Position numbers and translations under genes: made by a program
In this document: piece after piece, positions 1 through 55,941 of the stretch
Position numbering within the stretch: position 1 is the stretch's first letter
Layout: the number at the start of each line of letters is the position of its first letter
Notes under the pieces: generated by a model
Told to the model about the DNA's origin: nothing
What the model saw: the letters and a program-made list of their open reading frames with translations, nothing else
Database searches by the model: none
Source: Thermacetogenium phaeum DSM 12270
GTDB taxonomy: Bacteria; Bacillota; DSM-12270; Thermacetogeniales; Thermacetogeniaceae
Reading direction: 5' to 3'
Assembly (NCBI RefSeq): GCF_000305935.1
Contig: NC_018870.1
Span: 1-55,941, forward strand
Length of the DNA: 55,941 nucleotides

Positions 1-10
1 GTACACCATC

Positions 11-39
11 TTGTCCGGCCCGGTATTCTCTGCTATATT
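11..39 (+). promoter_or_regulatory. dnaA: Candidate dnaA promoter
   Basis: A -35-like TTGTCC at 11-16 is followed after 17 bases by TATATT at 34-39, which carries an extended -10 TG. It lies directly upstream of three DnaA-box-like sequences and of dnaA, so the gene could be autoregulated. Sequence match only; no start site is known. Confidence 0.5.
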
Positions 40-57
40 AATTCTTGAACCCCAAAG

Positions 58-89
58 TTATCAACAATTTATCAATAGTCTGTGGATAA
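58..89. promoter_or_regulatory. DnaA-box cluster upstream of dnaA
   Basis: TTATCAACA at 58-66, TTATCAATA at 69-77 and TGTGGATAA at 81-89. The last is the exact reverse complement of the consensus DnaA box TTATCCACA. Three boxes in 32 bases between the promoter and the start codon suggest a DnaA autoregulatory site or one part of a bipartite oriC. More boxes may lie left of the window edge. Confidence 0.7.
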
Positions 90-112
90 TAAATCCAAGG
101 GTGGCGTTGGGA

Positions 113-1432
113 TTGTTAAGAAATAAACTTTCTGAAATTTGGAAAGATGTCTTAGAAATTCTGCAACAGGAAGTTGATGAACATAACTACTCGGTCTGGC
201 TAAATGCGGCGAGCCCGCTGGCCTACCACGATGGAACGCTGATAATTTTAACTCATAATGACTTCTCCCGGGAGTGGCTGGAAACCCGCTTTAGTACCCT
301 TATTCGATCGCGCCTCGAATACAAGTACAACCGCAGCTTTTCCCTGCGTTTTGTAACGCCGGACAGCAGGGAGAACATCCTTCTGCCGTCCAGGGGGGAG
401 AACCAGCCTTCACTAAATCCCAAATACACCTTCGACACCTTTGTTGTAGGCAACAGCAACAGACTGGCGCATGCCGCAGCTCTCGCAGTAGCTGAGGCAC
501 CAAGTAAGGCCTACAACCCGCTCTTTATCTACGGTGGCGTTGGCTTAGGCAAAACCCATCTGATGCACGCCATCGGCCATCATGTATTAAAGAACAACAG
601 GAATTTCAGGGTCGTCTACGTCTCATCAGAAACATTTACCAACGAGCTGATCAACGCCATCAAGGATGACCAGAACATCGAATTCCGCAACAAATTCCGC
701 AACGTAGACGTTCTCCTGGTCGATGATATCCAATTTTTAGCAGGAAAGGAGCGCACCCAGGAGGAGTTCTTTCATACCTTTAATACACTGCACGAAGCCA
801 ATAAACAGATCATCATTTCCAGCGATCGAACGCCCAAAGAGATACCGACACTGGAGGACCGCCTCCGCTCCCGCTTTGAGTGGGGCCTCCTAGCCGACAT
901 CCAACCGCCCGATCTGGAAACGAGAGAAGCCATCTTAAGAAAAAAAGCTCAACTGGAAAACCGCGTTGTTCCAGACGAGGTTATCCGATTTATTGCCTCA
1001 AAAATAAAATCCAACATCAGAGAACTGGAAGGCGCCCTTCTCAGGGTGATCGCCTATGCATCACTGCACCAGAAGGAGATCACCCTCGATCTCTCGAAGG
1101 AGGCTCTCAAGGACCTCTTCGCAGGCAGCAGAAAACAGAACATCACCATCGGCCTAATCCAGAGGGTTGTCGCCAAACACTTCAACCTCAAAGTAGAAGA
1201 CTTAAAGTCGAAGAGGCGCACCCAGGATGTGGCCTTCCCGCGCCAGATCGCCATGTATCTGGCCCGGGAACTTACAGAAGACTCCCTTCCCGTTATCGGA
1301 CGGGAATTCGGCGGCCGGGATCACACCACTGTGATGCACGCCTGCGACAAAATAAAAGACCGAATTCAACAAGATATTAACACTGAAGACACCATCAACA
1401 AACTCATCGATATGATCAAAACATCATCTTGA
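113..1432 (+). CDS. dnaA: Chromosomal replication initiator DnaA
   Basis: DnaA is the AAA+ ATPase that binds DnaA boxes, melts oriC and loads the replicative helicase. The N-terminal DnaB-interacting domain is followed by Walker [10 protein letters not shown] near residue 141, Walker [10 protein letters not shown] near residue 200, and the C-terminal helix-turn-helix with [14 protein letters not shown]. The reading frame stays open to position 11, but TTG at 113 gives a family-like start (LRNKLSEIW) and a normal 439 aa length, with an AAGGGTGG ribosome-binding site upstream; GTG at 101 or TTG at 107 are alternatives. It is first in the conserved dnaA-dnaN-recF-remB-gyrB order. Identification is certain; only the start is open. 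Confidence 0.97.
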
Positions 1433-1684
1433 TATTTTTTTAATCCACAAACAATCCACACACAATAAGCACCCTTTTCCACATATAATTACACATAGAA
1501 AGTAAATGGCGAATACCATCACATTGACACCTAGAGAGTACTATTAAGTAATATTGCACATTTTCCAGCACCCTATTACTCCTCCTCCTCCGAATGATCG
1601 GAATTAAATATATAAATTACATAAGAAAGTTATAACAGAATTTGTAAGCTTTGTGATATCATTACTTATGAGGAGGTTATCTTT
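1433..1684. other. Probable oriC segment between dnaA and dnaN
   Basis: This 252-base gap holds several co-oriented near-consensus DnaA boxes: TAATCCACA 1441-1449, CAATCCACA 1452-1460, TTTTCCACA 1475-1483, and weaker TATTGCACA at 1552-1560. An AT-rich stretch at about 1601-1665 next to dnaN is a candidate unwinding element. The box cluster, unwinding element and position are typical of Firmicute origins. Whether this side or the upstream side is the active origin cannot be told from the sequence. The dnaN ribosome-binding site AGGAGG is at 1671-1676. Confidence 0.75.
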
Positions 1685-2800
1685 TTGAAGATCAGCTGTC
1701 GAAGGGAGAGTTTAACCAGCGCCCTGGCAGCGGCCTGCAAAATTGTTCCTGCCCGTCCGAGCGCGCCGATATTGAGCGGCTGTCTGATTTACACCGACGA
1801 TAAGGGCCTGGTCGTCCAAAGCACCGACCTGGAAGTCAGTCTGACGTTATGGATCCCCGCCCATGTCGAGGAGGAGGGCTGTGTCGTCGTCCCCGTCCGT
1901 TACCTCTATGATCTGCTGCGGCGGATACCCGATGAGGAGCTGTCCCTTTCCTGGAACGAGGAGAGCAGGCTGTTGGATGTGACATACGGATCGTCGCTGA
2001 GTAGGCTCCATACCTGGATGCCGGATGATTTTCCACCTTTACAGGCGAGGGCAGTGGGGCAGGAGCTGAATTTACCCGCTGCGAGGTGGAAAAGTTGTGC
2101 CTGTAAAACTCTCTTCGTAGTCTCTCAGCAAGAGACCGCTTTCAACTATTCGGGTGTCTACTTTCGTTTCCTGGACGAAGAAATCCATGTGGCTGCCACC
2201 GACGCTTACAGGCTTGCTCTTTTCAAGATGGCCAACGAGAGCTCAGTTAAGGGAACGAGCATCCTGATCCCGGGCCGCGCCCTGGGTGAGTCGGTGAAGC
2301 TGGTGGAGGAAGGGGAGAACCTCGTCATCACCTGGGACGATCAAGCTGTCAGCTTCTCGGGAGCTAGCTTTTTGCTGACGACCCGCCTCATCGACTCCGG
2401 TTTTCCGGATTACGAGATGGTTATTCCCTCCGATCCCCTGCTCGAGGTGCAGGTGGAGAGGAAACGGCTGCTGGACACCCTGGAGAGAGCATCGCTCTTC
2501 GTTTCCCAGCGCGAGCACTACGCGCTCGCCTGTTTGAAAGTAGAGGGGGACAAGCTCACCGTAGCCGCTCAGGCGGACGAAGTCGGTTCCTTAAAGGAGA
2601 CCATTCCCCTGGAGGAGGGAGCGGGTAATTCCTGCGAGGCCAGCTTTAACGCCAACTACCTGCTGAGCCCCCTTCATGTGATGGAGCAGGAGAAGGTTTC
2701 GCTCTCTTTAAATGGCTCAAGCGGTCCTGCCGTTTATCAGGAGGAGGGGGATGATGGCTCATATCTGCACCTTGTCAGCCCTGTGTGCCGTGCTAGTTAG
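1685..2800 (+). CDS. dnaN: DNA polymerase III beta sliding clamp
   Basis: The beta clamp is a ring dimer that tethers DNA polymerase III to DNA. The 371 aa length matches the family (about 365-380 aa), and three clamp-type domains are recognisable, with the TDLEVSLTL segment in domain I and the VAATDAYRLALF segment in domain II. The start is TTG at 1685, 8 bases after AGGAGG. The C terminus (YLHLVSPVCRAS) departs from the usual ending in the PMR/L motif region, so this is a somewhat divergent clamp. It lies downstream of the probable oriC and 15 bases before recF, so the two are probably co-transcribed. Confidence 0.96.
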   Translation: MKISCRRESLTSALAAACKIVPARPSAPILSGCLIYTDDKGLVVQSTDLEVSLTLWIPAHVEEEGCVVVPVRYLYDLLRRIPDEELSLSWNEESRLLDVTYGSSLSRLHTWMPDDFPPLQARAVGQELNLPAARWKSCACKTLFVVSQQETAFNYSGVYFRFLDEEIHVAATDAYRLALFKMANESSVKGTSILIPGRALGESVKLVEEGENLVITWDDQAVSFSGASFLLTTRLIDSGFPDYEMVIPSDPLLEVQVERKRLLDTLERASLFVSQREHYALACLKVEGDKLTVAAQADEVGSLKETIPLEEGAGNSCEASFNANYLLSPLHVMEQEKVSLSLNGSSGPAVYQEEGDDGSYLHLVSPVCRAS

Positions 2801-2815
2801 GCGGTCAGGCGACCG

Positions 2816-3922
2816 ATGCTGAGTTATATAAAGCTTATAAACTTCCGCAACTACAGAGAGATGGAATTCAGCCCCGAAGAGGGATTTCTCGTCGTCTCAG
2901 GGCCCAACGGTTCGGGTAAGAGCAATCTGTTGGAGAGCATATTTTACCTGGGATCCGGTTACTCTAACCGCCAGGTGCGCGATGAGATCCTGATCAGGTG
3001 GGGGGAATCTTTTTTTTCGCTTAAGGGAACGGTTGTGCAGGGCGGCCTGGAATACGCTCTAGAGATCGTCTACAGCAGCGAGCTGAGGAGAAAGGTGTTC
3101 AAGATTAACGGAAAGAGGTCGCGACCGGGAAGCGCTGCAGGCATCCTGCCCGTTGTTATCTTTTCCCCGCAGGATCTCTCCCTCGTTCAGGGGGGACCAG
3201 TTTACAGAAGGCGCTTTCTCGACCTGCTCGTCGCCCAACTGCGCCCGCAGCACTCCGCCGATCTCTTGCAGTACCGTACAGCCCTCCTGCAGCGCAACAG
3301 ACTGTTGCGGGGCTCCGCCTTCGCACCGGCCGAACTGCTGCCCTGGGATGAGCAGCTGGCGGCCATCGGCGCTAGAATCTGGAGGAGAAGGATCGACGTT
3401 CTGGAAAGGTTGCTTTTTTTTTGCAGCGATTCGTTCACCTCTTTAAGCGGTGGAGGTGTGCTCACTGGAAGGTATCTTTCCAGGGTTGCCGGCGGAGGCT
3501 GTGCATCAACAGAAGATCCCGAGTACAGGAAGAACTTTCTAAAGGCGCTGCAGCGATCGCGGGAGGTGGACAGGAGGCTTAAGGCGACGACGGTCGGCCC
3601 TCACCGGGATGACTTTCAGCTGCTCTTTAATGGGCACGAGGCGCGTTTCTTTTCATCACAGGGTGAGCAGAGGTTGATGGCTCTGGCGCTGAAGATGGCC
3701 CATTACCGGCTGCTCTCAGCCGAGCGCGGGGCCGATCCCGTGTTGCTGCTCGACGACGTCTTCTCGGAGCTCGACGAGAGGCGCAGAAGGCTGGTGTTCG
3801 AACAGATCCGGGGCGGCAGCCAGGTTATTGCCACAATGTCCGGAATGCCGCACGGCGGTTACAGCAGGAAGGAGCAGCTGACGGAGAGCATCACCCTCTA
3901 TCGTTTCGAAAAGAGGGTATAA
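2816..3922 (+). CDS. recF: DNA replication/repair protein RecF
   Basis: RecF is an SMC-like ATPase that helps load RecA at gapped DNA. Walker A GPNGSGKSN is near residue 30, the conserved FSPQDLSLVQGGPVYRRRFLD segment near residues 115-135, and the C-terminal signature with Walker B is VLLLDDVFSELDERRR. The start codon follows dnaN by 15 bases with only a weak ribosome-binding site, suggesting translational coupling. The small S4-domain gene (yaaA) that often sits between dnaN and recF is absent here. Length 368 aa is normal. Confidence 0.96.
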   Translation: MLSYIKLINFRNYREMEFSPEEGFLVVSGPNGSGKSNLLESIFYLGSGYSNRQVRDEILIRWGESFFSLKGTVVQGGLEYALEIVYSSELRRKVFKINGKRSRPGSAAGILPVVIFSPQDLSLVQGGPVYRRRFLDLLVAQLRPQHSADLLQYRTALLQRNRLLRGSAFAPAELLPWDEQLAAIGARIWRRRIDVLERLLFFCSDSFTSLSGGGVLTGRYLSRVAGGGCASTEDPEYRKNFLKALQRSREVDRRLKATTVGPHRDDFQLLFNGHEARFFSSQGEQRLMALALKMAHYRLLSAERGADPVLLLDDVFSELDERRRRLVFEQIRGGSQVIATMSGMPHGGYSRKEQLTESITLYRFEKRV

Positions 3923-3949
3923 TATTTGCTTTGGGAGGTTAAAAAAGGG

Positions 3950-4210
3950 ATGTTTCTGCACATCGGCGGTGAGGTGATGGTTCCCTTAAATGAGCTGATT
4001 GCGATAATTGATCTGGAGACGGGACGGAGAAGGGAGGTCAACTGCGAGTTCTTGAATTTTGCCGCTGGGGAGAAGCAGGTGGTGCACGTCGGCAGGCCTG
4101 AGCGGGGGAAAAGCATCGTTGTGACCAAGCGCCGCATATACTACTCCCCGATTTCGGTGGACACCCTGACCCGCAGATCGCAGCTGCAGATAGCGGGGAG
4201 ACCGGAATGA
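3950..4210 (+). CDS. remB: RemB/YaaB-type extracellular matrix regulator (DUF370)
   Basis: This 86 aa protein has the DUF370 pattern: an N-terminal FLHIGGEVMVPLNELIAIID strand-rich segment and a later KSIVVTKRRIYYSPIS segment. In Bacillus the equivalent gene (yaaB/remB) also lies between recF and gyrB and affects biofilm matrix expression. The frame is open from 3926, but GGGAGG at 3933-3938 fits an ATG start at 3950. The specific role in this organism is inferred from family and position only. Confidence 0.85.
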   Translation: MFLHIGGEVMVPLNELIAIIDLETGRRREVNCEFLNFAAGEKQVVHVGRPERGKSIVVTKRRIYYSPISVDTLTRRSQLQIAGRPE

Positions 4211-4237
4211 AGCAGGCGCTTTCCCTGCTTCTTCTAT
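4210..4237 (+). terminator. Hairpin after remB
   Basis: AAGCAGG pairs with CCTGCTT around a short loop (about 4210-4231), followed by the pyrimidine run CTTCTATT. It probably ends or attenuates the dnaA-remB transcript before the gyrB promoter. The T-tract is imperfect. Confidence 0.45.
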
Positions 4238-4252
4238 TGGGAAAGATAAATG

Positions 4253-4261
4253 TGTTATAAT
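4253..4261 (+). promoter_or_regulatory. gyrB: Extended -10 promoter of gyrB
   Basis: TGTTATAAT at 4253-4261 matches an extended -10 element exactly. No good -35 is seen at the standard distance, as is usual for extended -10 promoters. It lies about 75 bases before gyrB. Confidence 0.5.
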
Positions 4262-4327
4262 ACTACGGGTTTTAATGGATTTCATGCGTTTGGTTCCAAG
4301 CAAACCGTCCGGTTGTTACGGCAATGA

Positions 4328-6265
<1,938 letters not shown>

Positions 6266-6377
6266 GGGGTCTGCGGACTGAAGACGGCCGCTTTAAAAAA
6301 AGGGAGGGGGGAGGGGATTTACCCGCAGGTATTCCTTGAGGAGTAGTTTAAAGAAACAGCCTGTTTTAAGGTTGTCA

Positions 6378-6473
6378 GCGTGCATAGGGGAGTAGCCGCA
6401 ACCTGGACGGCGACACCACGGCGTTAAGCCCGCCGGACGGTCGGATGGGGATCCGGGCAAGACCTTTGCATGG
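6378..6473 (+). ncRNA. yybP-ykoY family Mn2+ riboswitch
   Basis: The two hallmark elements of this class are present: GGGGAGUAGC at 6387-6396 and GCAAGACCUUU at 6457-6467. Outer stem P1 forms from TGCATAGG (6381-6388) and CCTTTGCA (6463-6470) with one mismatch. The aptamer lies directly upstream of a P-type cation ATPase, a known target of this class. Known members bind Mn2+ and usually turn expression on. The stretch 6266-6377 before it holds nothing recognisable. Confidence 0.88.
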
Positions 6474-6499
6474 ATAGATTTCCTGCAGAGGTCTTTTCT
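6459..6499 (+). terminator. Expression-platform terminator of the Mn2+ riboswitch
   Basis: AAGACCT (6459-6465) pairs with AGGTCTT (6489-6495), and T residues run on to 6497. The left arm overlaps the 3' strand of aptamer stem P1, so the two structures exclude each other. This fits an on-switch in which metal-stabilised P1 prevents termination. Confidence 0.75.
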
Positions 6500-6536
6500 G
6501 TTGACAGAGAAATTACCATCTGTGAGGAGGAAGAAG

Positions 6537-9245
6537 ATGCGAGAGAAATTGTGGCATACCATGGAGATCGAGGATCTGAGTACGGCGCTGGGTACCGACC
6601 CGGAGCGGGGTTTGAGCAGTGCGGAAGTGGAGAGGCGCCTTCAGGAGTTCGGCCCTAACGCCCTCAAGGAGCCGCCGCCGCGCAGCCTCTTTTCGATGGT
6701 GCTCGAGCAGCTGAAGGAGGTCCTCGTTTTGATCCTGATCGTGGCGGCGGTGATCTCGGGCGTTCTCGGCGAGTGGGCGGATTCCCTGGTGATCCTGCTG
6801 ATCGTGGTGCTGAACACTATCCTGGGAGTTTATCAGGAGCGAAAGGCGGAGCAGGCCCTACAGGCCTTAAAGAGGATGACCAGGCCTACGGCCAAGGTGG
6901 TCCGAGGCGGGGTGGTCGGCGAGGTTGAGCTGGAGTCCCTCGTTCCCGGGGACGTGGTTCTGCTGGACGCGGGGGACTCGGTGCCTGCCGACATCAGGCT
7001 GACCGCTGCTGTGTCTTTGAGGATGAACGAATCCTCTCTGACCGGGGAGTCGGTCCCCGTCGAGAAGGATGTCGGGGTGCTGCCTGAGGAAGAAGTGCCT
7101 CTGGGGGACAGGAAGAACATGGCCTACATGGGGACCACGGTGACGGCAGGGCACGGGTGCGGTATCGTGGTGGTCACCGGAATGAATACCCAGATCGGCC
7201 GCATTGCCCAGCTGATCCAGGAGGCCCCCCAGGAGGTCACCCCCCTGCAGAGGCGCCTTGCCGAGCTGGGCAAGGTGCTGGGGATCGGAGCCGGGGTTTT
7301 AGTGCTGGTCGTCTTCCTGGCAGGCGTCCGCCAGGGAATGGACGTTCTGGGGATGTTCATGATCGCCATCAGCCTGGCGGTGGCGGCGGTGCCGGAGGGC
7401 CTGCCGGCGGTGGTAACCGTCGTTCTTGCCTTGGGGGTGACCAGGATGAGCAGGAGGCGGGCTGTCGTCCGCAGGCTCTCCGCGGTGGAGACCCTGGGCA
7501 CGGTGACGGTTATCTGCTCCGATAAAACCGGCACTCTGACCAAGAACGAGATGACCGTCGTCCACCTCTATACGGAGGGGAGAATGCTGAGGGTGACGGG
7601 AGCGGGCTACCGGCCAGTTGGGGATTTCGTCGACGAGCAGGAGACGGCCGTTGACCCGGCAGCCGACAAAAACCTGAGGCTGCTGCTGCTGGGAGGGCTG
7701 CTGGCCAGCGACGCCTGCCTGGAAAACGGCGAGAACGGCTACCGGATCATCGGCGACCCCACCGAGGGTGCCCTGGTGGTGGCGGCGGCCAAGGCAGGGA
7801 TAGTCAGGGAGGAGGCGGAAAGGGAGCATCCCAGGCTGGCGGAGATCCCCTTCGACTCCGACCGCAAGATGATGACCACCTTTAATAAAATCGAGGATGG
7901 CGTCTGGTCCTTCACCAAAGGGGCACCTGATGTGGTGCTCGAACGCTGCACCGGGATCCTTCAGGAAGGAGAGTTTCGCCCTCTCGACGAGGTGAGCAAG
8001 AGGCGCCTCCTGAGCGTCAATTCGGAGTTGGCCTCGCGCGGTGAAAGGGTGCTCGCCCTGGCGGCGCGCCTGTGGCCGGATGTGCCGGCGAACCCCACTT
8101 CGGAGAATGCCGAACGGGATCTGATTTTCCTGGGGTACTTCGCCATGCAGGACCCGCCGCGGCCGGAGGTCCGGAAGGCGGTGGACGTCTGTAAGAGGGC
8201 GGGGATCCGCACCGTGATGATCACCGGCGATCACCTGGAGACCGCCGTGGCCATTGCCAGGGCTCTGGGCATCTGGCAGGAGGGGAATGGCGCCCTTTCA
8301 GGCGACCGGCTGCAGAAGATGGACGATCGCCAGCTGGAAAGAGAGGTCAACCGGATCACGGTCTATGCCAGGGTTTCCCCGGAGGATAAGCTGCGCATTG
8401 TGGCCGCCCTGAAGGCTCACAACCACATCGTGGCCATGACCGGGGATGGAGTGAACGATGCCCCGGCCTTAAAGCGCGCCGACATCGGCGTCTCGATGGG
8501 GATTACCGGGACCGAGGTGGCAAAAGAGGCCTCCGATATGGTGCTGCTGGACGACAACTTTGCAACTATCGTCAACGCAGTCCGGGAGGGGCGCACCATT
8601 TACAGCAACATCCGCAAGTCGATCCAGTACCTGCTCTCCTGTAACATCGGGGAGATCGTCGCCATCTTTACCGCCGTTCTGCTGGGGCAGGGCAGCCCGC
8701 TGACGGCCATTCAGATCCTCTGGCTCAACCTGGTGACCGACAGCCTCCCGGCCCTGGCCTTAGGGGTGGAACCGCCGGAGAACGGGGTTATGGAGCAGCC
8801 CCCGCGGGATCCCCAGGAAGGGGTACTCTCCGGAGGCGTGGGCTGGAACATTCTCTGGCAGGGGACGATGATCGGTCTGATTTCTCTGGCCGTGTACCTG
8901 CTCGCCCTCTCCCAGGGCCGCACTCTCGAGGAGGCCCATACCATGACCTTCGCCACCATGGCCCTGGTGCAGCTGGTGCACTCCTTTAACATCAGGAGCT
9001 TTCGGGATTCCCTGTTTACCATCGGCATCGGCACCAACCGCTATCATCTCTCTGCCTTTGCCATCTCCCTTTCTCTGCAGGGTGTGGTGCTCTTCATCCC
9101 CTTCTTGAGGGGGTTCTTCGACACCGTTATGCTGAGACCAGGGGACTGGCTGACGGTGCTGGGCTTCAGCCTGATCCCCCTGCTGGTTGTAGAGACGACT
9201 AAGGCCTTCGGCAGGCTGAAGCAGGGACGCCTGCAGACAGGTTAA
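6537..9245 (+). CDS. P2-type cation-transporting ATPase (Ca2+/Mn2+ type)
   Basis: Membrane pump of about 902 aa in the SERCA/PMR1-like group. It has an N-terminal cation-ATPase domain, the TGES motif (LTGESVPVEKD), M4 with VPEGLPAVV, the phosphorylation site DKTGTLT at Asp329, the nucleotide domain with FTKGAPD, the hinge TGDGVNDAPAL near residue 635, and M6 with NLVTDSLPALALG. ATG 6537 is chosen because GAGGAGG precedes it by about 6 bases, although the frame is open from 6501. The upstream riboswitch favours export of excess Mn2+; the family also moves Ca2+. A second-metal role cannot be excluded. Confidence 0.93.
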   Translation: MREKLWHTMEIEDLSTALGTDPERGLSSAEVERRLQEFGPNALKEPPPRSLFSMVLEQLKEVLVLILIVAAVISGVLGEWADSLVILLIVVLNTILGVYQERKAEQALQALKRMTRPTAKVVRGGVVGEVELESLVPGDVVLLDAGDSVPADIRLTAAVSLRMNESSLTGESVPVEKDVGVLPEEEVPLGDRKNMAYMGTTVTAGHGCGIVVVTGMNTQIGRIAQLIQEAPQEVTPLQRRLAELGKVLGIGAGVLVLVVFLAGVRQGMDVLGMFMIAISLAVAAVPEGLPAVVTVVLALGVTRMSRRRAVVRRLSAVETLGTVTVICSDKTGTLTKNEMTVVHLYTEGRMLRVTGAGYRPVGDFVDEQETAVDPAADKNLRLLLLGGLLASDACLENGENGYRIIGDPTEGALVVAAAKAGIVREEAEREHPRLAEIPFDSDRKMMTTFNKIEDGVWSFTKGAPDVVLERCTGILQEGEFRPLDEVSKRRLLSVNSELASRGERVLALAARLWPDVPANPTSENAERDLIFLGYFAMQDPPRPEVRKAVDVCKRAGIRTVMITGDHLETAVAIARALGIWQEGNGALSGDRLQKMDDRQLEREVNRITVYARVSPEDKLRIVAALKAHNHIVAMTGDGVNDAPALKRADIGVSMGITGTEVAKEASDMVLLDDNFATIVNAVREGRTIYSNIRKSIQYLLSCNIGEIVAIFTAVLLGQGSPLTAIQILWLNLVTDSLPALALGVEPPENGVMEQPPRDPQEGVLSGGVGWNILWQGTMIGLISLAVYLLALSQGRTLEEAHTMTFATMALVQLVHSFNIRSFRDSLFTIGIGTNRYHLSAFAISLSLQGVVLFIPFLRGFFDTVMLRPGDWLTVLGFSLIPLLVVETTKAFGRLKQGRLQTG

Positions 9246-9288
9246 CTATAACTGCTGGCTGGGAAAAGCCAGCAGGTGTTGCCGCCCA

Positions 9289-9327
9289 GGGTCCGGCCGC
9301 TTCGCGCGAGCGGCCGGACCCCGTTTC
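9289..9327 (+). terminator. GC-rich hairpin after the ATPase gene
   Basis: GGGTCCGGCCGCT (9289-9301) and AGCGGCCGGACCC (9309-9321) form a perfect 13 bp stem with a 7-base loop, followed by CGTTTC. A smaller hairpin, CTGGCT/AGCCAG, precedes it at about 9255-9272. The T-tract is poor, but stem strength and position suggest termination. Confidence 0.55.
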
Positions 9328-9403
9328 AGGGGCTCCTGGTTGAGGCGGAGGGGCAGAACCCCACTCCGAGAATGGGAAAAACCAAAATGAAGGGGAGTGA
9401 GGT

Positions 9404-9494
9404 TCATGAGAACAAGCATTGATTTTAAGTCAATTGCATCAGAAAGGGAGTTTACCTTCAAGGATTTGGTTATTCAGTGTCTGCGGTTGAATGT
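9404..9494 (+). pseudogene. Orphan N-terminal coding fragment
   Basis: After GGGGAGTG there is an ATG at about 9404 followed by MRTSIDFKSIASEREF and a few more codons. The frame then runs antisense into the IS21-like remnant. It looks like the first 30 or so codons of a gene cut by that element. I do not recognise the parent gene. Confidence 0.35.
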
Positions 9495-10260
9495 AATGTA
9501 TGAGAGGTCATCAATGATTAAAAGAGCCGCTTTGTTGATCCCCTGCTCGATGCGGCGCAGTTGGTATTTATCCTGGGCTTCGGCCAACTTCATTGCCAGA
9601 GGCGGGGCTGTAATATGCAGACCCGGTGGCCATCCCTACAGGCAGCAACACCTAAACCGATAGATAGATGCGTTTTGCCTGTACTGGGGTTGCCAACCAT
9701 TAAGATTTTCTACTAACCCTTTCTCGTGGCCGGCACCGGCATTGCAAAACTCGGAGTTGAATGCATAGTGGGCTTATCATACTAAAAAGTCTTTTTGCTT
9801 TTTTTTTACGTCCTTGCCCCACCCCTCCTTTACAGCTGTGCGCAGGTTGTCGTAAATCAGCCTCTTGGGTACCACACCGAAAAATTCAAATGCTCTGATG
9901 TGCCCTTTGATGAACGCTTCCCGGCGCTGGCTCGGAAAGGCCATTACAAATGGTATGGCGCTCATGCCAGCCGCATACAGAAAAGATTGGCTTTGATTTT
10001 CTCTCCGTTCGGGTGGAAGACGGCTTCTCCCCAGTCTACCTGAGCCGCTTCTCCTGGCTCGAAGGATAGGGGTATGTAAACATCTCGGATTGAAGGGCGC
10101 AGTTGCCCAACCAACCGGCGAATTGTGGATTCCGCTCCCTCATACCCTAACTCTTCCTGGAGCCGCTTAAAGATCCTGTGAGATCCACTCGAATCACTTC
10201 TCCTTTTCCTCCTGTCTCCCTGAGTTTTCTGCACCTCAAGGATACAGGATATTTTGATTC
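9495..10260 (-). mobile_element. Degenerate IS21-family element (istA-istB remnant)
   Basis: Read on the minus strand from about 10260, the frame starts inside IstA, with the DDE-domain segment EPGEAAQVDWGEA and then, after a one-base frameshift near 9963, MAFPSQRREAFIKGHIRAFE and RLIYDNLRTAV. The remains of the IstA C terminus ([11 protein letters not shown]) follow at about 9765-9700. This joins directly to the IstB Walker A region ([19 protein letters not shown]), which is itself frameshifted before AEAQDKYQLRRIEQ and LLIIDDLSY. Both genes are dead, and the DNA between IstA and the IstB Walker A is missing. No terminal repeats were found. The stretch 10261-10441 shows nothing else. Confidence 0.85.
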
Positions 10261-10441
10261 GGGTGGATCACTTTGTCGTGATCATTCCTTTAATTTTTGG
10301 ATCAATTTAAGATTATCATTTACACCCAACTCACTATCAGCCCTAATAACAGTCATAAATCTTCTATATTTTACATCTCTCCAACACTCTTGGTATGCTA
10401 TGGTGTGAATTAAGATTAAAGGAACAAGGGGGAAGAAAAGG

Positions 10442-11468
10442 ATGACCACCAAATCCCTTACGGCCACAGACAGCAGCCAGGGGCTGGGTCTGGTTCAAGG
10501 TATGGTATTAACTTTGATCTTGGCCCTTGTAGCTAGAGAACTCTCCACCCTTCCCATCCTGAACATCATGGGAAGCATGGTGCTGGCAATCCTGTTAGGG
10601 TTTACCTGGCGCTCCCTCATGGGGATTCCGGAAACGGCCGCTGTGGGTGTTAATTATGCCAGTAAACAAATATTGCGTTATGGCATTATCCTCATGGGAT
10701 TGAGGTTAGATATTCCCGGGATTCTAGCAGCCGGACCGCAGGCAATCTTATTAGACATTTTGGCTATTCTGATTGCTATTACAGTTATTACTTTTTTAGG
10801 AAAAAAAGCAGGCCTTAATAAGAGGCTAGCTACTCTGATTGCTATAGGCACAGGCGTCTGTGGTGCCGCTGCCATCGCCGCCGCCGCTCCCGTAATCAAG
10901 GCGCGCGATGACGAAACAGCTGTATCTGTGGCCATCATCGCTCTGCTGGGAACTTTATTTACCATATATCTATACGCTTCTTTACCCCTTACTTAACTTG
11001 ACCCAGTTCCAGTATGGCCTTTTCTCCGGAAGCACCCTTCACGAACTGGCCCATGTCATTGCCGCTGCCCAGCCCGGCGGTGCTGCCAGTGTTGATTTAG
11101 CTCTTCTGGTAAAACTTGGCAGGGTAGCTCTTCTTGTCCCCGTAGTCCTACTGCTAGGAGTTATTTTTATCTCTGAAAATAAAACAGAGGCTGCTGAGAA
11201 CTGGCGGCAGCTACCAGTACCATGGTTCATCTTCGGTTTTCTCGCCTTCAGCGCCATCAATACTGCCCAAATCTTGCCGTCTTTCCTGACGACTACCTTG
11301 ATCCAGGGAGGGGTTTTCCTCCTTACCATGGCAATGGCCGGCCTCGGGCTTAACGTTAGCCTGGAGATGATCAAAAAAGTCGGCACTAAAAGCCTGGGAG
11401 TTGGCCTGGCAGGCTCCTTGATACTGAGTATTACAGGCTGGCTGGTCATCTCCCACCTGGCCAATTAA
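10442..11468 (+). pseudogene. Frameshifted YeiH/UPF0324-type exporter
   Basis: Two overlapping reading frames together encode a multi-helix membrane protein of the YeiH (UPF0324, putative sulfate exporter) family. The first (10442-10996) has GIILMGLRLDIPGI and GTGVCGAAAIAAAAPVIKA; the second continues from LLYPLLNLTQFQYG through STLHELAHVIAAAQPGG to 11468. The switch is near 10965-10975, at TATATCTATAC, where removing one base or a 4-base repeat restores one frame. This is either a true pseudogene or a sequencing error. It is tail-to-tail with a LysR gene that is also frameshifted. Confidence 0.8.
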
Positions 11469-11502
11469 GTTAATATTTAGAGCATCAGCCTAGGCCGCCA
11501 AA

Positions 11503-12412
11503 TTAATCCAATACTTTAAAAGCCTCTTTAGAAAGTAAAAGATCTAAAAAAGCTTCAGCTGCGGGGCTACGAAATTTATGACGGCTGTAAGCCACGCGCA
11601 ACATCCGTTTAAAATCCACTCCCTGCAATCTTACTTCCCGGAGCAGGTTATTCCTGCTTTCTTTTTTAATGGCTAACCGCGAAATAATAGCTACCCCCAA
11701 GCCAGCTTCTACAGCTTCTTTAATAGCCTGAGTGCTACCCAATTCCATGGCTACCTTCAAAGACCAGAGTTTCACCCCTACCTTCTTTAATCCTTCTGCA
11801 GCTACTTGCCGGGTACCAGAGCCTTCTTCCCGAAGGATAATAGGTTCTGATTTCAATTCTTCGAGAGTAATCTCTCCCCGTTCGGCCCAAGGGTGCCGGG
11901 GTGAAACGATAATCACCAGTTCGTCCTGGAAAATATCTTCTTGAATTAAGTCAGGATGTTCCACCTGGCCTTCAATAACACCTAAATCCAGCTCGTGGGC
12001 CAAAACTCTCTGGACAATTTCCTGGGTATTAGCAATCAGTGAAGTTATTTCCACTTCAGGATATTTCTGCTTGTAATAACCTGCCACACGCGGCAACAGG
12101 TATTCACCAATAGTTCAAGGTAGCGCCTATTATTAGTTTTCCTTTGACCTTCCCGCTGACCTCGGCTACCGCCTTCCTGGCTTCATCGTAAAGTCGGCTA
12201 AGTTGCACTGCGTAGTGGTAAAGTACTCTTCCAGCTTCGGTAAGGGAAACACGGCGGTTGGTGCGGTCCAGTAAACGCGTACCAAAGTAGTCTTCCAAGG
12301 TCTGAACATGAATACTGATGGCCGGTTGGGTCATATGCAGTACCCGGGCAGCCAGCGAAAAGCTCTTTTGTTCTGCTACAGTCTTAAACACCAACAACTG
12401 AGTGTCCAGCAA
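11503..12412 (-). pseudogene. Frameshifted LysR-family regulator
   Basis: The minus strand encodes an N-terminal winged HTH (AEQKSFSLAARVLHMTQPAI, then DRTNRRVSLTEAGRVLY) from 12412, ending at a premature stop near 12104. The effector domain continues in another frame from about 12096 (YLLPRVAGYYKQKYPEVEI and VIVSPRHPWAERGEITLEEL). Dropping one A near 12100 restores a continuous GATLTIGEYLLPRV junction. LysR regulators of the CysL/YeiE type often accompany YeiH exporters, which fits the neighbour. Probably inactive unless the sequence has an error. Confidence 0.8.
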
Positions 12413-12513
12413 AGCTTATCACCCTATAACTAGTAAATTACTGTTTAGCCCCCTAACGAGATTGAACAGTTAGACCGCAATCTATTACAGTTAAGTAAGG
12501 GGGTATGATTTAG

Positions 12514-12690
12514 TTGAACAGAAAACAATATTCACCAGAGATGAAAAATACAGATCGTGAAAGAAACCCTGGAAACGGGCGATGCCTCGATCGTGGCCAG
12601 AAGACATGATATTGCACCCAGCCTGGTCGCCCGCTGGGCAAGGTGCTATAAAAGCTACGGCACATTTTACCCGCAAAAGGAGGCACCAGG
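12514..12690 (+). pseudogene. Transposase OrfA fragment (HTH part), plus strand
   Basis: A TTG start at 12514 gives NRKQYSPEMK, then after a frameshift IVKETLETGDASIVARRHDI and LVARWARCYKSYG, a helix-turn-helix N terminus typical of IS3-type OrfA proteins. The rest of the element is missing. It runs head-on into the next fragment. Confidence 0.6.
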
Positions 12691-12741
12691 AACAAACGGC
12701 TCCTGTATTCCTCCTGATAACAAGAAACGGATGTTCTATAT

Positions 12742-12916
12742 TTCTTTTATCAAAAAGTTGGGGCAGGTTTTCAAGCGCTTCTTTTTTCCAATTCTTTAAC
12801 TGAGTGGTATGGACCCCATATTCCGATGATAGCTGTGAGAGGGTTTTCTCTTCTTTGAGAATTTCCAGCACGATCTTGCTTTTGAATTCCGGCGAATATT
12901 GTTTACGAACAGACAT
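12742..12916 (-). pseudogene. Transposase OrfA fragment (IS3-like), minus strand
   Basis: From ATG 12916 the minus strand encodes MSVRKQYSPEFKSKIVLEIL, then LSQLSSEYGVHTTQLKNWKK and LPQLFDK, the N-terminal HTH of an IS3-family OrfA. After about 58 codons the frame runs antisense through the plus-strand fragment. Only the 5' end of the element survives. Confidence 0.7.
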
Positions 12917-13141
12917 TTGGTTCTAAAAAACCCCTTTCTCGCTGTCTAAAATCTTGGGTTCATTATAGTAGCAGGCACCATGACAAATAAAGAGCTTTCG
13001 AAACGTTCCCTAAAGAAGTTACTTTAGGGGAGAAGGGTTCTTTACACTCTTTACCAGGTGCTGGAGCTGGAAGCCTTGCGGCTATTGGGGTGCGGGGATG
13101 GTATATGCTGGCAGCGCGATCTCTGCGAGGGGCAGTTCTGT

Positions 13142-13171
13142 TTGGCATTCCCGGGCAGTCCGGGTTATAAT
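13142..13171 (+). promoter_or_regulatory. gyrA: Candidate gyrA promoter
   Basis: TTGGCA at 13142-13147 and a perfect TATAAT at 13166-13171 are separated by 18 bases. It lies 36 bases before the gyrA start, so gyrA has its own promoter here despite the debris that separates it from gyrB. Confidence 0.65.
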
Positions 13172-13207
13172 AGGCTTTAGTTGAATTCCAAGGAGGAATA
13201 GGGGATT

Positions 13208-15655
13208 ATGCCGACCATAGGTTCGGTTTCACCGGTAGACATCAACGAGGAAGTGAAGAAGTCCTATCTCGACTACGCCATGAGTGTGATCGTCGGCCGC
13301 GCCCTCCCCGATGTGCGGGACGGGCTCAAGCCGGTGCACAGGCGGATCCTCTACGCCATGTTCGACGCCGGGATCACGCCCGATAAGCCCCATAAAAAGA
13401 GTGCGGTGGTGGTGGGGAATGTGCTGGCGCGCTTCCACCCGCATGGGGACGCCGCTGTCTACGATGCCCTGGTGCGGCTGGCACAGGATTTCTCCTGCCG
13501 TTATCCACTGGTCGACGGGCACGGTAACTTCGGTTCGATCGATGGGGATGCTCCCGCGGCCATGCGCTATACCGAGGTGCGCCTGGCCCCGCTGGCCCTG
13601 CAGATGCTGGCCGACATCGACCAGGAGACCGTGGATTTCGTCCCCAACTACGACGATTCGCAAAAGGAGCCGGCTGTGTTGCCAAGCAGAATCCCCAACC
13701 TGCTCGTCAACGGTTCCTCCGGCATCGCAGTCGGCATGGCCACGAACATCCCTCCGCATAACCTGCGGGAGGTGATCGACGGGCTGGTCTATCTCATCGA
13801 TCATCCGGAGGCGTCGGTTGCCGACCTGATGCAGTACATTCCGGGGCCGGACTTCCCTTCCGGGGGCAGCATCCTCGGCCTGAACGGGATTAAGGAGGCC
13901 TACGAAACCGGGCGGGGAGCGCTGGTGGTCAGGGGGAGGGCGGAGATCGAGAAGACGTCCGGCGGCCGCAGCCAGATCGTCATCACCGAACTCCCCTTTC
14001 AGGTCAATAAGGCCCGCCTGGTGGAGAGGATAGCGGAACTGGTTAGGGAAAAGAAGCTGGACGGCATCAGCGACCTCAGGGACGAGTCCGACCGCAGCGG
14101 GATGCGGGTGGTGCTCGAACTGAGGAGGGAAGCCAACCCCAGGGTGATCCTCAACAGGCTCTATAAGCACACCAAACTGCAGGACACCTTCGGGGTGATC
14201 ATGCTGGCCTTGGTCGACGGGACCCCCCGGATTCTCAACCTCAAGGAGCTGCTCAGCCATTACCTGGAGCACCAGGTCACAGTAGTTAGGAGGAGGTCGC
14301 AGTACCAGCTGCGGCGCGCCGAGGAGCGCCTGCACATCGTGGACGGACTGGTGATCGCCCTCGATCACATCGATGCGGTGATCAGCCTCATCAGGCGGTC
14401 GCACACCGATGAGGAGGCCCGGCGGGGGCTGATGGGGAACTTCCAGCTGAGCGAGAAGCAGGCCCAGGCCATCCTGGACATGCGCCTGCGGCGCCTGACC
14501 GGTCTGGAGCGGGAGAAGGTATTGGAAGAAAAGAGAGAGCTGGAGGAAAGGATCGCCGGTCTCAAAGAACTCCTCTCCAATGAAAGCCTCATCAGGGGTG
14601 TGGTGCGGCAGGAACTCCTGGAAGTTAGGGAGAAGTTCGGGGATGACCGGAGAACGCTGATCGCGGAAAAGGCCCCGGAGGTCAGGAAGGAGGACATCAT
14701 TCCGGAAGAGCTCGTGGTGATCACCCTCACCAGGCGCGGCTACATCAAGAGGATCCCCCTCAACACCTATCGCGGTCAGCACCGCGGGGGGCGGGGGATA
14801 ACCGCCCTTACCACCAGGGATGAGGACTTCGTGGAGCAGCTCTTTGCCGCCTCCACGCACCACTTCCTGCTCTTCTTCACCAACAAAGGGAAGGTTTACC
14901 GGCTCAAGGTCTACGACATACCAGAAGGTAGCCGGCAGGCCAAGGGGACGGCGCTGGTCAATCTTCTTCCCCTTGCCGCAGATGAGGTAGTCACTGCGGT
15001 GATCCCTTTGCGCCAGTTTCGGGATGACCGCTACCTGCTGATGGCTACCAGGCAGGGTCTGGTGAAGAAGGGACTGCTCAGCGACTATGACTCCTCCCGG
15101 CGGGACGGGATCATCGCCCTGCGCCTGCACCCCGGGGATGAATTGATCGGGGTGCGGCTCTCGGAGGGGAGGGAAGAGATCATCCTGGCCACCAAAAAGG
15201 GGATGGCTCTCTGCTTTAATGAGGAGGACGTTCGAGTGATGGGAAGGGCGGCCTCCGGGGTGCTGGGCATCCGGCTCGATCCCGGTGATGAGGTCGTTGG
15301 AATGGACCGCTTCCGGGAGGGATCCCAGGTGCTGGTGGTGACCGAAAGAGGCTACGGAAAGCGTACCCCGGCGGCTGATTACCGCGTTCAGAAGAGGGGT
15401 GGGAGGGGGCTGATCACCTTGAAGGTAACCGATCGCAACGGATGCCTGGCGGGTGTCAAGGTGGTCGACGACCGCGATGAGATCCTCCTCATGAGCAGCG
15501 AGGACAGCATGATCCGCATTCGGGTCGGGGAGATACCGGTGCAGGGGAGGAACACCCAGGGGGTGAAGCTGATGCGGCTGAAAGAGGATGAGCGCCTCGT
15601 TGCCGTCGCCAAGCTGCCTTCGAACAGTATCGAAGGAATGGAGAAGGTCAACTAG
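13208..15655 (+). CDS. gyrA: DNA gyrase subunit A
   Basis: GyrA is the DNA cleavage/rejoining subunit of gyrase. The breakage-reunion domain starts with [20 protein letters not shown], and the catalytic tyrosine is Tyr121 in AMRYTEVRL. The C-terminal beta-pinwheel contains the GyrA box variant GQHRGGRG, which wraps DNA for supercoiling. Length 815 aa is normal. AAGGAGG lies about 10 bases before ATG 13208. The subunit is intact even though the DNA upstream is a decayed mobile-element region. A long antisense frame over this gene is a coding-bias shadow. Confidence 0.98.
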
Positions 15656-15672
15656 TTGAAGAAACAGATGCC

Positions 15673-15702
15673 TTGTCACGGCGGTTTCAGGTGCAGTAAA
15701 AT
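15673..15702 (+). promoter_or_regulatory. Candidate pdxST promoter
   Basis: TTGTCA at 15673-15678 and TAAAAT at 15697-15702 are 18 bases apart in the gap between gyrA and pdxS. They are a reasonable vegetative promoter match, 43 bases before the pdxS start. Confidence 0.5.
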
Positions 15703-15745
15703 AAGAGCACCAGGATGTTTAGTCCGAGAAAGGGTGGGAGTTCAA

Positions 15746-16630
15746 GTGGAGGCCAAAGGAACCTGGAATGTCAAAAAGGGATTGGCGGAGATGCTCAAGG
15801 GCGGCGTTATCATGGATGTGACCACCCCCGAGCAGGCCAAGATCGCCGAGGAAGCGGGGGCCTGTGCAGTGATGGCCCTGGAGCGTGTTCCGGCCGATAT
15901 CCGGGCAGCCGGCGGTGTGGCCCGGATGGCGGACCCTGATGTAATCTTGCGGATAATGGATGCCGTAACGATACCGGTAATGGCCAAGGCACGAATCGGC
16001 CACTTTGTGGAGGCCCAGATCCTGGAGGCGCTGGGGGTAGACTATATCGACGAGAGTGAGGTTCTCACCCCTGCCGATGAGAGCTACCACATCGATAAGC
16101 ACCAGTTTAAGGTGCCCTTCGTCTGCGGGGCGCGCGACCTGGGAGAAGCCCTGCGCAGGATCGGCGAAGGAGCAGCGATGATCCGCACCAAGGGTGAAGC
16201 GGGGACGGGGAACATCGTCGAGGCGGTGCGCCACATGAGGACGGTGCAGGACCAGATCAGGTGGCTCCAGGGCCTGCCGCAGGAGGAGTTGATGGCTGCG
16301 GCCAAGAAGCTGGGAGCCCCCTACGAGCTGGTCAAAGAGGTGGCCGCCAGCGGCAGGCTGCCCGTCGTCAACTTTGCGGCAGGGGGTGTGGCCACTCCCG
16401 CCGACGCTGCTTTGATGATGCAGCTGGGTGCCGACGGGGTCTTCGTCGGTTCAGGCATCTTCAAGTCTGCAGATCCTCCGAAAAGGGCAAAAGCCATCGT
16501 CGCTGCGGTGACCCACTACAGGGACCCGCAGGTGCTGGCGGAGGTATCCCGCGGCCTGGGTGAGGCCATGAGGGGGCTGGAGCTCTCTGCCATTGCCCCG
16601 GAAGAGCGCCTTGCCGACAGGGGATGGTGA
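15746..16630 (+). CDS. pdxS: Pyridoxal 5'-phosphate synthase lyase subunit PdxS
   Basis: PdxS builds PLP from ribose 5-phosphate, glyceraldehyde 3-phosphate and ammonia delivered by PdxT. The protein shows the (beta/alpha)8 signatures [20 protein letters not shown] and [10 protein letters not shown], the active-site stretch [19 protein letters not shown], and the phosphate loop [14 protein letters not shown]. The frame is open upstream to 15656, but GTG at 15746 gives the family length of 294 aa and the usual [12 protein letters not shown] start. pdxT begins 3 bases after it, so the two are translated together. Confidence 0.96.
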
Positions 16631-16633
16631 AAA

Positions 16634-17209
16634 GTGAGGGTTGGAGTTCTGGCCATGCAGGGTGCCTTCCGGGAGCACGTTGACGCCTTTCGGAGGTGCG
16701 GCTGCGAGGCGATGGAGGTGCGCACCAGGGAGGAGTTGGATGAGGTCGCTGCCCTCGCCATCCCCGGTGGGGAAAGCACCGCCATCACCAAGCTGCTCAG
16801 GAGTTTTGGGCTTTGGGAGGCCCTCCTCAAGAGGGGCGCTGAGGATCTGCCGATCCTGGCCACCTGCGCCGGGGTCATTGTTCTCGCCCGGGGGATCGTA
16901 GGGAGCGATCAGGTAAGCCTCGGCCTGCTCGACGTCGCAGTCAGGCGCAATGCCTACGGACGGCAGGTGGACAGCTTCGAAACCGAATTGAAGATTGAGG
17001 CCTTGGGGACGGAACCGGTTCCTGCCATCTTCATCCGCGCTCCCATCATCGAGAGCGTCGGGCCGAAGGTGGAGGTGCTGGCCACTTACAGGGAGAAGGC
17101 GGTGCTGGTGCGCCAGGGTAGGATACTGGCGGCGACCTTTCATCCGGAGCTGACTGCCGACCTGCGCCTGCACCAGTACTTTTTGGAGATGGCGGAAGGG
17201 AAGAGATAA
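16634..17209 (+). CDS. pdxT: PLP synthase glutaminase subunit PdxT
   Basis: PdxT hydrolyses glutamine and channels ammonia to PdxS. It is a class I glutaminase of 191 aa: GVLAMQGAFREHV at the start, PGGESTAI oxyanion-loop region, nucleophile Cys78 in LATCAGVI, and the His-Glu pair in TFHPELT. The start is GTG 16634. The usual GTCAG is ATCAG here, a minor change. It forms a two-gene unit with pdxS; a new promoter follows it. Confidence 0.96.
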   Translation: MRVGVLAMQGAFREHVDAFRRCGCEAMEVRTREELDEVAALAIPGGESTAITKLLRSFGLWEALLKRGAEDLPILATCAGVIVLARGIVGSDQVSLGLLDVAVRRNAYGRQVDSFETELKIEALGTEPVPAIFIRAPIIESVGPKVEVLATYREKAVLVRQGRILAATFHPELTADLRLHQYFLEMAEGKR

Positions 17210-17216
17210 TTTTGAT

Positions 17217-17245
17217 TTGTCGCAGCTGTTATTGTGTGGTATAAT
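17217..17245 (+). promoter_or_regulatory. Promoter of the serine T-box operon
   Basis: TTGTCG at 17217-17222, 17 bases, then a perfect TATAAT at 17240-17245. Transcription would start just before the T-box leader. Confidence 0.6.
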
Positions 17246-17251
17246 ACATCA

Positions 17252-17512
17252 AAACCAGCAGTGGCAAAAGGGTGATGAAGGGGACCAGTAGGTTTATCCT
17301 TTCCCTGCAGAGAGCTGGCGGCCGGTGGAAGCCAGCGGGAGGATAGGCTGAATCCCCCCCGGAACCGGCTCCGCAAACCGGGGGAACCGGGCAAAGGAGC
17401 ACAGGAAGTCCTGTTACAGACGACCTGAGTGGATACCGGAAGGATCCGGTGTCAATTTGGGTGGCAACGCGGGTAGCTACTCCCGTCCCATTGAGGGGCG
17501 GGAGTTTTATTA
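17252..17512 (+). ncRNA. T-box leader, predicted serine specificity
   Basis: A long leader with stem I features: AG-bulge sequence AGAGAG and the distal GCTGGC/GCCAGC helix with a GGTGGAAG loop (about 17310-17336), then a loop-E-type AGTA on the 5' side and GAA on the 3' side at 17350-17352. The triplet right after GAA is TCC (17353-17355), a serine codon. The T-box bulge region GGGTGGCAACGCGGG is at 17459-17473. The terminator stem is CTCCCGTCCC (17480-17489) with GGGGCGGGAG (17495-17504), followed by TTTTATTAT. Uncharged tRNA-Ser should allow read-through into the aminotransferase-serA-serS genes. The specifier rests on manual folding. Confidence 0.88.
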
Positions 17513-17545
17513 TATTATGCCATTTTTTGCCGAGGAGGAGCGTCT

Positions 17546-18703
17546 ATGGAGGAGAAACAGTATCTGATGCTGCCGGGACCCACTCCCGTTCCACCACGGG
17601 TGTTGCGTGCCCTGGCAAAACCGATGATCAACCATAGGGGTCCGGAGTTCAAGACCCTGTTATCGGAAATCACTGCGGGATTAAAAGAGGTTTTCCGCAC
17701 GGAAAACGATATCATCATCTACCCCTCAGCCGGCACAGGGGGGATGGAAGCGGCAGTGGCCAATTTCATCTCCCCGGGTGAGAAGGTGCTGGTTGTTTCC
17801 ATCGGGAACTTCGGGGACCGCTTTGCTGAGATCGCCAGGCGCTTTGGCGCCCGGGTAGAAAAGATGGATTTTGCCTGGGGGACGGCGGCGGATCCCGCCG
17901 CTCTGGAGGAGCGCCTGAAGGAGGATAAAGATAAAGAGATCAAGGCCGTTTTCGTCACCCACAATGAGACCTCGACGGGTGTGACCAACGATCTTAAGGC
18001 TCTGCGGAAGGCCGCCGGGGAGCACCCGGCCCTCTTCATCGTAGATTCGGTCAGCGGGCTGGGGGCGATGGAGCTGGAGACCGACGGCTGGAACCTGGAT
18101 GTGGTTGTGGCTGGCTCGCAGAAGAGCTTCATGATCCCGCCCGGGCTCTCCTTTATAGCTGTCAGCAGGAGGGCCTGGGAGGCGGCGGAGAAGTGCACCA
18201 ACGCCCGCTATTATTGGGACATCCGGGAGGCGCGCAAATACGCCGAAAAGGGACAGACGCCCTATACACCTGCCCTTCCCCAACTGACCGCTCTGGCGGA
18301 GTCCCTGCGGATGATCAAGGAAGAGGGCCTGCCCCGGATCATCGCCAGGCACCGCAGGCTGCGGGATATGGTGCGCGCCGGTGTGCGCGCCCTGGGGCTG
18401 GAGCTCCTGGTCAAGGATGAGATCGCTTCGAACGCGGTGACGGCGGTTTGCGCGCCGGCCGGGATCGAGGCCGATGCCATCCGCAGGCTGCTCAGGGAAA
18501 GGTACGGGGTTATTGTGGCCGGGGGGCAGAACAAGCTGAAGAACAAGATCTTCCGGATCGGCCATTTGGGGTATGTCTGTGAGACGGATATCCTGGCCAC
18601 CCTGGCAGCCCTGGAGATGGCCCTGATAGGCTGTGGCTTCAAGGCAAACCTGGGACAGGGAGTGAGGGCCGCCCAGGAGGTCGCCCTGGCCGCCACCCAA
18701 TAA
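17546..18703 (+). CDS. Class V aminotransferase (serine-glyoxylate/phosphoserine type)
   Basis: A PLP enzyme of 385 aa in the alanine/serine-glyoxylate aminotransferase (PucG-like) group. It opens with the typical LMLPGPTPVPPRVL, has the glycine-rich PSAGTGGMEAA, the DSVSGLGA motif, and the PLP lysine Lys193 in AGSQKSFMIPPG. Its place behind a serine T-box and directly before serA suggests it makes phosphoserine or serine and stands in for SerC. Related enzymes in some archaea and thermophiles are known to do this, but substrate preference cannot be read from sequence. GAGGAG precedes ATG 17546. Confidence 0.9.
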   Translation: MEEKQYLMLPGPTPVPPRVLRALAKPMINHRGPEFKTLLSEITAGLKEVFRTENDIIIYPSAGTGGMEAAVANFISPGEKVLVVSIGNFGDRFAEIARRFGARVEKMDFAWGTAADPAALEERLKEDKDKEIKAVFVTHNETSTGVTNDLKALRKAAGEHPALFIVDSVSGLGAMELETDGWNLDVVVAGSQKSFMIPPGLSFIAVSRRAWEAAEKCTNARYYWDIREARKYAEKGQTPYTPALPQLTALAESLRMIKEEGLPRIIARHRRLRDMVRAGVRALGLELLVKDEIASNAVTAVCAPAGIEADAIRRLLRERYGVIVAGGQNKLKNKIFRIGHLGYVCETDILATLAALEMALIGCGFKANLGQGVRAAQEVALAATQ

Positions 18704-18731
18704 GGTCGGATAAAGGAGGGGAAGAGAGATC

Positions 18732-20327
18732 ATGAATGGAGCGAGACCGAAGATTCTCGTCGGCGACAAGATAGTTGATGAGGCTTTGGAGATGCTCCGG
18801 GCAGAGGCCGATGTGGATGTCCGCATCGGTATCGGCCAGCCGGAGCTGGAGGAGATCATTGAAAACTACGATGCCCTCATCGTGCGCAGCATTCCCCTGG
18901 TGACCGAGGAGGTCATCAGGAGGGGAAAGCGGTTGAAGGTGGTCGGCCGGGCCGGGAATGGTGTGGATAACATCGACGTGGCCGCCGCTACCCGGCACGG
19001 TGTGGTGGTCGTCAATACACCGGACAGCAACAGCTTTTCCGCGGGGGAGCATACCATCGCACTGATGCTGGCCTCCGCCAGAAATCTGCCCCAGGCCCAC
19101 CAGACGGTGAAGGACGGCGGCTGGGGCCGGAGCAGGTTTATGGGTAATGAGCTGTACGGGAAAACGGTGGGGATCGTGGGGCTGGGCCGGATCGGTTCCT
19201 TTGTCGCCACCCGACTCAAGGCCTTCAACATGAGGGTGATCGCCTATGACCCTTATATTCCCCTGGAGCGTTTCAAGCGCTTCGGTGCTGAGCGCATGGA
19301 GACCTTGAACGATCTGGTGCGCCAGTCCGACTTCATCACCGTCCACACCCCGAAGACCGAGGAGACCATAGGCATGATCGGGATGGAGCAGTTCCGCATC
19401 GCCAAGAAAGGGGTGCGGGTGGTGAACTGCGCCCGGGGGGGGATCATCGATGAGGAAGCCCTGGCCTGGGCCTTGAAGGAGGGGATCGTCGCCAGCGCAG
19501 CACTGGATGTGTTCACAAAAGAGCCCTGCACCGGGAACCCCCTGCTGGAGTTTGATAATGTGGTCGTCACCCCTCACATCGGGGCGACAACCTTTGAGGC
19601 CCAGCACAGGGTGGGCACCGACCTGGCCAACTACGTGCTCTCAGCCCTCAAAGGGGAGATCGTCCCCAATACGGTCAACCTCCCCTGTCTGCTGGGAGAG
19701 GAGATCGACACCATGCGCCCCTTCCTGGAGCTCGCCGAATACCTGGGCCGGCTCTACTACCAGCTGGAAAAGGTGCCCGCTGAGCGGGTGGAGCTGATTT
19801 ACAACGGGGAGATCGCCAGAAAAGAAACGGGGATTCTCACCCTGGCCTTCCTGAAGGGGCTTCTCAGCCCGGTGATGGGGGATCAGGTCAACCTGGTCAA
19901 TGCTTCGTGGCTTGCCGAAAACCGCGGCATCAAGGTCTGCGAGCGGCGGGATGAGGTCAGCAAAACCGGGCATGTGAGCCTGATCTCGGTCATCTTTACC
20001 GGAGCGGGGAGGAGGGTGGAATATGCCGGCACCCTGGCCTGGGATCAGAGCCCGCGCATCGTCCGGGTGAACGGCTATCAGCTCGACGTCGTTCCCACCC
20101 CCTACATGCTCTTCGTGGAGCACATCGACAGGCCGGGGGTGATCGGCCCCTTTGCCTCCGCTCTGGGCGAAGCGGACATCAACATCGCCATGATGCAGGT
20201 TGCCCGCACCGTTAAGGGGGAGGTCGCCCTGATGATCCTCAGCGTGGATTCTCCGGTGGACGAATCCACGCTGAGGAGGGTGCGCCAGCTCAAAGGTATC
20301 ATCAACGTGAAGGTCGTCTTCATGTGA
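18732..20327 (+). CDS. serA: D-3-phosphoglycerate dehydrogenase
   Basis: SerA oxidises 3-phosphoglycerate to phosphohydroxypyruvate with NAD+, the first step of serine synthesis. The 531 aa long form has the substrate domain (GRAGNGVDNIDV), the NAD-binding Rossmann motif GIVGLGRIGSFVA near residue 142, the catalytic Arg-containing NCARGGIIDEEAL, the His in TPHIGATT, an intervening ASB domain, and a C-terminal ACT domain (DRPGVIGPFASALGEADINI) that usually binds serine for feedback control. It follows the aminotransferase by 28 bases within the T-box operon. Confidence 0.96.
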   Translation: MNGARPKILVGDKIVDEALEMLRAEADVDVRIGIGQPELEEIIENYDALIVRSIPLVTEEVIRRGKRLKVVGRAGNGVDNIDVAAATRHGVVVVNTPDSNSFSAGEHTIALMLASARNLPQAHQTVKDGGWGRSRFMGNELYGKTVGIVGLGRIGSFVATRLKAFNMRVIAYDPYIPLERFKRFGAERMETLNDLVRQSDFITVHTPKTEETIGMIGMEQFRIAKKGVRVVNCARGGIIDEEALAWALKEGIVASAALDVFTKEPCTGNPLLEFDNVVVTPHIGATTFEAQHRVGTDLANYVLSALKGEIVPNTVNLPCLLGEEIDTMRPFLELAEYLGRLYYQLEKVPAERVELIYNGEIARKETGILTLAFLKGLLSPVMGDQVNLVNASWLAENRGIKVCERRDEVSKTGHVSLISVIFTGAGRRVEYAGTLAWDQSPRIVRVNGYQLDVVPTPYMLFVEHIDRPGVIGPFASALGEADINIAMMQVARTVKGEVALMILSVDSPVDESTLRRVRQLKGIINVKVVFM

Positions 20328-20378
20328 GAACGGGGTGAGAGCACTGTTCCTGGAGAGATCGGTTCCGGCGGGTTTTAG

Positions 20379-21683
<1,305 letters not shown>

Positions 21684-21755
21684 GCCTCTGTCCGGACGGT
21701 TGCCCCGGGAGGGGCTCCTGACGGCGCTTTTTGGCAGAGAACTGGTAACAGCAAA

Positions 21756-21785
21756 TTGACAGGATCTTGTCCGCTGTGCTATACT
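21756..21785 (+). promoter_or_regulatory. Promoter of the tRNA cluster
   Basis: A perfect TTGACA at 21756-21761, 18 bases, then TATACT at 21780-21785. It lies 21 bases before the first tRNA and looks like a strong vegetative promoter. Confidence 0.65.
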
Positions 21786-21806
21786 AACGCGGCAAGAGAG
21801 GGTTGC

Positions 21807-21896
21807 GGAGGGGTGTCCGAGTGGTTTAAGGAGGCGGTCTTGAAAACCGTTGAGCTCTTACGGGCTCCGTGGGTTCGAATCCCACCCCCTCCGCCA
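21807..21896 (+). tRNA. tRNA-Ser (TGA anticodon)
   Basis: A 90-base type II tRNA with a variable arm. Acceptor GGAGGGG pairs with CCCCTCC, the anticodon loop is CTTGAAA, the T-arm GGTTCGAATCC is standard, and CCA is encoded. It is the likely ligand family for the T-box upstream. Confidence 0.96.
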
Positions 21897-21953
21897 GATT
21901 GACTAAAGAGGGATTGTTGGTTATAATTAAAAGAAAAGGCAAACGCCATCTGT

Positions 21954-22030
21954 GCGCCCGTAGCTCAACTGGATAGAGCAACAGACTACGGATCTGTAGG
22001 TTGGGAGTTCGAATCTCTCCGGGCGCACCA
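21954..22030 (+). tRNA. tRNA-Arg (ACG anticodon)
   Basis: A 77-base tRNA. Acceptor GCGCCCG pairs with CGGGCGC, the anticodon loop is CTACGGA, and CCA is encoded. Second gene of the four-tRNA cluster. Confidence 0.96.
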
Positions 22031-22046
22031 GTTAGAGAGTTTATGC

Positions 22047-22142
22047 GGAGAGATGGCCGAGCTGGCTGAAGGCGATCGCCTGCTAAGCGATTAAGCAGGT
22101 AAAAAACCTGCTTCGTGGGTTCGAATCCCACTCTCTCCGCCA
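22047..22142 (+). tRNA. tRNA-Ser (GCT anticodon)
   Basis: A 96-base type II tRNA with a long variable arm (AGCAGG/CCTGCT). Acceptor GGAGAGA pairs with TCTCTCC, the anticodon loop is CTGCTAA, and CCA is encoded. Confidence 0.96.
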
Positions 22143-22150
22143 TTTTCTTA

Positions 22151-22227
22151 GCGCCCGTAGCTCAGCAGGATAGAGCAGCGGTTTCCTAAACCGCGTGTCG
22201 GGGGTTCGAGTCCCTCCGGGTGCGCCA
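22151..22227 (+). tRNA. tRNA-Arg (CCT anticodon)
   Basis: A 77-base tRNA. Acceptor GCGCCCG pairs with CGGGTGC (one wobble), the anticodon loop is TTCCTAA, and CCA is encoded. Last gene of the cluster. Confidence 0.96.
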
Positions 22228-22237
22228 GAGTAATTCA

Positions 22238-22263
22238 AGCCCCGCAAGGACGGCGGGGCTTTT
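22238..22263 (+). terminator. Terminator of the tRNA cluster
   Basis: AGCCCCGC and GCGGGGCT form a GC-rich stem around a short loop and are followed directly by TTTT. It is a clear rho-independent terminator 11 bases after the last tRNA. Confidence 0.85.
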
Positions 22264-22265
22264 GC

Positions 22266-22450
22266 GTGTTCGCCCAGTATGTCTGCTGAGACGGGCGGTT
22301 AAAAGAAACCCATGCCACCTAACCAGGGGGAAGGTAACCCGTAGGCAAGGGCGTTACCGGCAACGGTGGGGTCTGAAGGAAGCCGAAAGGGGAACTCGGA
22401 ACATAGGGGAGCGAACCGAGGTTGGCTTATCAGGTGGGTAACCTTGCACG
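22266..22450 (+). mobile_element. 5' fragment of a bacterial group II intron
   Basis: The 5' GTGTTCGCCCAG resembles the GUGCG-type intron start. Further on, CCAGGGGGAAGG, the segment GGCGTTACCGGCAACGGTGG with GTCTGAAGGAAGCCG, and GGAACATAGGGGAGCGAA match conserved domain I sequence of bacterial group II introns. No reverse transcriptase gene and no domain V/VI are seen downstream; the sequence passes into an unrelated, oppositely oriented element near 22450-22500. It is therefore a dead 5' remnant. It starts 3 bases after the tRNA terminator. Confidence 0.8.
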
Positions 22451-22499
22451 ATGTGGGAAAGCCCGAAAATCTTAAAAGTTGAGGGTCTGTTGCAGGAAT

Positions 22500-22857
22500 T
22501 TATTGCTTGATGTCTCGCCGACCCGAGCTTCTTCTCCGTTTCCTCAGTCTCTAACCCCAAAAGATCTTTCTGGGAATCCAGCAATGCCTGTGCCCTGAGC
22601 CTGGCATCGTCTGTATGTCGGGAGTTGAGCCCGAAGAGTTCCTGTCCCACCTTCTTAATTTCATAACGTGATACGCCCTCCAGCAGCCGGTTGAAGGCCC
22701 AGCGCTGGCAGACGCAGAAGAGACGCATCTCTGTCACGAGCGGGTCCTCCCCGCCCCGGCTCCACTCTTGAGACTGAAAGGCCGGGTAAACATGCGGGAA
22801 GAACTCACCGCACACTGTGAAGCTAAACTTATCCTTCTTGCGCCTCCGCTTCGGCAT
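22500..22857 (-). pseudogene. Truncated TnpB-related protein (IS607/IS605 type)
   Basis: From ATG 22857 the minus strand encodes MPKRRRKKDKFSFTV, then RLFCVCQRWAFNRLLEG, LFGLNSRHTDDARLRAQALL and DSQKDLLGL, the N-terminal pattern of TnpB-related accessory proteins. The frame loses similarity at about 22500 where the group II intron debris begins, so the RuvC nuclease part is absent. Its start overlaps the end of the recombinase fragment, the tnpA-tnpB order of IS607 elements. Confidence 0.7.
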
Positions 22858-23062
22858 CCCTTATCAGCTCCCGAAAGCTCCGCCGAATTTTTCTGCTGCC
22901 TCTAGAGCCGTACAGCCGGCCCGAAAAAGAGGTCACTATTGCCAGCAAATCCTGAACCAGTTCCGTGTGGGCGTCTTTAGGCTCTTCTTGCGAAGTAACT
23001 TCTATCTCCACACCGCAGTGCCTCAAATGGCGTTCCAGATAAGCGTACCCGATATCCCCCTA
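22829..23062 (-). pseudogene. C-terminal fragment of an IS607-type serine recombinase
   Basis: The minus strand reads GYAYLERHLRHCGVEIEV, then EPKDAHTELVQDLLAIVTSF and SGRLYGSRGSRKIRRSFREL to a stop at 22829. This is the C-terminal part of IS607 TnpA (small serine recombinase). The N-terminal catalytic part is missing. With the overlapping TnpB-like fragment it is the remnant of one IS607-like element immediately upstream of rpmH. Confidence 0.75.
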
Positions 23063-23117
23063 CCTGTTTCACATGTGTCTGAAATTTGTCAGATGGGATG
23101 TGACGGAAAGAACTTGC

Positions 23118-23145
23118 TTGACACAGGATAGTTGTCGTCTATAAT
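23118..23145 (+). promoter_or_regulatory. rpmH: Promoter of the rpmH operon
   Basis: Perfect TTGACA at 23118-23123 and perfect TATAAT at 23140-23145 with a 16-base spacer. It is one of the best promoter matches in the window, 61 bases before rpmH. Confidence 0.75.
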
Positions 23146-23206
23146 TAAAAAAGAAGTGGAAGGAAAAATAAGGGGTAGCAAGTAAGAGGGAAAGGATTGA
23201 TACTAG

Positions 23207-23341
23207 ATGAAGAGAACTTATCAGCCGAAAAGGAGAAGAAGGAAGAGGGTTCATGGATTTCTGAAGAGGATGAGGACTCCAGGAGGGCGCAAAATCATCC
23301 GCCGCAGGAGAACGAAGGGGCGAAGGGTCCTCTCTGCATAA
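23207..23341 (+). CDS. rpmH: Ribosomal protein L34
   Basis: A 44 aa, very basic protein beginning [20 protein letters not shown], then [20 protein letters not shown], the standard L34 sequence of the large ribosomal subunit. It starts the conserved rpmH-rnpA-yidD-yidC-jag operon. The usual divergent dnaA is not upstream; an IS607-like remnant is. Confidence 0.97.
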
Positions 23342-23362
23342 TATACGCAAAGAAGTGGTAAA

Positions 23363-23710
23363 TTGTTAAGAAAAGAGCTGCGACTTCGCAAGAACGCGGA
23401 CTTTAAGAACGTCTATGAAAACGGGCGGTCGGTCGCTGGAAGGTATGTCAGTATCTACTATATAAAAAGAGGGGATCAAAAGGGGACGAGAATCGGGATT
23501 GTGGCGGGGAAAAAGGTAGGCGGAGCCGTAACCCGCAACAGGGTAAAAAGGGTTCTGCGAGAGATCCTCTCCCACTATCAGGATCTCCTTTGTGAGGAAC
23601 ATGATATTGTCGTTGTTGCCAGGAAGAGGTTACTAACTGCAGAATTCCACAAGATCAGCGCAGATGTCGGCAATATCCTGAAGGGATGCGGGCTGTTGAA
23701 AGGGATGTAG
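23363..23710 (+). CDS. rnpA: Ribonuclease P protein component
   Basis: RnpA is the protein partner of the RNase P RNA that removes 5' leaders from pre-tRNAs. The 115 aa protein has LRKNADFKNVYENGRSVAGR at the N terminus and the RNR signature in GGAVTRNRVKRVLREI. The start is TTG 23363, 21 bases after rpmH. Length and position are standard. Confidence 0.95.
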   Translation: MLRKELRLRKNADFKNVYENGRSVAGRYVSIYYIKRGDQKGTRIGIVAGKKVGGAVTRNRVKRVLREILSHYQDLLCEEHDIVVVARKRLLTAEFHKISADVGNILKGCGLLKGM

Positions 23711-23778
23711 ATAGGTTTTCGGGGTAGAGTCACGGGCCTGGAGCGTGGAGGCCCGCGACGATTATTTTAAAGGTAAGA

Positions 23779-24030
23779 ATGATGATAAACAGGCTCATCA
23801 TTTGTCTGATCAAGGTCTATCAGAAGCTATGGTCGTCGTGGCATCCTCCGGTTTGCCGCTTTTATCCCACATGTTCTGAATACTCCATCCAGGCACTGAA
23901 TGAGTACAGATTGTCATATGCCGTTATTTTAATTATTTACCGCCTCCTAAGGTGCCATCCCCTTAGCAGCGGTGGTTTTGACCCCTTACCGCGGGACAAG
24001 AATAGATTTTTAAAAAAATCGAGGAGGTGA
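23779..24030 (+). CDS. yidD: Membrane protein insertion efficiency factor YidD
   Basis: An 83 aa protein with the YidD hallmark RFYPTCSEYSIQALNEY and a C-terminal CHPLSSGGFDPLP. YidD is membrane-associated and assists YidC-dependent insertion. It lies between rnpA and yidC as in most bacteria. Confidence 0.95.
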   Translation: MMINRLIICLIKVYQKLWSSWHPPVCRFYPTCSEYSIQALNEYRLSYAVILIIYRLLRCHPLSSGGFDPLPRDKNRFLKKSRR

Positions 24031-24068
24031 CACCTGCCCGGGCAGAATGAAGCGCGGCGGGATAAACT

Positions 24069-24758
24069 TTGTGGAACAACATCGTACAGGGATTTAGTGA
24101 GATCATTCAGGCATTTTATCTGGCGACGGTCTGGATGAAGATACCGAGCTATGGTTTGGCGATTATCCTCTTTACGATCGCCGTTAAGATAGTCCTCTTC
24201 CCGTTGACGAGGTTGCAGATGAACTCGATGCGAGCCATGCAGGAGCTGCAGCCAAAGATCAAGGAAATACAGGAGAGGTACAAGAACAAACCGGAAAAGG
24301 CGCAGCAGGCCGTTATGCAGCTGTATAAGGAGAAAGGGGTCAATCCGATGTCAGGCTGCCTCCCCCTGCTGATCCAGATGCCGATCATTTTTGCGCTGTT
24401 CAGCTCACTGCGCCTGTTCTTTGATCCCAAGCTGCATCCTCCATACGTTGACCTGACCAAAGCCGGATTTCTCTGGATCGAAAATCTGGGACAGCCGGAC
24501 CCCATCATCTTGCCTTTGCTGACGGTTGTGGTTACATTTGCCCAACAGTTTTTTACCAGTATGACCGCGTCCGGAAAAATCGATCCGACGCAGAGAACGA
24601 TGCTCATCATCATGCCCCTCTTTATCGGCTGGATAGCACGAACGCTTCCCGCCGGGCTAACCCTTTACTGGGTGGTGTTCTCGCTGTTCAGCGCCGTTGA
24701 GACGCTTGTCATTAGAAGGATGTCGGGAGTTGCGAAGGGAGCAGGATCCAAGGCATGA
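24069..24758 (+). CDS. yidC: Membrane protein insertase YidC/SpoIIIJ
   Basis: YidC inserts and folds membrane proteins. The 229 aa short Gram-positive form has about five transmembrane segments, the conserved Arg region LFPLTRLQMNSMRAMQELQP, the Gly/Pro-rich NPMSGCLPLLIQMPIIFALF, and a late helix with LPAGLTLYWVVFSLFSAVE. No lipobox is evident at the N terminus. Start TTG 24069 follows GGAGGTGAC within 50 bases and is the only good choice. Its last bases overlap the jag start (ATGA). Confidence 0.94.
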   Translation: MWNNIVQGFSEIIQAFYLATVWMKIPSYGLAIILFTIAVKIVLFPLTRLQMNSMRAMQELQPKIKEIQERYKNKPEKAQQAVMQLYKEKGVNPMSGCLPLLIQMPIIFALFSSLRLFFDPKLHPPYVDLTKAGFLWIENLGQPDPIILPLLTVVVTFAQQFFTSMTASGKIDPTQRTMLIIMPLFIGWIARTLPAGLTLYWVVFSLFSAVETLVIRRMSGVAKGAGSKA

Positions 24759-25399
24759 AAGAGATGATCGTTGAAGGCAGCTCTGTGGAAGAGGCGGTCG
24801 AAAAGGCTTTAAAGGAGCTCAGTGTCGGGCGTGACGACGTGGAGATCGAGGTGTTAGAGGAGGGGTCACGAGGCTTTCTGGGCATCATCGGGGTTAAGTC
24901 GGCAAGGGTGCGCGTCAGGGTCGTCGATCAGCCGGATGTGGTGATTAGAAGCTTTTTGAAAGAAGTGTTCGATAAGATGGAGCTAGATGTGGAGCAGAGG
25001 ATCTGGTTCGAGGACGGTTACTGGCGCGTGGAACTGTGCGGGACGGATATCAGGCATTTGATTGGAAGGCATGGGGAAACCCTGAACGCACTACAGCTTT
25101 TGGCCAATCTGGCAGTGAGCAAGCGCCTCCAGGAGCGAGTGCGGATAATCCTCGATGCCGAAGGGTACCGGGAGAAGAGGGAGAAGGTGCTGCGAAAGCT
25201 GGCCAGGAGGGTGGCCGATAGGGTCAAGAGAACGAAAAGGGATTATACGCTGGAGCCTATGCCGCCGCAGGAGAGGAGAATCATTCACCTGGAGCTCCAG
25301 GATGAGAAAAATGTCTATACCGTCAGTCGTGGTCAAGAGCCTTACCGCAGGCTGGCAGTTTGCTATAAGAGAGACGGGCTTTTGAAAGAAGAAAAATAA
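24755..25399 (+). CDS. jag: RNA-binding protein Jag/KhpB
   Basis: A 214 aa protein with an N-terminal Jag domain (VEGSSVEEAVEKALKEL), a KH domain (LIGRHGETLNALQLLANLAV) and a C-terminal R3H domain (LEPMPPQERRIIHLELQD). It binds RNA and, in related Firmicutes, affects cell elongation and sporulation. It overlaps yidC by 4 bases, so translation is coupled. Confidence 0.95.
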   Translation: MKEMIVEGSSVEEAVEKALKELSVGRDDVEIEVLEEGSRGFLGIIGVKSARVRVRVVDQPDVVIRSFLKEVFDKMELDVEQRIWFEDGYWRVELCGTDIRHLIGRHGETLNALQLLANLAVSKRLQERVRIILDAEGYREKREKVLRKLARRVADRVKRTKRDYTLEPMPPQERRIIHLELQDEKNVYTVSRGQEPYRRLAVCYKRDGLLKEEK

Positions 25400-25522
25400 A
25401 AAGTTACCAATTAAGAATAATAATGGTATATATCAAACTTGGGGATGATGATGAGAATATCCCCATTTTTTAATTTTATCTCTAAATTTCATCCTCTAGA
25501 CATTTCGGCAAGGCAGGTGAAG

Positions 25523-26920
25523 ATGATGGAACGGATCGAAGAGGGGGATCTGATCGCCGCGTTGGGAACCGCTCTAGGTGAGGCGGCTATCGGCATAGTC
25601 AGGATGAGCGGGAGGGGGGCGGTGGAGCTGGTGGACAGATTTTTCCAGCCCTTTCGCAAGGGACAGAACCTTCTGAAAACGCCTTCGCACAGCATGAGGC
25701 TGGGGTACATCCGCAATGAGGATGGTGAGGTTATCGATGAGGTGCTGGTGTCAGTAATGAGAGGGCCGCACACCTACACGAGGGAGGACGTCGTGGAGAT
25801 CAACTGCCACGGGGGGATCCTCCCGATTAAGAGGGTGCTCGATCTTCTCTTGAAGAATGGCGCGCGTTTGGCCGAACCAGGTGAGTTCACCAAGCGCGCC
25901 TTTTTAAACGGAAGGATTGATTTGGCTCAGGCCGAGGCCGTTCTCGACGTCATCAGGGCGCGCAGTGAGAAGGGCGCGGAGATAGCTTTAAGGCAGCTGT
26001 CAGGAGGTCTTTCGAGGGAAATTGGAGGAATGAGAGATGAGTTGAAATCGATCCTGGCCTGGGTCGAGGCGGAGATCGACTTCCCCGAAGATGTCGATCA
26101 AATCCCAGTGGATAAGTTGATGGAGAGGATCGATGCACTCATTGCCAGGGTTGACGGATACATCGAAGGCTCAAGGGCCGGCAGGATTTACCGGGAGGGG
26201 CTGAAGACGGTTTTGGTAGGGAAGCCTAACGTCGGCAAGTCAACCCTGCTCAACACACTTTTAGGGGAGGAGAGGGCGCTGGTGACGGACATACCCGGAA
26301 CGACCAGGGATATCATTGAGGAGGCCATTAATCTCGAGGGAATCCCTTTGATCCTGATGGATACCGCTGGAATCAGAGGAAAGGCCGGGGTCGTCGAGAG
26401 GCTGGGTATTGACAGAACGCGGGCTGCTGTCGAAGAGGCTGATATTGTGCTGGCTTTGTTCGACGTCACCAGCGAGCTGAGTGAAGAGGATCGAGACGTA
26501 TTAGAGCTGATCAAGGACAAGAGAGGAGTCGTCCTCTTGAATAAGATTGACTTAAAAGAAAGAAGGCTGGACGTCGATCTGATTAGAGAGCGGCTGGGAA
26601 GCAGTTATGTTTTCCTGGAGATTTCGGCCCGGTTGGGATGGGGACGAAAAGAGCTGGGGGAGGCGGTTTTAAACGTCGTTGGGGTGAGTAAATTGGCACC
26701 GGAATCGGCAGTGCTGACTAGGCGTAGACAGCTGGAGGTGATGGAGAGAGTGAGAGAGTCCCTTGTAGGTGCAAAGTGCGGTATAAGGGGGGGCATGCCG
26801 CCTGAGTGCGTCGCCATCGATCTCTGGGATGCCTGGACGCAACTGGGGCAGATTTTAGGTGACACGGAATCCGAAGATGTGATCGACGAGATCTTCAGAG
26901 AGTTTTGCATCGGAAAGTAA
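25523..26920 (+). CDS. mnmE: tRNA modification GTPase MnmE
   Basis: MnmE works with MnmG to add the carboxymethylaminomethyl group to U34 of tRNAs. It has the folate-binding N domain (ALGEAAIGIVRMSG), a G domain with GKPNVGKSTLLN, DTAG and NKID, and the conserved C-terminal FCIGK. The frame is open to 25439, but the GGCAGGTGAAG site favours ATG 25523, giving 465 aa. The usual neighbour mnmG is missing between mnmE and rsmG. Confidence 0.96.
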   Translation: MMERIEEGDLIAALGTALGEAAIGIVRMSGRGAVELVDRFFQPFRKGQNLLKTPSHSMRLGYIRNEDGEVIDEVLVSVMRGPHTYTREDVVEINCHGGILPIKRVLDLLLKNGARLAEPGEFTKRAFLNGRIDLAQAEAVLDVIRARSEKGAEIALRQLSGGLSREIGGMRDELKSILAWVEAEIDFPEDVDQIPVDKLMERIDALIARVDGYIEGSRAGRIYREGLKTVLVGKPNVGKSTLLNTLLGEERALVTDIPGTTRDIIEEAINLEGIPLILMDTAGIRGKAGVVERLGIDRTRAAVEEADIVLALFDVTSELSEEDRDVLELIKDKRGVVLLNKIDLKERRLDVDLIRERLGSSYVFLEISARLGWGRKELGEAVLNVVGVSKLAPESAVLTRRRQLEVMERVRESLVGAKCGIRGGMPPECVAIDLWDAWTQLGQILGDTESEDVIDEIFREFCIGK

Positions 26921-26941
26921 AATGAAAGCGGTGGTTTTGTC

Positions 26942-27718
26942 GTGACGAGAGGAATGCAAAAGCTGGTTGCCGGAGCCCGGGAGCTGGGATTAGAGATCGA
27001 AGGATGGATGCAAGAAAGATTTCAGATCTACGCAGAATTAATAAGATCGTGGAACAGGAGGATCAATCTGGTGCGCCTCCAGAACGAAGAGAACCTCTTC
27101 TCCAGCCACTTCCTGGACTCCCTCTGGTGCAGCCGGGGTTGCGAACTTGTAGCCGTAGGACGCCTTCTCGATATCGGCAGCGGTGCCGGTTTTCCTGCAG
27201 TGCCTTTGAAGATCTGTTTCCCCCACCTGCAGGTAGTTATGGTGGAGTCTCAGGCCAAGAGGTGCCGCTTTTTAGAGGAAGTCATCGACGCTCTGCGGTT
27301 AGAAGGGTGCCGTGTTATCTGGGAGAGGTCGGAGAATTTGGCCCGCGATCCCAATCACAGGGAGACGTATGACTGCGTTACTGCCAGAGCGCTGGCAGCA
27401 CTGCCGGTGGTGTTGGAGCTTGGCGTGCCATTTCTAAAGAGAGGAGGGCACTTGCTGGCGATGAAGGGACGTAGCATCCAGGAGGAATTGGGTCAGTCCG
27501 CCTTTGCGATGAGCGTTCTCGGCGTTCGATTAGAACGGATAGTTCCTTATGTATTTGAGGGTGAGGAAGGAAGGCATATCGTATCTTTTGTCAAAGAAGA
27601 GCGTACTCCAGAGGATTACCCGCGAAGAGCAGGAATACCTGAGAAGAGGCCGCTCTTGAGAAGAGGGATAGGAGGTGATGCTGTCGAAAAGAAGATGAAA
27701 TGTAATGCACGGACATAG
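26942..27718 (+). CDS. rsmG: 16S rRNA (guanine527-N7)-methyltransferase RsmG
   Basis: A SAM-dependent methyltransferase of 258 aa. SAM motif I is LLDIGSGAGFPAVPLKI, with the preceding FLDSLW and the later VTARALAALPVVLELG of the GidB family. The start is GTG 26942. It sits directly before noc, as in Bacillus, and its 3' end overlaps the longest noc frame by 14 bases. Confidence 0.95.
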   Translation: MTRGMQKLVAGARELGLEIEGWMQERFQIYAELIRSWNRRINLVRLQNEENLFSSHFLDSLWCSRGCELVAVGRLLDIGSGAGFPAVPLKICFPHLQVVMVESQAKRCRFLEEVIDALRLEGCRVIWERSENLARDPNHRETYDCVTARALAALPVVLELGVPFLKRGGHLLAMKGRSIQEELGQSAFAMSVLGVRLERIVPYVFEGEEGRHIVSFVKEERTPEDYPRRAGIPEKRPLLRRGIGGDAVEKKMKCNART

Positions 27719-28550
27719 GGGGATGGTGTTGGAAATGCTCTTCGGAGGGGGCCGCAAGGGTGATAGAGAGGTCGTAAAAATACCTCTACAAAGCATAAGG
27801 TGCGGCAGATTTCAGCCCCGTTTTAACATTGATGAGGAGTCATTAAAGGAGCTCGCAGAGTCGATCAAGAACGTCGGGGTGTTGCAGCCGATCGTCGTCA
27901 GGCCCTGTGATGGAGGCTATGAGCTGATAGCCGGAGAGAGAAGGGTGCGGGCCAGCATGATGGCGGGGCTACAGGAAGTTCCGGCTGTGATTAAAGAAGT
28001 GAGCGATGCCGAAGCCATGGAGATGGCACTGATGGAAAACGTACAGAGGAGGAATCTTCACTTTTTCGAGGAGGCAGAGGGATTTCGACGTCTGATCGAG
28101 CAGTTTAATCTCACCCAGGTTGAGGTCGCCGAAAGGATGGGATTGAGCCAGAGCGCAGTAGCCAATAAACTGAGGCTGTTGCGGCTTTCGCCTGAGGTGA
28201 GGGAGCAGGTTTATCGTTTGGGATTGTCAGAGAGGCATGCCAGGGCTCTTCTGGAACTGGAGGACAGCAGGGCTCAGCTCAAGGTGCTCGGTATGGCTGC
28301 TGTGCGGGATTACAGGGTCGGGGAGTGGGAAGAGCTGATCAGAAGGGAAAAACATAAAAATATTTCCCGGGAAATAAAAAAGGGTCGAAAGCAGAATGTC
28401 GTGCCGAAGATCCGCGACCTGAGGATCTTTATGAATTCCCTGGAGAGGGGTGTAAAGATGATGCGCAGCGCGGGGCTGAATGTGCGACTGTCGCACGAGG
28501 AGGATAACGGTGTTTTGCGAATAGTAATTGAGGTGGACACTGGTGTCTGA
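27705..28550 (+). CDS. noc: Nucleoid occlusion protein Noc (ParB family)
   Basis: Noc binds scattered NBS sites and membranes and keeps the division septum off the chromosome. It has the ParB N-terminal CTPase domain (IAGERRVRASMMAGLQEVPA and ALMENVQRRNLHF), an HTH (LTQVEVAERMGLSQSAVANK), and a C-terminal dimer domain. The N terminus EMLFGGGRKG resembles a Noc membrane-targeting stretch. At the four positions that separate Noc from ParB it has Q (LSQSA), K (ANKLR), a basic R (LLRLS) and R (SERHA), the Noc pattern. A perfect Noc site lies inside the gene. The start may be ATG 27705 or ATG 27723. Confidence 0.9.
   Translation: MHGHRGMVLEMLFGGGRKGDREVVKIPLQSIRCGRFQPRFNIDEESLKELAESIKNVGVLQPIVVRPCDGGYELIAGERRVRASMMAGLQEVPAVIKEVSDAEAMEMALMENVQRRNLHFFEEAEGFRRLIEQFNLTQVEVAERMGLSQSAVANKLRLLRLSPEVREQVYRLGLSERHARALLELEDSRAQLKVLGMAAVRDYRVGEWEELIRREKHKNISREIKKGRKQNVVPKIRDLRIFMNSLERGVKMMRSAGLNVRLSHEEDNGVLRIVIEVDTGV
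28361..28376. promoter_or_regulatory. Noc-binding site (NBS) inside noc
   Basis: TATTTCCCGGGAAATA is a perfect 16-base palindrome identical to the published Noc-binding consensus as I recall it. It lies in the second half of the noc coding sequence. It may be an ordinary genomic NBS or a site where Noc loads next to its own gene. Confidence 0.85.
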
Positions 28551-29121
28551 GAAGGTGCGGATCTGGTGGGATGAAACATACGAATGTTACGATGTAGGCG
28601 TTCTCTCAGATGACGCTGCGGTCGGGGATGTAGAAAGGGTAGGGGAGTTAGTCCTTTCCGGAAGAGCCGCCAGGAGGAGGTACGGTAGCAGCTGTAACGG
28701 ATGTTGCATCTGCTGCGGGGGGAGAATACCCCTAACGCCAGGAGATATATCCAGAATGATGAGGGCAGGTCTCGGTGCAGGGATGAGCGTTGGCGAGTGG
28801 CTGAGCCGTTATTGTAGGATTGATGATTTAGGGCCCTGTCTGGATGTCACGCTGAAGTGCATTGATGACATCTGCTGTTTGTGGGATCGAAAGCGGAGTA
28901 TCTGCTCACTGTATGAGGCCCGTCCATTCGTCTGCCGCACGTATATATGCGCGCCCTTTTCACGACGCCTGGATGAGTTGAGGTCGCAGATCGTTAACTA
29001 CGGTGAGGACCTGTTGGAAGAAATGATCGTGAAGGGAGACTTTGACGGGAATAAGTTTACGGGGATCCCTCTGAGAAACATCTGTTCGAAAGAATTGTGG
29101 GGCTGGCTGAGGGATATGTAA
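28543..29121 (+). CDS. YkgJ-family cysteine-cluster protein
   Basis: A 192 aa Cys-rich protein of the YkgJ/UPF0153 type, thought to bind zinc or iron, function unknown. Cysteines occur as SCNGCCICCGG near residue 52, then LGPCLDV, LKCIDDICCLWD, SICSLYEARPFVCRTYICAP and NICSKE. GTG 28543 is chosen because GAGGTGG precedes it by 6 bases; it overlaps the end of noc by 8 bases, so the two are translationally coupled. Its place between noc and soj is unusual. Confidence 0.8.
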   Translation: MSEKVRIWWDETYECYDVGVLSDDAAVGDVERVGELVLSGRAARRRYGSSCNGCCICCGGRIPLTPGDISRMMRAGLGAGMSVGEWLSRYCRIDDLGPCLDVTLKCIDDICCLWDRKRSICSLYEARPFVCRTYICAPFSRRLDELRSQIVNYGEDLLEEMIVKGDFDGNKFTGIPLRNICSKELWGWLRDM

Positions 29122-29362
29122 GTATTACATTGCCTGTCCAGGTGACTCATGGATGGGTTTGGTGGCGGAAAAAGAGGGTCAGCGGCCAAAAAAAGGCGTT
29201 ACGGGTGGGTTTGAGCTTGGTGTGGTAATTATTAGGGGAAGATGAATATTGATGGGTACAGGCGGAGTGTGAAAAAATTTGAACGGAAGTGGGCGGGAAT
29301 GCAGGAGGATTGCGCTTTGTTGTGGAATAAAAATAGCAATAAGAAAAAGAAGAGAAAAGGAC

Positions 29363-29378
29363 TGTTCCACGTGGAACA
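29363..29378. promoter_or_regulatory. parS centromere-like site
   Basis: TGTTCCACGTGGAACA is a perfect 16-base palindrome that matches the parS consensus with symmetric changes. It overlaps the proposed GTG start of soj (29371), so in that frame it would encode FHVEH. ParB/Spo0J should load here and spread. No second parS copy was noticed in the window. Confidence 0.9.
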
Positions 29379-30189
29379 TCTGCGGCCAACCGTTGAAAAT
29401 AAGGGCTTTCCAAGCGATCGCGGGCAGGCGAAAACCATCGCCATAGCCAACCAGAAGGGCGGTGTTGCTAAAACAACGACCGCCATTAATCTGAGCGCCT
29501 GCCTGGCGGCGACGGGGAGAAGGGTGCTCCTCGTCGACGCCGACCCACAGGGCAATGCCACCAGCGGTCTTGGCGTTGATCGGGATGGGTTGGATGTTTC
29601 CGTCTACGACTTGCTTCTGGGGGAGGCGCAGCCGGAGCGGGTGGTGGTCTCACTGCAGATCGAAAACCTCGATCTGCTTCCCGCTACGATCAATCTGGCC
29701 GGGGCGGAGGTCGAGCTGGTCGGCATGAAGGACAGGGAGTTCAGGCTGCGCTCCGCTCTGCAAAGCCTGCGCGGCCGGTACCACTACATTTTCATCGATT
29801 GCCCTCCTTCTCTCGGCCTGCTGACCATCAATGCCTTGACGGCTGCGGACAGGATCCTGATCCCCATTCAGTGCGAGTATTATGCCCTGGAGGGGGTGGG
29901 GCAGCTGCTGCAGACGGTGAATCTGGTTCGGCGGCGTCTCAACCCGCAGCTGGAGCTGGAGGGGGTGCTTCTGACTATGTTCGACGCCCGCACCAACCTG
30001 GCCATCCAGGTGGTGGACGAGGTAAAGAATTACTTCGGGGACAAGGTGTTCCGGACGGTCATTCCCAGGAATGTGCGGCTCAGCGAAGCGCCCAGCCACG
30101 GAAAGCCGGTGATCGCTTACGACCCCAGATCGCGCGGGGCAATCCTCTATCAAGAGCTGGCACAGGAAGTGATCGAGCATGAAGAGTAA
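29371..30189 (+). CDS. soj: Chromosome partitioning ATPase Soj/ParA
   Basis: ParA-type ATPase that acts with Spo0J and parS in origin segregation; in Bacillus it also regulates DnaA. The deviant Walker A is IANQKGGVAKTTTAINLS (the usual GVGK is GVAK here), with switch regions VDADPQGNATSGLG and FIDCPPSLGLLT. The frame is open to an ATG at 29242 with AGGGGA upstream, which would add about 43 unusual residues. GTG 29371 lies closer to the family start and overlaps parS. The 29122-29370 region otherwise shows nothing clear. Confidence 0.94.
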   Translation: MEHLRPTVENKGFPSDRGQAKTIAIANQKGGVAKTTTAINLSACLAATGRRVLLVDADPQGNATSGLGVDRDGLDVSVYDLLLGEAQPERVVVSLQIENLDLLPATINLAGAEVELVGMKDREFRLRSALQSLRGRYHYIFIDCPPSLGLLTINALTAADRILIPIQCEYYALEGVGQLLQTVNLVRRRLNPQLELEGVLLTMFDARTNLAIQVVDEVKNYFGDKVFRTVIPRNVRLSEAPSHGKPVIAYDPRSRGAILYQELAQEVIEHEE

Positions 30190-31036
30190 GGGTTTGGGGC
30201 GGGGGCTGAAGGCCCTGATTCCCACGACACCCGAAGGTGCCGCAGAGGACGCGGAAATAGTGGAACTCCCCTTGGAGAGGATTACGCCGAGCCGCTACCA
30301 GGCCCGGCAGGACTTCGACGAGGATTCCATCCGGGAGCTGGCCTCGTCTATTAAGGAACACGGAGTCATGCAGCCGGTCGTCGTCAGGCCGGTCGGGGAG
30401 GACCTGTATGAACTGGTCGTCGGGGAGCGGCGCTGGCGGGCCTGCAGACAGGCGGGGCTGGAGACGATCCCGGCGGTTATCCGCCGGGTGGATGACCGGA
30501 CCTCCGGTGAAATGATGCTGGTGGAGAACATCCAGCGGGAGGACCTCAATCCCGTGGAGGAAGCGCTGGCCTACAGGCGCCTGATCGAGGAGTTTCACCT
30601 CACGCAGGAGGAGGTCGCCTCCCGCGTCGGTAAGAGCAGGTCGTTTATCGCCAATTCCTTACGCCTTCTGCAGCTGCCGGAAGGCGTAAGGAGCCTCCTG
30701 GGGCAGGGGAAACTGAGCGTCGGCCACGGCAAGGTGTTGCTGGGCATCCCCGATCCTGCCGGGCAGGAGATGCTTGCCCGGGAGATCGTGGAAAAGGGGC
30801 TCACGGTAAGGGATGCGGAGAAGGCCGTCCAGCGCCTCTTGAAAGAGGGGGGTTCCCGACAGAAGGCAGGGGAGAAGAAGAAGGATGTGGAGCTGGCGGC
30901 AGTGGAGGACCGCCTGCGGGAGCGGTTGGGCACGAAGGTGCGGATCAGGCCGGGCAGGCGGGGTGGGAGGATCGAGATCGAATACTACGGTCGGGATGAT
31001 CTCGAGCGACTCCTGGAGTTTTTCTTCGGCTGTTGA
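30179..31036 (+). CDS. spo0J: Chromosome partitioning protein Spo0J/ParB
   Basis: ParB CTPase clamp that loads at parS. The 285 aa protein begins MKSKGLGRGLKALIP, the Soj-stimulating N-terminal peptide, followed by the CTP-binding GERRWRACRQAGLETIPAVI and MLVENIQREDLNPVEEA, the HTH (LTQEEVASRVGKSRSFIANS) and a C-terminal dimer domain. The specificity positions are R (KSRSF), S (ANSLR), Q (LLQLP) and G (SVGHG), the ParB rather than the Noc pattern. It overlaps soj by 11 bases. Confidence 0.96.
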   Translation: MKSKGLGRGLKALIPTTPEGAAEDAEIVELPLERITPSRYQARQDFDEDSIRELASSIKEHGVMQPVVVRPVGEDLYELVVGERRWRACRQAGLETIPAVIRRVDDRTSGEMMLVENIQREDLNPVEEALAYRRLIEEFHLTQEEVASRVGKSRSFIANSLRLLQLPEGVRSLLGQGKLSVGHGKVLLGIPDPAGQEMLAREIVEKGLTVRDAEKAVQRLLKEGGSRQKAGEKKKDVELAAVEDRLRERLGTKVRIRPGRRGGRIEIEYYGRDDLERLLEFFFGC

Positions 31037-31084
31037 ATCCTGCCGGGAATGCGGAGTGCTCCCCGGCTTTTAGTGTTTTTAAAG

Positions 31085-31118
31085 GGCCTCCGGCGAGAGA
31101 AGCCGGGGTTTTTTTGTA
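31085..31118 (+). terminator. Terminator after spo0J
   Basis: The stem CTCCGGC/GCCGGGG around GAGAGAA is followed by TTTTTTT. A strong rho-independent terminator closing the rpmH-spo0J block. Confidence 0.85.
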
Positions 31119-31152
31119 AAAGCGTGGGCATAAGAATAATAAAAAGGGGAAG

Positions 31153-32484
31153 ATGTCCTTGAGGGACAGGCTGGTTTTTATCTCCCGGCCGGTGAGGGAT
31201 AGGAGGGATTGGAGAAGGTGCCAAATCCTCTCACTGCCGCGGCGGGAGGGTGCTGAAAGGGGGGATAAAACTTTGCGTTTTCTGCTCGGTGTCAATTACT
31301 GGCCGGCGAAGAGGGCGATGTACTGGTGGCGGGATTTTCATGCCGCCGAGGTCAGGGACGACTTCCGCCGCCTGGCGGCATTGGGGTTTCAGGTGGTGCG
31401 GATCTTTCTCCTCTGGGAGGACTTCCAGCCCTCCCCCGGAGGGTTGTCGCCTCTGTGCCTGGAGCGGCTGGTTGCCGTTGCCGATGCTGCGGCCGACTGC
31501 AGGATGGTGATCCAGCCGACCTTCTTTTGCGGGCACATGAGCGGCGCCAACTGGGCGCCGGAGTGGCTGTTGGGGCGCCCACTGCGGGGCCGCTTTCCGG
31601 TGGTGAGCGGCGGCCGGCCCCGCAGCCGGGAGATCCGAAATTACTACGGTGAGCGCTGGATAATTAAAGAGCAGCAGAGGCAGTGCCGGGAGGTTGCCCG
31701 GGCGCTGCGAGGTCACCCCGCTCTGTGGAGCTACGACCTGGGGAACGAGCCCTCTAATTTTGTCGTTCCCGGGGACCGCCAGGCGGCCAGGGAGTGGCTG
31801 GCAGCAGTTGCCGGTGAGCTCAAAGAAGTCGCCGACTGTCCGGTGACGATCGGACTCCACGCCGAGGATCTGCAGGAGGACCGGAAGCTGTGGCCGGCTG
31901 ATGCAGCCCTTTACTGCGATTATTTGTCGATGCACGGCTATCCCTTCTATCTGGACTGGGTGGACCACCCGCTGGATGTGGAGGTCTTGCCCTTTCTGGG
32001 GGTGCTCACCAGGTGGCTGGGGGGGAAGGATGTTCTCTTCCAGGAGTTCGGAGTCTCCGATCTGGTGCTGTGGCGGGAGTGCCCCAAAGCGGCGGAGGAG
32101 GCAGGTGTGCTCTATTACAGGAGGGCACTGCGCCTGCTGCAGGCGGCGGGAATGCTCGGAGCATTCGCCTGGTGCTACAGCGACTACCACCCCGATTTGT
32201 TTGGGATCACACCCCTTAGGGAAAACCCCCACGAAAGATTTTTCGGGTTGTTTGCTGCCGACGGCAGGCCGAAGAAGGCGGCAGGGGCGGTGCGGGAGTT
32301 TGCGGAAAGGATAAAAGATGATGGGGGATGCTGCCGTGACGGCGCGGCCGTTCCATCCTGGCTCCAGGGGGAGGATGCCGGGCGGTTTTGCGATAATCCC
32401 TTGTCGGAGCTGAGAAGGCTTTACAGGAGCTTTAAGGGGTCGCGGGAGTTAAAGGAGTGGCGCCGGGTGCTGGATGGTCGGTGA
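31153..32484 (+). CDS. GH5-like cellulase/mannanase-family protein
   Basis: A 443 aa TIM-barrel glycoside hydrolase of the GH5/clan A type. The first strand region is LLGVNYWPAKRAMYWW. The probable acid/base Glu is in YDLGNEPSNF and the probable nucleophile Glu in LFQEFGVSD, at the usual spacing. No signal peptide is evident, so it may act inside the cell on oligosaccharides. The true start may be a downstream TTG (31273) because the first 40 residues are Arg-rich and not family-like. Substrate unknown. Confidence 0.8.
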   Translation: MSLRDRLVFISRPVRDRRDWRRCQILSLPRREGAERGDKTLRFLLGVNYWPAKRAMYWWRDFHAAEVRDDFRRLAALGFQVVRIFLLWEDFQPSPGGLSPLCLERLVAVADAAADCRMVIQPTFFCGHMSGANWAPEWLLGRPLRGRFPVVSGGRPRSREIRNYYGERWIIKEQQRQCREVARALRGHPALWSYDLGNEPSNFVVPGDRQAAREWLAAVAGELKEVADCPVTIGLHAEDLQEDRKLWPADAALYCDYLSMHGYPFYLDWVDHPLDVEVLPFLGVLTRWLGGKDVLFQEFGVSDLVLWRECPKAAEEAGVLYYRRALRLLQAAGMLGAFAWCYSDYHPDLFGITPLRENPHERFFGLFAADGRPKKAAGAVREFAERIKDDGGCCRDGAAVPSWLQGEDAGRFCDNPLSELRRLYRSFKGSRELKEWRRVLDGR

Positions 32485-32517
32485 GCCCCGGCGCCACTTG
32501 CGATCTAGTCCAAAAGC

Positions 32518-33744
32518 CTATATTTCTTGCGCATCCTCGATTTTGACCAATGCCGCTAGCGCCGACCGGTAGACCTCTTTGATTCCCACCCCGTGTTCCC
32601 TGGCCGCCCTGGCGCAGTCCTCGTACTCCGGTGCCCTGTTGAAGACCTCCCTGCTGCCGTCCGGCGCCAGCGTGTATCCGATCTTGACGGGGATCCTTCC
32701 GTAGGGGGTTTCCACGCCGATGGTTGTGCGAAAAAGCATGATGCGCCCCTCCTGGCGCCAGCGCAGGCCCAGTGAGGATGTTTCCTGAAAGATGATCCGG
32801 GCCAGGGCGTAGAGGCGCTCCGCAGACGAGAGAACGGTCACCTGGAAGCCCGGTCTCCCTTTTTTCATGAGCAGTGGGGTGAAAGAAACGTCGACGGCAC
32901 CGGCTTCCTCCAGCCTGGAGCGCAGGTAGGGCAGAAACTCGGGGTTGGTGTCGTCCACCTGGGTCTCCAGAACCAGAATCCGGCCCTCCTCGAATGCCCC
33001 TGCTCCTTTCTCGGCACGCTGATCGGACATCCGCTCCTCCCCCAGCCAGGCGCGCAGGACATTGGGCCACTCCAGGTCACTGCTCCCGGCACCGTAGCCT
33101 ACCCGCTCCCAAACGGCGGGTGGCGGTGGCCCGAAGGAGGATGCCAGCGCCGTTACCAGGGCGGCGCCCGTCGGCGTGACCAGCTCTGCCTCCAGGTTTA
33201 CGCCGTAGGTGGGTACCCCCGACAGGAGCTCCAGGGCCGCCGGCGCCGGAAGGGGAATCAGCCCGTGCGCGGTCTTGATGCTGCCGCGGGCGAGGGGAAG
33301 GGGTGATGCGTACAGGTGTTCTACTTTCAGGTGGGCGATCCCGATAAAGGTGCCGGCGAGGTCGACCAGTGTGTCCAGCCCTCCCACCTCGTGGAAGTGC
33401 ACCTTTTCCGGGGGGGTTCCGTGGACCGCTGCCTCCGCTGCTGCCAGGCGCCGGAGGCAGGCCTCCGTTTTTGCCTTGATCTCTTCAGGGAGGCTGCTTT
33501 TTGTCACGATCTCCAGCACGGCGCTGAGGCTGCGCGCCGGGGGCTGGGGGCGGAGTTCCCTGACGGCGATCCCTTTGGCCCTGATGGCTCCCTTGTGCAC
33601 CGTTTTCTCTTCGACTGCAACGGGAATCCCCAGGCGCTCTACGGCCTCCTGCAGGCACTCGAGGGGCATTCCCAGGTCGAGGAGGGCGGCCAGGCACATA
33701 TCCCCGCTGATTCCTGAAAAACAGTCAAGATAGATGATTTTCAT
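32518..33744 (-). CDS. larC: Nickel-pincer cofactor CTP synthase LarC
   Basis: LarC inserts nickel into the pincer nucleotide cofactor used by lactate racemase-type enzymes. The 408 aa protein starts with the family signature MKIIYLDCFSGISGDM and carries HFHEVGGLDTLVDLAG and LVTPTGAALV, and a C-terminal half with ETQVDDTNPEFLPYL and MKKGRPGFQVTVL. It is one continuous gene; in Lactobacillus the gene needs a programmed frameshift. Its start overlaps the end of larB by 4 bases. No lactate racemase larA is in the window. Confidence 0.93.
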   Translation of the reverse strand: MKIIYLDCFSGISGDMCLAALLDLGMPLECLQEAVERLGIPVAVEEKTVHKGAIRAKGIAVRELRPQPPARSLSAVLEIVTKSSLPEEIKAKTEACLRRLAAAEAAVHGTPPEKVHFHEVGGLDTLVDLAGTFIGIAHLKVEHLYASPLPLARGSIKTAHGLIPLPAPAALELLSGVPTYGVNLEAELVTPTGAALVTALASSFGPPPPAVWERVGYGAGSSDLEWPNVLRAWLGEERMSDQRAEKGAGAFEEGRILVLETQVDDTNPEFLPYLRSRLEEAGAVDVSFTPLLMKKGRPGFQVTVLSSAERLYALARIIFQETSSLGLRWRQEGRIMLFRTTIGVETPYGRIPVKIGYTLAPDGSREVFNRAPEYEDCARAAREHGVGIKEVYRSALAALVKIEDAQEI

Positions 33745-34502
33745 GGCTTTTCATCCCCGCTTCTCGTGATTAGGTGGGCCAGCACTGCTGCCCCGAAACC
33801 GTTATCGATGTTGACGACGCCCACACCGGGAGAACAGGTGTTGAGCATGGTCAGGAGGGCGGAGAGGCCGCCGAAGCTGGCCCCGTATCCGGTGCTCGTG
33901 GGGACGGCGATGACCGGCCTGTCTGTCAGGCCGGCGACCACGCCGGGCAGCGCCCCCTCCATCCCGGCTACGACGATCAGGACGCGCGCCCTCTCCAGCT
34001 CCTCCAGATGGGAGAAGAGGCGGTGGATGCCGGCAACCCCGACGTCGTAGATTCTGGATACTTCGTTCTCCAGCAGTTCCGCCGTCAAGGCGGCCTCTTC
34101 GGCAACGGGAAGGTCGCTTGTTCCCGCCGACAACACCGCGATTCGGCCCCAGCGCGGCTTGATTTCCGTCCGGCTCAGAAAAAGGATTCTGGCCTCCGGG
34201 CGGTATTGAGCTTCGGGGAGCTCAGTTTTGATCAGGGATGCGGTTTCCGGAGAGACCCTGGTGGCCAGGACGCGCCCGTTGTGCCCGGCCAGCTCTCTGA
34301 AGGCGGCCAGCGCCTGTTCCGGCGTTTTTCCCTGGCAGAAAATTACCTCCGGAAAGCCCCTGCGCAGGGCGCGGTGGTGGTCGATCTTGGCGGCACCGAT
34401 ATCCTCATAGGGTAGATGCCTGATCTTTGCAAAGGCCTCCTCCACGCTCGTCCTGCCGTCCCGGACGTCTGTGAGCAGTTTCTTTAAGCTGCTTCTGTCC
34501 AT
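33741..34502 (-). CDS. larB: Nicotinate adenine dinucleotide carboxylase/hydrolase LarB
   Basis: LarB carboxylates and cleaves nicotinic acid adenine dinucleotide, the first step of the nickel-pincer cofactor. It is 253 aa from ATG 34502, preceded by AAGGAG; the frame is open further upstream. The C-terminal part resembles PurE/AIR carboxylase (VAGMEGALPGVVAGL and PVIAVPTSTGYGASFGGLSA). larB and larC overlap and form a two-gene operon. LarE, the sulfur donor, is not present here. Confidence 0.92.
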   Translation of the reverse strand: MDRSSLKKLLTDVRDGRTSVEEAFAKIRHLPYEDIGAAKIDHHRALRRGFPEVIFCQGKTPEQALAAFRELAGHNGRVLATRVSPETASLIKTELPEAQYRPEARILFLSRTEIKPRWGRIAVLSAGTSDLPVAEEAALTAELLENEVSRIYDVGVAGIHRLFSHLEELERARVLIVVAGMEGALPGVVAGLTDRPVIAVPTSTGYGASFGGLSALLTMLNTCSPGVGVVNIDNGFGAAVLAHLITRSGDEKP

Positions 34503-34756
34503 TGTAGCGGTTCTCCTTTCACTGCTGCCCGTTTGTGCCGGCCGCTCTGCAAATACCACTCCGGCTGCATCCAAGCTGCATTTTACCACCACAAGTTTAA
34601 CCAGAGGGGGATCTTCCTGTCAAGAAACGGTAGCGGGCGGGGTGGGTGGTGGGCGATGAAGCCATCGCGAAGTTTTTTGTCAAAAAAGAGGAATTCAGGA
34701 GGATGTGTGGAACTTTTTTGATCAGATAAATTAAAAAAAGGTAGCGTTCTGACCAG

Positions 34757-35260
34757 ATGGACGGAATTCCTTTTCTGCAAGGGGACGGAGCCTTGCTGAC
34801 GGCGCTGGGAGCGCTGTCGCTCCTTTGCCTGCTGTTGATATTCTTCAATTTACGCCTTCTCCTCTGGAACCGGCGCCTGCAGCGCCTGCTGCGCGGCGGC
34901 GGGGAGAGTCTGGATGAGCTGCTTCGTGAGACCCTGGTGTCCTGCCGGGAGGCGAAGGCGGAGCTGAACGAACTCCGGCAGTGGTGCCGCGAGCTGGAGC
35001 AGGGTGTAGCCAAATCCCTCCGGCGCGTCGGCTTTTTGCGGTTTAATGCATTTTCCGACAAGGGCAGTGAATTGAGCTTTGCCCTTGCCTTGCTCAATAA
35101 TGACGGTGACGGCATCGTTCTCTGCTGTCTGGTGGGGAGGGATGACTGTCGCCTGTTTGCCAAGCCTGTGGTCGGGGGGACGTCCCCATATCCGCTCAGC
35201 GATGAGGAAAAGGCGGCCATTCGCATGGCCAGCCGGTCAGAAGCTACCGCTGCGAATTAG
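34757..35260 (+). CDS. DUF4446 membrane protein
   Basis: A 167 aa protein with one N-terminal membrane helix (residues about 13-35), a charged coiled-coil-like middle (RRLQRLLRGGGESLDELL and AKAELNELRQWCRELE), and the DUF4446 core: VGFLRFNAFSDKGSELSFAL, LVGRDDCRLFAKPVVGG and PLSDEEKAAI. The function is unknown. Genes of this family are often found beside soj/spo0J in Clostridia. The 254-base gap before it holds no clear signal. Confidence 0.85.
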   Translation: MDGIPFLQGDGALLTALGALSLLCLLLIFFNLRLLLWNRRLQRLLRGGGESLDELLRETLVSCREAKAELNELRQWCRELEQGVAKSLRRVGFLRFNAFSDKGSELSFALALLNNDGDGIVLCCLVGRDDCRLFAKPVVGGTSPYPLSDEEKAAIRMASRSEATAAN

Positions 35261-35280
35261 AGGTTGGGGGAGGGGCAGCC

Positions 35281-36216
35281 ATGCCCGGTAAACTGTTCCT
35301 GCGCGGGAGAAGGTTTCTCACCCGTCCCTTCACCTTTGTGGTGGTGCCCCCCGGCGGGGCGAGAACGAAAGCGGTTAGGCTTCCCTGCTGGCTGCTGGCC
35401 TGTGCGGGATTGCTCTTCGCAGGGCTAGCGGCGCTCTCCCTCTCCGGGCTGATCGGCGGTTATAGGGCGCGCTCGGAGCGGGACGAACTCCTCAAGCTGC
35501 GCCTGGTGAATGAGAGGCAGCAGCGGGAACTGGCCTCTCTTCGGGAAGAGGCTGAGGAGGCCAGGGCCTACCTGGAGGGGGTTAAAGAGCTGGATGAGAG
35601 GGTGCGCCGGATGACCGGGCTGCTTGAGCGCCGGGAGGATTACAGCAGCAGGTCCGGAAGCAGGGATTCAGCGCGCAGGCTGCGGCTCTCTACTTCCGCC
35701 GCAGAAGAAGACCCTGCTGAGGTGAGGAGGAACCTCTCCGCCGTTCAAAGGGTGGCCGCCATGGCGCGCCGCGATCTGGAGCAACTGGAGAGGGATCTTC
35801 AGGAGCACTTCAAGTACCTGGCCGCTCTGCCGGACCACTGGCCGGTGCGGGGGGAAGTGACCTCCGGATTTGGGGAGCGCCCTTCACCTTTCGGAGGCGG
35901 GCGCTCTGAGTTTCACGATGGCCTCGACCTGGCCGCTGAATATGGGGCGCCGGTTGCTGCGGCAGGGGACGGGGTGGTCGTCTTCACCGGCTACCGTCCG
36001 GGTTACGGCCATACCGTGGTCATCGAGCACGGCTACGGGTACAAAACTTCTTATTGTCATCTGAGCGGATACCTGGTGCGGGCTGGGGAAAGGGTTACAA
36101 AGGGGCAGAGGATCGCCTTGGCGGGAAATTCTGGCAGAAGCACCGGGCCGCATCTGCACTTTATGGTGGAAAAGGACGGGGTTCTCATCGACCCGCTGCA
36201 GGTGCTCAAAGAGTAG
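35281..36216 (+). CDS. M23-family peptidase (LytM-type)
   Basis: A 311 aa membrane-anchored zinc peptidase-type protein that probably acts on peptidoglycan outside the membrane. One N-terminal transmembrane helix (about residues 38-62) is followed by a coiled coil (about 65-190) and a C-terminal LytM domain with the metal ligands His and Asp in FHDGLDLA and the second pair in GPHLHFMVEKDG; the SYCHLSGY His is also there. All key residues are present, so it may be active, although coiled-coil LytM proteins can also serve as activators. It follows the DUF4446 gene by 20 bases. Confidence 0.93.
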   Translation: MPGKLFLRGRRFLTRPFTFVVVPPGGARTKAVRLPCWLLACAGLLFAGLAALSLSGLIGGYRARSERDELLKLRLVNERQQRELASLREEAEEARAYLEGVKELDERVRRMTGLLERREDYSSRSGSRDSARRLRLSTSAAEEDPAEVRRNLSAVQRVAAMARRDLEQLERDLQEHFKYLAALPDHWPVRGEVTSGFGERPSPFGGGRSEFHDGLDLAAEYGAPVAAAGDGVVVFTGYRPGYGHTVVIEHGYGYKTSYCHLSGYLVRAGERVTKGQRIALAGNSGRSTGPHLHFMVEKDGVLIDPLQVLKE

Positions 36217-36270
36217 GGCGACGGAGGGGCGGGTGGCGGCCAAGTGACTCCTCGCCGGAGGCCCACCGGC

Positions 36271-36300
36271 GCGCCGTGGCTCTTCGGCGCTGAATTTTTT
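36271..36300 (+). terminator. Terminator after the M23 peptidase gene
   Basis: GCGCCG (36271-36276) pairs with CGGCGC (36285-36290), followed by TGAATTTTTT. A second hairpin, CCCACCC/GGGTGGG, follows at 36319-36337, which could be an IS end. Confidence 0.6.
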
Positions 36301-36368
36301 ACGATTCCACGCCGGGAAGCCCACCCGAAAGGGTGGGATGAAAGGTTGTTCTTTTCACATTAGATACA

Positions 36369-36396
36369 TTGCAAACATAAAATTAAATCGTATAAT
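36369..36396 (+). promoter_or_regulatory. Promoter-like sequence near the IS200 remnant
   Basis: TTGCAA at 36369-36374 and perfect TATAAT at 36391-36396 with 16 bases between. It may have driven the transposase and could now feed the bactofilin gene. Confidence 0.45.
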
Positions 36397-36403
36397 TTGG
36401 CCA

Positions 36404-36640
36404 TGAACGGAAAGCTGTGGAAACGATCAATAACAACCGTGTACAATATTGGCTATCATCTCATCTGATGCCCAAAATACCGCCGCAAAGTCTGATAGGT
36501 GAGATGGCAGAACGGCTGAGAGATCTGCTTCTTCAGAAGGCCGATGAAATTGAGGTTGAAATTCCCAAATGGGGATCATGCCGGATCACGTGCATCTGTT
36601 CGTGAAAACAACGCCCACCAACAGCCCTCAACCGGGGAAG
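36404..36640 (+). mobile_element. Degenerate IS200/IS605 Y1 transposase (tnpA) remnant
   Basis: Pieces in shifting frames spell TVYNIGYHLI-stop-CPKYRRKV, then LIGEMAERLRDLL and MPDHVHLFVKTTPTNSP. The last is the HUH histidine motif of IS200/IS605 TnpA. There are at least two frameshifts and a TGA in place of the family Trp, and the catalytic Tyr half is missing. It sits between the M23 peptidase and bactofilin genes. Confidence 0.8.
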
Positions 36641-36717
36641 GCTCGTGGAGCGGAGGAGTTTTTGGTTTGCCACGGAAAGCACAAAATTTTGAACGGCACT
36701 GCGGGAGGGAGTTTAAA

Positions 36718-37146
36718 TTGGCCTGGCTCAGGAAGGACGGTTTGAAGCTCAACGAATCCGCGGAAACCATTCTCGGCCGGGGGGCATCCTTCGAGGGAAC
36801 CCTGGAGACGGAGGGTTCCGTCCGCATCGACGGCCGCTTTCGGGGTGCGGTCAGGTCGGCGGGGGATGTTGTGATCGGTGAAGGCGCCGCAGTGGAGGCC
36901 GAGCTGAAGGGGCGAAATGTCCTCATCGCCGGCTTGGTGCGTGGAAATGTCGACGCTGAGGCCAAGCTGGAGATAACCCCGAAGGGAAAGCTCTACGGCA
37001 ATTTTCAGGCGTCTAGGCTGCTGGTGGAGGAGGGAGCGCTGATTCGCGGGGAGTGCCTGATGAATGGGGGGTCCCCTCTGCCGGAGGATGCCTCTGCCGG
37101 GGAAGAAGGTGTCCCCTCGGCGTCAGAAGGGGCTCCTATAGAATAG
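36718..37146 (+). CDS. Bactofilin family protein
   Basis: A 142 aa polymer-forming cytoskeletal protein (DUF583). The core is a right-handed beta-helix with repeating strands: ETILGRGASFEGTLETEGSV, IDGRFRGAVRSAGDVVIGEG and LIAGLVRGNVDAEAKLEITP. The open frame begins at 36544 inside the IS200 remnant, but GGGAGGGAG before TTG 36718 marks the likely start. It lies near the M23 peptidase gene, a common pairing that links bactofilins to wall-shaping enzymes. The proline/glutamate-rich tail is typically disordered. Confidence 0.9.
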   Translation: MAWLRKDGLKLNESAETILGRGASFEGTLETEGSVRIDGRFRGAVRSAGDVVIGEGAAVEAELKGRNVLIAGLVRGNVDAEAKLEITPKGKLYGNFQASRLLVEEGALIRGECLMNGGSPLPEDASAGEEGVPSASEGAPIE

Positions 37147-37242
37147 ACTCCTCGTGCTGTGCCTTCAGGCTGTTGCCCCGTATAATTGACCTCTGTTTGC
37201 GCCACAATAAGGGGTGTAAAATAGCAGCCTGGAGGGAAAGAA

Positions 37243-37482
37243 ATGGCTTTTGTGGCGGTAGAGGATGAACTCGGAAACGTTCGCAGTGCCCTCGAGGATG
37301 CCGGCTACCGGGTAGTCGGGATGAATCCGGCGGATTTGAGGAGGGCTCAGGCGGTGGTCGTGAGCGGAATGGATATCGATATGCTGCAGCAGGAGGATAT
37401 CCGGACGGATGTTCCCGTGATCAATGCCGCCGGGCTCAGCGCAGAGGAGATCGTAGCCGCCGTCCGGGAGCGCCTGAAGTAA
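37243..37482 (+). CDS. YkuS-like (UPF0180) small protein
   Basis: A 79 aa protein with N-terminal VEDELGNVRSALEDAGYRVV and C-terminal PVINAAGLSAEEIVAAVRER, like the YkuS family of Firmicutes. Function unknown. TGGAGGG precedes ATG 37243. It is convergent with yyaC. Confidence 0.75.
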   Translation: MAFVAVEDELGNVRSALEDAGYRVVGMNPADLRRAQAVVVSGMDIDMLQQEDIRTDVPVINAAGLSAEEIVAAVRERLK

Positions 37483-37557
37483 CAGCCGGAGTGGGGTTTA
37501 TCGGGCTGGCTTCGACAGGTGGGGACGGCGGATCACCCTCTTCCTGAACAGCCGCGA

Positions 37558-38169
37558 TTAAGACAGCCGCTCAGGCTGTTTTTGTTTTTTCCTCACCTGT
37601 TCGCAGCCGAGGATCACGGCGCGGGCAATGCAGTCTGCCATCTTCATCACCAGCCCGAGCCGGGTGTTCTGCAGGACGAGGTACTCCAGATAACCGCCGA
37701 TGTTCACCACTCCGGTGATGAAGATGTCCCCTACCGGGGGGAGATCCTTGTGGACCCCCGTTCCCGGCTTTAAGTGCCCCCTTCCGATGGTTATCGCCCC
37801 GACATTTTGCGGTTGACCAAGGCTGGCATCGACGGCAATAATAAGGGGAAAAGGGAAAGCGTTTTGGATGGCCTCGGTTTTTTCCGCCAGGTTGACGGCG
37901 TGCACCGGGTCGTCGAGGGTGCCGAAGACTGGAAGCAGCCCAGGTGCCAGCTCATTGACCCGGGACCCGACCAGCGGACCCAGGCTATCCCCTGTGGAGC
38001 GATCTGTACCGATCCCCAGCAGCACCACCGGGCGAAAACTCGATGGGTTGAGCTCCCCGAGCAGCCCTGTGAGAAACGCGGCCAGATCTCCGGCCGCGTT
38101 GCGGTCGTGGACGGACACCCGGGTTTCCTGGCGGGAGAGAATATTCTGGGGCTTGAGGCCGAAGATCAT
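37558..38169 (-). CDS. yyaC: Spore protease YyaC
   Basis: A 203 aa DUF1256 protein related to the germination protease Gpr. It contains VVLLGIGTDRSTGDSLGPLV with the catalytic-type Asp, TLDDPVHAVNL, and IIAVDASLGQPQNVGAI. Family members occur in endospore formers and are made in the forespore, so the gene is evidence that the organism can sporulate. ATG 38169 follows AGGGGGGAAATAAGG. Confidence 0.92.
   Translation of the reverse strand: MIFGLKPQNILSRQETRVSVHDRNAAGDLAAFLTGLLGELNPSSFRPVVLLGIGTDRSTGDSLGPLVGSRVNELAPGLLPVFGTLDDPVHAVNLAEKTEAIQNAFPFPLIIAVDASLGQPQNVGAITIGRGHLKPGTGVHKDLPPVGDIFITGVVNIGGYLEYLVLQNTRLGLVMKMADCIARAVILGCEQVRKKQKQPERLS
37563..37590 (+). terminator. Terminator overlapping the yyaC 3' end
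   Basis: ACAGCC (37563-37568) pairs with GGCTGT (37574-37579), then TTTTGTTTTTT. It terminates the plus-strand YkuS transcript but lies within the last codons of the convergent yyaC, whose C-terminal KKQKQPE reflects the T-tract. Confidence 0.7.
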
Positions 38170-38331
38170 CCTTATTTCCCCCCTGCTGCGGACGGTTGAA
38201 CTGCGTGCCGAAGGGGCAGCGCAATGGTAAAAAATACAATCCGTTTGTTAAATATATATGCCCGGAAGAAGGGGTTTTTAACCGCAGAATCGAAAGTTTT
38301 CAAAAAGGAGTCACCGGAAGGAAGATCTTAA

Positions 38332-39774
38332 ATGGATAAGCGTGATCGGCTGCGGCAGCTGCCTGCCGTGCATGAACTGGTCAACCGCTGCTCCGGGGCG
38401 GGCTGCCCCACACATCTGCTCACCGCGGCGGCGCGCCAGGTGCTGGAGCGCTGGCGGAAGAAAATACTGGAGAATGGCATCGACCCGCCGGCGCCTGGGG
38501 AACTGGCTGCAGAGACGGCAGCCCTGGTGCGGTCGCGGCTCAGCCCCAGTTTGCGCCCGGTAATCAATGCCACCGGGGTCGTTCTGCACACCAACCTGGG
38601 CCGGGCACCCTTAAGCGAAGCCGCCTGTCAGGCGGTGGCCGCGGTCGCCGGGGGCTACTGTAATCTGGAAATCGACCTGGAAACGGGCAGCCGCGGAGAG
38701 CGCTACAGCCACGTGGAGGAGCTCCTCTGCGACCTGACCGGTGCCCAGGCGGCGCTGGTGGTTAACAACAACGCGGCGGCGGTTTTCCTGGCCCTCCATG
38801 TCCTGGCGCGGGGCAGGGAGGTTGTGGTTGGGCGCGGGGAGCTGGTGGAGATCGGCGGCTCCTTCCGCGTCCCGGAGATCATGGCCCAGAGCGGCGCCAT
38901 CCTGAGGGAGGTGGGCACCACCAACAAGACCTATCCCCGCGATTACGAGCGGGCGATCGGGCCGGAGACCGCCTTGCTCCTCAAGGTACACCCCAGCAAT
39001 TACCGGGTCGTCGGATTCACCAGGGAGGTGAGCCGCCAGGAGCTGGTGGCAATCGGGCGCAGCTACCGGATCCCGGTGATGGAGGATGCCGGCAGCGGAG
39101 TCTTCTTTGACCTGCTGGAGTTCCGGGAGGCGGGGGAATCGCTGATCGGGGAGAGTCTGGCCGCAGGGGTGGACCTGGTCACCTGCAGCGGCGACAAGCT
39201 CCTGGGAGGGCCGCAGGCCGGCATTATCGTCGGCCGGGCCGATCTGGTGCAGGCCTTGAAGGAGAGCCCCCTGCTGCGCGTCCTGCGGGTGGATAAGATG
39301 ACCCTGGCGGCGCTGGAGGCCACCCTTCGTCTCTACCTGGAGGGGAAGGCAGAAGAGGCCGTTCCTGTGCTGCGAATGATCTCCCTCAAAAACTCCGAAA
39401 TTGAAAGGAGAGCTATTTTTTTGAAGGAGATGTTGTCCGCTTCCTTAGGGGAGGAGTGCAAATTAGAGATTATGCCCGGATCTTCGCGCGTTGGTGGGGG
39501 CTCCCTGCCGCTGGCTGAGCTTCCGACGACGCTGCTTTCCCTGCGCCCGGGGAAGATGACGGCAGCCTCCCTGGCGGGGCGGCTGCGGCGGGGGGATCCT
39601 CCGGTTATCGTCCGCATCTGGGAGGACCGGGTTATCATCGACCCCCGCACCCTGGCGCCTGGTGAAGAAGAACAGCTGGCGGCGGCGCTGAAGGCGGCGC
39701 TGCGGGGTGAGCCGGGTACGCCGGCTGGCGAAGAGAAGGCGGGAGGTGAGAGCGATTGGATTCCTTTATCATAA
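38332..39774 (+). CDS. selA: L-seryl-tRNA(Sec) selenium transferase SelA
   Basis: SelA is the PLP enzyme that converts seryl-tRNA-Sec into selenocysteinyl-tRNA-Sec. The 480 aa protein has the N-terminal domain ending in [20 protein letters not shown], the EDAGSG segment that binds the cofactor, and the PLP lysine Lys289 in [12 protein letters not shown]. It overlaps selB by 19 bases. It starts at ATG 38332 after AAGGAAG. The serS and tRNA-Sec genes it depends on are also in the window. Confidence 0.96.
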
Positions 39775-41663
39775 TCGGCACCGCCGGCCACGTTGACCAC
39801 GGGAAAACCTGGCTGGTTAAGGCGCTCACAGGTGTTGATACCGACCGGCTGAAGGAGGAGAAGGAGCGGGGGATTTCCATCGAGCTCGGTTTTGCCCCTT
39901 TGCGCCTGCCCGGCGGGATCCACGCCGGGGTGGTTGACGTGCCCGGCCACGAGAGGTTTGTCAAGAACATGCTGGCGGGTGCGGGCGGAATCGACATGGT
40001 GCTCTTCGTTGTGGCGGCAGATGAAGGGGTTATGCCGCAAACGCGCGAGCACCTGGACATCCTGGAGCTTTTGCGCGTCCAAAAGGGAGTAGTCGCCCTT
40101 ACCAAGGTGGACCTGGTGGATGAAGAGTGGCTCCTCCTGGTGGAGGAGGACGTGCGGGAGCTCCTCAAGCCCACCCACTTCCGCCATGCCCCGATAGTTC
40201 CCGTTTCTTCGGTAACCGGCGCAGGGCTGAAGGAGTTGCTGGACGCCCTGGCCGGGGTAGCGGCGGAGGTGAACCCCAAGCCCCGCACCGGGGAGGCGCG
40301 CCTTCCCATCGACCGCGTATTTACCATCACCGGTTTCGGGACTGTGCTCACGGGGACGCTTTTCAGCGGCACCCTGCACACCGGGGATGCCTTGGAGATC
40401 ATGCCCTCGGGGTTGAGAGGGAGGGTGCGTTCCCTGCAGGTGCACGGGCAAAAGGTGGAGGAGGCGGGAGCGGGACAGCGGGTGGCGGTCAACCTGACCG
40501 GCGTGGAGGTTGGCCAGGTTAAGAGGGGGGATGTGCTCGTTACCCCCGGTGCCTTCCCGGCGGTGCGGCGGGTCGCCGCTGCTCTCCACCTCCTGGAGCG
40601 GGCGCCTCACCCTTTAAAGAACTATCAGCGGATCCGCTTCCACCTGGGGACGAAAGAGGCCCTGGGGCGGGTGCGCCTCCTCGACCGCGATGAGCTCCGG
40701 CCCGGGGATGACGCCGTCGTCCAGATCGAGCTGGAGGAGGCGGTGGTGGCAGCGGTGCACGACCGCTACGTGATCAGACAGTACTCCCCTGTGACGACCA
40801 TCGGCGGGGGGGAGATCATTGAATGTGGGGGGAAGCGCTACAAGCGGTTCCGCCCGGAGGTGCTGCGGCAGCTGGAGCTCAAGCTCACCGGCTCCCCTTC
40901 CGCCAGGGTTGCCGGGGAGCTTAGGGCCGCGACCGCTCACCTTTCCTTGGCCGACCTCTCCGGCAGGACCGGTTTGGGAGAGGCGGAGGTGCGGGAGATT
41001 CTTCATGAGCTGCAAAGAGAGGGGGACGCCCTCCTGTTCGAGTTCGGCGGGGAGACCCTGGCCGTTCCCTTTGCCCTGTATGAGGAGTGGCTGGGTAAGG
41101 TGAAGGAGGTTCTATCCGCTTATCACTCCCGCTATCCTCTGCGCAGCGGTTTTCCTAAGGAGGAGCTGCGCTCCCGCCACTTCAAGTTTCTCCCGGCGCG
41201 CTTGTATCAGGCGCTTCTCGATCGCTGGGCTGCCGCTGGGGAGGTTGTCGTCAACGGCCAGAACCTGGTTATGCCGGGGTTTAACCCCAGCCCGACCCCG
41301 GAGCAGGCGGCGCTTATCGACCGGCTGCGGGCCGAGCTGAGCGCTTGCCCCTTCTCCCCACCGGGGCCGGAGGAGATCCTGCGACTTTTAGAAAACGACG
41401 GCGAACTCCTTCAGTACTGCCTGCAGACGGGCGTATTGGTCAAAGCAGGGGAGGAACTCTATTTTCTCAGGGATGCGGTGGAGCAGGCCTGGAACATCCT
41501 GGAGGCTCATCTGCGGGAGCATCAGGAGATGACGGTGGCCACGGCGCGGGATCTGCTGGGGACCTCCCGGCGCTACTGTCTGCCGCTGCTGGAGCATTTC
41601 GACCGCCTGAAAAAAACGCGCAGGATTGGGGATAAAAGGATGCTCTATTTCCAAAAAAATTAA
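39756..41663 (+). CDS. selB: Selenocysteine-specific elongation factor SelB
   Basis: SelB delivers Sec-tRNA to UGA codons next to a SECIS hairpin. The EF-Tu-like part has G1 [12 protein letters not shown]3 [13 protein letters not shown] and G4 TKVD, followed by two beta-barrel domains and four winged-helix domains at the C terminus (for example [20 protein letters not shown] and [20 protein letters not shown]) that bind SECIS RNA. Start TTG 39756 follows GGGAGGTGA. The 635 aa length is normal. selA, selB and tRNA-Sec together show that the organism makes selenoproteins. Confidence 0.96.
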
Positions 41664-42030
41664 TGCGACTAGAAGGGTTTTGCCGATGTTTACCGAATTA
41701 GATCGGAATAATGTTTGTTGATCGCGCCGGGCGTTGGCAGTCTAAAAAGAAGGGGGTGGCGCTGGAGCATTCCCGGCTTGACAGTAGGTATCAGGGCAGC
41801 CAAAAGGCGCCTGTTGTCTTTTTGGAAGGAGCGCCTGGGAAAGGTGCGGGCTGAAAAGGAGCGGGGAAGTGATGCTCTGTATAAAGAGTTTTGCCGATGC
41901 ATCAAATAACCGGCCGGGAAGTGTGGAAGGATGTTATAAGCCTTTGGAGTATCTGATAGCTGGTCGCATGTCGTCGTCCGTTGTATAACTTTGTTTTTTT
42001 AGAAAACGAATCGGGAAGGGGATGTTTTAA
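41664..42030. other. Intergenic region between selB and livK
   Basis: This 367-base gap contains the repeated segment GTTTTGCCGATG at 41674-41685 and 41889-41900 and no recognisable gene. A small open frame at 41715-41909 lacks family features. TTGTATAAC near 41980 may be part of the livK promoter. The livK ribosome-binding site GGAAGGGGATG is at the end. Confidence 0.4.
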
Positions 42031-43233
42031 GTGCGATTGTGGAGGAGGAAGGGTAAAGCCCTGGCCGTAATCACGGCGCTGGTCTTTGTCTTGAGCGTCT
42101 TTGCCGCCGGCTGCGGCTCTCAGGGAACGGAAAAAACCCAGGGAGCTGCGGGCGACACCATCAAGATCGGGGTAAACTATGAGCTTTCCGGCAATGTGGC
42201 CACCTACGGCACCAGCTGCAAGAACGGCATCCTGCTGGCCTTTGAGGAGATCAACGCCAAAGGGGGAGTCCTGGGCAAAAAGATCGAGCCGCTGGTGCAG
42301 GATAACAAGTCCGACAACGCCGAGTCCTTGAGCGTTGCCACCAAGCTGGTTTCCCAGGGCATCGTCGCCATGATCGGGCCGGCTACGACGGGGAATGTCA
42401 TGGCCGAAGAGCCGGTTCTTACCGACGCCAAGATCCCACTGCTAGCCACCGCTGCCACCGCTCCTCAGGTCACCTTTGATGAAGAGAAAAACAAGGTGCG
42501 GGACTTTGTGTTCCGGATCTGCATCATCGACCCGGACCAGGCGCTGGTCATGGCTAATTTCGTCGCCGACGAGCTGAAGCTGAAGAACGGCGCCATCATG
42601 GTGGATACCACCAATGACTACAGCAAGGGGCTGGGAGAGAACTTCAAAGAGTACTTCACTGCCAAGGGCGGCAAGATTGTTGCGGAAGAGGGCTTTGTCA
42701 GCACCGATAACGCCTTCAGGGCTCAGCTCACCAGAATCGCCGCCAAGAAGCCTGACTTCATTTATGTTCCCGCTTACTACAACCAGGTGAGCCTGATCAT
42801 CAAGCAGGCCCGGGAGCTCGGGATCGATGTTCCCTTCATGGGTGCGGACGGCTGGGATTCTCCGGAACTGGTTAATATCGCCGAGGCCAAGTCCCTCAAT
42901 GGCTGCTACTTCACCAACCATTATTCCGTAGAGGATCCCTCTCCGAAGATTCAGGATTTCGTCAAGGCCTATCAGAAGAAATACAATGTTATTCCCGATG
43001 CATTCGCCGCTCTGGGCTATGATGCCGGTTACCTGATGGCGGCGGCCATCGAGAAAGCAGGGGAGGCCGACCCGATCAAGATCCGGCAGGCCCTGGAGGA
43101 GATCGAGGACTTCGAGGGTGTCACCGGCAAGCTCTCCTTCGATGAGAAACACAACCCGGTCAAAGAGGTCTCCATCATCAAGATGGTGGACGGCAAACAG
43201 CAGCTGGTAACCAAGCTGATGCCGAGGCAATAG
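42031..43233 (+). CDS. livK: Branched-chain amino acid ABC transporter, substrate-binding lipoprotein
   Basis: A 400 aa receptor for an ABC importer. A signal peptide ends in the lipobox VFAAGC with Cys28, which is lipidated on the outer face of the membrane. The mature part is a Leu/Ile/Val-binding type I fold (IKIGVNYELSGNVATYGTSC, GILLAFEEINAKGGVLGKKI). The start is GTG 42031. It opens the livKHMGF set. The ligand may be another amino acid or an amide; specificity is not deducible. Confidence 0.93.
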   Translation: MRLWRRKGKALAVITALVFVLSVFAAGCGSQGTEKTQGAAGDTIKIGVNYELSGNVATYGTSCKNGILLAFEEINAKGGVLGKKIEPLVQDNKSDNAESLSVATKLVSQGIVAMIGPATTGNVMAEEPVLTDAKIPLLATAATAPQVTFDEEKNKVRDFVFRICIIDPDQALVMANFVADELKLKNGAIMVDTTNDYSKGLGENFKEYFTAKGGKIVAEEGFVSTDNAFRAQLTRIAAKKPDFIYVPAYYNQVSLIIKQARELGIDVPFMGADGWDSPELVNIAEAKSLNGCYFTNHYSVEDPSPKIQDFVKAYQKKYNVIPDAFAALGYDAGYLMAAAIEKAGEADPIKIRQALEEIEDFEGVTGKLSFDEKHNPVKEVSIIKMVDGKQQLVTKLMPRQ

Positions 43234-43256
43234 AAGGAGAAGGGGCAGTTGGAAGT

Positions 43257-43286
43257 AAGGGAGGGCCTTAAGCCCTTCCCTTTTTC
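43257..43286 (+). terminator. Weak terminator between livK and livH
   Basis: AAGGGAGGG (43257-43265) pairs with CCCTTCCCTT-side bases (43273-43282) with one wobble, followed by TTTTTCC. A partial terminator here would make more binding protein than permease, as is common for ABC importers. Confidence 0.55.
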
Positions 43287-43318
43287 CTGTCTTGGTAGCC
43301 GCGAACGGAGGTGAGAGG

Positions 43319-44194
43319 ATGCAGGATTTGCTCCAGCAGTTGCTAAACGGTTTGTCCCTCGGCAGCATCTATGCCTTGATCGCTGTGGGCTACACAATGG
43401 TCTACGGCATTGTCCAGCTGATCAATTTTGCCCACGGTGACGTCATGATGGTGGGTGCCTATGTTGCTCTCGGCGCTGCCCTGCTCGGTTTGGGGTTTGT
43501 CCCCAGCCTCGTCCTGGCGATGATCGTCTGTTCTCTGCTGGGCGTGGTTATCGAACGCGTGGCCTACAGGCCGGTGCGCCCTGTGAGCAGGCTGGCTGCT
43601 CTGACCAGCGCCATCGGTGTTTCCTTATTTCTGGAATATGCGGTGATGTTCGTCTTATCACCAAAGGTCTGGACATACCCGGCAATTCTCAAGGAACGCA
43701 TCTTCCGGGTGGGAGGTATCGTCATCACCAGCAAGGATCTGCTGGTATTGGGAACCACTCTGGTGTTGGTAGTGATTCTGCAGTACATCATTTATCGGAC
43801 GCGCATCGGCAAGGCAATGAGGGCGGTCTCTTTTGACGGAACGGCAGCCCAGCTGATGGGCGTCAACGTCAATTCCACAGTCGGGGTGACCTTTGCCATC
43901 GGCTCCGCCATGGCGGCCGCCGCCGGGCTTTTAATCGGCTTATACTTCAACACCGTTCAGCCTCTGATGGGGCTGATGCCCGGCCTCAAGGCCTTTATTG
44001 CCGCCGTGCTGGGAGGCATCGGGAGTGTACCCGGTGCCATGTTGGGGGGAATTCTTTTGGGGATGACAGAGGCCCTGGTCAGCGGATTCGGGGGTTCCAT
44101 GTACCGGGACGCCGTAGCCTTCGGTATTCTCATTCTGATTCTCTTAATCCGGCCTACGGGGTTGCTGGGGAAAGGCATACAGGAGAAAGCGTAG
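43319..44194 (+). CDS. livH: Branched-chain amino acid ABC transporter, permease LivH
   Basis: A 291 aa inner-membrane permease with about eight hydrophobic segments. It has LLNGLSLGSIYALIAVGYTM at the start, the LINFAHGDVMMVGAY motif of LivH, and the coupling-helix region IGKAMRAVSFDGTAAQLMGV. ATG 43319 follows GGAGGTGAGAGG, which overrides the upstream open frame. livM begins right after its stop codon. Confidence 0.95.
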   Translation: MQDLLQQLLNGLSLGSIYALIAVGYTMVYGIVQLINFAHGDVMMVGAYVALGAALLGLGFVPSLVLAMIVCSLLGVVIERVAYRPVRPVSRLAALTSAIGVSLFLEYAVMFVLSPKVWTYPAILKERIFRVGGIVITSKDLLVLGTTLVLVVILQYIIYRTRIGKAMRAVSFDGTAAQLMGVNVNSTVGVTFAIGSAMAAAAGLLIGLYFNTVQPLMGLMPGLKAFIAAVLGGIGSVPGAMLGGILLGMTEALVSGFGGSMYRDAVAFGILILILLIRPTGLLGKGIQEKA

Positions 44195-45172
44195 GTGGAT
44201 GTAATGCAAAAGAGATGGAGTGCCAACATTGCTCTTATCTTCGTCCTGGTTGTTATCTTCGCTGCCGTGCAGGTGGGGATCGACAGCGGGCTTCTCTCCG
44301 ATTACCTGCTGACCAGCGTTTTTTTGATTGGGATTAATATCATCCTCGCCTCCAGCCTCAACTTGATCAACGGTTTTACCGGGGAGTTCTCCCTGGGGCA
44401 TGCCGGTTTCATGGCCGTGGGGGCCTATGTGGGGGCTGTGATCACGGTCAAGCTCGGGCTCCCCTTCCCACTGGCGATCATCTGCGGGATGCTGGCAACG
44501 GCTCTGGCCGGTCTCCTTGTGGGGCTCCCGACGCTGAGGCTCAAAGGGGACTACCTGGCGATCGCCACCTTAGGGTTCGGGGAGATCATCAGGGTGATCC
44601 TGGTGAACATCGAATATGTGGGGGGAGCCAGGGGTATTCTGGGGATACCCCGCGTCGTCAACTGGCCGATCCTCTTCTGCGCCGTGGTCTTATCGGTGTT
44701 GCTGATCCGGAATTTTATCTGTTCCACCCACGGCAGGGCCTGCCTGGCCATCAGGGAGAACGACCTGGCGGCGAGCATGATGGGGATCAACGTCACCTTC
44801 TATAAGGTGCTGGCCTTCGTGATCGGGGCGTCGCTGGCAGGGCTGGCGGGTGTGCTTTACGCCCACTACTTCTACATCATCCAGCCTGCCAAGTTTTCCT
44901 TCCTGCTCACCTTCGACGTTCTGGTGATGGTCATGGTGGGTGGCCTGGGAAGCCTGACGGGATCTGTGGTCGGTGCCGTTCTCCTCACCATCCTCTCTAC
45001 CGCCCTTCAGGCTATCCCGGAGCTGCGGATGGTCCTCTACGCCCTGCTGCTGATCACCTCCGCCGTCTTCCGCCCTCAGGGTCTGCTGGGGGAGAAAGAG
45101 CTGACCTTGCACATCTTTAAGCGCTGGGGAGGTGTTTTCGGTGCCGCTGCTCACCGTGAACAGGCTCAATAA
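44195..45172 (+). CDS. livM: Branched-chain amino acid ABC transporter, permease LivM
   Basis: A 325 aa permease partner of LivH. It shows LINGFTGEFSLGHAGFMAVG, LPTLRLKGDYLAIATLGFGE, and the coupling-loop GRACLAIRENDLAASMMGIN typical of LivM. Start GTG 44195 lies directly after the livH stop; ATG 44204 is an alternative. Its 3' end overlaps livG by 32 bases. Confidence 0.95.
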   Translation: MDVMQKRWSANIALIFVLVVIFAAVQVGIDSGLLSDYLLTSVFLIGINIILASSLNLINGFTGEFSLGHAGFMAVGAYVGAVITVKLGLPFPLAIICGMLATALAGLLVGLPTLRLKGDYLAIATLGFGEIIRVILVNIEYVGGARGILGIPRVVNWPILFCAVVLSVLLIRNFICSTHGRACLAIRENDLAASMMGINVTFYKVLAFVIGASLAGLAGVLYAHYFYIIQPAKFSFLLTFDVLVMVMVGGLGSLTGSVVGAVLLTILSTALQAIPELRMVLYALLLITSAVFRPQGLLGEKELTLHIFKRWGGVFGAAAHREQAQ

Positions 45173-45926
45173 GAGCTTCGGTGGTCTGGTAGCCCTCAAC
45201 AACTTCAATCTGAACGTCGAAGAGGGGGAACTCGTCGGCCTTATCGGCCCCAACGGTGCGGGCAAGACGACCGTCTTCAACCTCCTGACCGGGCTTTATC
45301 AGCCGACCTCCGGCAGCATCGTGTTCGAGGGACGCGACCTGAAGGGGAAGCCGCCCCACCTGATAACGAAAATGGGAATAGCCCGCACCTTTCAAAATAT
45401 CCGCCTTTTCGGCAACCTTTCGGTGCTGGATAACGTCAAGATCGCCTATCAGTCGGTTCTCAACTACGGGCTGATCCCTGCTTTCTTCCGGGTTCCCCCT
45501 TATTCCCGCAGGGAATCGGAAATAGAAAAGGAGGCCCTGGGGCTTTTGGAGATTATGCACCTGGAGAGGTACGCCGCGGAAAAGGCGAAAAACCTCCCCT
45601 ACGGGGAGCAGCGCCGCCTGGAGATCGCCCGGGCGCTGGCTACCAAACCCCGTCTCCTGCTCCTGGACGAGCCCGCAGCGGGCATGAACCCCCAGGAGAC
45701 GCAGGAGCTGCTTTCTTTGATCAGATGGATCCGGGAACGGTTCGGGCTGACCATCATCTTGATCGAGCATGACATGTCCCTGGTGATGGGCCTCTGTGAG
45801 CGGGTTCTGGTGCTCAACTACGGTTCCCTGATTGCCGAAGGGACGCCCCAGGAAATCCAGCAAAATCCCAAAGTGATCGAAGCCTATTTGGGAGTTGATG
45901 AGGGGGTGACGGCATGGGAGGAATAA
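45141..45926 (+). CDS. livG: Branched-chain amino acid ABC transporter, ATPase LivG
   Basis: A 261 aa ABC ATPase. Walker A is GPNGAGKTTVFN, the signature segment is NLPYGEQRRLEIARAL, and Walker B is LLLLDEPAAGMNP; the C terminus PQEIQQNPKVIEAYLG is typical of LivG. GTG 45141 fits the GGGGAGGTG site at 45127-45135 within livM. livF overlaps its 3' end by 13 bases. Confidence 0.95.
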   Translation: MPLLTVNRLNKSFGGLVALNNFNLNVEEGELVGLIGPNGAGKTTVFNLLTGLYQPTSGSIVFEGRDLKGKPPHLITKMGIARTFQNIRLFGNLSVLDNVKIAYQSVLNYGLIPAFFRVPPYSRRESEIEKEALGLLEIMHLERYAAEKAKNLPYGEQRRLEIARALATKPRLLLLDEPAAGMNPQETQELLSLIRWIRERFGLTIILIEHDMSLVMGLCERVLVLNYGSLIAEGTPQEIQQNPKVIEAYLGVDEGVTAWEE

Positions 45927-46639
45927 AGCAGCCGGTGCTGAGCCTGGAGGATGTCAACGTTCACTACGGCGCCATTTGGGCCTTGAAGGGGGTCAACCTC
46001 ACGGTCGGGGAAGGGGAGATCATCAGCCTCATCGGAGCCAACGGTGCGGGAAAGACCACTACATTGCGAGCGATCTCTGGCATCGTCAGGGCGACTTCGG
46101 GGAGGATCACCTTTCGGGGGGAGGACATCACCAGGATGGCCGCCCACGACATCGTCAAGCGCGGGATTGCCCAGGTTCCCGAAGGGCGCCGGGTTTTTGC
46201 CAATCTTACCGTGATCGAAAACCTGGAGATGGGTGCCTACATCCGCAATGACAAGCAGGGGATTAAGGAGGACCTGGAGAGGGTCCTGGAGCGCTTCCCC
46301 CGCCTCAAAGAGCGCAGGAACCAGATTGCGGGGACGCTGAGCGGTGGGGAGCAGCAGATGCTCGCCATCGGGCGCGCCCTGATGACGCGTCCGAGCCTGA
46401 TGCTGTTGGACGAACCGTCCATGGGGCTGGCGCCCCTGCTGGTCAAGGAGATCTTTGCCATTATCGAGGAGATCAACCGGGAGGGAACCACCATTCTGCT
46501 GGTGGAGCAGAACGCCAGGATGGCCCTGCAGATCGCCGAGCGCGCCTATGTGCTGGAGACGGGAAGGATCGTCCTTGAGGGGCCGGCGAAGGAGCTGTCC
46601 AGGCGGGAAGAGGTTAAGAAGGCATATCTCGGTGGTTAA
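45914..46639 (+). CDS. livF: Branched-chain amino acid ABC transporter, ATPase LivF
   Basis: A 241 aa ABC ATPase that pairs with LivG. Walker A is GANGAGKTTTLRAISG, the signature is LSGGEQQMLAIGRAL, and Walker B is LMLLDEPSMGLAP; VPEGRRVFANLTVIENL is diagnostic for LivF. It completes the five-gene importer. A CBS-ACT gene follows 33 bases later. Confidence 0.95.
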   Translation: MGGIKQPVLSLEDVNVHYGAIWALKGVNLTVGEGEIISLIGANGAGKTTTLRAISGIVRATSGRITFRGEDITRMAAHDIVKRGIAQVPEGRRVFANLTVIENLEMGAYIRNDKQGIKEDLERVLERFPRLKERRNQIAGTLSGGEQQMLAIGRALMTRPSLMLLDEPSMGLAPLLVKEIFAIIEEINREGTTILLVEQNARMALQIAERAYVLETGRIVLEGPAKELSRREEVKKAYLGG

Positions 46640-46672
46640 TGTGGATAAATTATTGCGAAGGGGGCGGTTCAG

Positions 46673-47323
46673 TTGCGTGTGCGTGACAAGATGACTCCCA
46701 ACCCTGTGACCATCACCCCGCAGACGACCATCGCCGAGGCCCTGACGCTCATGAGAGAGGGCAAATTCAGGCGTCTCCCTGTTCTCGACCGGGGGAAGCT
46801 GGTGGGGATCGTCACCGATCGGGATTTGAGCGAGGTCTCCCCTTCACCGGCCACATCTTTGAGCATCTTTGAGCTCAACTACCTGCTGGCGCGCACCAAA
46901 ATCGACACCATTATCAAGAAGCAGAAGGTGATCTCCATCTCACCTGATGCCTATCTCGAAGAGGCGGCACTGATGATGCGGGACAACGAGATCGGCGCCA
47001 TTCCGGTGGTTGAGGACGGGAAGCTGTTGGGGATCATTACCGAAAGCGATATCTTTGACGCCTTCATTGAATTGATGGGGTTGCGGGATCCGGGCACCCG
47101 GCTGGAGCTGGAGCTGGAAGACAAGCCGGGGATGCTGGTCCGGGTCTCGGAGATCGTCTGGAAGAACGGGGGGGACATCTCCCACCTGGCGGTGTTTCAT
47201 GAAAGGCTCGGCCGGGCGACCCTGGTGCTGCAGCTGCGTACGACGAACGCCGAAGATATCGTCAAGGCCTTAAAAGAGGAGGGGATTTCGGTCAAGTCCG
47301 CCGCCTGGAAGGGGCATGCCTGA
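46673..47323 (+). CDS. CBS-domain pair plus ACT domain protein (AcuB-like)
   Basis: A 216 aa soluble regulatory-type protein with two CBS repeats (MTPNPVTITPQTTIAEALTL, then VISISPDAYLEEAALMMRDN and IGAIPVVEDGKLLGIITESD) and a C-terminal ACT domain (ELEDKPGMLVRVSEIVWKNG). The architecture is that of AcuB. CBS pairs usually sense adenine nucleotides and ACT domains amino acids, so its place after liv genes suggests a link to amino acid uptake, but that is inference. The start is TTG 46673. Confidence 0.85.
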   Translation: MRVRDKMTPNPVTITPQTTIAEALTLMREGKFRRLPVLDRGKLVGIVTDRDLSEVSPSPATSLSIFELNYLLARTKIDTIIKKQKVISISPDAYLEEAALMMRDNEIGAIPVVEDGKLLGIITESDIFDAFIELMGLRDPGTRLELELEDKPGMLVRVSEIVWKNGGDISHLAVFHERLGRATLVLQLRTTNAEDIVKALKEEGISVKSAAWKGHA

Positions 47324-47410
47324 GGGCGGGAGGGGCCTTTCAGAAATTAGAGGCCTGCTCCGCCCGGCTGGACACGGTCTTTTGGGATATGATAAAATAA
47401 CTCTGGCATC

Positions 47411-47507
47411 GGGAGCGGCTTGTGCCTGGTGGTGCGCCTGGACTTCAAATCCAGCGGGAGGCGTGAAGAGCGTCTCCGGTGGGTTCGATTCCCACACGCT
47501 CCCGCCA
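47411..47507 (+). tRNA. selC: tRNA-Sec (TCA anticodon)
   Basis: A 97-base tRNA with the long acceptor/T-stem axis and long variable arm of tRNA-Sec. Acceptor GGGAGCG pairs with CGCTCCC, the anticodon loop is CTTCAAA (reads UGA), the variable arm is GGGAGGCGTGAAGAGCGTCTCC, and CCA is encoded. It lies 5.7 kb after selB, with the liv operon between them. Confidence 0.95.
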
Positions 47508-47526
47508 GTTTTCCGGCAAGAGGGGT

Positions 47527-47566
47527 AAGAAGAACTCAGGAAGGAGAGCCTGAGTTCTTCTTTTTT
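47527..47566 (+). terminator. Strong terminator after tRNA-Sec
   Basis: AAGAAGAACTCAGG (47527-47540) and CCTGAGTTCTTCTT (47549-47562) form a perfect 14 bp stem with an 8-base loop, followed by TTTT. A clear rho-independent terminator. Confidence 0.9.
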
Positions 47567-47859
47567 CTGCCGTGTTTTTTCTTCACCGCCGGCTTCGGTC
47601 CGGGCGGGGAGATACTAGTAAGGGCCTTCCCGATGTATGACGGAGCGCTTGCATTTGGATAAACAACACAAACAATTATGTGGGATAGAACCAATGAAAA
47701 TAAGCTGCTGCGGGTGCTATGCTAATCTTGAGTGCAGGTCTTTTTTAAGCCTCGTTTGAAGTTTATCGACCTTAATATCTTGCGTGTTGTTTAATGTGCA
47801 CCGGCAAGACGGAAAGGAGCGCCGATTAGAAACTAAGAGCAAGGGGAGGAGAGGAGATC
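47567..47859. other. Leader region before the flavoprotein gene
   Basis: This AT-richer stretch probably contains the flavoprotein promoter. I see no convincing sigma-70 pair. A loose GG-N10-GC arrangement at 47737-47750 is too weak to call a sigma-54 site. The ribosome-binding site AGGGGAGGAGAGGAG lies just before GTG 47860. Confidence 0.4.
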
Positions 47860-49539
47860 GTGAGTTCTGCTCGGGAACGGAAGGGAATCTCACGAAGAAC
47901 GTTCATTAAGGGTGCTGCGATCGGTGCGGTGGGTGCTGCTTCCTTAGGGATGCTGGCCGGTTGCGGGGAAAAAGAACCCAAAGAGCAGGTGCAGGCTCCG
48001 GTAGACGAAGCGAGAAAGCCGAGCTTTCTGACGCCGCCGGAACCGATTCCGGATTCGGAAATCAAGGAGACTGTGAATACGGATGTGGTGGTGGTTGGCG
48101 CAGGGTTTGCGGGATTGTGCGCCGCCGTGCGAGCCGGGCAGCTGGGAGCAAAGGTCGTTTTGTTGGAGAAAAACAACATACCGGGGTTTCGCGGATACGA
48201 TTACGGTGCCGTTAACTCGAAGGCGCAGTTATCGGTAGGCAACAGGATTGATCCGGTGAAGATCACAAGAGAGATAATGAGGTTCGGCGGTTATAAGGGC
48301 GACCAAAAAGTGGTCTCGCTCTTTGCAGAATACAGCGGCGAGGCCAACGACTGGCTGCTGGATATGGCGACCGAACTCGGCTGCACTTACACGGTTTGGA
48401 AGCCGGAGGACTGCACTATACCTGATACGACCATCGAGACCTTTCCGACGCTGACCTTTGTGTTAGATCCTCCGGAGGAAGCGCTGGAGGTCATGCCCAA
48501 AGGGACGTTGCCACCTACGGCTGCAATGGCCTGGGTATTGCTGACTAATGCTAAGAAGGTTGGAGTGGACGTTCGCTTTAATACTCCGGCGGTACAACTT
48601 ATCCGCCCCAACAATAAGGGACGGGTGACGGGAATAATCGCCAAGAATAAGGACGGTTCCTATACCAGATTTAACGTTACCAAGGGGGTTGTCCTTTGTG
48701 CAGGTGATTACGGCAACGACCCGGAGATGTTGAAAGAATATATCCCTCATGCCGTAGGCTTCATGAACCTCTATAACAGTAAGGCCAATACCGGTGACGG
48801 GCATAAAATGGGCCTCTGGGTCGGCGCAGCGATCGATGAGCCTCCTCACGCGCCGATGCTGTTCGATATCGGCATGGTCGAGGAGCCGGGACTGGCGGAC
48901 TCCCTTATGCGCCAGCCGTGGCTGAGCGTGAATATTCGCGGGGAACGTTTCATGAACGAGGACCTACCCTACGCCTACATCAGCAATGCCGTAAGGCAGC
49001 AGCCCGGCGGCACGAGGTGGACGGTATGGGATTCAAAATGGCCGGAGGAAGCGCCGAAGTTTCGCATGACCGCCTGCAAGTCGCTGAAAAGTTTATTTCA
49101 CGATCCGAAGAGGGTCGAGGAATTGATTAAGAAAGGGGTCATCAAGAGCGCCAATACCGTTGAGGAGCTGGCCCAGAAGATGAAGGTGCCGGTGGAGACC
49201 TTTAAAGCGACTGTGGAGCGCTACAACGAACTGGCGAGGAAGGGTGTCGATGAAGACTTCCATAAGCGTGCCGTTTGTCTGACGACCATCGAGAAGCCGC
49301 CCCTTTATGCCGCCCATCTGGCGACGGCTTTGCTGGTTACTCTGGGCGGGCTGAGGGTTAATGAGAAGCTGCAGGTGCTGGATAAAGACCTGAACGTTAT
49401 TCCGGGGCTGTATGCAGCCGGGAATAATTCGGGCTCCTACTACGCCAACGACTACTGCGTTACCATGCCCGGCAACAGCCATGGTCGCGCCTATACCCAG
49501 GGTTATCTCGCCGGCAAATATGTTGTCGAGTTGGGTTGA
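47860..49539 (+). CDS. Tat-exported, lipoprotein-type FAD flavoprotein (fumarate reductase-like)
   Basis: A 559 aa member of the fumarate reductase/succinate dehydrogenase flavoprotein superfamily. The twin-arginine signal SRRTFIKGAA has Arg12-Arg13, and the signal ends in LAGC with Cys35, a possible lipidation site. FAD-binding VVVVGAGFAGLCAAVRAG is near residue 78. Other family features are NIRGERFMNED and the C-terminal PGNSHGRAYTQGYLAGKYVV. There is no FMN-binding or heme domain, so an electron partner must come from elsewhere. It probably reduces an organic acid or alkene outside the membrane; the substrate is unknown. Start GTG 47860. Confidence 0.87.
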   Translation: MSSARERKGISRRTFIKGAAIGAVGAASLGMLAGCGEKEPKEQVQAPVDEARKPSFLTPPEPIPDSEIKETVNTDVVVVGAGFAGLCAAVRAGQLGAKVVLLEKNNIPGFRGYDYGAVNSKAQLSVGNRIDPVKITREIMRFGGYKGDQKVVSLFAEYSGEANDWLLDMATELGCTYTVWKPEDCTIPDTTIETFPTLTFVLDPPEEALEVMPKGTLPPTAAMAWVLLTNAKKVGVDVRFNTPAVQLIRPNNKGRVTGIIAKNKDGSYTRFNVTKGVVLCAGDYGNDPEMLKEYIPHAVGFMNLYNSKANTGDGHKMGLWVGAAIDEPPHAPMLFDIGMVEEPGLADSLMRQPWLSVNIRGERFMNEDLPYAYISNAVRQQPGGTRWTVWDSKWPEEAPKFRMTACKSLKSLFHDPKRVEELIKKGVIKSANTVEELAQKMKVPVETFKATVERYNELARKGVDEDFHKRAVCLTTIEKPPLYAAHLATALLVTLGGLRVNEKLQVLDKDLNVIPGLYAAGNNSGSYYANDYCVTMPGNSHGRAYTQGYLAGKYVVELG

Positions 49540-49561
49540 ATTGCAATAAAAGTTTACCTCC

Positions 49562-49591
49562 TAAGAGGGGCCTGAATTCAGGCCCCTCTTA
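49562..49591. terminator. Perfect 30-base palindrome, probable bidirectional terminator
   Basis: Positions 49562-49591 form a perfect 15+15 base palindrome centred on GAATTC, with the arm TAAGAGGGGCCTGAA. It lies between the convergent flavoprotein and sigma-54 regulator genes, 22 bases after the former. T-runs are short on both sides. Confidence 0.6.
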
Positions 49592-49669
49592 AAGCGTCGG
49601 TTGACCTGCAGAGGTGGTACCCGGGTATCCCTCTTTCGCTTCTGAAGGAGGCAAAGCCGATCGGGGATG

Positions 49670-51784
49670 CTATCGTGGTTGTGATTGCCCCAGTGCTTTC
49701 GGTCTGGTGTTGCGGTTGAGGGTGATGAATTTCAGGCCGTTGTCTCTTATCTTTCTGTACAGTGTAGACCTGCTCATTCCCAGTATTTTCGCGGCTTCGG
49801 AGATGTTGTATTGCGTTTGGAGCAAAGCCTGGATGATCGTTATTTTTTCTATCTCTTTAAGGGAGAGGTTGGGTGCGGCGGCAATTCTGCTGTCGGCGAT
49901 CAACTCTAGACCGGTGTGGTCTTTAACAGGGCAGCGGGCGGGTGAGGCGCCGATTTCCTCCGGAAGGTCTCCCGGTTCGATGACCCCGTTCCTTGACATG
50001 CTAACGGCGTGAAACATGGCGTTCTCCAGTTCCCTGACGTTCCCGGGCCAGCTGTATTTCAATAAATGGAATACTGCTTCATCGCTCAAAGAAGGAGCGG
50101 GTATTTGCAGCTTTTGAGCCGCTAAAGCAATAAAGTGTTTGGCCAGTCTTACGGTGTCCGGGCCTCTTTCCCGCAAGGGGGGTATTTTGAGCTCTAGCAC
50201 CTTCAAACGATAGTACAGATCCTCTCTAAACTGTTTGTTTTTCACCAGATCCAGTAGATTCTTGTTGGTGGCCGTGATCAGCCTGAAGTCGACCGGGATG
50301 TACCGCTTGCCGCCAATGCGCATTATCCTTTTCTCTTCGATCGCCCGCAGGATCACCGGCTGCAGTTCCAGGGGCATATCTCCGATTTCGTCCAGGAAAA
50401 GAGTTCCTCCGTTGGCCAGTTCAATCTTCCCCGGCCGTCCCTGCCGATCGGCTCCCGTAAACGCCCCCCCTTCATAGCCGAAAAGCTCGCTGGCGATCAG
50501 GTTTTTGGGAATGGCAGCGCAGTTTATGGCGATGAAGGGGCCTTCTGGCCGGCTCTCGTTGTGAATAGCCTGGGCGAACAGCTCTTTTCCGGTGCCGCTT
50601 TCACCCTGAATGAGGATATTGACATCCAGCCTGGCGAATCTTTTAGCCGTTTCTATTGACTTTATGATTTGAGGGGAGCTGCCCACGATTTTATCGAAGG
50701 TGAACGCCGCTTGCGCCTGGCCGGTCGGCTTTTCTCTTCTCCTGCCGCGTTCGATCTCTTTCAGGGTTAACACACAGCCGAAATTATTGCCGTTATGGTC
50801 TTTTTGCGGCTGGGCGGAAAAACAGAGCCTGCGGTTTAAGCGCTCGCTTTCTATTTCGGCATCCTTTACAGGCTCTCCCATCTTCAGCACGAAGTCCACC
50901 AAAGGCTGTTTCCCCAGGATGTCTTCAATCGGCATCCCGATAAGATCTCTGCCCCAGAAATCGAGTGTTTTTCTGGCTGCTGCATTGGCCCTGGTGATGA
51001 TTCCTCTTCTGTTGATGATTATTACGGCTTCGTCGGTGGCCTCGAGAGCGGTGTCGAACAGCTCCCTGTTCAGCGCCAGCCGATATTCGTTCTGAATGGC
51101 CCAGGCGGTGGAAATCGCCAGGCTTAGAAAATGGGAATTCTGCAGATAAGGGCTGACAATGGAGAGCGTTGCCGCCAGATTGTCGTTCACATCGAATATC
51201 GGAGCCGAGGAGCAAGAAATCTGCCCGAATTTTTCGCTGTAGTGCTCCGGGCCGCAGATTTGCATAGGGATTCCTAGCAGCAGGCTTATCCCGTGGGCGC
51301 AAGTCCCTATCGTTTTTTCCGTCCAAATTACGCCCGGGGACAGCTGGAACCTTTTATTTATCTTTTTGAACAGCTTTTGGTTCCCGATTAATACGCGCAG
51401 CATTACCCCTTCTTCATCGGACAAAAGAACCATGCAGCTTGTATGGGAGAGCATGGTTTCCAGGTTAAGGAGGTATGGATCTGCTGCCTTCAGCAGCAGG
51501 CCTTTTTCCCTGAGCAGTTCTTCAAAGGCAGCGCCGTCCAGGGTCGGACCGTAGTTGTAATCAAAGAGCTTAAGATTATAATTGCGCGACCTGATCCATG
51601 ACTCGTTTACTACGGGTCGAACTAAGTCATTCGGGGTAGGGCTGAAGCTGTTGTGGAGAATTTCCAGCTTGCTTTTTTTGATCTTTTCCATAAGGAGAAC
51701 ATCGCTTTTGTCAAGGGTTTGCTTCACAAGGCGATCTCTGTTTTTGATCATCGGGCTGAGCATTTGTACCAAGGGCTTCCTCAT
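49670..51784 (-). CDS. Sigma-54-dependent transcriptional activator (AcoR-like, GAF-PAS-AAA+-Fis)
   Basis: A 704 aa activator of sigma-54 RNA polymerase. The N-terminal AcoR-type GAF region spans about residues 20-235 (PGVIWTEKTIGTCAHGIS, ISCSSAPIFDVND), a PAS domain follows (LEATDEAVIIINRRGIITRA), then the AAA+ core from about residue 361 with Walker A GESGTGKE, the sigma-54 contact loop GAFTGA, and LFLDEIGDMP. A Fis-type HTH (NISEAAKILGMSRSTLYRKI) is at the end. ATG 51784 fits GAGGAGGGTGATC upstream; the frame is open to 51823. It is convergent with the flavoprotein gene and a candidate regulator of it. Confidence 0.93.
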   Translation of the reverse strand: MRKPLVQMLSPMIKNRDRLVKQTLDKSDVLLMEKIKKSKLEILHNSFSPTPNDLVRPVVNESWIRSRNYNLKLFDYNYGPTLDGAAFEELLREKGLLLKAADPYLLNLETMLSHTSCMVLLSDEEGVMLRVLIGNQKLFKKINKRFQLSPGVIWTEKTIGTCAHGISLLLGIPMQICGPEHYSEKFGQISCSSAPIFDVNDNLAATLSIVSPYLQNSHFLSLAISTAWAIQNEYRLALNRELFDTALEATDEAVIIINRRGIITRANAAARKTLDFWGRDLIGMPIEDILGKQPLVDFVLKMGEPVKDAEIESERLNRRLCFSAQPQKDHNGNNFGCVLTLKEIERGRRREKPTGQAQAAFTFDKIVGSSPQIIKSIETAKRFARLDVNILIQGESGTGKELFAQAIHNESRPEGPFIAINCAAIPKNLIASELFGYEGGAFTGADRQGRPGKIELANGGTLFLDEIGDMPLELQPVILRAIEEKRIMRIGGKRYIPVDFRLITATNKNLLDLVKNKQFREDLYYRLKVLELKIPPLRERGPDTVRLAKHFIALAAQKLQIPAPSLSDEAVFHLLKYSWPGNVRELENAMFHAVSMSRNGVIEPGDLPEEIGASPARCPVKDHTGLELIADSRIAAAPNLSLKEIEKITIIQALLQTQYNISEAAKILGMSRSTLYRKIRDNGLKFITLNRNTRPKALGQSQPR

Positions 51785-52254
51785 ACCGATCACCCTCCTC
51801 ATGCTTGCGGTGCGCCTTAACACCCACCTTGAAACGTTTGCAGGGCAGGGGCGTGCAAAGGGCGAACACCCGGAACTGTTTTGTCAAGGCTTTGAAGATG
51901 CGGTGTCAGAGGTGTCAGCCAATGAAGGCGCGGATTTTGTCGATTTATCGCTTTTATCTTCGTTGTTTGTCTTGATTATCCTTCTGCCTTCTTTACGCGG
52001 AGATTTTATGCTTCCAGAGGGAAAATCGCTGAAGTTTCGGTCAGCGAGCGCTGGAATCTTTCAGTTCCAATATTGAAACAGGGATGAGTTACGGAGGGGG
52101 CTCCCGGTTTGTTTGTTGATCGATTTTGAGAATGCGTTTTTTCTAAGAAGTTTTTCAAAAATGCCTAGAATCACCCTTTCTTCCGAAAACGAAAAATTTA
52201 TCCTTCTGGGCATGTTTATTGCTAGGAGGGGAAATTGCCCGGGGGTGATCTCGT
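51785..52254. other. Divergent intergenic region between two regulators
   Basis: This 470-base region separates the sigma-54 activator (minus) from the PucR-type regulator (plus). An open frame of about 91 codons from 51804 on the plus strand has no ribosome-binding site and no recognisable family. No clear operator was seen. The last 20 bases contain the GGGGGTGATC site before GTG 52255. Confidence 0.35.
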
Positions 52255-53478
52255 GTGATGTCGATAGCAACAGAGGGTCAGCGCCAGTTAGAATTAGTGG
52301 AGCGGGTGCTCGATGAGGGGCTGCCTTTTGTTGCCTCTTACTTGAAAAGGGTGTTAAACCGTCCGGTGATAATAACGGATAGCAGCGGCCGAATACACTA
52401 TCCGGAAGTCGAAGCCGGCCGGACAGAAGAGGCGTTTGTCGAAATCCCCTCAGGAATAGGTGTGAACGAGTTTTATTATCGGCAGGGCGATGGGTGCCTT
52501 TTCTACCACATCGGTTCCAATGGTGCGAGCGCATTCGTCATTGTAAGGGACCTTCCTCCGGAGGTCGTCGCGCGTACCGCTTCCGTACTTAAAGGAGCGA
52601 GGCTGGCGGTCAAGTGTTGTTTTGCCTCTTTTCATAAATTCGCTAAGAGCGGTGAAAGGTTCGAAAGGGAGCTTAGGGAATACTTTCTCCAAAAAAACGC
52701 TTCTGATGTTAGAGAGATCTTTATGTCAAGCGGGAAAGATTTGAATATAAATATACCTTACACAGCAGCTGTTATGGAGGCCGAGGAGGCGGAAGGCGGA
52801 ATCGATTGGGGCCTGGTCGGCTCATATTCCCGGGAGTACTTAAAGAAAACGGGATCGGATGTGATCCCGGTTGCCTTGCCTACCGGCCTGGTTTTTGTTG
52901 TGCCGAACCCTTATGCAGACGGTGTTTTTGAGACGGGGGTGAACTGGTCGGGGTCAGTTGGTAGGAGCAGGTGCAAAGAGTTTATCGAGAAAACATTCAG
53001 CATGAAGACCTCTATCGGCATAGGACAGCCCTATCCGCTGTCTGATCTGTATAAGAGCTATCAGGAGGCCTGCCTTACCCTGATCCTGCTCAGGGTGATG
53101 GGGAAGAAGGGGTTTGTGAGGGAGTTTTCCGAACTCGGCGTCTTTTCCTTCCTCTTTTCCCAGGGCCTGAGCTCTGTTAAGAGCTTTTGCCTGAAAACCC
53201 TGGGGCCGCTGATTGAAGATGACGGGAATAGCACTGCCGTTTTGCTGCCGACCTTGAGAAGCCTCGTCGATCACGGTTTTAATCGCTCCGCTGCAGCAAA
53301 AAGCCTGTATGTTCACATCAATACCCTGCACTATCGCCTGAGCAAGATCGAAAAGCTGATTAATGCCGACCTTTCCCAACCGGATGTGCGGGCCAATCTT
53401 TACATAGCCGTCAAAGCATGGGATGCGCTCTGCCAGTGGAGGAGAAAAAGGGGCTTCTTTGCACCTGAAACGGTTTAA
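52255..53478 (+). CDS. PucR/CdaR-type transcriptional regulator
   Basis: A 407 aa regulator with an N-terminal sensory domain (VITDSSGRIHYPEVEAGR), a middle GGDEF-like PucR region (SIGIGQPYPLSDLYKSYQEA), and a C-terminal PucR HTH (HGFNRSAAAKSLYVHINTLH followed by YRLSKIEKL). This class controls purine, sugar-acid or amino-acid catabolism genes. It has GTG 52255 or ATG 52258 as start, after GGGGGTG. Neither the ligand nor the target can be deduced; the divergent sigma-54 activator and the flavoprotein are candidate partners. Confidence 0.87.
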   Translation: MMSIATEGQRQLELVERVLDEGLPFVASYLKRVLNRPVIITDSSGRIHYPEVEAGRTEEAFVEIPSGIGVNEFYYRQGDGCLFYHIGSNGASAFVIVRDLPPEVVARTASVLKGARLAVKCCFASFHKFAKSGERFERELREYFLQKNASDVREIFMSSGKDLNINIPYTAAVMEAEEAEGGIDWGLVGSYSREYLKKTGSDVIPVALPTGLVFVVPNPYADGVFETGVNWSGSVGRSRCKEFIEKTFSMKTSIGIGQPYPLSDLYKSYQEACLTLILLRVMGKKGFVREFSELGVFSFLFSQGLSSVKSFCLKTLGPLIEDDGNSTAVLLPTLRSLVDHGFNRSAAAKSLYVHINTLHYRLSKIEKLINADLSQPDVRANLYIAVKAWDALCQWRRKRGFFAPETV

Positions 53479-53902
53479 TGACCTCCACCCCGCATATCAT
53501 TTTTCAAATAGAGAAGGAGGAATTTCAGAACAAAGCGCGACGGCAAGGTTTTGTTCCCAGGCCACCATGCTGGTAGCAGCACCTGCCAGGCGCAACTCAA
53601 GAACGAGCCTTTCCTGGAGGGTCTGGAAGGAACGTTAGATGCGGCCTTTAGCCTGAGGGGAACGGGCGGGGATAAAAAAAGTATACGAACGAAGAGAAGA
53701 ATCCTGCAATGTTGATTACAACGGTGACGGCCAGTATATTCTGGATTCTCCCGTAGGTGGGCTGGAAATAATAAGGCCTTGTTGCCTGCGGTATTAGATA
53801 CATTTATGGGACAACTACAGGTGCCTATCTGAGCAAGCGGCTGCTTTTGGCTGAAAACTCTTTCCGGCAAGCGACAATCCCACGAAATTTCTCGCTGGTA
53901 CT
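53479..53902. other. Gap with no recognisable gene
   Basis: This 424-base gap between the PucR regulator and the PIN gene holds short open frames on both strands but none with a ribosome-binding site or a family pattern I know. One stretch reads LKNEPFLEGLEGTLDAAFSL and may be degenerate coding DNA. Confidence 0.3.
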
Positions 53903-54313
53903 TTAAAGGGTGGAAAGAAAATCGTCGGGGGAAATAATTTTTACCGGAGCGTTGGTAAAGTCCTTTAAATTTCTGGTGATAATAAAGTCCATCTTATTAC
54001 GCTTGGCACAGACAGCAAGCAATGCATCCTCATAATCGGGCATAGCCAGTTCCAAGGCCTTTTCACAGTCTGTGCCGGTAACGTCAAGTATTTTAAAAAG
54101 GGCAAAAAGTTTCAGCAAAGCCTCTTTACAATGGTCGTCGTTTTTTAAATATTTCTTTAATAAATAATAAATATCAGTAATGCTGCTTGCGGTGATACAG
54201 GCTTCGATTTTATCTTCAGCGGCTAAAAGGAACAGTTTTTCTGCAGCTTCTTTAAAAGGAGAACGTGATAGCATGGCATCTAAAATAACATTGGTATCAA
54301 TCAACACGTTCAT
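53903..54313 (-). CDS. PIN-domain toxin-like ribonuclease (VapC-type)
   Basis: A 136 aa PIN-domain protein. The acidic catalytic residues are visible in VLIDTNVILDAML (Asp6), in DYEDALLAVCA, and in FIITRNLKDF. It probably cleaves RNA when freed from its antitoxin. Its 5' end overlaps the antitoxin gene by 17 bases. Its lower GC content than the neighbours suggests horizontal gain. Confidence 0.85.
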   Translation of the reverse strand: MNVLIDTNVILDAMLSRSPFKEAAEKLFLLAAEDKIEACITASSITDIYYLLKKYLKNDDHCKEALLKLFALFKILDVTGTDCEKALELAMPDYEDALLAVCAKRNKMDFIITRNLKDFTNAPVKIISPDDFLSTL

Positions 54314-54524
54314 GACGGCTCAGACGCTCCTCTCTAGCTTGTTCTAAAGAGGCATCTGCAGGAAGAATACCAAACAGGGATTTTGCCATTTCCACCTTGT
54401 CGTGAATTGGGCTTGTTAGTTTTGCAATGCTTTTTCCGTTTTTGGTAATATAAATATCTTCTTTGGCTGCCAGGGTTAAATATTTACCCAGGTTCTTCTT
54501 AAACTCAGTAGCGGTTACAATCAT
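54297..54524 (-). CDS. Phd/YefM-type antitoxin
   Basis: A 75 aa protein with the Phd/YefM N terminus (VTATEFKKNLGKYLTLAAKE) and a later ITKNGKSIAKL strand, followed by a charged tail that should wrap the toxin. It precedes and overlaps the PIN gene, the standard antitoxin-first order. AGGAGG lies before the start. Such antitoxins repress their own operon. Confidence 0.85.
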   Translation of the reverse strand: MIVTATEFKKNLGKYLTLAAKEDIYITKNGKSIAKLTSPIHDKVEMAKSLFGILPADASLEQAREERLSRHERVD

Positions 54525-54552
54525 AATAATACCTCCTTGTACAAATTCAAAA

Positions 54553-54599
54553 AACGATTTCCTTACTTATATTATGCGAAAATCGAACAAAAATATCAA
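54553..54599 (-). promoter_or_regulatory. Promoter and possible operator of the toxin-antitoxin operon
   Basis: On the minus strand TTGATA (54599-54594) and CATAAT (54576-54571) are 17 bases apart. Inverted arms CGATTT and AAATCG (about 54554-54585) flank the -10 and could bind the antitoxin. A downstream AAAAATTTTTAAAAATTTTT stretch at about 54659-54678 is a simple AT palindrome. Confidence 0.5.
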
Positions 54600-54722
54600 C
54601 AAAAATTATACAATATATAAAAAGAGATTCATGCAATAGGGGCAAAATCTCCAGTCCAAAAATTTTTAAAAATTTTTGAAACAATAAAAGCAGCAGCGCA
54701 ATGGGCAAATAAACGCCTACCC

Positions 54723-54932
54723 TTAAGCCTCATCTTCTAGATCTTCCTCTCCGATCACCACCAGCGGGGTCCAGTACTTATACGACCCGTCGGGGAGGCA
54801 CTCCTGCTTTTTGTCGATGCAGCAGACGATGCCGTTGCTGGTGATGATCCCGCTGTTGCAGTTCTCGCAGTTGCGCACCTCCATCTCCGGCTTTTCGAAG
54901 AGCTTCATGAAGACCTCTCCCAGGTCGCTCAT
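54723..54932 (-). CDS. Small Cys-rich hypothetical protein
   Basis: A 69 aa acidic protein with cysteines in CENCNSG and CCIDKKQEC, which may form a zinc-binding site. ATG 54932 is chosen from a longer open frame because of GGGGGGAC upstream. No family is recognised. It is on the same strand as the next Cys-rich gene and separated from it by a short gap. Confidence 0.55.
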   Translation of the reverse strand: MSDLGEVFMKLFEKPEMEVRNCENCNSGIITSNGIVCCIDKKQECLPDGSYKYWTPLVVIGEEDLEDEA

Positions 54933-55195
54933 TACCGCTTGTCCCCCCTGTCGATTTGGTTGCCGCTCATAGGCTGTTTTCTCTTGGCCGATTCTGAACC
55001 CCGAGGAACGCCCTTTTCCACCAGAGCAGACGGGCGCCGGCAATTTGCCGGAAACGGTCTTTCTTCTTTTAAGAGATTTTTTCCGATTTTATTATAACCG
55101 ACCCCGGTGTTTCGGCAAGACCACCGCATGTGCGAAGGGGTGGTTGAAGGAGGTATTGCGAAAAAGAACCTCGGCTCGCAGGGCGACTCATCTCT

Positions 55196-55498
55196 TCATC
55201 TTCTGAAGACCAGATCCCTCCACAGGCCGCAGCGGTAATTCTTGCAGATCGGGGGGCGTTTTTCCCAGGGGATGATGCAGCCGCTGGGGCTTAAGTACTC
55301 GCAGGCATGGGGGTGGATCTTTTGAGAGAGGGGTTCTACTCCGTAATTTTTATAATAGCCTCCGCCGTGGACCCCATGTTTATCCTCGTGCAGCCTTTCC
55401 CGGGTCATGTTGTAAGGGGGGCCGTAAACGTAGCAGCACTTCCCACCGCAGTCGGCGCAGAGGGAGTCATCGCGGTGTTCCTCCCAAAAGGTGGCCAT
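55196..55498 (-). CDS. Cysteine-cluster protein (YkgJ-like)
   Basis: A 100 aa protein with cysteines in the order SLCADCGGKCC, HACEYLSPSGC and RPPICKNYRCG, the pattern of the YkgJ/UPF0153 group of probable metal-binding proteins. AAGGAGTG lies 8 bases before ATG 55498; the frame is open to 55744. It is the second such protein in the window, after the one at 28543. Confidence 0.7.
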   Translation of the reverse strand: MATFWEEHRDDSLCADCGGKCCYVYGPPYNMTRERLHEDKHGVHGGGYYKNYGVEPLSQKIHPHACEYLSPSGCIIPWEKRPPICKNYRCGLWRDLVFRR

Positions 55499-55721
55499 CA
55501 GCATCACTCCTTTTTTTATCGGTTGTGCCGATCGCTTCCGCTCCCGGAGGGAAGGCGGAAGCGCAATCATAAGCTCCTCCGGCCCGCAAGTGCTATAATA
55601 GAGCTGCGGGCATTTTGTGGGGCTTTTGCGAAAAAGGAGTCTGGTGCTTTTCTGGGCGAACAATTCGAGAATTGCGTGTGGCTTTTTCTCTTCTGCCGTG
55701 AAGGGGTGAGAATGGAAAGAA

Positions 55722-55941
55722 ATGGACCATGTAAGGCTCAGCAAGCTGGTTGCCTATGCCCTCCGGCATGCTCCCCAGGAGTTCGGCCTGCGGCTCGATG
55801 AAGAGGGTTGGGCTCCGGTTTCCGATCTGTTGGCTGCGCTGCACCGCAGGGGCTGGAGCGATCTGGATGTGCGAGGCTTGCAGGAAATGATCCGGTCAGC
55901 CGAGAAGAAGAGGTTTGAAATGGCCGGGGGGAAGATCCGGG
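55722..55941 (+). CDS. kptA: RNA 2'-phosphotransferase (Tpt1/KptA), N-terminal part
   Basis: The first 73 codons of a KptA/Tpt1-type enzyme, which moves an internal 2'-phosphate from RNA to NAD+. It starts MDHVRLSKLVAYALRHAPQE, has the substrate-binding LRLDEEGWAPVSDLLAAL, and continues to EKKRFEMAGGKIR at the window edge. The start is ATG 55722. The gene is cut by the end of the window, not truncated biologically. Confidence 0.85.
   Translation, partial: MDHVRLSKLVAYALRHAPQEFGLRLDEEGWAPVSDLLAALHRRGWSDLDVRGLQEMIRSAEKKRFEMAGGKIR

Follow-up and report, generated by a model that had tools for sequence, protein, structure and literature searches.

A conserved, predicted Noc-binding site inside the noc gene of Thermacetogenium phaeum

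The window analysed here, i.e. the whole stretch of 55,941 nucleotides, comprises bases 1–55941 of the T. phaeum DSM 12270 genome (2,939,057 bp, one contig). GC skew, which like the genome-wide distribution of sites was examined on sampled 20-kb stretches, places the replication origin close to coordinate 0 and the terminus at around 1.3 Mb. On the + strand lie rsmG (26942–27718), noc (27705–28550), a gene for a CxxCxxCC-domain protein (PF03692; 28528–29121), soj, encoding the ParA ATPase (29242–30189 as the longest ORF), and parB/spo0J (30179–31036). The rsmG gene overlaps the annotated start of noc, whose translation may instead begin at an internal ATG (27723 or 27735), a few codons further in. 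In all the neighbourhoods inspected that extend far enough, noc adjoins rsmG, and the gene for the CxxCxxCC metal-binding-domain protein, located between noc and soj, is kept beside noc in several members of the T. phaeum family.

The noc product is a Noc-type member of the ParB family, with a ParB_N domain (residues 22–114; PF02195, E=9e-34) containing a CTP-binding motif of the GERRxR type (GERRVRA), followed by an HTH_ParB domain (residues 117–216). Its best NCBIfam match is TIGR04285 (nucleoid_noc; E=2e-84), with a score of 282.7 bits that is below the curated cut-off of 315 and above the 249 scored by the ParB of the window. The residues that set binding specificity in the HTH region are Q, K, K/R and R in Noc versus R, T, A and G in ParB (PMC7383237). 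The T. phaeum protein has the Noc-type residues (Q149, K155, R160 and R177), as have nearly all the Noc orthologues (QK(R/K)R), whereas the product of 30179–31036 is of the ParB type, with R at the Q position and G at the R position. The ParA-binding motif, [LFI]G[KR]G[LFI] (PMC12704722), was read from the sequence as LGRGL in this ParB and is absent from Noc. The Noc N-termini, inspected by eye only for an amphipathic membrane-targeting helix, are short and hydrophobic (MLEKLFK, MVLEMLF, VWKII).

Within noc, positions 28361–28376 (no strand assigned) form a perfect 16-bp palindrome, TATTTCCCGGGAAATA, a putative Noc-binding site (NBS). A sequence-only reading of the window had equated this palindrome with the NBS consensus and had considered a random 16-mer match very unlikely. 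Both points hold: the site is identical across all 16 bp to the published consensus used experimentally, TATTTCCC-GGGAAATA (PMC7383237), and even with up to 3 mismatches allowed it is the sole match in the window, where shuffling predicts 0.21 such matches. A chance match was ruled out, reversed and shuffled palindromes yielding almost no matches. The 14-bp core (28362–28375) lies in frame, ATT TCC CGG GAA AT(A) encoding I-S-R-E-I at codons 220–224, in the linker directly after the DNA-binding HTH domain. We found no paper describing an NBS inside noc, and a prior mention in the primary papers of 2002 and 2009 is possible.

Genome-wide, the copy in noc is the only exact occurrence of the 14-bp core, ATTTCCCGGGAAAT (about 0.01 occurrences expected from base composition by our own estimate). 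With up to 2 mismatches the genome contains 32 matches including the noc site, versus 8 for the reversed pattern as a single control; in 480 kb of sampled sequence, such NBS-like sites were not clearly above random palindromes of equal composition, the fraction at least as high being 0.13. The 31 weaker matches may be extra sites. They are skewed to the terminus, with 14 of the 31 in the terminus quarter (about 1.05–1.67 Mb; p=0.005), the opposite of the Noc pattern in B. subtilis. No convincing genome-wide distribution of NBSs was found in T. phaeum, nor were there many origin-proximal sites with few near the terminus. The enrichment in the genome for which the sequence-only reading had proposed a search was thus not seen beyond the one exact site in noc. 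Although that reading had listed the lack of enrichment as refuting its proposal, we do not take it so, since the comparative data below identify a single site at the noc locus as the conserved state of the family. A parS site, TGTTCCACGTGGAACA, is present at 29363–29378 (no strand assigned), at a distance of 1.0 kb from the NBS; a search of the genome at up to 1 mismatch gave no other match. With one exact NBS and one parS-like match genome-wide, the chromosome has both sites next to each other in the noc-soj-parB region close to the origin.

The family was sampled with 20 genomes including T. phaeum. A noc orthologue was found in 13 of them, the other twelve proteins sharing 53–64% identity with T. 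phaeum Noc. All 12 exact NBSs of the family lie inside noc, one per genome and at the same codon, and the thirteenth noc (G003) has an NBS with 1 mismatch at that codon; no exact NBS was found in the family genomes without a detected noc, several of which are incomplete. Third bases of 4-fold degenerate codons agree in only 31.6% (0.32) of the pairwise comparisons among the 13 genes, indicating that synonymous sites are saturated. The five codons of the NBS are nevertheless invariant, save for one R-to-Q change in G003, and among 114 alignment columns with a conserved amino acid only 7 use a single codon, 5 of which are those of the NBS. Retention at the same codon in relatives, proposed earlier as a check, is therefore observed against saturated synonymous sites, and the loss that would speak against function was not seen.

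Many further Bacillota families have the same 14-mer within noc, either at reference codon 169 (ISRE[IM]..[TS]ERHAR) or in the linker at 217–220; Anaerospora hongkongensis, Lucifera butyrica and a Syntrophothermus genome are examples. Among 80 loci taken from named records, some of which may overlap other genomes sampled, 10 exact NBSs were found in 76 kb of noc versus 2 in 701 kb of flanking sequence (Fisher p=5e-9), and reversed and shuffled palindromes gave no exact match. No internal NBS was detected in the Bacilli noc genes sampled (those of the Bacillaceae genome Litchfieldia, a Thermoactinomycetaceae genome and tree neighbours) or in many of the Clostridia noc genes examined. On the Noc protein tree, counting strongly supported branches only, the linker position has undergone at least 3 changes and the codon-169 position at least 5. 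Near-exact sites outside the gene were also observed in lineages having none inside: just before or at the start of noc in family f53, at or just after the stop in family f67 and in L218, and 133 bp upstream in G225 (G225:C1:2302928).

Codon usage separates selection on the DNA from selection on the peptide. Among 207 distinct Noc proteins, all 47 ISRE peptides are coded ATT-TCC-CGG-GAA, one of 216 possible codings, the counts not being phylogenetically independent, while the most uniform tetrapeptide away from the NBS reaches 0.36. In the first Noc set the same coding was found in 40 of 40 cases, where the codon use of the individual genes predicts 0.28. The explanation that ISREI is conserved as a peptide, with the palindrome a by-product of codon choice, could draw on the location of ISRE at codon 169, directly before a conserved [TS]ERHARALL helix. 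We consider it extremely improbable: the uniform coding in both sets rules it out, the same peptide occurs at two positions unrelated to each other, of which one is a variable linker, and 34 of 44 exact sites also retain the T and A that flank the core in the 16-mer. Judged from these codons and the protein tree, the NBS in noc is maintained by selection at the DNA level and has been gained or lost several times, and this repeated gain or loss together with the codon invariance is not accounted for by common descent of a drifting sequence. As a control, ISRE codings elsewhere in the sampled T. phaeum genome were counted; two came up, both with the NBS coding and presumably the NBS itself on both strands, which makes this control uninformative.

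Several lineages with an internal NBS have 8–24 further near-exact sites elsewhere, and complete relatives have up to 25 sites at no more than 1 mismatch, with an origin-proximal bias that is weak and found in some genomes only. Single-site use is therefore not general among genomes with an internal NBS; by these sequence counts it is specific to the T. phaeum family and a few others (e.g. G115).

A textbook nucleoid occlusion factor, Noc is generally held to work from dozens of dispersed sites. The Noc-NBS systems of B. subtilis and S. aureus resemble that of T. phaeum in binding consensus, Noc-type residues, the ParB/CTP fold and the location of the gene beside rsmG near soj-parB (PMC7383237, PMC8429893). 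They differ in that about 70 NBSs are present in B. subtilis (PMC4331003) and 41 in S. aureus (PMC5540599), enriched in both over the origin-proximal chromosome, whereas T. phaeum has a single exact NBS, inside noc, a gene that lacks an internal NBS in the Bacilli examined. The retention of the site at two places in distant relatives suggests that the noc gene itself, close to the origin, is where Noc loads onto the chromosome. Published biochemistry has Noc nucleating on an NBS and closing as a CTP clamp; once associated with the DNA nearby, it attaches to the membrane (PMC8429893). From this we infer that binding, clamp sliding and membrane attachment take place at the NBS described here. 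The NBS that selection keeps inside noc would be functional, and Noc dimers would nucleate there; these would close into CTP-dependent DNA clamps and slide several kilobases to either side, across soj-parB and the single parS, so that a single membrane-attachable Noc complex would form about 28 kb from the replication origin. An origin-marking Noc of this kind would probably be tethered to the membrane, and a Noc complex at the origin would presumably be of benefit. We thus favour, as the probable interpretation, that the NBS is a functional loading site of the Noc CTP clamp at its own locus, and that in the family with a single exact NBS Noc acts as a second ParB that marks or tethers the origin, not as an occluder working from many scattered sites.

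The main rival of this loading model, with which it is not mutually exclusive, is autoregulation, in which Noc bound to the intragenic NBS hinders transcription through noc, and perhaps soj-parB, as a negative feedback on its own level. Autoregulation would fit the way in which the site follows the noc gene itself, including the lineages that have it near the start or stop instead, and PMC11790492 states that ParB of plasmid P1 autoregulates and that some chromosomal ParBs exert weak repression on the genes around them. However, ParB complexes let RNA polymerase through, and transcription is hardly repressed by the sliding of ParB on its own (PMC11790492); sites 500–660 bp into a gene would also be unusual operators, and we regard autoregulation as unlikely. 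A further explanation, that noc with its internal NBS is a self-contained cassette able to work at any place to which it is transferred, like a plasmid partition system, accords with the co-occurrence of gene and site and with their repeated re-establishment at different codons on the Noc tree, but the constant position of noc beside rsmG in the neighbourhoods examined gives little sign of mobility and makes such a portable module quite improbable.

To return to loading at the own locus, the ancestral Noc may itself have been a single-site origin system of this kind, a second ParB, from which the scattered occlusion of B. subtilis was derived and of which the T. phaeum family retains the form; we put this forward tentatively, as a possibility with the odds against it. 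A family with one exact NBS inside noc, beside the only parS, represents a natural single-site system in which one can test by what route Noc acquired its function once it had been duplicated from ParB, and whether genome-wide occlusion was preceded by origin anchoring or by autoregulation. It is also a clean example of how the DNA of a protein-coding gene can be constrained by the predicted binding site of its own product, a site repeatedly established at different codons.

The nearest precedent is parS-359, which sits inside parB (spo0J) of B. subtilis and is a loading site of a ParB-family clamp located in the clamp's own gene near the origin (PMC4442127), as the NBS in noc would be; with this precedent, and with the NBS lying 1.0 kb from the only parS-like site, the analogy drawn earlier with parS sites close to parB is well founded. 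The two cases differ in protein and site, in that many families maintain the NBS in noc at either of two codons, and in that it is the only exact NBS of the T. phaeum genome. In plasmid P1 ParABS, a single centromere-like site lies beside the ParB gene. T. phaeum noc is similar to this system in having a single site associated with its own ParB-family gene, but here the coding sequence contains the site, and Noc has no ParA-binding motif. The parS of T. phaeum itself falls within the longest soj ORF, in its 5' part and in frame, where it encodes LFHVEH, which makes the true soj start uncertain; it may be another centromere site in a coding region, or soj may start further downstream. In one relative, an exact NBS was observed within a match to parB, not noc (G031:C56:8954-8967).
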